From positions 1-29,865 of the IMG/VR virus record IMGVR_UViG_3300011113_000725: 29,865 bases of DNA; one strand, given 5' to 3'. The notes beneath the pieces were generated by a model. It had not been told where the DNA came from. It was given only the letters and a program-made list of their open reading frames with translations, and ran no database searches. Each line of letters begins with the position of its first letter. The first letter of the stretch is position 1. A program made the position numbers and the translations under genes. This document shows positions 1 through 29,865 of this stretch, in pieces. This DNA comes from a virus.

Positions 1-246
1 TATAGAATAACAACTTACCTCGTAGTCGTCGTCGTTCATTTTATTCTCATTTACAAGTATTAAATCACCGCCGTTTATTGATAAATAGTCGCCGTTCATA
101 TTCATAGCTGAACCTAAAATGATATGAGGTAAAACTTCGCCGTCGCCTGAACTTAAAAAGTCATTTATAGTAATACTATGACTTAATTTACCGATTTTTA
201 ATTTTAAGATACCGTCAGTAATTTTACCCTGAACTACTTTTTTCAT
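1..246 (-). CDS. Small early protein, N-terminal 82 codons (cut by the left edge)
   Basis: The reading frame opens with ATG at 246-244 (MKKVVQGKITDGILKLK...) and stays open to base 1, which is the last base of a codon. I recognise no family. The visible part is hydrophilic, with an acidic run NDDDYE near the edge. An exact TATATTTG promoter octamer lies at 285-278, giving a leader of about 31 nt, so this is probably an early gene read by host polymerase. It diverges from the structural gene at 356. If the window is circular, the protein continues in frame at 29865 and ends at 29743, for 122 residues in total. Function unknown. Confidence 0.8.
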   Translation of the reverse strand, partial: MKKVVQGKITDGILKLKIGKLSHSITINDFLSSGDGEVLPHIILGSAMNMNGDYLSINGGDLILVNENKMNDDDYEVSCYSI

Positions 247-263
247 TTTGTTATTGTTTATTT

Positions 264-285
264 GTTTATTGATATACAAATATAA
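264..285 (-). promoter_or_regulatory. Early promoter P1 and leader, Bacteroidota TAnnTTTG type
   Basis: On the minus strand TTATATTTG is followed by an A/T-rich leader to the ATG at 246. The 22 bases at 264-285 occur again, identical, at 5258-5279 on the plus strand. The leader after them is also similar (ATAAACAATA versus TTAAACAATA), and the spacing to ATG is 31 versus 30 nt. Upstream lies ATTTAAAGAAAAAGT, resembling the region upstream of the promoter at 8901-8908. Confidence 0.75.
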
Positions 286-319
286 TACTTTTTCTTTAAA
301 TATCAAAACTTTTTAAGAA

Positions 320-355
320 AAAAAAACAAAAAAATTAAAAACTATATTTTATTAT
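320..355 (+). promoter_or_regulatory. A-rich leader of late type, shared with 19672-19709
   Basis: The stretch before the ATG at 356 reads A-run, C, A-run, TTAAAA, two variable bases, TATATTTTATT. Almost the same string stands directly before the ATG at 19710. It has TATATTTT instead of the early TATATTTG and faces plus-strand structural genes. It may be a late promoter or a translation enhancer; the sequence alone does not separate these. Confidence 0.5.
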
Positions 356-784
356 ATGATAATACTTGGACCTACAGCTACAGGAGTTCATTTAAGCCTT
401 AATGAGTTTAACGAGGATTTAGGTATCGGAACCAGAAGGGGTTTGGATAGATTTTCTTATCATTATGTTTTTAGGATTACAAATCAGCTTACTAAATATA
501 CTACTACTTTTACTCCTTTTACCAACGCTACTTATTTAGGAGGAGATAAATGGTGGAATACAATAAGAGGTTTACGAGAAAACGAGTTCCTTTTTACGGT
601 AAGTCCGACTTATTCGTTCGCTACAAGTGGAGGTATTTATATTACAGGCTCAAATTACGATAATAATAGCGAGTGGAACTTGGAAGTTTATGTAAATCCG
701 GGTTCATATTCAACTGGAACGCCGAGTATATCAGGAAGTTCTATTCTACTAAACCAGTATAGAACCATATTTAAATATATATAA
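356..784 (+). CDS. Hypothetical virion-associated protein, 142 aa
   Basis: A 142-residue protein rich in Thr, Ser, Asn and aromatic residues. Its composition suggests an all-beta fold of the kind common in phage virion proteins. I recognise no catalytic motif. The N-terminus (GPTATGVHLSLNEF) and a central TKYTTTFTPF segment look like short proteins found next to portal genes in uncultured Bacteroidota phages, but this is memory and not a search. It is the first gene of the plus-strand head cluster, lies three bases upstream of the portal gene, and has the late-type A-rich leader. A decoration, head-tail or minor virion role is inferred from position only. Confidence 0.65.
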   Translation: MIILGPTATGVHLSLNEFNEDLGIGTRRGLDRFSYHYVFRITNQLTKYTTTFTPFTNATYLGGDKWWNTIRGLRENEFLFTVSPTYSFATSGGIYITGSNYDNNSEWNLEVYVNPGSYSTGTPSISGSSILLNQYRTIFKYI

Positions 785-787
785 TTT

Positions 788-1924
788 ATGAGTATAATAG
801 ATAGATTTTTAGGTAGAAAAATGGAACTCGTAGTTCCTGAAGTCAATACCTTACAAAAAGAAGAAGTATTTAGTTTATCAGTCCAAACTGATTTACCTAA
901 AATAGTAGAACGAAAAAATATGGATTTTATAGGGTGGGGCGAGGATAATATGTATCCAGAGACCCTTACTGAACTATATTTGACTTCGCCTACTCATAAC
1001 GCTATTGTAAAAACAAAAGCCGAGATGGTAGTAGGAGATGGATATACTTACAACGACGATCACCTTGACGAAGCGGATAAAATAGAAGTTCTTAAAATCT
1101 TATCTCAATACGACAGATTTAATTACGATTTATCTTTAGATTATCAAATCTACGGGGCTTACGCTATTGAAGTGATATGGTCGCTTGACTTTACAAGAAT
1201 AGTTCATATAAACCGACTTGAAGTAGCTAATTTACGAAGTGGTAAATATGTAGATGGAAAAATTAAGGAATGGTATTACAAAATAGATTGGAACGACAGA
1301 AAAGAAAAACCGATTTGTATTAAATCTTTGGACTTAAAAAATAAAAAAGAACATAGACAAATACTTTATGTATCAAATCAAACCGTATCAAATCGTTATT
1401 ATCCTGAACCTTCATATGTAGGCTGTATTGACTGGATTACTTTGGAAAGTCAAGTAGGACTTTACTATAAATCTTTAATAGAAAATGGTTTTAATCCTTC
1501 TATTATTATCAAGTTCTTTAGAAAACCAGCTTCTTTGGAAGAAAAAGCTGAGATCGTAGGCGGACTAAAAAGGTCGTTCGCTGGAGTAAAGAATAGTGGA
1601 AAACATATGGTTTTATTCAGCGATGGAAAAGAACTCGCCCCTGAAGTTCAAGCTATAGACGTAGCGAACGTAGATAAACAATTCACGGTTATAGCCGAAC
1701 AAATTACTCAAAAAATTATTACTGGAGAACGAGCTATTACGGCTGAACTATTTGGAATAGCTATTCCGGGTCAGCTTGGTTCAGGCGACTTTGATACAAA
1801 GGTAAAATGTTTTACGAAGTTTGTAATCGCTCCGGACCAAAGAAGAATAGAAGCTTCTATAAATGAGATACTTATGATAAATGGATATAAAGTAAATTTT
1901 ACCTTGAGCCCGTTTACAATATAA
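788..1924 (+). CDS. Portal protein
   Basis: A 378-residue protein. The segment GWGEDNMYPETLTELY followed by SPTHNAIVKTKAEMVVGDGY (residues about 48-85) is the usual start of the portal fold in Bacteroidota siphophages. The later region (about 270-330), with a KQFTVIAEQITQKIITG segment, fits the helical stem and crown. The portal is the dodecameric ring at the capsid vertex through which DNA is packaged by the terminase and released into the tail. At 378 aa it is shorter than most portals (more often 420-500 aa), probably through a short C-terminus. It is followed directly by the connector gene. The terminase genes lie about 9 kb further on rather than beside it. Confidence 0.82.
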   Translation: MSIIDRFLGRKMELVVPEVNTLQKEEVFSLSVQTDLPKIVERKNMDFIGWGEDNMYPETLTELYLTSPTHNAIVKTKAEMVVGDGYTYNDDHLDEADKIEVLKILSQYDRFNYDLSLDYQIYGAYAIEVIWSLDFTRIVHINRLEVANLRSGKYVDGKIKEWYYKIDWNDRKEKPICIKSLDLKNKKEHRQILYVSNQTVSNRYYPEPSYVGCIDWITLESQVGLYYKSLIENGFNPSIIIKFFRKPASLEEKAEIVGGLKRSFAGVKNSGKHMVLFSDGKELAPEVQAIDVANVDKQFTVIAEQITQKIITGERAITAELFGIAIPGQLGSGDFDTKVKCFTKFVIAPDQRRIEASINEILMINGYKVNFTLSPFTI

Positions 1925-1937
1925 ATAAAAAAATGAT

Positions 1938-2525
1938 ATGAGTTTTACTCCTTGGATTAATAGTTTTTACTTAAAGTCGCTTACTCCAATAAACAATAAT
2001 ATAGATATAACTGAAGTATCAAACCATATAGAAAGCGCGCAAGTTATTTATACTCGTGAGCTTCTTGGTAAATTACTTTATGACGATATAGATACAAAGT
2101 TCCAAACTGGAACTTTTTCCACTCGCGAAGCTGACTTATTTGACTTATGTAAATCAGCTATAGCTTATAGAGCTTCTGAGATAGCTATACCTTTTTTAGG
2201 TATTAAAATCCGTAATAAAGGCGTTGTAAGATTAAATGACGAATACGCGCAGCCGGCTTCAGTAGAAGAGATAAAGTATTTAAGAGCGGAACTAAAAAAT
2301 CGTGCTGAATATATGGAAAGTCAGGTACAAAACTACTTATATGAATATAACAACGATTTTCCACTTTGGACTTCTTCCAAGAACGCAGCCGGAGATAAAC
2401 AACTTATCTACCCTACACCACTTACTCCATATGATAGCGATATATTTTATCAAGATTACGATAAATTAAGAAGGAACCGCTATTATTATGGACCAAATAG
2501 TAATGAACCCGGGAACTCATATTGA
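1938..2525 (+). CDS. Head-tail connector (adaptor) protein
   Basis: A 195-residue, mainly helical protein. The pattern ITEVSNHIESAQVIYTRELLGKLLYDDI near the N-terminus, then SAIAYRASEIAIPF, resembles the connector family of Bacteroidota phages that I know as DUF6712, related to gp6-like adaptors that bind under the portal ring. Its place directly after the portal supports this. The gene ends at 2525 and overlaps by nine bases the 3' end of the antisense HNH gene. Assignment rests on motif memory and gene order. Confidence 0.68.
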   Translation: MSFTPWINSFYLKSLTPINNNIDITEVSNHIESAQVIYTRELLGKLLYDDIDTKFQTGTFSTREADLFDLCKSAIAYRASEIAIPFLGIKIRNKGVVRLNDEYAQPASVEEIKYLRAELKNRAEYMESQVQNYLYEYNNDFPLWTSSKNAAGDKQLIYPTPLTPYDSDIFYQDYDKLRRNRYYYGPNSNEPGNSY

Positions 2526-2969
2526 GTGATATAATTTTTTAGCCTCAAAATAAGCCTTAGAAGCTTTTTCTTTATCTTTAAATGAACCAAGATATATTCT
2601 TTGTTTATTTACTTTTATCCAAGCGGTATATGTAGAGCAGTTTTGGTTCTTTTGGTAGCCTTTAATTTTTTTTCTATTGTAATTATTTTCTTGTATTGAT
2701 ACTGAACGTAAATTATTTATTCTATTATCATTTTTTATTCCGTTTATATGATCCAAACAATCTACTACTTTTTTGAAAACCCAATAATAAATAAACTGGT
2801 GGGAATATAAATGATAATTTTTTTTATTGTAAATGAAAATTAATTGGTTATAGCCCATTTTATTTAAATTATTCATAACCTTACCTGTAATACCAAAAAC
2901 TTCGCCGGTATCAGGATTACAAGTATAGCCTTTTTCTATAGCTATTTTTATCTTTTCTTCTCGCGTCAT
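2517..2969 (-). CDS. HNH homing endonuclease with AP2 DNA-binding domain
   Basis: A 150-residue protein. The HNH-3 type nuclease core is at residues 57-98: H57, then DHINGIKNDNRINNLR at 73-88, with downstream Asn at 95-98. The C-terminal part (about 110-145), with YTAWIKVNKQRIYLGSF and KEKASKAYFEAKK, is an AP2-like DNA-binding domain. This two-domain form is typical of phage free-standing homing endonucleases. I chose the ATG at 2969. A TTG at 2981 in the same frame lies inside the TATATTTG promoter octamer and is not credible. The gene is antisense to the head operon and sits between connector and MuF-like genes, so it looks like a later insertion carrying its own promoter. Confidence 0.88.
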   Translation of the reverse strand: MTREEKIKIAIEKGYTCNPDTGEVFGITGKVMNNLNKMGYNQLIFIYNKKNYHLYSHQFIYYWVFKKVVDCLDHINGIKNDNRINNLRSVSIQENNYNRKKIKGYQKNQNCSTYTAWIKVNKQRIYLGSFKDKEKASKAYFEAKKLYHSI

Positions 2970-2978
2970 AAAACTAAA

Positions 2979-2986
2979 CAAATATA
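2979..2986 (-). promoter_or_regulatory. Promoter of the HNH gene (TATATTTG), short leader
   Basis: An exact TATATTTG on the minus strand. Only nine bases separate the octamer from the ATG at 2969, so the transcript has a very short leader or none. Confidence 0.65.
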
Positions 2987-3021
2987 TAATTTTTTATATT
3001 TAAATTATATAAAAGTTTATC

Positions 3022-3525
3022 ATGTGTTTAAAAGTTATTAAGAATATAAAAAAGGAAATGAGGCGTCAGCTTTTAGAAAAGGAGCTCTTACGCCGAGTAG
3101 ATTTGATAACGACTTTAGGAGAAGATATAAATAACTTTACTATTTTGGACCGAGAGATTATGACGCCTGAACTCATAAATGAGTTTTTAGTTCTTAGTCC
3201 AAACTCAAAATCTATAACTTCTATTATACCCGGAGGAGATAAACCGCGAATAAGGGTAGGTCCAGAAAATTACGAGATAAGATATAATTACGATTTAAGA
3301 ACCGGTATTGATGGACCTAAATTACTTGATACTTCACGAGATTTTTGTGTAAACTTGATAAAGGCTAATAAACTTTATACCAGAGACGAGATAAACCGTA
3401 TGGAAAACGGATTTGGACTTCCTGTATTCCAGTTCGCCGGAGGTTATTATCGTAATCCAAATACAGACGAGACGACGCCTTATTGTCGTCATAGCTGGTA
3501 TCAAAATATAGTAATAAGAAAATAA
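3022..3525 (+). CDS. MuF-like minor head protein (C-terminal domain only)
   Basis: A 167-residue protein. Its C-terminal half matches the conserved end of MuF/SPP1 gp7-type minor head proteins: DTSRDFCVNL, then YTRDEINRMENGFGLPVF, then GGYY and YCRHSW. In this family a few copies bind the portal and help capsid assembly and DNA release. Full MuF proteins are usually longer than 250 residues with an N-terminal portal-binding part. Here only about 80 residues precede the conserved block, so the gene is short for the family. The HNH gene lies immediately upstream, and loss of 5' sequence during that insertion is possible. The start is uncertain: ATG at 3022 or the in-frame ATG at 3058, which is preceded by AGGAA. 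Confidence 0.65.
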   Translation: MCLKVIKNIKKEMRRQLLEKELLRRVDLITTLGEDINNFTILDREIMTPELINEFLVLSPNSKSITSIIPGGDKPRIRVGPENYEIRYNYDLRTGIDGPKLLDTSRDFCVNLIKANKLYTRDEINRMENGFGLPVFQFAGGYYRNPNTDETTPYCRHSWYQNIVIRK

Positions 3526-3782
3526 TGGAACAATATGTAGTAAATATATTCGCTTCGGTAATTTTAGGTATCATAGGATACTTCCTAAAATCTACTATGG
3601 AAGAACTAAAAAAATGTAAAGATATAGCGAATAAAGCTCAAACTGATATATCCATTATGAAGGTAGATTATATGAATAAATACGATCATTTATCGGAGAA
3701 GTTTGACGAACTCGCGAACTCGGTAAAAGATTTGACCCGTGAGATAAAAGAACTAAACAAAGAACTACAAAAAAAACTATAA
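3525..3782 (+). CDS. Small membrane-anchored coiled-coil protein, possible lysis protein
   Basis: An 85-residue protein with one hydrophobic segment near the N-terminus (about residues 5-22, VNIFASVILGIIGYF), followed by a long charged, heptad-like helix rich in Lys, Glu and Leu. Start and upstream stop overlap as TAATG, so it is translationally coupled to the MuF-like gene. One transmembrane helix plus a coiled coil fits holin-like, i-spanin-like or other small membrane phage proteins. No sequence motif decides this. The next gene encodes another small membrane protein, which makes a lysis cassette a reasonable but unproved reading. Confidence 0.65.
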   Translation: MEQYVVNIFASVILGIIGYFLKSTMEELKKCKDIANKAQTDISIMKVDYMNKYDHLSEKFDELANSVKDLTREIKELNKELQKKL

Positions 3783-3785
3783 ATT

Positions 3786-3968
3786 ATGAATAGATTATTT
3801 AAAACTGGACTTATTACTACTATTATTGGTTTATCAATAATACTATTTTCTGGTATTTTAATTTGGACTGAAAAAACTACTATTGAAGCTACCGCAGGGT
3901 GGATAACTTTAGCCCTATTGTTTTTAAGAAGTAAAGATACTTTAATAAATCTTGGACAAGATAAATAA
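3786..3968 (+). CDS. Small two-helix membrane protein, holin candidate
   Basis: A 60-residue protein with two hydrophobic stretches: about residues 8-27 (GLITTIIGLSIILFSGILIW) and about 36-47 (ATAGWITLALLF). It has a short charged loop and a charged tail ending GQDK. Size and two-helix topology fit class II holins, but many phage small membrane proteins look like this. It starts three bases after the previous membrane gene and was probably co-expressed with it. Confidence 0.6.
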   Translation: MNRLFKTGLITTIIGLSIILFSGILIWTEKTTIEATAGWITLALLFLRSKDTLINLGQDK

Positions 3969-3982
3969 ATTAATATAAAATT

Positions 3983-5230
3983 ATGCCACCTTTACAAAAT
4001 TGTAGTATAGATAACCAAAAAGGATTTAAGTGGGGGTCCGAGGGTAAATGTTATTCTTATGAACCCGATAATGAGGCTTCTATGAAGGAAGCTAAAAAAA
4101 AGGCTATAGCTCAAGGAGTAGCTATTGGAGATTTTGAGGCGGTAGGAGCTCATATCAATATACTTAAAGGTCGTTGGAAAGCAGCCGCTATGAGAACTTC
4201 TTTTGACTTTGACGGGGTTATATCTACTAAACGAGGACAAGAACTTTGGAAAAATACTGAAGGAGAAAAATGGATTATTACAGCTCGTAATATAACTGGA
4301 AAAGCTGAAGTTTTTTCTATTACTGACTTATTACAAATACCTCGTAATCGTGTAGTTTTTACCGGCTCAAACTCGGGTAAAATAAGAAAAATACGAGAAC
4401 TAAAAATTACTCAACATATAGATAATAACCAAGAAGTTATTAATAAACTACCAAACATGGTAGGTATGAAGTTTAGTTCTATAAAATTATCATATACAGA
4501 TTACCCTGAAGTAGTAAAACAAAACGCTCAAAGGGCCTTAAATTACGCCGAAAAGAACGGCTGGAACGATTGTGGAACTCCGGTAGGTAAGGCGAGAGCT
4601 AATCAACTCGCTAAAGGAGAGGCTATAAGTGAAGATACAATAAGTCGTATGGCTTCTTTCGCCCGTCATTTACAATATGACGATAAAGAACTTGGAGAAG
4701 GCTGCGCTAAACTTATGATACTCGCATGGGGCGGTAAAGAAGGAATACTTTGGGCTCAAAGAAAACTGGAACAAATTAAAAATGAAGATTTAGCCGTTGT
4801 AGGTCCAAAAGGAGCTATTGTTCCGTCAAAGAAAGCTCCGGCTTCCTCTACTCCGAACCCTGAACCAAAAGGACAAGGAACGGCTAAAGGCGACGCTTCT
4901 TCTACCAGAGGAGCTGAAGTAAGCGAAAGGGTAGAAAAAATCTTAAAGGATAAAGCTGACGACTTTAATGAACGATATAAAGATAAACTTGGTTATGGAG
5001 TAAATGTAGGTATGTTGAAGTCAGTATATCAAAGGGGTATTGGAGCCTTTACCGTAAGTCATAGTCCGAAGGTAAGTTCAGGCGAGCAGTGGGCTTTAGC
5101 TCGTGTAAACGCCTTCTTATTACTTGTAAAAAATGGTAGACCTCAAAATAAAAAGTATGTAAATGATAACGATTTACTACCAAAAGACCACCCGAAGTAT
5201 TCAGGTAAAAAAGAAGAAAAAAAAGATTAA
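3983..5230 (+). CDS. Multidomain virion protein: HAD-like domain plus two phage-specific domains
   Basis: A 415-residue protein with separable parts. Residues 1-50 hold a short GKCYSYEP segment and an Ala/Lys helix. Residues about 72-155 look like a HAD phosphatase core: FDFDGVIS (motif I Asp pair near 75/77), IITAR (motif II Thr near 99), then HIDNN (motif IV acid near 147). Residues about 165-265 (YPEVVKQNAQRALNYAEKNG, CGTPVGKARANQLAKG, MASFARH, AWGGKEGILWAQRKL) form a domain that recurs in phage morphogenesis and protease polyproteins. A Pro/Ala linker follows. Residues about 312-400 (GMLKSVYQRGIGAF, EQWALARVNAFL, DLLPKDHP) match what I know as DUF5824. The substrate of the HAD part is unknown. 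It closes the plus-strand head cluster. Confidence 0.72.
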   Translation: MPPLQNCSIDNQKGFKWGSEGKCYSYEPDNEASMKEAKKKAIAQGVAIGDFEAVGAHINILKGRWKAAAMRTSFDFDGVISTKRGQELWKNTEGEKWIITARNITGKAEVFSITDLLQIPRNRVVFTGSNSGKIRKIRELKITQHIDNNQEVINKLPNMVGMKFSSIKLSYTDYPEVVKQNAQRALNYAEKNGWNDCGTPVGKARANQLAKGEAISEDTISRMASFARHLQYDDKELGEGCAKLMILAWGGKEGILWAQRKLEQIKNEDLAVVGPKGAIVPSKKAPASSTPNPEPKGQGTAKGDASSTRGAEVSERVEKILKDKADDFNERYKDKLGYGVNVGMLKSVYQRGIGAFTVSHSPKVSSGEQWALARVNAFLLLVKNGRPQNKKYVNDNDLLPKDHPKYSGKKEEKKD

Positions 5231-5238
5231 TTTTTTTT
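5217..5238 (+). terminator. Possible weak AT-only terminator
   Basis: A run of eight A at 5217-5224 is followed, after GATTAA, by eight T at 5231-5238, across the stop codon of the multidomain protein gene. This could form an A-U hairpin ending in a U-run, but it has no G-C pairs and may be only compositional. Confidence 0.25.
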
Positions 5239-5257
5239 GTAATTTAAAATAAAATAG

Positions 5258-5279
5258 TTATATTTGTATATCAATAAAC
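5258..5279 (+). promoter_or_regulatory. Early promoter P3 and leader, second copy of the P1 module
   Basis: TTATATTTG is followed by a leader to the ATG at 5297. All 22 bases match the minus-strand module at 264-285, and the leader after it is partly conserved. This is the only clear early promoter on the plus strand. It restarts transcription after the late head genes. Confidence 0.75.
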
Positions 5280-5296
5280 GATTAAACAATACGACT

Positions 5297-5479
5297 ATGA
5301 AAACAAAACAAGAGATTATCAATAGTATCAAAGATGTAGTATCAGGTATGAACCACCAAGAACAAGCTGACTTCATTTGGGCTATAATTACAGAAACCAG
5401 TATTAAAGACGCTTCTATGGATAGAATAGATGGTGGATACGAGATTATTTTAGAGATTGAAGAAGAAGATGAAGATTAA
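5297..5479 (+). CDS. Small acidic early protein, 60 aa
   Basis: Starts at ATG 5297 (MKTKQEIINSIKDVVSGMN) and ends in a strongly acidic tail (EIEEEDED). An in-frame TTG at 5264 lies inside the promoter octamer and is rejected. The protein is probably helical at the N-terminus (QEQADFIWAIITET) and resembles no family I can name. Small acidic early phage proteins often inhibit host enzymes or mimic DNA, but nothing here proves that. It is convergent with the minus-strand operon and overlaps the zinc-finger gene by four bases at its stop. Confidence 0.7.
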   Translation: MKTKQEIINSIKDVVSGMNHQEQADFIWAIITETSIKDASMDRIDGGYEIILEIEEEDED

Positions 5480-5919
5480 GAAAAGTATTTAATAACCAGT
5501 TCCAAATCTCCTACCATTTTAGGTATTTGTTTTTCTATAGTAAGATTATTATAGGCTTCTTTAATAGTTTTTCTTTTATACTTCATAAACATATTACATA
5601 ACCTAAAATGGTCTATATCAGTTTGTAGATTACGCCTAAACTTTACAAGTATTATCTTAATCTCCACCATATCTTCACGAGTAGGAACGGCTATAAATGG
5701 ATTTGTTTTGTATTTTTTTATATTTTCCGCACTTATATTTTTAAGTTCTTTATTTTCTTTTGACTTTACTAAATTATCTATTTTTTTTCCAAACTCTTTA
5801 GCCTTATCATAACAAGATAAACATACTTTAGTTCTAAAATAATAACGCTTTTGTTCGCAAAGCGGACATATTTGTCCGGTAAAATAATGAGTTGGTTTTA
5901 CCCGATAGGCTCTCGTCAT
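5476..5919 (-). CDS. Zinc-ribbon protein of unknown function, 147 aa
   Basis: The N-terminal part has two CxxC knuckles, C18-P-L-C21 and C33-L-S-C36, separated by 11 residues. This is the spacing of a small zinc ribbon. The rest is Lys-rich and probably helical, without a catalytic motif. Last gene of the minus-strand early operon, and its start overlaps the stop of the preceding gene by four bases. A nucleic-acid-binding or protein-adaptor role is plausible from the zinc ribbon and from the winged-helix partner upstream. Family not recognised. Confidence 0.75.
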   Translation of the reverse strand: MTRAYRVKPTHYFTGQICPLCEQKRYYFRTKVCLSCYDKAKEFGKKIDNLVKSKENKELKNISAENIKKYKTNPFIAVPTREDMVEIKIILVKFRRNLQTDIDHFRLCNMFMKYKRKTIKEAYNNLTIEKQIPKMVGDLELVIKYFS

Positions 5920-6443
5920 AGTAATAATTTATTTATATTTGACTGACGTTCAGCGGCTATAAAGGCCTTAAAACTTAAATCTATATGAAAACTCGGGGTC
6001 TCTATATTATCTCCTTCTTCGTAAATCCAAAAAGTAAAGTGAGATACCATACCTTCGCCTTCCATAAAATCCATATCAAGTAAATAGTCGTTGAACTTCA
6101 TTTTCTTTTCTATAAGAATAGATTTGAGTTCGTTATCTTGACGGAGTAGGACTTGTTCGTCTTCAACGTCAAGTTTAAAAGTAGATTTATTTAGGAGTTT
6201 AGTATTACCATGTAGATAATCTACTTCTACTTCGTCAGCTTCAAGATTACTTAAATCTCTATTCTCAAACCTACCCGGATATAAGTATTGTAGTTCAGTC
6301 ATTATATTCCTTCTTATCCAGTTCATATAAGTATCGTAAAGTAGTATCAGTTCATAATCTCGTTCCATAATTGTCGTTTTTTTTATTGAGTATCTCCAAT
6401 ATAATTTTTCTTCTTCTATAAGTAGATAATTTAATCGTTCCAT
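5916..6443 (-). CDS. Unknown protein, 175 aa
   Basis: A 175-residue protein with a helical charged N-terminus (MERLNYLLIEEEKLYWRYS) and a C-terminal half that alternates charged and hydrophobic residues (VSHFTFWIYEEGD, SFHIDLSFKAFIAAERQ). No motif recognised. It overlaps the 3' end of the winged-helix gene by 13 bases and the zinc-ribbon gene by four, so it belongs to the same operon. A role in early DNA metabolism is only suggested by context. Confidence 0.7.
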   Translation of the reverse strand: MERLNYLLIEEEKLYWRYSIKKTTIMERDYELILLYDTYMNWIRRNIMTELQYLYPGRFENRDLSNLEADEVEVDYLHGNTKLLNKSTFKLDVEDEQVLLRQDNELKSILIEKKMKFNDYLLDMDFMEGEGMVSHFTFWIYEEGDNIETPSFHIDLSFKAFIAAERQSNINKLLL

Positions 6444-6835
6444 GTAAATCCAAGATCGTCAGTTTTATTATCTTCAAGTCGTTTTTGTTTTAGGATATAT
6501 TCAAGTCCGTCAGCGGCTACTATTATTGAAGAAGCCCGTTCTCGTAAAGATTTTATATTTTGTAGGAGTTCTTCTTCGTCATAACTTACATAATAACCCC
6601 TTCTTGAAGAGAGGACTGGAAGTATTCCTTCGCTTCTCATAAAGTTTATTACTTTTCTTAAACGAACTCCAGAAAACTTATTGGTAAGTCCAAACTCAAC
6701 AAGTCGTTCATTTATACCCCGTATCAGCTGATCGGAGTATATTTTTTTACGAGGTCCAGTTTTTAGTAAAACCTTTATCAGTTTAGGTATCATATTTTTT
6801 TCTTCTTCGGTAAGTGGTTTGTTATTAAAAGCCAT
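6431..6835 (-). CDS. Winged-helix DNA-binding protein, possible replication or regulatory protein
   Basis: A 134-residue protein. Residues about 35-85 (YSDQLIRGINERLVEFG, GVRLRKVINFMRSEG, RRGYYVSYDEEEL) show the helix-turn-helix and wing of a short winged-helix domain, followed by LQNIKSLRERASSI. Proteins with this GVRLRKVINxxRxxG...GYYVS pattern are common in Bacteroidota phages and prophages, usually near replication genes, and I know them as replication initiator-like or regulatory wHTH proteins. The winged helix is clear; the biological role is inferred. It is the best candidate here for an origin-binding protein, as no polymerase or helicase is present. Confidence 0.7.
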   Translation of the reverse strand: MAFNNKPLTEEEKNMIPKLIKVLLKTGPRKKIYSDQLIRGINERLVEFGLTNKFSGVRLRKVINFMRSEGILPVLSSRRGYYVSYDEEELLQNIKSLRERASSIIVAADGLEYILKQKRLEDNKTDDLGFTWND

Positions 6836-6836
6836 G

Positions 6837-7025
6837 TTATTCAGTTATTTTTTTTAAGTTTATTAAATAAGTTTTATCACGGATATATTCTTCGTCAGTT
6901 ATATCTTTATAGATATATTTTTTACGAAGAGCTTTTAGTTCAGCTTCATAAATAGTTCCACCGAGTTTTTTTACTAAGTAGTCAATACCAAATATAACCT
7001 TAATTTTAATCTTATCGTTAATCAT
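6837..7025 (-). CDS. Small early protein, 62 aa
   Basis: A 62-residue basic, probably all-helical protein (MINDKIKIKVIFGIDYLVKKLGG...). Its pattern IYKDITDEEYIRDK looks like a short helical hairpin. First gene of the minus-strand operon that continues with the winged-helix gene one base further on. Its ATG lies 14 bases after a long-armed hairpin with a U-rich end (7039-7095), so its expression may be controlled by that element. Function unknown. Confidence 0.65.
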   Translation of the reverse strand: MINDKIKIKVIFGIDYLVKKLGGTIYEAELKALRKKYIYKDITDEEYIRDKTYLINLKKITE

Positions 7026-7035
7026 AATTTAAAAT

Positions 7036-7149
7036 ATAAAAACCCTTCAATAACAAAGATGTAGGCGAGGAGTTCTTTGATAAGAGAAGGGTTTTAGTTT
7101 GTAAAAAAAAGTAAACTTTAAATATTCATATTCATATTCTCGTCGCCTA
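7036..7149 (-). promoter_or_regulatory. Structured RNA element: two-stem hairpin with possible pseudoknot
   Basis: A perfect 10-bp outer stem pairs 7039-7048 with 7086-7095. A perfect 6-bp inner stem pairs 7054-7059 with 7074-7079. The apical loop 7062-7072 is complementary in 10 of 11 positions to 7139-7149 (CTCGTCGCCTA on the plus strand), which would make a pseudoknot. Read on the minus strand, the outer stem ends GAAGGGTTTTTATATTTT and stands 14 bases before the ATG at 7025. It could be an attenuator or riboregulator of the early operon, or the 3' end of a small RNA. I see no exact TATATTTG promoter just upstream of it. Confidence 0.45.
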
Positions 7150-7191
7150 TTATTATATTATGGAAAATTAATTTGTTTAGTTTTTTCTAAT

Positions 7192-7222
7192 AAAAACCCC
7201 TACTTAAGCGTCAAAGTAGGGG
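7192..7222 (-). terminator. Rho-independent terminator of the nuclease operon
   Basis: A perfect 9-bp stem pairs 7197-7205 (CCCCTACTT) with 7214-7222 around an 8-base loop. On the minus strand it is followed by TTTTT (7196-7192). It lies 33 bases downstream of the nuclease stop codon. Confidence 0.8.
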
Positions 7223-7254
7223 ATATATCATGAAAATAACCAACATAAGTTATA

Positions 7255-7719
7255 TTAATTTTTTTTATTTAGTTTAATAATCTTAAAAAAATCTTCAGCC
7301 TTTTTTCTATTTAATTTAAATCCTGAACTCATACCTCCGTCGCCGGCTTTTGATATATATTCGCTGTAATAGGGGTTTTTTAAGTGAGCCTTAAGTAGGT
7401 TCATTTTTGTAAAATAAATCAATCCTTCGTCAGGAAAATAGTAAAAAAACAAATCGGCTTTTGACTTCCAAGGTCCAGATAATTTACCCCTATAACTCGT
7501 CTCAATAAACATATTATCGGTTTTCTTAATAAAAGTTCCATAGCGGTCGGTTTTTACTTCAACAAGTAGTTCCGATTTACGCCTGAGTTTTATATCATAA
7601 TCTCCATTATTATTGAAGTGGATAAAAGTAAAACCCTTCTTTTCTAAATACTTCTTAATAACTTCTTCGCCCTTTTGACCCTGTATCAAGTCAAGCGAAA
7701 ACTTCTCGCCTAAATCCAT
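7255..7719 (-). CDS. PD-(D/E)XK family nuclease
   Basis: Counting from ATG 7719, the 154-residue protein begins MDLGEKFSLDLIQGQKGEE. It shows the PD-(D/E)XK core: a helix with E18/E19, then D42 in NGDYDIKL, then E54-V-K56 in LLVEVKTD. The following FIETSYRGKLSGPWKSKADLFFYY matches phage endonuclease relatives of this superfamily, which act on DNA ends, junctions or host DNA. Which substrate is cut cannot be told. An in-frame ATG at 7779, 15 bases after the previous stop, would add 20 hydrophobic residues (MFPILAVFYFFSFFGYNIYF). I prefer 7719 because the domain starts there, but a membrane-anchored form is not excluded. Confidence 0.72.
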   Translation of the reverse strand: MDLGEKFSLDLIQGQKGEEVIKKYLEKKGFTFIHFNNNGDYDIKLRRKSELLVEVKTDRYGTFIKKTDNMFIETSYRGKLSGPWKSKADLFFYYFPDEGLIYFTKMNLLKAHLKNPYYSEYISKAGDGGMSSGFKLNRKKAEDFFKIIKLNKKN

Positions 7720-7794
7720 AAAGTATATATTATATCCAAAAAACGAAAAAAAGTAAAATACCGCTAAAATAGGAAACATAATGATACTATATTA

Positions 7795-8115
7795 TTAAAT
7801 TACATACCAAGGTTTTTTTACGAGCGGTTCTCCATACATATTCTTAAGTTTATCTAAAAGGTTCTTCTTATCAGCTATTCGGTAAAGAAGTTCGTTTTGT
7901 TTAGCGAAATCCGATAACCATTTGTATTTTTGAGCTTCGCTTTGTATATCTACCAGTTCTAAATCTACAATAGTATATTGGACTTTACCACGACTTTTCT
8001 TGGTAAGTTCAATAACATACCCTCTCTCGGCAGAACTCCTTAAGAACTGATAATTAAATAATCCATTTTCTACGAGGTAATTAATCCATTTTTCGTTAAT
8101 CTCTAAATAAGTCAT
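7795..8115 (-). CDS. Unknown early protein, 106 aa
   Basis: A 106-residue soluble protein (MTYLEINEKWINYLVENGLF...) with a predicted alpha/beta mix and a basic C-terminus ending KKPWYVI. I recognise no family. It has its own promoter octamer at 8149-8142 with a leader of about 26 nt. It is followed within 15 to 75 bases by the PD-(D/E)XK nuclease, with which it probably forms a two-gene operon ended by the terminator at 7192-7222. The pairing suggests a partner or regulator of the nuclease, but this is inference. Confidence 0.7.
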   Translation of the reverse strand: MTYLEINEKWINYLVENGLFNYQFLRSSAERGYVIELTKKSRGKVQYTIVDLELVDIQSEAQKYKWLSDFAKQNELLYRIADKKNLLDKLKNMYGEPLVKKPWYVI

Positions 8116-8141
8116 AGTTTTTTTGTTTTTAAATTATATTA

Positions 8142-8149
8142 CAAATATA
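8142..8149 (-). promoter_or_regulatory. Early promoter P4 (TATATTTG)
   Basis: An exact TATATTTG on the minus strand, 26 bases upstream of the ATG at 8115. It lies between the structured region 8211-8511 and the 106-aa gene. Confidence 0.7.
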
Positions 8150-8210
8150 AACATATTTTTCTGTTTTACAAAAGATTTCTAAACTTTTTTTTTACTACAA
8201 AATATAATAT

Positions 8211-8511
8211 AAGTATTGAGAGGTCTTAATAGGTTTGACCCTCGGTAGCTTACCGACGCTACCATAATGAAAGTACAAGGTTTTACTTGACTAATACTTC
8301 AGTCGCCAACGCAGGCTGGAGAAGATAACGAATACTAAAAGTGCTCGCGCTGATCCAACCCCGTCAACGAGCGACAAAGTAAAGGTAAATAACAAAGTAT
8401 ATCGCCGTAGGAGGAACGGAAGCAAGAATAAACCAGTAAGTAGAAAGGTCCAAGTAATCTACTGAACTTTAGTAAGGTAATAAACTACTTTACTGGAGGA
8501 AGGGGGTTTAT
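8211..8511. ncRNA. Candidate structured non-coding RNA, about 300 nt, family not recognised
   Basis: The stretch 8116-8617 holds no credible gene. Inside it, 8211-8511 is visibly richer in G and C than its surroundings and full of base pairing. Domain 1: 8211-8217 pairs with 8293-8299, enclosing hairpins 8218-8243, 8244-8263 (GGTAGC/GCTACC) and 8271-8288 (AAGTA/TACTT). Domain 2: GCTCG at 8343-8347 pairs with CGAGC at 8368-8372, inside a weaker outer pairing 8332-8336 with 8396-8400. Domain 3: 8433-8443 pairs with 8485-8496, 11 bp with one bulge. The promoter at 8580-8587 points across it, so a minus-strand transcript is favoured. No T-loop, CCA, RNase P or tmRNA signature is seen. A replication origin is the main alternative. 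Confidence 0.5.
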
Positions 8512-8578
8512 ACCTAAACTATATTATTGTTTATTACATATGTTTTTCTTTCATATTCATTTTATTATTAATTATACT

Positions 8579-8605
8579 ACAAATATAAGGAACTTTTCTT
8601 AAATA
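8579..8605 (-). promoter_or_regulatory. Early promoter P5 facing the structured region (27-bp repeat, copy 1)
   Basis: Contains TATATTTG at 8587-8580. The 27 bases 8579-8605 are identical to 8900-8926. The first substantial feature downstream on the minus strand is the structured region at 8511-8211; only an 8-codon ORF (8560-8534) intervenes. The promoter therefore probably makes a non-coding RNA. Confidence 0.7.
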
Positions 8606-8617
8606 AGCACTAATAAA

Positions 8618-8896
8618 CTAAAGTTCACTTAAAATACTATTTAATTTTTTTTGTCGTTCATGTCGTTTTAATTTATCTGGTATAGTCCAAGCTACTTCAG
8701 TTCCGAGTTCTCGGTTTGTCGTAATAACAAAGTCGTAATCGGACTTTTTTAAGAAATCGCTAACTTTTTTTAACCAATTACTATCAATATGGTCTATATT
8801 GTAAATCTCATTTGGTATATCTAAATCGCTGAATAAACCTACCGCTATAACATATTCTTCATATCCGATTATTATATCGTTTGTTGTTATTCTCAT
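8618..8896 (-). CDS. Unknown early protein, 92 aa, nearly leaderless
   Basis: A 92-residue protein (MRITTNDIIIGYEEYVIAVGLFSD...) with a middle part (DYDFVITTNRELGTEVAWTIPD) that looks like alternating strands and a Lys/Arg-rich helical end. No family recognised. The ATG at 8896 is only four bases after the TATATTTG octamer at 8908-8901, so the message must be leaderless or nearly so, unless translation starts at a non-ATG codon further in. No second Met exists in the protein. It lies upstream of promoter P5 and the RNA-like region, on the same strand. Confidence 0.65.
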   Translation of the reverse strand: MRITTNDIIIGYEEYVIAVGLFSDLDIPNEIYNIDHIDSNWLKKVSDFLKKSDYDFVITTNRELGTEVAWTIPDKLKRHERQKKLNSILSEL

Positions 8897-8899
8897 ATA

Positions 8900-8926
8900 A
8901 CAAATATAAGGAACTTTTCTTAAATA
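8900..8926 (-). promoter_or_regulatory. Early promoter P6 (27-bp repeat, copy 2)
   Basis: Contains TATATTTG at 8908-8901 and is identical over 27 bases to 8579-8605. It drives the 92-aa gene. The upstream part resembles the P1 upstream region (ATTTAA, then GAAAA). Confidence 0.72.
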
Positions 8927-8962
8927 TGAATAACAAATCCAAACTTTTTTTATATAATATGT

Positions 8963-10273
8963 ATGAAGTATAAATTAAAAACCGGAGATAATCTCAAAAT
9001 CCTTAAAAACCTACCTGATAATAGTATTGACGCTATAATAACCGATCCTCCATATGGATTATCATTTATGAATAAAAAGTGGGACTATGAAGTTCCGTCA
9101 GTAGAACTTTGGAAGGAAGTCCTACGGGTTCTTAAACCCGGCGGACACCTCCTTTCTTTTGGAGGAACAAGAACTTATCATAGGCTCGTAGTCAATATAG
9201 AAGATGCGGGGTTTGAGATACGCGACCAAATCCAGTGGATTTATGGTTCAGGTTTTCCAAAATCGTTGAATATAGGAAAAGCCGTAGATAAATTAGAAGG
9301 TAATGAAAGAGAGGTTGTCGGTTTTAATAAAAATAGATCCGATTTTAGTAGTGATATATTAAAAAAACAAGGTAGTATGATGTTGAATAAAAATGCTCCT
9401 ACAAAAGATTTAGATATAACAAAAGGAACTTCTCCATATGAAGGCTGGGGAACCGGTCTTAAACCAGCTAACGAACCTATATGTTTAGCGAGAAAACCGT
9501 TAAGTGAAAAGTCGGTCGCGGAAAATGTTATCAAATGGAGAACTGGAGGTATAAATATAGATAAAAGTAGAATAGGAAGCGAGATAATAAAACAAATACA
9601 ATACGACAGAACGCCCGAACATGGACGAAAATACGGAAATCATAGCGAAAGGTCAAGTAATGGAGTTATTACTCAAACAGAAGGCCGCTTTCCAGCGAAT
9701 ATAATTTTTGACGAGGAGGCGGCTGAGGTTCTTGACGAACAAAGCGGTATTACTAAAACAAATTGTAAAAGTGGTATTATTGAAGGTAAAGATGCGAATG
9801 TTTTTAACGATGGTGAAAATAAAACTACAGGTCATAAAAAGAAAATTATGGTAGGCGACTATAATGATAGCGGCGCTTCACGATTTTTTTATGTAGCTAA
9901 AGTATCAAAAAAAGAGCGTAATTTAGGTTTGGAAAATTACGAAGAAAAAGAAGAAAAAATACATAGTGGTTTTAATAGTAGAGACGAACATGGTAATAAA
10001 ATAAGAAAAGATGGTTCTATTATTCCACCTCTTAAAGCAAAAAACACACACCCTACCGTAAAACCAATAAATCTTATGACTTATCTTTGTAATTTAATTA
10101 CTCCTGAAGGCGGAACTATTTTGGACCCGTTCATGGGCTCTGGTTCTACTGGTATAGCAGCTCTTCTACAAGGATATAATTTTTTAGGTATTGATATGGA
10201 CCCTGAATATACTAAAATAGCTGAAGGTAGAATAAGTAATTATGAAAAATATAGAGATTTACTCAAAAAGTAA
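8963..10273 (+). CDS. Site-specific DNA methyltransferase, beta class (N6-adenine or N4-cytosine)
   Basis: A 436-residue protein of the N6/N4 methyltransferase family. The catalytic motif IV DPPYG is at residues 28-32 and the AdoMet-binding motif ILDPFMGSGSTG is near 386-397, preceded by HPTVKPINLM. This motif order (IV before I) defines the beta group. A long middle part (about 115-330) replaces the usual short target-recognition region and includes WRTGGINIDKSRIG and GRFPANIIFDEEAAEVLDEQSG, which also occur in other phage methyltransferases. No restriction enzyme is adjacent, so it probably protects phage DNA from host restriction or marks it. It begins the large plus-strand block and lies 48 bases before the small terminase gene. 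Confidence 0.9.
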   Translation: MKYKLKTGDNLKILKNLPDNSIDAIITDPPYGLSFMNKKWDYEVPSVELWKEVLRVLKPGGHLLSFGGTRTYHRLVVNIEDAGFEIRDQIQWIYGSGFPKSLNIGKAVDKLEGNEREVVGFNKNRSDFSSDILKKQGSMMLNKNAPTKDLDITKGTSPYEGWGTGLKPANEPICLARKPLSEKSVAENVIKWRTGGINIDKSRIGSEIIKQIQYDRTPEHGRKYGNHSERSSNGVITQTEGRFPANIIFDEEAAEVLDEQSGITKTNCKSGIIEGKDANVFNDGENKTTGHKKKIMVGDYNDSGASRFFYVAKVSKKERNLGLENYEEKEEKIHSGFNSRDEHGNKIRKDGSIIPPLKAKNTHPTVKPINLMTYLCNLITPEGGTILDPFMGSGSTGIAALLQGYNFLGIDMDPEYTKIAEGRISNYEKYRDLLKK

Positions 10274-10321
10274 AAACCTTCATTATTATATATATAATTA
10301 CAAAAATTACTTTTAAGTTTT

Positions 10322-10681
10322 ATGAAGCACCAGCCCGAAGTTTGGAAGGAACTACTCCTTCAAGCCTTACAAAAACATATAGGTATGGTAGGAGCCGCCT
10401 GTAAAGAAGTAGGTATATCAAGGAACCAATACCACGTTTATTATAGAACTGACCCTGACTTTAAGGCTAAAGTAGACGAGATAATGGAAGGACAAATAGA
10501 TATGGTAGAAACTGAACTACTTAAAAAGATTAAAGGAGGTTCGGAAAAATCTATTCATTTTTATTTAAAGTATAAAGCTAAAAAGAGGGGATATAATGAT
10601 ACCCTTGATATAACTACTGACGGAAAAGCTATTACCGATATACAAGTAATAAAAATTACGGAGTATAAAAAACCAGATTAA
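10322..10681 (+). CDS. terS: Terminase small subunit
   Basis: A 119-residue protein with an N-terminal helix-turn-helix (LQALQKHIGMVGAACKEVGISRNQYHVYYRTDPDFKAKV), as in small terminases. A helical oligomerisation segment follows (IDMVETELLKKIKGGSEKSIHFYLKYKAKKRGY). It recognises the packaging site on phage DNA and delivers it to the large subunit. The next gene starts immediately after the stop, with no gap, as expected for a terS-terL pair. The packaging signal is often inside or near this gene, but I cannot locate it from sequence. Confidence 0.85.
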   Translation: MKHQPEVWKELLLQALQKHIGMVGAACKEVGISRNQYHVYYRTDPDFKAKVDEIMEGQIDMVETELLKKIKGGSEKSIHFYLKYKAKKRGYNDTLDITTDGKAITDIQVIKITEYKKPD

Positions 10682-11848
10682 ATGACGCTAAACTTTAAAA
10701 CTACACCAGTTTTTACAAAGAACTATGAAGCCCTACAAAATGAAGATATACGATTTATTATCAATATGGGCGGAACTCGTAGTAGTAAAACTTGGAGTAT
10801 AAGTCAGCTGATAATACTTTATTGTTTAATAAAAGAAAAAAGGGTAGTATCAGTAGTAAGAAAATCTTTTCCTTCATTACGAGCTACCGTAATGAGAGAT
10901 ATAATAGAACTACTCCGTGAATATGAACTATATGACGAACGACAACATAATAAAACCGAAAACATATATAACTTTAGTAATGGTTCTAAAATAGAGTTCT
11001 TCTCGCTTGACGATAGCCAAAAGATAAGGGGTAGAAAACGAGACCTTCTTTTTATGAACGAAGCTAATGAACTGGATTTTGAGGAGTTTAACCAACTAAA
11101 CTTTAGAACAAATGATAAAGTTATTATGGACTTTAATCCAAGCGAAAGCGACCATTTTATATACGACCTACTTGAAGATAAAAGGTCAGTTAAAATCCAC
11201 TCTACTTTTCGTGATAATCCTTTTTTAAGTAAAGATATAGTAAGAGAGATTGAGGACCTTATATCAAAAGATAATACGCTTTATCAAGTATATAATTTAG
11301 GACTTCCAGCCGACAAGGGACATATCGTATATAACCACCAAAAACCTTATTATGACGAACCGCTCCATATAGAAGAAGAACTTATTGGTATTGACTTTGG
11401 TTATTCTCACCCTACCGCCGTTATCAGTTTAAGATTTAAGGAAGATATGGTATTTTGTAAAGAACTACTTTATCAGTCGTATCTTACTTCAGCCGATTTA
11501 ATACTCCGACTAAAAGATATGAACTTAATTACAAAAACTTTTATAGCTGACGGAGCAAGACCCGAGATTATTGAAGATATGAGGCGAGCTGGATTTATAG
11601 TTCATATAGCCGATAAGAACATAAAAGCCGGTATTGACGCCGTAAAAAGTCAACATATCTTTTATCACGGCGAAAGTTTTAATTTAATAAAGGAGTTTAA
11701 GAACTATAAATGGAAAATAATAGGAGATAAAATAACCGAAGAACCGTTAAAACTAAATGACGATTTAATGGACGCTATGCGTTATGGAGTTTATTGGTAT
11801 AAAAAATTACGAAGGAGTAGTGGAGGTTTTGACTTCGCTAATTTTTAA
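10682..11848 (+). CDS. terL: Terminase large subunit (PBSX-like)
   Basis: A 388-residue DNA-packaging motor. The ATPase has a Walker A motif GGTRSSKT at residues 30-37 and a Walker B region DLLFMNEAN near 120-128 with the catalytic Glu. The C-terminal RNase H-like nuclease has IGIDFGYSHPTAV near 233-246 with the first metal-binding Asp, and LNDDLMDAMRYGVYW near 357-371 with the later acids. Length and motifs fit the PBSX/Terminase_3 group. Such terminases cut concatemers and pump DNA through the portal. The sigma-like gene starts two bases after its stop. Confidence 0.93.
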   Translation: MTLNFKTTPVFTKNYEALQNEDIRFIINMGGTRSSKTWSISQLIILYCLIKEKRVVSVVRKSFPSLRATVMRDIIELLREYELYDERQHNKTENIYNFSNGSKIEFFSLDDSQKIRGRKRDLLFMNEANELDFEEFNQLNFRTNDKVIMDFNPSESDHFIYDLLEDKRSVKIHSTFRDNPFLSKDIVREIEDLISKDNTLYQVYNLGLPADKGHIVYNHQKPYYDEPLHIEEELIGIDFGYSHPTAVISLRFKEDMVFCKELLYQSYLTSADLILRLKDMNLITKTFIADGARPEIIEDMRRAGFIVHIADKNIKAGIDAVKSQHIFYHGESFNLIKEFKNYKWKIIGDKITEEPLKLNDDLMDAMRYGVYWYKKLRRSSGGFDFANF

Positions 11849-11849
11849 T

Positions 11850-12440
11850 ATGAATAAAAAACTAATAGACCAGTTTATAGTAAATCGTCAGGAGTTTTTA
11901 CTCGGCGTATCAAGGAGTATTCTTAAAAAGAAGAACGATGTAGCCGAGGATTTATTACACGACCTTTTTATTTATCTATACGAAAACTTCCAAAAGATAA
12001 AGTATATAAAAGATGAGACCTCACTTTTAGCTTTTTCTGTATCTTGGATTAAACTACAAGTAAAGTGGAAAGGAACCGGATATAAAAAAACTTATGTAAT
12101 GGAATACGACGAACTACCCTTAAACCTTCCACTAAACGAAGATTTTACTGATATACTCCACTCGGAAGACCCGTATATAAAAGATATAAGAAGAATATGG
12201 AATAGCGAACAAGCTGATAAACTACAAAAGATTTATCAGTATTTACCTCGTTTATCAAAAGTAAATCAAATCTTATTCCAAGCTTATTTTATTGAAGGAC
12301 TTACCTATGATAAAATTAAAGATAATTACGACTTCTTTAGAGATAAACCAAACGGACGTCAGTTCTATAAATCTAAAAAGTCAATATATAACCTTATGAA
12401 GGAACTAAAAAAAGAACTCCTCCTATGTACGAAGTTATAG
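11850..12440 (+). CDS. Sigma-70-like RNA polymerase factor (phage-encoded)
   Basis: A 196-residue protein beginning at ATG 11850, the first base after the TerL stop being skipped; an upstream ATG at 11784 would lie wholly in the terL frame overlap and is rejected. Residues about 10-70 (VAEDLLHDLFIYLYENFQKI, then LLAFSVSWIKLQVKW) resemble sigma region 2. Residues about 130-190 (LPRLSKVNQILFQAYFIEGLTYDKI and KSKKSIYNLMKELKKEL) resemble region 4, with a helix-turn-helix interrupted by a short FFRDKPNGRQFY insert. This ECF-like layout suggests it redirects host RNA polymerase to late promoters. It is coupled to terL and to the next gene. Confidence 0.72.
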   Translation: MNKKLIDQFIVNRQEFLLGVSRSILKKKNDVAEDLLHDLFIYLYENFQKIKYIKDETSLLAFSVSWIKLQVKWKGTGYKKTYVMEYDELPLNLPLNEDFTDILHSEDPYIKDIRRIWNSEQADKLQKIYQYLPRLSKVNQILFQAYFIEGLTYDKIKDNYDFFRDKPNGRQFYKSKKSIYNLMKELKKELLLCTKL

Positions 12441-12688
12441 GACTTATTTGTTTATCTATTATTATTCATATAGCCGAACCAATACTCCTTATCAAAAGAT
12501 TTTTAGGATTTAAGGAAGAAGATTACCATAAAAAATCCGCCTTTTTAAGATTTATACATAGAGGTCTTTATTGTTTAGTTTGTAGTTCATTTTGGTTCAC
12601 CCTTATTATTACCGGTAATTTTTATACCGCTTCAATAGTAGCCGTCGCGGCTTCTATACTAAATTATTATATCAAAGATAAACTATGA
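12425..12688 (+). CDS. Small membrane protein with a CxxC motif, 87 aa
   Basis: An 87-residue protein with hydrophobic segments at about residues 3-24 (EVIGLICLSIIIHIAEPILL), 48-63 and 65-82. The motif YCLVCSSFW sits at the start of the second segment and resembles the CxxCxxFW signature of small phage membrane proteins related to DUF1360. Its start overlaps the end of the sigma-like gene by 16 bases, and its stop overlaps the next start as ATGA. Function unknown; lysis or host-envelope modification is possible. Confidence 0.65.
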   Translation: MYEVIGLICLSIIIHIAEPILLIKRFLGFKEEDYHKKSAFLRFIHRGLYCLVCSSFWFTLIITGNFYTASIVAVAASILNYYIKDKL

Positions 12689-12882
12689 ATACGATTTTAG
12701 ATAATCTTATGAACGAACTTGAAGGTAGAGATAAAATCCTCGCTCACCAAACCGATTTACTTTACAAATTACATAATGAGTTATACCCCCATTTAAAAGA
12801 ATATAATGTATCATGTGGCTCTTGTAGAGAACGAGTATATAATAGGGTTCGTGAGTTCTGGTTATCTCAAAAACAAAAATAA
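12685..12882 (+). CDS. Small protein with CGSC motif, 65 aa
   Basis: A 65-residue, probably helical protein (MNTILDNLMNELEGRDKILAHQ). The segment VSCGSCRERVYNRVREF near the C-terminus is often seen in short proteins between terminase and tail genes of Bacteroidota siphophages. The single CxxC could bind metal only as a dimer or act in redox. It overlaps the preceding gene by four bases (ATGA). Role unknown. Confidence 0.65.
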   Translation: MNTILDNLMNELEGRDKILAHQTDLLYKLHNELYPHLKEYNVSCGSCRERVYNRVREFWLSQKQK

Positions 12883-12902
12883 ATAAAAAGTTATTTAATT
12901 AT

Positions 12903-13499
12903 ATGATAAGAAAACTTATATCTTACTTTATTGGAGTTCTCAAAATCGGTAAAGGTCAAAAATCTTGGAAGAATATAAAACTACACCAAGCTCAAGAACT
13001 TCTACAACTTGATAAAGAAGGTATAGATTTACTTGTAAGTCAAATGGCTATTGTTCTTGATACTGACGAGGCTTTTGTAGAAAACTTACCTTTTAATAAA
13101 ATACAAGAGTTCGCTGAAGAATATGAGTTCTTACAAAAAACTCCTGACGCTAAATGGATTAAAACTTTTAAGATTGAAGGTAAAAGGTTCGGTATGGTTC
13201 CGCTAAACGACCTTACTTTAGCTCAAATTATAGATATAGAAGAATACTGGAACGACGGATATATTAAAAACTTACATAAGATTTTATCAGTTCTTTTTCT
13301 ACCGGTAAAGTCGTATAACCCGATTACAAAAAAGTATAAATTACAAGAATATAAACCTGACGAAGATATAGAAAACCTACTTCTTAATACGGATATGGAG
13401 ATTATTTGGAGTAATCTACTTTTTTTTTATCATACCGAACAGATATATTTAAAAGGTATGAAGGACTATTTGGAGGCGGAACTGAAGAAGAGGAAGTAG
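12903..13499 (+). CDS. Tail assembly chaperone, short form (gpG-like)
   Basis: A 198-residue, helical, charged protein (WKNIKLHQAQELLQLD..., VLDTDEAFVENLPFNKIQEFAEEYEFL) ending in LEAELKKRK. It resembles tail assembly chaperones, which coat the tape measure protein until the tail tube forms around it. The main support is the arrangement. Near its end a long overlapping -1 frame begins and continues to 13693, with a canonical slippery heptamer T TTA AAA at 13448-13454, as in the G/GT system of siphophages. The tail terminator-like gene follows. Confidence 0.65.
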   Translation: MIRKLISYFIGVLKIGKGQKSWKNIKLHQAQELLQLDKEGIDLLVSQMAIVLDTDEAFVENLPFNKIQEFAEEYEFLQKTPDAKWIKTFKIEGKRFGMVPLNDLTLAQIIDIEEYWNDGYIKNLHKILSVLFLPVKSYNPITKKYKLQEYKPDEDIENLLLNTDMEIIWSNLLFFYHTEQIYLKGMKDYLEAELKKRK

Positions 13500-13693
13500 A
13501 AGAAGAAAGTAGGCTACTTACTATTGAAGAAGTAAGGGCTAAAAATAATATAGAAAAGAACCGTAAATGGAGCTGGATAAGTTTAGTATGGATTTTAACC
13601 GGAGGAGATATAACTAAAACCGATTTAGTTTTAAGAAAATCTTTTGGAGAAGTTCTTATATGGTTATCGTATAAAAAAGAAAATGGAGTATGA
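13454..13693 (+). CDS. Tail assembly chaperone, -1 frameshift extension (gpGT-like)
   Basis: In the -1 frame the sequence is open from about 13412 to TGA at 13691-13693 and has no ATG to start it independently. Slipping at T TTA AAA (13448-13454) gives a fusion of about 263 residues with 79 new ones. These are a Gly/Glu linker (GLFGGGTEEEEVEEESR), a helix (LTIEEVRAKNNIEKNRK), then WSWISLVWILTGGDITKTDLVL... ending LIWLSYKKENGV. The W...L..L..GDITK...VL..LSY pattern is what I know from the extension part of Bacteroidota phage tail chaperones. The stop overlaps the next start as ATGA. A T9 run at 13420-13428 is a second possible slip site. Confidence 0.72.
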   Translation, partial: RYEGLFGGGTEEEEVEEESRLLTIEEVRAKNNIEKNRKWSWISLVWILTGGDITKTDLVLRKSFGEVLIWLSYKKENGV

Positions 13694-14130
13694 CTTGGAA
13701 TAATATAGTAATGGAGTTTAGCAACATAGCTAATAATAACCCGTTTATCAAAAGATTTGGTAGCGGAGAAATGGTAGATATAGAAACTGACGGACCAAAT
13801 AGTCCACTTTACCCGCTTCTCTGGGTAGTTCCGCAGTTTGTAAATATAACTGAATACTCACTTGAATATACGGTAAGGATTTTAGTTATTGAACCTGACG
13901 AAGAAGATGATAGTAAACAACAAAGTATTTTGTCGGATAATTTACAAATTATTATAGACGTCATTAAAACCTTTAAGTATAAAGTAGATAAAGATTATAC
14001 TATTGTAGATACAGATTTAATTTGTAATCCGTTCGCTCATAGGTTCGTAGATTATTGTGTAGGCTGGTGGTGCGATATAAAAATAGCTACTGACTTAAAT
14101 AATAGCGAATGTAATATACCTGGTTATTGA
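13690..14130 (+). CDS. Putative tail terminator or tail completion protein
   Basis: A 146-residue protein with SPLYPLLWVVPQFVNITEYSLEYTVRILVIEPDEEDD in the first half. Its end, FAHRFVDYCVGWWCDIKIATDLNNSECNIP, includes a strand-rich GWWCDI stretch. This pattern recurs in short proteins next to the neck gene in Bacteroidota siphophages and fits a tail terminator, the ring that caps the tail tube. It is coupled to the chaperone extension (ATGA) and followed two bases later by the HK97 gp10-like gene. Assignment rests on size, pattern and neighbours. Confidence 0.58.
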   Translation: MTWNNIVMEFSNIANNNPFIKRFGSGEMVDIETDGPNSPLYPLLWVVPQFVNITEYSLEYTVRILVIEPDEEDDSKQQSILSDNLQIIIDVIKTFKYKVDKDYTIVDTDLICNPFAHRFVDYCVGWWCDIKIATDLNNSECNIPGY

Positions 14131-14131
14131 T

Positions 14132-14659
14132 ATGGAAAAATCTATTTATGATACCCTTGATAATATAGCTAAAAAGATTATTCGCGAGATGGGCGATAAG
14201 ATAAAAGCCGGATATGGAGGCCGACCTTCAATAGCTTCTGGTAGATTACTTAATAGTTTAGATTATCAAATCTTATTATCGGAAAGCGGAGAGTGGAGTT
14301 TAACTTTTGAGTATATTGACTATGGTAGATTTGTAGATAAGGGTAGGAACCCGGGTCGTTTTCCACCAAAAGCCGCTATACAAAACTGGATGCGACTTAA
14401 AGGTATAAATGAAGATAAACTTTGGCCTATTATGGTAAAGATTAAAAAAGGTGGATTTTATAGTAAGAAGCTCGGTAGTTCAACTTCAGGTAATCAGTCC
14501 ATATCAATATACGCAAGACCTAAAGGTATTAATTTTACTGACCCGTTTACAAAGAATATAGATTTACAAAAATTACAAGAAAGTATAGCTCTTACTTATG
14601 GAGAATACTTAATTAAATCTGTAAAAGAACCAAATAGTAAAAATAATATATTTAAATAA
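14132..14659 (+). CDS. HK97 gp10-like neck (tail completion) protein
   Basis: A 175-residue protein. Residues about 36-100 show ASGRLLNSLDYQILL, then FEYIDYGRFVDKGRNPGRFPPKAAIQNWM, the conserved core of the gp10-like head-tail joining family (strand, Y..YVD.GR, then helix). These proteins help join the finished tail to the head. It lies between the terminator-like gene and the large tail proteins, the expected place. Confidence 0.72.
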   Translation: MEKSIYDTLDNIAKKIIREMGDKIKAGYGGRPSIASGRLLNSLDYQILLSESGEWSLTFEYIDYGRFVDKGRNPGRFPPKAAIQNWMRLKGINEDKLWPIMVKIKKGGFYSKKLGSSTSGNQSISIYARPKGINFTDPFTKNIDLQKLQESIALTYGEYLIKSVKEPNSKNNIFK

Positions 14660-14660
14660 T

Positions 14661-16685
14661 ATGATAACTATATTAAACAGACCTTATGACGGAATACTAC
14701 CAAAAGTAAATCCAGTATATAATGGTTTAGGATTTGTAGTAGACAGCAACTATAAACTAAATACAAACTTTAAGTATATCGCCGAGATTTTTGTAAGTGG
14801 AACTAAAATCGGAGAACTTAAACATAATCCAAATATATCAAATAACTTTTATGGTTTATTTGACCCGGGTAGAATAATAGAAAATAGTTTATCTTCCGAC
14901 CCGAACCCCTATGTTTTACAAACCGCCGGTTCCACTCCAGCCTTAAAATCTTTAGTTCCTTATTATTTGAGATTTGGAGAAGAGTTCAGTAGGGTAAATA
15001 ACTTTACGGCTTTACAAAATAGCGGAGGATTTGTAAGAATAACTACCTCATATCCTCATAACCTCGTATCAGGCGATAGGGTTTTAGTTCAAGCTACTTC
15101 ACAAAATACCTATAATACTTGGAGTAAAATTAGTTATGTATCAGCTACTCAATTTGTTTTAGTTGATATACCTTATACCGCTTCAGCTGATATATCAGCA
15201 GCCTATTATATATCAGGAGAAGAGATTACTTTATGGACTTCCTATGTAGGCTCAAACGGTTCAAACTATTTAGCTATTCGTGTAAAAGCTAATACAAGTT
15301 TTAATTTAGGAGATAAAATTATCGTTCGTCAAGACCGAAAAGATACAAGTGGAAATCCTGTAGCGGTAGTAAATAGCGGATATGAAAACGCCGAGTTTTT
15401 AATAACTCAAAAATTACCAGCCGTCGGTTTTACTACTTTAAGGACAAATATACCTTATGGTAATGCTATATCTTCAACTATAAGGGGTTCAGTTATATCA
15501 CGAGATAATTTTGTTTATCTTAATAGTTTTTCTACTCAAAACGATTTATCTTATACATATAACGGTTCGGTAGAGTGGAACGATTTTCTTACTTATTCTG
15601 TAGCTCCTTATATTTTTGGTTCTACAAGTTCATATGGTAAGTTCTTAAACGGAAATCCTAATCGCGAAGTAGATATAACTACTGACGACTGGTATACCCT
15701 TCAATACTTCGGCTCAAACCAAATAAACTCATATATACCAAATACTACCCTTAATCGTAGAATAAGAATAGAGACCTTATCTACTCCACTTAATTTAGGA
15801 ACTTTTACGGCTTCTTCAATAGCCTCCGACAGCTCGGTATCGGCTACAAGAACCGCCTTTATTATATCAGGTAATATAACAAGTTTATTTACGGTAGGTT
15901 CCGAAGTCGTTTTTACAACGCCTACTTCTTACAATACGACTATACTAAAATCTACATATTCAGCTCCAAATACTACACTTGTAGTAGATATAAATTACGC
16001 TACCGCCTTATCAGGCGGCGGACCATATATTTTACAAAATATAGTTCAAGTTCGTAGATACGATTTATCATTTACTCAAAATGAAGGTATAGTTCCAGCT
16101 GGGCCTAAAAACCTTAATAATTTATCAGGGGAGATAGCTGGTGGAACTTGTTATCAATATAAAATTATTCCTATAAGATATGAGGGTGGTAATCCACTTG
16201 TTTATACTACATGGGGCGAGACATGGACTTTTAATATAAAATCTCGTTGTAAACCCGGTAAATGGATTTATTGGTTAAACCGACAAGGAGCTTATGACTT
16301 ATTTTACTTTGACGGTAGATTTGATACTACAAGGAATATAGAAAAACAAAACTTTACTCGTAGCCTAAAATCTTATCAGTCAGGAGTAGGATATAAATTT
16401 AAAAATGGAGACCGCGGTTTATCTACCTATAATACTACTTCACGAGAGAGCGGAACTTTAAGAAGTCGTTATTTAAGTCAGTCGGAAATAGATTGGTTAT
16501 GGAGTATTGTAGAAAGTCCAGAAGTTTATATTTTAGATGGTAATTACAAAATACCTATTACCGTAAATGACGGCGAATACTCGGTTCCTGATAAACGATT
16601 TGTAGGCGAACAAGGTAATTTATATTATCTTACGCTGGAATATGTTTTATCAAATGAACGAGTAATACAACGAGGAGCTATATGA
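14661..16685 (+). CDS. Large tail structural protein, 674 aa
   Basis: A 674-residue protein rich in Ser, Thr, Asn, Tyr and beta-type sequence. The N-terminus (LNRPYDGILPKVNPVYNG) and a YPHNLVSGDRVLVQATS segment (about residues 131-147) are familiar from tail proteins of uncultured Bacteroidota phages. The C-terminal part, LSQSEIDWLWSIVESPEVY followed by PITVNDGEYSVPDKRF, looks like a conserved domain. Position before the 997-aa protein suggests a distal-tail or baseplate-type component. No enzyme motif seen. The stop overlaps the next start (ATGA). Confidence 0.62.
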   Translation: MITILNRPYDGILPKVNPVYNGLGFVVDSNYKLNTNFKYIAEIFVSGTKIGELKHNPNISNNFYGLFDPGRIIENSLSSDPNPYVLQTAGSTPALKSLVPYYLRFGEEFSRVNNFTALQNSGGFVRITTSYPHNLVSGDRVLVQATSQNTYNTWSKISYVSATQFVLVDIPYTASADISAAYYISGEEITLWTSYVGSNGSNYLAIRVKANTSFNLGDKIIVRQDRKDTSGNPVAVVNSGYENAEFLITQKLPAVGFTTLRTNIPYGNAISSTIRGSVISRDNFVYLNSFSTQNDLSYTYNGSVEWNDFLTYSVAPYIFGSTSSYGKFLNGNPNREVDITTDDWYTLQYFGSNQINSYIPNTTLNRRIRIETLSTPLNLGTFTASSIASDSSVSATRTAFIISGNITSLFTVGSEVVFTTPTSYNTTILKSTYSAPNTTLVVDINYATALSGGGPYILQNIVQVRRYDLSFTQNEGIVPAGPKNLNNLSGEIAGGTCYQYKIIPIRYEGGNPLVYTTWGETWTFNIKSRCKPGKWIYWLNRQGAYDLFYFDGRFDTTRNIEKQNFTRSLKSYQSGVGYKFKNGDRGLSTYNTTSRESGTLRSRYLSQSEIDWLWSIVESPEVYILDGNYKIPITVNDGEYSVPDKRFVGEQGNLYYLTLEYVLSNERVIQRGAI

Positions 16686-19675
16686 ACTTTATAGAACTAA
16701 ATATATCAAATACTGACGGTAGTTTAATAGGTCGTTTAGATTTAGGAGAAGCTGAACTTAATATAGTTTATCAGCTCGCCGACGTCAAAGACCCTACTAA
16801 AAAGTCAGGAGATTTTACTTATCCGTTTTCTATACCCGGAACTAAAAATAATAATATAATCTTTTCTTCTATTTTTGAAGAAGGGTTCAGTCAGTTCAGG
16901 TATAATCCTAATAAGAAGCTTGACGCTCAAATTATCTTAAATGGTAATGAACTATTTGTAGGCGACCTTCAACTAAACTCTATTAATAAAACTGACGATA
17001 AAATTATTGGTTATGAGATTACGATATATGGAAAAATACCTTCGTTTATTGAAGATTTAAGTAATCTTAAAATAAATGAACTGGTAGATTTATCCGACTA
17101 TAACCACCCTTATACTCGTCAAAATGTAGTAAATAGCTGGAATACTTCTATTATACAATATGGAGCTCCTAAAACTTTTAGTTTAGGCGAAGGTTATGTT
17201 TATCCTATGGAGTGGAGGGGTCAAAATTATCCCCTATATTGGAAAGTAGAAGATTTTAAACCAGCTATTTATGTAAAAACTATATTTGATAGAATACTAC
17301 AAAATAAAGGTTGGTCTTATCAATCAAACTTCTTAAATAGCGACTATTTTAAGAAGCTTATTATTCCGTATAACGGCGACGATACTATTGAACTTACTGA
17401 TACTGAAGTAAGGAACTATGAAGCTTGGGCTAAATATAACGCTCCTCCGAATAGACCTCTACTCGCTTCTTATGGTTCAGCTACAGGACAAAACTTTACT
17501 GATATAGCAATAGTTTTTCCTGACGATACGAATAGTCCGGCTTTTGACGATGGAGGTAATTACAACCCTTCTACCGGAGTTATGACGATACCTAAAAATG
17601 GTAAATGGACTTTATCAGCTACTATACGACTTACTTGTGAGTTCACGGGTGCGAGTATACCTCCGGGAACTACTTATTCTCAAATTAAATTACGAGGCGG
17701 ACTTCCTGAAGGAACCTTAAAATTAAAAAATCTTACTACCGGACAAGTAGTAGCTCAAACGGCTTTTAGTTTTACTTCTCAAGATTTTTTAGGTCAGGCT
17801 GCGAATACTCCTGTAATAAGCGATATACAAACTCCAAATGTAAGTTTTACCGGTTATTTAGCCGCCGGAACAAAGTTCGGAGTTTTCTTCCAATATAGAA
17901 CTACCGGTTCAAATTATACTTACAAAACTGACGTGAATATAGGAGCTGGAGTATATCAAAATAAAAATACAAATACGGATATAAGATTACAAGTAGTTCC
18001 ACTTGGAACTTCATATAATCCTTTTGACGCTCCAAGATTTATTCTTACCCTTGTAGACAGAACCTTAGCTCTTGGAGATACGATGAACTTAAACTCGTTT
18101 ATACCTGATATGAAGGCTGACGAGTTTATTAATGAGATAACCAGATTATTTAATCTTTATTGGAAAAAATCGGCTGATAAAACTTTTATTATAGAACCTC
18201 GTAATGACTTCTATGGAACTTTACCTATTGTAGATTGGACTTACAAAGTAAATAATTTAGAACCTATTAAAATAGAACCACTTTACGATTTAGTAGCTAA
18301 AAACTGGAAGTTTACTTATACTGAAGATGGAGATTACTATAATGAAGATTATGTAAATAATTTTAATGAGATTTATGGAACTAAAGAAATCGTTGTAGAT
18401 AATGACTTTGTAAATGAAAATGAAGAACTACAAAGTAAGTTTTCTCCTACCCCTTCAGTAAAATACTTAAATACTGATAGGGTTTTACCTACTTATGTAG
18501 AAGATAATGCTGGAACTTTACAAAGTTTTAAACCAAAATTAAGAATACTATTCTATGGAGGTTTTATACAAACCGTAAATCCTTGGAACTTTATAGACCC
18601 TTATACGAATATAGTTATTCTACCAAACTTTACAAAGTATCCTTACGCAGGTCATTTTGATAACCCGACGCTTCCTTCTTACGACTTAAACTTTGGAACA
18701 ACAAAAAAGTATTACTTCAACTGGAATAATATACCAAATAGTAATTTGTTTAATCTTTTTTGGAGGAACTATGTAGAAGAGATTACCGATAAAAACTCTC
18801 ACCTACTTACTTTAAGATTATTCTTAAACGACTATGATATAATAAACTTTGATTTAAGAAGCGTTATACAAATAAACGAAGTTTATTATAGGGTAAATAA
18901 ACTTCAACATAATCCACTTACGAGCGAGTGCGAAGTAGAACTATTCAAGGTAAAAGATTATATGGTTCCTTATACTTCATATATGACGCCTCAAGTCATA
19001 AGTGGTTCAGTATCAAACCTTAACTCGCCTCAAATTATCGTTGTAGGAGGTAATTTACCAACAAATACTACTCGTTCAGCTCAAACTCAATTTGGTAGTC
19101 CAACGCCTCAAATAACTACAAGACCTTTTGTAAGTACGGGTTCAGCTTTAAGAAGCGCTACTTTTGTTCCTATTACTGAAGCTACTGATATAGTTTGGAC
19201 TTCGGCTGACGGAAGCCGTAATCAAAATCCACTTGTATTCGGAGGTATGAGTTTTGGAGAACAGCCGCCGATAAGAAGATTTTACGAACAACAAAATAAC
19301 GACTTAAATAGGAACTTATTTTCTCCTCAAGCGGCTCAAAAGGTTCTTGGTAGAGATAATATAATAGACCCGTCGGCTTATGGTATAGATATAGTAGGTA
19401 ATGGTAATAGCGTAGCTTCAGGAACCGAAAACATAATAATAAATGGTAATAGGAATATAATAGCCGCTGGTTTATCAAACATAACCGTTATAGGCGACGA
19501 TCAGATTATTACAAAGTCAAACTTTTCTTATATAAGGGGCGTAGCTCTTGAAGCCGGTTCAGTCGGTAAAAAAGTAGATATACTAAAAAGTCCAACAAAT
19601 AAGGTAGGTTTTGATATAAAGGTAGTCGCCGGCGGTAAGAACTCTGTAATAGCTGATAAAGTTATCAGGGGATAA
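16682..19675 (+). CDS. Large tail-tip protein with beta-roll-like C-terminus, 997 aa
   Basis: A 997-residue protein. The N-terminal region, ELNIVYQLADVKDPTKKSGD then FSIPGTKNNNIIFSSIFEEG, is typical of tail-associated proteins in Bacteroidota phages. A middle block (about 480-770) with FNLYWKKSADKTFIIEPRND and DLRSVIQINEVYYRVNKLQ resembles a tail-hub-like region. The last 100 residues (about 900-990) contain GNGNS...GTENIIINGNRNIIAAG...VIGDD, short Gly-Asn repeats like the stacked turns of trimeric adhesin beta-rolls. A role as tail hub or baseplate protein that ends in a trimeric stalk is inferred. The fibre genes follow. Confidence 0.65.
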   Translation: MNFIELNISNTDGSLIGRLDLGEAELNIVYQLADVKDPTKKSGDFTYPFSIPGTKNNNIIFSSIFEEGFSQFRYNPNKKLDAQIILNGNELFVGDLQLNSINKTDDKIIGYEITIYGKIPSFIEDLSNLKINELVDLSDYNHPYTRQNVVNSWNTSIIQYGAPKTFSLGEGYVYPMEWRGQNYPLYWKVEDFKPAIYVKTIFDRILQNKGWSYQSNFLNSDYFKKLIIPYNGDDTIELTDTEVRNYEAWAKYNAPPNRPLLASYGSATGQNFTDIAIVFPDDTNSPAFDDGGNYNPSTGVMTIPKNGKWTLSATIRLTCEFTGASIPPGTTYSQIKLRGGLPEGTLKLKNLTTGQVVAQTAFSFTSQDFLGQAANTPVISDIQTPNVSFTGYLAAGTKFGVFFQYRTTGSNYTYKTDVNIGAGVYQNKNTNTDIRLQVVPLGTSYNPFDAPRFILTLVDRTLALGDTMNLNSFIPDMKADEFINEITRLFNLYWKKSADKTFIIEPRNDFYGTLPIVDWTYKVNNLEPIKIEPLYDLVAKNWKFTYTEDGDYYNEDYVNNFNEIYGTKEIVVDNDFVNENEELQSKFSPTPSVKYLNTDRVLPTYVEDNAGTLQSFKPKLRILFYGGFIQTVNPWNFIDPYTNIVILPNFTKYPYAGHFDNPTLPSYDLNFGTTKKYYFNWNNIPNSNLFNLFWRNYVEEITDKNSHLLTLRLFLNDYDIINFDLRSVIQINEVYYRVNKLQHNPLTSECEVELFKVKDYMVPYTSYMTPQVISGSVSNLNSPQIIVVGGNLPTNTTRSAQTQFGSPTPQITTRPFVSTGSALRSATFVPITEATDIVWTSADGSRNQNPLVFGGMSFGEQPPIRRFYEQQNNDLNRNLFSPQAAQKVLGRDNIIDPSAYGIDIVGNGNSVASGTENIIINGNRNIIAAGLSNITVIGDDQIITKSNFSYIRGVALEAGSVGKKVDILKSPTNKVGFDIKVVAGGKNSVIADKVIRG

Positions 19676-19709
19676 AAAACAAAAAATTAAAAGATTATAT
19701 TTTATTTAT
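19672..19709 (+). promoter_or_regulatory. A-rich leader of late type, second copy
   Basis: Nearly identical to 320-355: A-run, C, A-run, TTAAAA, two variable bases, TATATTTTATT, directly before ATG. A shorter match (ACAAAAAATTAAAA) also precedes the ATG at 21423, at 21396-21409, but part of that one is coding sequence. Confidence 0.45.
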
Positions 19710-21407
19710 ATGAGCGCTACTACTGAAGATTGGAGATTAATAGTAAAGTATTCTACTATATCAGGCGAAACTCCTACAATACCTATTACTGACGACCATA
19801 CTGACGGAACTTGGATACCTACTGATATATACATAGGAGAGTTTTTCTTAAATGTCGCTGACGATTTACTTTATGTAAGAACTGACGGAGGTATTATTCC
19901 AGTAGGGGCTACTTCGGCTACTTTTTCTATTATCAATAATTATATGGAAAAAACCGGAGGAACTTTTTCCGGTAAAGTATACGCTCCGACTTTTTCGTCA
20001 AATACAATAACTACAAATACAATAACGGCTACTGAAGTCCTTGGAGGATATGTCTATGGAACTTTTAGCGGCGACGGCTCAAATATAACCGGTATATCGG
20101 CGGCTTGGAACGGAGGAACCGTAAGTGGTTCAAGTTCATTTACAAATCAAGCTACTTTTACAAATGATACTTATTTAAATGGAACCGTAAAGTCGTCAAA
20201 CTCAACGATTACAATAAATCCAAATGTTGAAGTTTTAGGATATATTACGGCGTCAAACTTTTACGGCGACGGTTCAGGACTTACAAATCTACCTACAGGA
20301 ACTTATAGTGATACCTATACTACAGGAGCTACTTTATCGGGTAATGAGATTATATTTACTCGTAATGACGCTTCTACTTATGAAGTAGACCTTACGCCTA
20401 TTTTAGCTACTTCAGGAGTTTATGACGCTTATTGGTCGTCAGCTGATACTACTTTTACAATAGAACTAAATGACGGAACTTTAATAGAAGCTCCAATAAA
20501 CGATTTAGGCGATATATCAGCTGGAGTATTTACGGCGAACGAGATATACGCGAATAACATATATGGAACCGTTATAGGTACCGTATCATATGGTATAGGT
20601 TCTACTTATTGGTCGGCTACTGATAATACTTATACAATAGAGACCGAGGGTGGAACTCTTTATTCTACCGAGATAATGACTTTTTCTCAAATAGGAACTC
20701 CTCAAATTAATTTTGTAAGGACTACTTCTTCAGCTTCTATACCAACTCCTTCTTCAGGACAAGATACTATTTTCAATATAGACGGAACTTTTTACATAAA
20801 AAATGACGCCGGTAAAGTTATTGGATTTACAAGTTCAGGAGCCCCGGGGACCTCAGGAACAAGTGGAACTTCTGGAGCTTCTGGAACAAATGGAACTTCA
20901 GGTAGTTCAGGTAGCTCAGGAACTTCTGGAACAAATGGACTTGAAGGTTCTTCTGGAACTTCGGGTAGTTCGGGTATAAACGGAACTTCGGGTAGTTCTG
21001 GTATAAACGGAACTTCAGGTAGTTCAGGAACTACTCCTACAGGAGCTACGGCTGGTTCTTTTGGTATTACTATTGACGGCGCTGGTTCAGTTATTAAAAC
21101 TGGATTAAAAGGTTATGTAGAAGTTCCTTATTCAGGAACCATAACCGGTTGGACTTTAATAGCCGACCAAGTAGGTTCTATTGTTATTGACGTTTGGAAA
21201 GATACTTATGGTAATTATCCTCCTACGGTAGCGGATAGTATAGCCGGAACTGAAAAACCGACTTTGAGTTCGGCTCAAAAAAACCAAGATTTAAGTTTAT
21301 CTACTTGGACCAGTTCAGTAGCCTTAGGAGATATAATAGCCTTTAATGTAGACAGCGCTTCTACTATTACAAAGGCTAACTTATCAATAAGGATTACAAA
21401 AAATTAA
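19710..21407 (+). CDS. Tail fibre with collagen-like repeats, receptor-binding candidate
   Basis: A 565-residue fibre protein. The N-terminal third is a virion-attachment type region (YSTISGETPTIPITDDHTDG). Two FSGDGSNITGI / FYGDGSGLTNLP motifs follow, common in phage fibre shafts. Residues about 376-442 are Gly-X-Y triplets (GTSGTSGASGTNGTSG...), a collagen-like triple-helix segment. The last about 115 residues (GLKGYVEVPYSGTITGWTLIADQVGS...) match a C-terminal domain that recurs on fibres of uncultured aquatic phages and probably forms the head that contacts the host surface. The triplet DNA is internally repeated and may vary in length between relatives. Confidence 0.8.
   Translation: MSATTEDWRLIVKYSTISGETPTIPITDDHTDGTWIPTDIYIGEFFLNVADDLLYVRTDGGIIPVGATSATFSIINNYMEKTGGTFSGKVYAPTFSSNTITTNTITATEVLGGYVYGTFSGDGSNITGISAAWNGGTVSGSSSFTNQATFTNDTYLNGTVKSSNSTITINPNVEVLGYITASNFYGDGSGLTNLPTGTYSDTYTTGATLSGNEIIFTRNDASTYEVDLTPILATSGVYDAYWSSADTTFTIELNDGTLIEAPINDLGDISAGVFTANEIYANNIYGTVIGTVSYGIGSTYWSATDNTYTIETEGGTLYSTEIMTFSQIGTPQINFVRTTSSASIPTPSSGQDTIFNIDGTFYIKNDAGKVIGFTSSGAPGTSGTSGTSGASGTNGTSGSSGSSGTSGTNGLEGSSGTSGSSGINGTSGSSGINGTSGSSGTTPTGATAGSFGITIDGAGSVIKTGLKGYVEVPYSGTITGWTLIADQVGSIVIDVWKDTYGNYPPTVADSIAGTEKPTLSSAQKNQDLSLSTWTSSVALGDIIAFNVDSASTITKANLSIRITKN
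20838..21035 (+). repeat. Tandem repeats coding for the collagen-like segment
   Basis: Degenerate 9-base units coding Gly-X-Y. The clearest copies are two 27-base units at 20955-20981 and 20982-21008, differing at one base, and a partial third at 21009-21029. Slippage or recombination could change the length of the fibre shaft. Confidence 0.8.
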
Positions 21408-21422
21408 AATATATAAAAATAT

Positions 21423-22841
21423 ATGGCTTTAAGGACTATATCAGCCGCCGGTGGAAACTTCAATGCTACGGCTTCATGGGTAGAAGGAATAGTTCCGACT
21501 TCAGCAGATCATGTAGTAGGAAATACGGCTTCAGGTAATCTTACTATAAATGGTAATTATCAAATACAATACATGGATTTATCAGCCTATACGGCTACTT
21601 TAATCTTTTCAGCAGCTACTATTGGAGCCGCTCAATTAACTCTCGGTTTAGCGGGGTCTACTACTAATTTTGGAGCTTCTATGAGTTTTTCTTATACCGT
21701 AGCTTCTTTATTTGGTTATCTTAATATAAATGTAAACCATACTTTAATACAAAATACTACAAGTAGAATACCGTGTTTAAACCATACGGGAACTAATACA
21801 ATAACTTTATCAACAAATCTATTGGTAAATACTATATTGAGTTCCAGCGCAACGAATAGTCCGACTTACAATAATAATACTATTTTTGTAAATGAATACT
21901 TTTTAAAAGCGAGTTTTCTTACAGGTTTACTTGGAACCTCAAACATAACTTTTGATGGACCAGTTATTTTCACGGGTAGTCCAAGGGGTTTAAATTACGC
22001 TGGAACTGGATTTTGGAAAATAGATACAAATAATACACTTTTTTTCCAGCCTTCAAGAACAAACCTTAATACTTATACAACGAACAGCGTAAATTATCTA
22101 TATACAAGTACGAACTTCCAACTTTTACAAGGGACTATAAGTATGACGGCGTCAAATTATCCATTTTTGACGGTTAATGATCAGTTGAACACAAATACAA
22201 TAAGAATAGACACTCAACAAGATTTTAATTTATTTATTCAAGCAAACGATAATATATTACAAAACTTTACTACTTTATCGGTAAATAATATAAAGACTTT
22301 AGTGATAAATAATGTAGATTATAATGGTTCTATATCAAGTCCAACAGCTTCAAGCTTTGTAAGAATACAAACTACAAAAGATATAAACATACAAAATATA
22401 CAATTCTACAACGCTTTAGCGTCGCTAAGTTCGGCTGGTATGAATAGTTTAGGAACTCCGACCGAGCTACGACTTGGTGGAACTTATAGCTATAATATAG
22501 GTAATATAATCTCAATAGGCTCAAATGGTAAAATCTTAAATCAAGACGGAGCTTATTTATCCGGGGCAAACTCGGCTACTCCTACTTTAGTTCCATTTGG
22601 ACCTACATGGGTTCAATATAACATAATAAGAAGTATGACGGCTTCAACTCAAGCTAAATTAAATCTTACTTCAGGTACAGCTTCAGTTATCATGTGGACT
22701 AATTTTAAAGATATAAACGCTTCAGGAGGTAATACTATAAAAACTTTTGAGGCTATACAAATAGATAATAGTAATAACGTAGAAAATATAACTTCTTCGG
22801 TAGTTGGAGGAGGCGAAACTTCATATACTTTTGTAAATTAA
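21423..22841 (+). CDS. Beta-rich tail adhesin, 472 aa
   Basis: A 472-residue protein with Ser/Thr/Asn-rich, regularly spaced strands that suggest a beta-helix. The N-terminal segment ASWVEGIVPTSADHVV (residues about 17-32) resembles a recurrent start of phage and secreted adhesins (W.eg.vPt..D.v), followed by turns such as GNLTINGNYQIQYMDLSAYTATL. No enzyme site seen. It lies between the collagen-like fibre and the jelly-roll protein, so a side fibre or receptor-binding role is likely. Confidence 0.62.
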   Translation: MALRTISAAGGNFNATASWVEGIVPTSADHVVGNTASGNLTINGNYQIQYMDLSAYTATLIFSAATIGAAQLTLGLAGSTTNFGASMSFSYTVASLFGYLNINVNHTLIQNTTSRIPCLNHTGTNTITLSTNLLVNTILSSSATNSPTYNNNTIFVNEYFLKASFLTGLLGTSNITFDGPVIFTGSPRGLNYAGTGFWKIDTNNTLFFQPSRTNLNTYTTNSVNYLYTSTNFQLLQGTISMTASNYPFLTVNDQLNTNTIRIDTQQDFNLFIQANDNILQNFTTLSVNNIKTLVINNVDYNGSISSPTASSFVRIQTTKDINIQNIQFYNALASLSSAGMNSLGTPTELRLGGTYSYNIGNIISIGSNGKILNQDGAYLSGANSATPTLVPFGPTWVQYNIIRSMTASTQAKLNLTSGTASVIMWTNFKDINASGGNTIKTFEAIQIDNSNNVENITSSVVGGGETSYTFVN

Positions 22842-22843
22842 TT

Positions 22844-23455
22844 ATGAGTATAAAAATAGCTGACGACGATTACAAATGGATACTTAAATGGAACGCTGAT
22901 ACGAGTTCATTAAACTTATTAAGGTTTGACTATTCTACCTTTTCTCAAACCTCAAATCAGTATATTATGACTTTAGGAACTCAAAGCCTACTTTCATATA
23001 AACCCGGTTATTTATCAGCTTACGATACTACTACTCAATATAATTTATATTCAGGTAATACTTTTTCTTACAATACTACGGTAGAAAGTCGGTATATAAC
23101 AATAGAAAATAATACAAAAATAACCTTTCAAAACCCCGGTTTATATAATATACAATTTTCAGCTCAGTTTGAGAAAACCGACAGCGGCGACGATATAGTA
23201 GAGATTTGGTTTAGTAAAAATGGAACGGCTATTCCTTGGAGTAATAGTTCATTTTCGGTTCATGCGAATAATGGTAGAGCCTTACCTTCTTGGAACTATT
23301 TGGAACGATTTAGCGAAAACGACTATTTAGAAATAGTATGGTATTCTCCTGACGCTGATATGACGGTTCTTCAAGCCGCTACGGCTTCTGGTAGACCAGC
23401 TATTCCGTCAGTTATACTTACGGCGTGGGAACTATACGACCAAAAAAATATATAG
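22844..23455 (+). CDS. C1q/TNF-like jelly-roll tail protein, 203 aa
   Basis: A 203-residue protein. After an N-terminal region of about 70 residues, the pattern ITFQNPGLYNIQFSAQFEK, then IVEIWFSKNGTAIPWS, then NDYLEIVWYSPDADM and RPAIPSVILTAWE fits the ten-strand C1q/TNF-like jelly roll frequent in phage adhesins. It probably forms trimers and binds a surface sugar or protein. It starts two bases after the previous stop and ends three bases before the tape measure gene. Confidence 0.68.
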   Translation: MSIKIADDDYKWILKWNADTSSLNLLRFDYSTFSQTSNQYIMTLGTQSLLSYKPGYLSAYDTTTQYNLYSGNTFSYNTTVESRYITIENNTKITFQNPGLYNIQFSAQFEKTDSGDDIVEIWFSKNGTAIPWSNSSFSVHANNGRALPSWNYLERFSENDYLEIVWYSPDADMTVLQAATASGRPAIPSVILTAWELYDQKNI

Positions 23456-23458
23456 AAC

Positions 23459-26400
23459 ATGGCTCAAACTATAGATATAAAAGTTCTTATTGACGCGGCG
23501 GAAAGCGTCAAAACCATAAAAGAAGCGAGACAAGCCTTAAAGGACCTTCGTTCAGCGGCTTTACAAGTAGAAGAAGGTTCGCCGGCTTTTATAGAAGTCC
23601 AAAGAGCGGCTGGTGGATTACAAGACCGAATAGGAGATTTACAAAATACTACAAAGTTTTTCGCTAACGATTTGAGGCGACTTGAAGGTTTTACAAGTAT
23701 AGCTCAAGGTATAGCCGGAGGCTTCGCTTTAGCTCAAGGAGCAGCGATGCTTTTTGGTGGAGAAAACGAAAAACTAAATGAAAGTTTAGTAAAACTAAAC
23801 TCGGTTATGAGTATCTTAAATGGACTACAAGCCGTAGGAACCGTTTTACAAAAAGATAGCGCCGCTTCTTTACTTGTAAGTAATGGTATTCGTAATATAG
23901 CTATTGGGCTTACTACCGCCGAGACCAGAGCTACGGCGGCAAAGGCGGTGGCTGACGGAGTAGCTACGACTTCTCAAAGAGCCTTAAACGCCGCTATGAG
24001 CGCTAATCCTATTGGAGCTCTTATTACTTTAATAGTAGCAGCTACAGCAGCTTTTTTAGCTTTTGGTAAAAGTTCCGATAAAGCTAAAAAAGAAGAAGAA
24101 GCAAGGAAAAAAGCTATTGAAGAAGCGAACGCCGCTCAAGAAAAACAAAATACTTATATAGCTGATAATACTAAAAGCCTTACTTCATTACTTATGGAGT
24201 TATCAGCTACAAACGCCGGTTCAGCTGAACGTTTAGCCCTTATGAAGTCCATAAATGATACTTATGGACTTACTTTACAAAACTTATCGGACGAAAACGC
24301 GTTCCAAGCTCAACTTAATACTACCGTAAATGAATATATTGAACTTCAGTATCAAAAGTATTTATTAGCCGAAAATGAAGAAAAAATAAGTAAACTCAAC
24401 GCTAAACGACTTGAAGGAGAAAAACTTTTAGCTGAAGTACAAAGGCAATATAATAAAGAAAAATTAAAAGCCGGAACGGTTATTACTTATTTTGATAACG
24501 CTATAAACGCGAATACTATGAAGACTTTAAAGGCTGACGAGACGCTAAAGGACTTCCTTTTCCGATTTGGAGATTACGAACAAAAACAAATTAAAGGTAA
24601 TAAACTGGTAAATGAGGCTACAGAAGCTCAGCTTGAACTTGGAAAAGCTAATGGAAACCTACGACAAGAAATTAATAAAATTACCGAAGAAGGAAAAAAA
24701 TACGAAGTCCAAACTAAAAAAACCACCACTACAACAAAAGATAATACAAAATCTACTGACGAAAACGCTAAAGCCGTTGAAGCTTTAGCTGACGCCTATA
24801 AAGATTTATCGGAACTTACGGCTGAGTTTGAGCAAGAGAGATTATCAGCTTATTTGGAAAGGGTAAAATCTACTTTGACTGACGAGTTATCTATTCGTCA
24901 AAATGAGTTCCGAGTAGAACTACAAGAACTACAAAATCAAAAAAACGAAGAACTACAAGCCGTTATAGAAGCTGAAGTAGAAAAATTAAAAATAGAAAAA
25001 GATTTTAAAAAACAAAAAAAAGAAGACGAAGCTGACTATACAAAACGACTTGAAGAAGAAGCCTTAAAAAGATTAAAAAACTCAAAAGAATATATTGACG
25101 TTGAAGCGGCTTATACGGCTTTAGTAGAAGAAAAGAAAAGATTATTTATACAAACTACCAACGAGTTCATAGCCGAACAACAACAAGCCCTTTTAGAAAG
25201 TACAAAAAAAGTAGCTGAGGAGATTTTAAGTCCGGCTCAATTTACTATATTTTTCCAAGCCGCTCAAAGAGTATTAAATCAAAACCAAAATATAATAAGC
25301 GCTCAAGAAGTAAGTTTGGAAAACTTTAATGATACGCTTTTAGATTTAAATAAAGCTATTTTATTAAACTCCGGAGATATAGGAAAAAAACTCCTAATAA
25401 ACCTTACAAAATCTTCCAAAGAACAAAACTCCGCCCTATTGGATATAATACAAAATGGAGGTCAGGAAATTACACAAACCTTAAATGACTTACAACAAGA
25501 TAGCTATGTAAAACAAACAAAAATTATTACAGATTTATTAAATCTCTCTACCGAGTATCAAAAAGCGAATATAGATGATACACAGCTATTTATATTAAAA
25601 ATCGGAGCTTTTTATCAAGATAAGTTTAATCTAATTAAACAAGTAGAAGAAGAAGTAAAAAAGGCGTCAGGTATAGAAAAATCTTTTTTCGGCGCTACTG
25701 AAGAACAAATACAAAAGGAAGTTTTATTACTTAAAGAAAGAAAGGCTATAAAAGCTGAAGATTTTAAAACTACTGAAGAATATGAAGGGGCTTTAAGGCG
25801 TTTAGCTCTTGAACGGCTTAATTTTACTATTGAAGATAATGAAAAATTATCCGAGGCTTTACAAAAAAGATTTGATACTTTAATTAAAGCTGAAGAAAAT
25901 AATTACGCTCAAAGTTTAAGTAATCTTTTAGAAAGTAATAGAACTAAAAAAATTACCGACGAACAATACTTAAAAGGCTTGGAAGATTTACAAAAATCTC
26001 ATAACGATAATATACTTAATATAGAAGTAGCTTACGGGCAAAAATCTTTTGAAGAAGTAGCTAATCGTAGAAAAGCTATTATTGAAGAACAAAAAGCCGA
26101 AAATAAAGAAAAAGAAGATTTACTTAAAGAAGCGGCTGATAAGGAGATTGAACTTCGTAAAAAAGTAGTAGCTGAATACTTATCGGTAGAACAAGAACTA
26201 CAAAGCGCCCTTTTTGAGCTTTTCCAAAGAACTCAACAAGAACGAGAACGAACGGCTCAAGCTACTTATGATAATGAAATAGCCCGTATTGAAGCGGCTG
26301 AAAAAAAATATGAAGATAGCCTCGCGAATAGAACCGCCGCCGAACAAGCTGATTTGGACGTAAAAGCCGGGTTCGCCGAACAACGACAAAACGCCGAGAA

Positions 26401-26977
26401 GCGACTTAATGACGAAAAAAATAGAATAGCTCAAAAAGCCTTTACGGCTCAAAAAGTAAATGACTTATCTACTATTACAATACAAACGGCGGTAGCTATA
26501 GCTAAAACTATAGCTGAACTTGGAGGCGTTGGAGCTATAACTCCTCCGGGTATAGCCTTAATAGCAGCGGTAGCGGCTCAAGGAGCTATTCAAGCTTCTT
26601 TAGTAGCTTCTCAACAATTCGTTCCTCAATACGCTACTGGTGGTTTAGTATCAGGACCCGGAACCGGAACTTCGGATAGCGTTTTAGTAAGGGTATCAAA
26701 CGGCGAAAGTATAATAAACGCTCGTTCTACTAAAAAGTATCAGCCGATTTTATCAGCTATAAATGTAGATGGAGGTGGTAAATCGTTCGCTCCGGGCTTC
26801 GCTAATGGAGGTATGGTAGATATGACGACTTATTCAAGTAGAGATAATATGATGGAGATTAAAGAACTTCTTTTACAAATCAATAGTAGACCTATTGAGA
26901 CCTATGTAAAACAAACCGTAGTAGAAAACGCTTCTCAAAAATCGGACAGATTAAAGAGGCGAACTACTTTTGGATAA
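23459..26977 (+). CDS. Tape measure protein
   Basis: A 1172-residue protein, the longest here. It is mostly charged coiled coil (long E/K/Q/A heptads, for example about 440-900) with hydrophobic stretches at about 79-98 (IAQGIAGGFALAQGAAMLF), 182-201 (PIGALITLIVAATAAFLAFG) and 1019-1050. The C-terminus, YATGGLVSGPGTGTSD, then VLVRVSNGESIINARST, is a signature of siphophage tape measures. It sets tail length and enters the host envelope at infection. By the usual rule of about 0.15 nm per residue the tail would be near 170 nm. It follows the adhesin genes rather than preceding them. Confidence 0.9.
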   Translation: MAQTIDIKVLIDAAESVKTIKEARQALKDLRSAALQVEEGSPAFIEVQRAAGGLQDRIGDLQNTTKFFANDLRRLEGFTSIAQGIAGGFALAQGAAMLFGGENEKLNESLVKLNSVMSILNGLQAVGTVLQKDSAASLLVSNGIRNIAIGLTTAETRATAAKAVADGVATTSQRALNAAMSANPIGALITLIVAATAAFLAFGKSSDKAKKEEEARKKAIEEANAAQEKQNTYIADNTKSLTSLLMELSATNAGSAERLALMKSINDTYGLTLQNLSDENAFQAQLNTTVNEYIELQYQKYLLAENEEKISKLNAKRLEGEKLLAEVQRQYNKEKLKAGTVITYFDNAINANTMKTLKADETLKDFLFRFGDYEQKQIKGNKLVNEATEAQLELGKANGNLRQEINKITEEGKKYEVQTKKTTTTTKDNTKSTDENAKAVEALADAYKDLSELTAEFEQERLSAYLERVKSTLTDELSIRQNEFRVELQELQNQKNEELQAVIEAEVEKLKIEKDFKKQKKEDEADYTKRLEEEALKRLKNSKEYIDVEAAYTALVEEKKRLFIQTTNEFIAEQQQALLESTKKVAEEILSPAQFTIFFQAAQRVLNQNQNIISAQEVSLENFNDTLLDLNKAILLNSGDIGKKLLINLTKSSKEQNSALLDIIQNGGQEITQTLNDLQQDSYVKQTKIITDLLNLSTEYQKANIDDTQLFILKIGAFYQDKFNLIKQVEEEVKKASGIEKSFFGATEEQIQKEVLLLKERKAIKAEDFKTTEEYEGALRRLALERLNFTIEDNEKLSEALQKRFDTLIKAEENNYAQSLSNLLESNRTKKITDEQYLKGLEDLQKSHNDNILNIEVAYGQKSFEEVANRRKAIIEEQKAENKEKEDLLKEAADKEIELRKKVVAEYLSVEQELQSALFELFQRTQQERERTAQATYDNEIARIEAAEKKYEDSLANRTAAEQADLDVKAGFAEQRQNAEKRLNDEKNRIAQKAFTAQKVNDLSTITIQTAVAIAKTIAELGGVGAITPPGIALIAAVAAQGAIQASLVASQQFVPQYATGGLVSGPGTGTSDSVLVRVSNGESIINARSTKKYQPILSAINVDGGGKSFAPGFANGGMVDMTTYSSRDNMMEIKELLLQINSRPIETYVKQTVVENASQKSDRLKRRTTFG

Positions 26978-27016
26978 AATCTACGGATTTTAATAAAAAA
27001 ATATATAAAGTAGTAT

Positions 27017-28129
27017 ATGAATAAAATACCTACTTACAAAATCGTTGTAAATCCTGACGACGAACTTACAGGAGTTTATGCGGTATCACTTGTAGATGAA
27101 CCGGCTATTGAAGTAGATTTTATAGCCTTATCAAAAATGAATATAGAAGAGTTCCTTTTTACGGCGAATACCGATAAAAGAATACTTTATGGACCGCTTC
27201 TTATACCAGAAAAACTTATTCCAAGAAAAGACGAAAAGGGTAATGAGTATAATATAGTATTTGATAAACCTACTATTGAACTTATAGCCGAAAAATATAA
27301 CGAACAAAAACTCGGCGATATATTCAATATACAACACTCGGATAAAAAAGTAGACGCTTATTTTACTCAAAACTGGATTACAGGTAAAATGGATAAATCA
27401 CATGAACTCGGTTTTAATCTACCTGACGGAAGCTGGTTTGGAGCCGTAAAAGTAAAGAACCAAGATTTTTGGTTATCCGAGGTAAAAAGTGGAAAACTAA
27501 AAGGGTTCTCGGTAGAGATTAAAGCCGGAACTGAACTTATAGATTTGACTACTGATAAAGTAGATAAAAATAAATTAAATAGTATGGAATACAAAACCAA
27601 AGCTGGTCTTACCCTTACATGGGAAGGCGAAGCCGCCGTTGGAAAAGATATATTTATCGTTTTAGAGGACGGAAAAAAAGAACCCCTCGCTGACGGAGAA
27701 TATGAACTTGAAGATGGAACAAAAGTAGTAGCTAAGGGTGGAAAAGTAGAAGAGATTATCGCGGCTGAAAAACCCGAAAATGAAGATTTACAAGAAGACC
27801 CGGCTAAAATCGCTGACGATATGACGAGATTTACCGACAGCGTAAAAGAAGTAGTAGCTCCTATGTTTGACGAACTACGACTTGTAGTAGCTGAACTTAA
27901 AGGTCGCCTTGATAAAATGGAGGTAGAACACGCTGCTATCAAAGAAGAAGAAGATTATGGTAAGAAAAAAGAATACATGAGTAAGATTACCGAACTACAA
28001 ACTAAAGTAGAGGCTTTATCAAAAGTAGCCGGAGCTCCAAGCGTAAAAGAACTTACCGACCTTGATAAAGCTAAAGAAGAGCGTTATGAAGATATGATAA
28101 GAAAAATAAACTTCTACAAAAATAAGTAA
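27017..28129 (+). CDS. Prohead protease (XkdF-like, S78_2 type) with scaffold-like C-terminus
   Basis: A 370-residue protein. Residues 1-180 contain YAVSLVDEPAIEVDF, LYGPLLIPEKLIPRKD, FNIQHSDKK (candidate catalytic His near 109), then LPDGSWFGAVKV and KGFSVEIK (candidate Ser near 168), as in XkdF-type serine proteases. Residues about 200-250 form a small Gly/Glu-rich beta domain (EDGTKVVAKGGKVEEI). Residues about 265-360 are a coiled coil resembling a scaffold (FTDSVKEVVAPMFDELRLVVAELKGRLDKM). Fusion of protease and scaffold in one gene directly upstream of the capsid gene is known in phages. The protein would form the inner core of the prohead and cut itself out during maturation. Confidence 0.82.
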   Translation: MNKIPTYKIVVNPDDELTGVYAVSLVDEPAIEVDFIALSKMNIEEFLFTANTDKRILYGPLLIPEKLIPRKDEKGNEYNIVFDKPTIELIAEKYNEQKLGDIFNIQHSDKKVDAYFTQNWITGKMDKSHELGFNLPDGSWFGAVKVKNQDFWLSEVKSGKLKGFSVEIKAGTELIDLTTDKVDKNKLNSMEYKTKAGLTLTWEGEAAVGKDIFIVLEDGKKEPLADGEYELEDGTKVVAKGGKVEEIIAAEKPENEDLQEDPAKIADDMTRFTDSVKEVVAPMFDELRLVVAELKGRLDKMEVEHAAIKEEEDYGKKKEYMSKITELQTKVEALSKVAGAPSVKELTDLDKAKEERYEDMIRKINFYKNK

Positions 28130-28177
28130 GTTTATATTATACTATAGTGATATAGAAAAAAAAATAAAATAAAAAAT

Positions 28178-29104
28178 ATGTTAAAAGATTTTAAATTATC
28201 GTTTACCGACAATACTACTTTTTACGGAAAGGACCTTGAAGGTTTTTACGCTCAGGCGTTATTGACTGGTAATAGTAAAGAAAGCTTCCGACTTATTCCT
28301 GACGTGAAGTCCAAAGTAAAACTCGCTCAGCTGAACCTTGGTAATATACTACAAGCGGCCGATTGTTCGTTTTCTGGTAATGGAGAAGGAACTTTAGCTC
28401 AAAAAACTTTTGAGGTAGAACCAGTAAAAATAAATTTGGAGTATTGTCAAAGAACTTTTGAGACCGACTATTTAAGTAATTTACTTCGTCCGGGCTCAAA
28501 TACAAATGAGATTATGCCGGCTACTATTGAAGAGTTCTTATTGAACTTGGTATCGGAAAAAGTATCAGCTGATTTGGAACAACTTGTTTGGAAAGGAAAT
28601 ATAGCTACTGCTTCTTATCCTTTATCTTTAGCTGACGGTTTGGAAAAACAATTCCTCGCTGACGCAACCGTTATTGATGTAACAGCTACGGCTTCAGCTA
28701 TTACGGTATCAAATGTAATCGGAGAAATCAGTAGATTATATGATGCTATACCAGCTCAGCTTTTAGAAAGTCCTACTTTAAGGATTTATCTACCTTCAGC
28801 TATTTACAAATTATATCGTCAGGCTTTAGCGGCGGCTTCAAACGAAGCTTATTACGCTCAAAACTATGCTGAATTAAACTTCTTAAACGTTCCTCTTATT
28901 GAGGCTAAAGGTTTATCAGTAAAGAAAATGGTAGCGGCTCAAACGAATAACTTGTTATTACTTACTGACCTTATGAGCGACTTTGAGGAAGTCCAAATCT
29001 TACCTCAAAAAAGCGTAACCGGGGTTCCTGTAGTTCGTATGATTGGTGAGTTCAAGTTCGGCGTAGGTTATATCTATGGTTCGGAAGTAGTATATTACAA
29101 CTAA
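28178..29104 (+). CDS. Major capsid protein
   Basis: A 308-residue protein following the protease-scaffold gene. The stretch LEYCQRTFETDYLSNLLRPGSNTNEIMP (residues about 88-115) and later KEFG-like ends (VVRMIGEFKFGVGYIYGSEVVYYN) match the capsid proteins of Bacteroidota siphophages with an HK97-like fold. It assembles into the icosahedral shell around the scaffold. A 48-base AT-rich gap with an A-rich stretch precedes ATG, which should favour strong translation. Confidence 0.78.
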   Translation: MLKDFKLSFTDNTTFYGKDLEGFYAQALLTGNSKESFRLIPDVKSKVKLAQLNLGNILQAADCSFSGNGEGTLAQKTFEVEPVKINLEYCQRTFETDYLSNLLRPGSNTNEIMPATIEEFLLNLVSEKVSADLEQLVWKGNIATASYPLSLADGLEKQFLADATVIDVTATASAITVSNVIGEISRLYDAIPAQLLESPTLRIYLPSAIYKLYRQALAAASNEAYYAQNYAELNFLNVPLIEAKGLSVKKMVAAQTNNLLLLTDLMSDFEEVQILPQKSVTGVPVVRMIGEFKFGVGYIYGSEVVYYN

Positions 29105-29131
29105 AAGTAAATAAAAATAAAATAAATATAA

Positions 29132-29686
29132 ATGAGTGTATGTAATGCTTTAACAAATGGACTTACTAAATCTTGTGATAATAACTCGGGTGGAGTAAAT
29201 CGCCTCTGGGTCGCCGATTTTGAATATGTATCGGCTACTACGGCTACTTCTTCTACTTATCCGACTTCTTACTGGATTAATAGTATCACGATGGCTACGG
29301 CTTCGGGTTCGCCTACGAAGTTCTACGAAATCCAAACAAATAAAAATGTTTGTAATTTTACCGAGACGGTAGCTATTGACTTGAATAACGGAACTACCTT
29401 CTTTAATCAAGTAGTATCTATTGTTCTTAATAGAAGAGAGACGACTAAACGAGATTTTATTGAAAAATTAATCGCGGGTCAAAAACAATTATCATGTATC
29501 GTTTTGGATAGTAATGGTAATTATTGGTTATTTGGACTTGAAGAAGGTGGTTATATTACCGCTATTGAAGGTGGTTCAGGAACTGCTAAAGCCGACCAAA
29601 ACGGGTATACTTGTACCCTTACGGCTATGGAACCAGACCAAGCTTATCAAGTAAATCCGGCTATTATCGCCGCGATTACAGCGTAG
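29132..29686 (+). CDS. Putative tail tube (major tail) protein
   Basis: A 184-residue protein (MSVCNALTNGLTKSCDNNSGGVNRLWVADFEYV) with a strand-rich middle (FTETVAIDLNNGTTFFNQVVSIVLNRRE) and a C-terminal half LSCIVLDSNGNYWLFGLEEGGYITAIEGGSGTAKADQNGY, a pattern I know from tail tube proteins of Bacteroidota siphophages. A decoration protein is a less likely alternative. It is the last gene of the block and ends just before a strong terminator. Confidence 0.6.
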   Translation: MSVCNALTNGLTKSCDNNSGGVNRLWVADFEYVSATTATSSTYPTSYWINSITMATASGSPTKFYEIQTNKNVCNFTETVAIDLNNGTTFFNQVVSIVLNRRETTKRDFIEKLIAGQKQLSCIVLDSNGNYWLFGLEEGGYITAIEGGSGTAKADQNGYTCTLTAMEPDQAYQVNPAIIAAITA

Positions 29687-29712
29687 TTCGTAAATCCAAT
29701 ATAAATGAAGAG

Positions 29713-29748
29713 CCCGACTATATTTTAGTCGGGTTTTTCTTTTTATTT
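29713..29748 (+). terminator. Rho-independent terminator of the structural operon
   Basis: An 8-bp stem CCCGACTA / TAGTCGGG (29713-29720 with 29726-29733), a 5-base loop, then TTTTTCTTTTTATTT. Strong on the plus strand. The opposite strand has no U-run after the stem, so the convergent gene is not terminated by it. Confidence 0.88.
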
Positions 29749-29865
29749 ATATTTTTCGTTCAAAGCTTTTACTTCAGCGAACTCGTTTTGAGTTATACCT
29801 TCTTTACAAGCTTTTAGAAGGAGATTTGATAATTTACTAAAGTCGTCAATAGAAGCTTCTGTAAG
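29743..29865 (-). CDS. C-terminal 40 codons of a small protein entering at the right edge
   Basis: A minus-strand frame that is open from base 29865 (first base of a codon, LTEASIDDFSKLSNLL...) to TAA at 29745-29743. It reads as a helical end (KLSNLLLKACKEGITQNEFAEVKALNEKYK). It has no start within the window. In a circular reading it is the continuation of the gene at 246-1, in the same frame, giving a protein of 122 residues. The final stop overlaps the U-run of the plus-strand terminator. Confidence 0.75.
   Translation of the reverse strand, partial: LTEASIDDFSKLSNLLLKACKEGITQNEFAEVKALNEKYK

Follow-up and report, generated by a model that had tools for sequence, protein, structure and literature searches.

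The window, that is, the whole stretch of DNA analysed here, is a virus record of 29,865 bases. A minus-strand frame of 144 codons is open across its joined ends (29687–29865 and 1–284), which suggests that the record, although classed as linear, probably represents an entire tailed-phage genome, circular or permuted. Genes for the large and small terminase subunits and a portal protein were recognised. The sequence TAnnTTTG, the -7 box of Bacteroidota, occupies positions -12 to -5 relative to the transcription start in Flavobacterium (PMC9723704). It has 56 matches in the genome compared with 35 ± 6 by chance, and on this sequence evidence the phage has Bacteroidota-type promoters and probably infects a member of that phylum.

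The early genes lie on the - strand (5476–8896) and the remaining genes are mostly on the + strand. Reading along the - strand, the order is promoter, 92-aa ORF, promoter, a GC-rich island, promoter, 106-aa ORF, a 174-aa nuclease-like protein and a terminator. The 174-aa protein is a probable PD-(D/E)XK nuclease, common to several relatives. Elsewhere in the genome, a second frame remains open to about 13688 beyond a 198-aa ORF on the + strand (12903–13688), although no ORF begins in it. This arrangement resembles the programmed frameshift found in genes for tail assembly chaperones, and in many relatives the 198-aa gene is likewise followed by a gap of about that length. The gene at 11784–12440 (+), after the large terminase subunit, is kept in relatives and has a weak match to a phage sigma factor (phrog_1740, E 4e-4), and its product is a possible late sigma factor. 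The protein encoded at 2517–2981 (-), between late genes of the opposite strand, occurs twice in the related phage L003 (46% and 41% identity) and, judging by its sequence, is probably a homing endonuclease.

The island itself (Table 1) has a GC content of 41.6%, compared with 16% in both intergenic flanks (8116–8228 and 8522–8617) and 33% in the genome as a whole; 5.2% of the genome's 293-nt windows are as GC-rich. The original prediction had described a G+C-rich region that encodes no protein, and both statements hold. No ORF reaches 50 aa, stops occur in all six frames, and a PHROG search of every frame gave no trace of a protein. A hidden or decayed protein gene was rejected on these grounds.

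Table 1. Features of the island and the adjoining early region; p, pairing probability in the predicted ensemble
Feature	Coordinates	Strand	Remarks
Intrinsic terminator	7197–7222	-	After the nuclease gene; sole strong one downstream on the - strand
Early 174-aa protein	7255–7779	-	Conserved D62, E74 and K76; weak likeness to UPF0102/YraN
106-aa orphan early ORF	7795–8115	-	On the other side of the island; no relative found
106-aa ORF promoter	8142–8149	-	TTTG, 19 nt, TATATTTG; gene begins 22 nt after predicted start
Alternative fold	8202–8524	-	14-bp closing helix 8524–8510/8216–8202; p 0.95
Candidate structured RNA core	8229–8521	+ favoured	Fold and composition
Closing stem, outer	8231–8234 (AGGU)/8512–8515	+	p about 0.9
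Closing stem, inner	8238–8243 (ACCCUC)/8502–8507	+	p about 0.9; 7 bp with terminal G-U
Hairpin 1, GGTAGC/GCTACC	8244–8263	+	Flush with closing stem; p 1.0; same on both strands
Hairpin 2	8272–8292	+	7 bp; p 0.93
Hairpin 3	8297–8321	+	10 bp, one bulge, two G-U (A-C mismatches on -); p 0.97
Hairpin 4	8329–8347	+	6 bp; p 0.9
Stem 5, ACGAGCGA/TCGCCGT	8367–8408	+	7 bp; p 0.93
Hairpin 6, GTAG/CTAC	8440–8462	+	4 bp; p 0.86
Hairpin 7	8467–8498 (8467–8479/8486–8498)	+	13 bp, three G-U pairs; p 0.99
8-codon ORF MNMKEKHM	8534–8560	-	15 nt after start 8575; no real gene there
Sigma-A type Bacteroidota promoter	8580–8605	-	-7 box TATATTTG 8587–8580; predicted start 8575; no -33 TTTG
92-aa orphan early ORF	8618–8896	-	Adjoins island; no family
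Second identical promoter-repeat copy	8902–8926	-	Box 8908–8901; start on the A of the 92-aa ORF's ATG

The 25-nt repeat AAATATAAGGAACTTTTCTTAAATA occurs in two exact copies, at 8581–8605 and 8902–8926, where none is expected by chance. Read along the - strand, it finishes with the box TATATTTG, in agreement with the earlier claim that the region has its own promoter repeat pointing across it. From the second copy, the mRNA of the 92-aa ORF is predicted to be leaderless. With starts placed five bases past the last base of the box and boxes inside genes left out of the count, the genes behind all five other boxes that directly precede real genes begin 0–26 nt after the predicted start; for the boxes at 2986–2979, 284–277 and 5259–5266 the distances are 5, 26 and 26 nt. 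In related phages the motif AGAAAAGTTCCTTATATTTG precedes genes and is accompanied by a proper -33 TTTG. Transcription of the - strand across the island is therefore likely. By sequence match, then, the island has a promoter of its own, on the strand opposite to that favoured by its fold. No + strand promoter for the island was found. The motif TCYAAACTTTTTTT, at 8178–8194 and 8938–8954, was considered for that role and rejected: it lies about 30 nt upstream of two - strand boxes, and because the spacing to both is identical, it is better read as an A-tract upstream element of the - strand promoters. No terminator-like site flanks the island on either strand, and Rho or processing may end the transcript.

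All the genes of the stretch around the island are on the - strand. A transcript running from 8575 to the terminator at 7222–7197, with no other - strand terminator ahead of it, might serve the early operon as a long structured leader whose fold tunes expression or RNA stability. The 8-codon ORF, which is present together with the promoter, would then encode a leader peptide, followed by the structured part, the 106-aa ORF and the nuclease gene. We regard such a leader as rather improbable, since the 106-aa ORF has a better promoter of its own (8149–8142) with a 22-nt leader, and since the fold of the - strand is the poorer one (z -2.4 to -2.9), with U-rich unpaired bases. The 8-codon ORF was not seen in the fetched loci other than that of the window.

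The region was originally predicted to be structured and RNA-like, and the predicted fold bears this out. On the + strand, 8229–8521, bounds picked after the fold had been inspected, is more stable than the mean of dinucleotide shuffles by a z of -3.83, with none of 600 shuffles as stable. The bounds first proposed, 8200–8520, gave -3.17 (1/600), and the - strand of 8229–8521 gave -2.38. Of 202 non-overlapping genome windows, taken on both strands, 0.5% (1/202) reach -3.83 and 2% reach -3.17. A GC-regressed scan at 300 nt leaves the region outside the top 12 of the genome, 5.8% of the 150-nt windows go beyond a z of -3 on one or other strand, and coding windows sometimes fold as well as the island. 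Because the genome windows, the GC-regressed scan and the 150-nt windows calibrate it in this way, the fold is not counted as proof of an RNA; its modelled stability appears notable rather than extreme.

The individual helices proposed earlier fared unevenly. A 7-bp closing stem is predicted (p about 0.9); it encloses about seven hairpins rather than three. The 11-bp stem with one bulge can form (CCAGTAA-GTAG 8433–8443 with CTAC-T-TTACTGG 8485–8496), but only to the exclusion of the 13-bp hairpin preferred by the ensemble (p 0.99). The segments GCTCG and CGAGC (8343–8347 and 8368–8372) are present, but both pair elsewhere in the ensemble.

Composition also distinguishes the strands. The + strand of the island has an AT skew of +0.25 (0.251), in the opposite sense to all the flanking early genes, and 30 of the 33 genes, including all seven early genes of the - strand, are A-rich on the sense strand. 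Among unpaired bases, 57% are A in the + fold and 49% are U in the - fold; A-rich loops are typical of natural folded RNAs. Five G-U pairs in the 13-bp and 10-bp hairpins become A-C mismatches on the - strand. The promoter, however, reads along the - strand while energetics and composition favour the +, a conflict that the original prediction had missed. An RNA on the + strand, which has fold energy, the A-richness of the loops and the asymmetry between strands on its side, is rated slightly better than even, and one on the - strand, to which the promoter points, somewhat below even. If the + strand is the true one, the - strand promoter would yield an antisense transcript of the island RNA.

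The prediction that the region belongs to no known family was supported by Rfam 15, which gave no matches at gathering thresholds in the whole window and none at E≤10 in 8000–8700. A tRNA or tmRNA was rejected, since ARAGORN found no genes and Rfam was without a match. A DNA search of GenBank phages and plasmids with a word size of 11 found no homologue of the island. In IMG/VR viral contigs, exact patterns 16, 18 and 20 nt long gave only chance hits in unrelated sequence, as did an 18-nt pattern in genome contigs. Synteny was searched in at least 28 terminase relatives, the longer contigs among them being covered in large part, and no homologue of the island was found. A DNA search of 26 whole records found none either, the best E being 0.016 over 23 nt, and further parts of those records gave the same outcome. 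With two single-sequence covariance models and 0.5 Mb of sequence the window itself was the sole match at E<0.3, and one of the two found nothing in a further 0.95 Mb. Absence from these collections does not amount to uniqueness, as they may omit records very near this genome. An antisense target within the phage genome was rejected: shared or complementary 12-mers number 7 compared with 2.5 ± 2.3, not clearly enriched, and none extends to 14 nt.

Could the island be inert or decaying DNA, for example the site of a replaced gene, where the promoter and start codon are left and a foreign insert, being GC-rich, folds by chance? A promoter and a proper start that lead to only eight codons and a stop are in keeping with this, as are the homologues not found and a fold inside the upper tail of the genome. 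There is, however, no protein trace in six frames, the island is sharp, its helices are compact and its bias to the + strand goes beyond dinucleotide shuffles. In general, too, phages with small genomes seldom retain as much as 300 nt that has no use. Inert DNA is accordingly judged unlikely, at about one chance in a handful.

A DNA site, either a replication origin or a terminase recognition site built of GC-rich hairpins between AT-rich stretches, is less probable than any of the other explanations. The flanks are indeed AT-rich, the small terminase gene lies about 1.8 kb away, the island being upstream of it, and replication genes were not recognised among the proteins scanned. The origin, which the original prediction had offered as an option, is weakly disfavoured, as no repeat family or repeated iterons were found within 8200–8540. 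A packaging site should be kept in relatives sharing the terminase genes, and the island is absent from them. Nor is a strand-asymmetric composition expected of a DNA site.

The surroundings of the island are themselves variable. Its neighbours are cassettes of a promoter and a small gene without relatives; no homologue of the 92-aa ORF was found in the terminase relatives, and neither of the neighbouring small ORFs nor the island occurs in relatives whose terminase is 52–66% identical. A row of short cassettes that varies between relatives is the usual appearance of a phage host-takeover region. The best single reading, put at just short of an even chance, is that this hypervariable early region has in the island an accessory cassette of about 290–370 nt for a non-coding RNA, on either strand. 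The non-coding GC island, the above-chance multi-hairpin fold with closed ends and the promoter match all point to it. The original description of a structured, non-coding region of no known family with a promoter of its own holds, and the proposal of a phage ncRNA is plausible. Such an RNA would be transcribed early in infection and would act as a folded molecule inside the cell, its likeliest mode of action being to bind some protein or RNA of host or phage while the host is taken over. Variable early phage loci of this sort often serve anti-defence, and assigning that role to the island RNA is a guess from location; beyond position, nothing was found in favour of packaging or anti-defence.

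A bolder proposal is that the island represents a type of phage RNA not described before, about 290 nt long, closed at its ends and bearing several hairpins, which Bacteroidota phages would produce early, possibly as a folded inhibitor of a host defence and possibly under the control of an antisense transcript from the promoter on the opposite strand. This is unlikely, about on a par with inert DNA. The island is an orphan candidate RNA, an interesting lead rather than a demonstrated new family. If it is a functional RNA, it would enlarge the very small set of structured RNAs known from Bacteroidota phages by one of considerable size, offer a concrete target of about 300 nt for further work, and indicate that variable early host-takeover cassettes can hold RNA genes besides small proteins. 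If inert, it would illustrate how readily a GC-rich insertion in an AT-rich phage genome is mistaken for an RNA.

In some relatives the early region has structured non-coding stretches of its own, a point in favour of the RNA reading (L123:290–610, L102:780–1370, L177:7160–7453, L109/L114/L118 and L180:7605–7725). No sequence shared between these stretches and the island could be detected, and homology is not claimed. On the + strand of L109:256–420, L118:501–660 and L114:600–740 there is a strand-specific structured RNA in which a T-arm-like hairpin (CGGTTCRANTCCG) precedes an intrinsic terminator; it is called by neither ARAGORN nor Rfam and is possibly a tRNA-like RNA. Long near-perfect hairpins in non-coding early regions of L102 (820–930) and L123 (515–585) have loops that share (G/A)CTGCAA. 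The motif CTTAACTTCTTAACTA(A)CCCACC is common to L123, in two copies (620–645 and 749–772), and L177 (7240–7262), and adjoins the structured non-coding stretches of both. At L180:7605–7725 (+) a TATATTTG promoter is followed by about 100 nt without an ORF and a perfect terminator hairpin, which is likely a small RNA gene.

Several known systems resemble the island in part. Retron msr-msd RNAs, group I and II introns and the guide RNAs of IscB and TnpB are structured RNAs of about 200–400 nt with paired ends. The island is comparable to the retron RNA in size and paired ends, but there is no reverse transcriptase, PF00078 being absent from the whole record. Unlike group I and II introns it is not inside a gene and has no Rfam match, and the transposon nuclease that would accompany an IscB or TnpB guide RNA is not among the families found in the genome. 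GOLLD and ROOL, which usually occur near tRNA islands, are likewise phage-encoded and non-coding, with many hairpins and no assigned function. They differ in being large and ornate, with many GOLLD RNAs exceeding 800 nt (PMC12286853), whereas the island is about 290 nt, has no Rfam match at E≤10 and lies in a genome without tRNA genes. The small-RNA anti-CRISPRs known as Racr mimic a single CRISPR repeat (PMC10651486). The island too would be a small phage non-coding RNA acting against the host, but it is much longer, and among the CRISPR-DR families of Rfam it has no match. Flavo-1, presumably an RNA family present in Rfam, was not found in the window by the Rfam search. The Rfp RNAs of Flavobacterium are independent non-coding transcripts with a median length of 176 nt, and 40% of those that are not antisense are strongly folded (PMC9723704). 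They are host transcripts shown by RNA-seq, whereas the island is known from its sequence, and they share with it the same type of promoter, TAnnTTTG.
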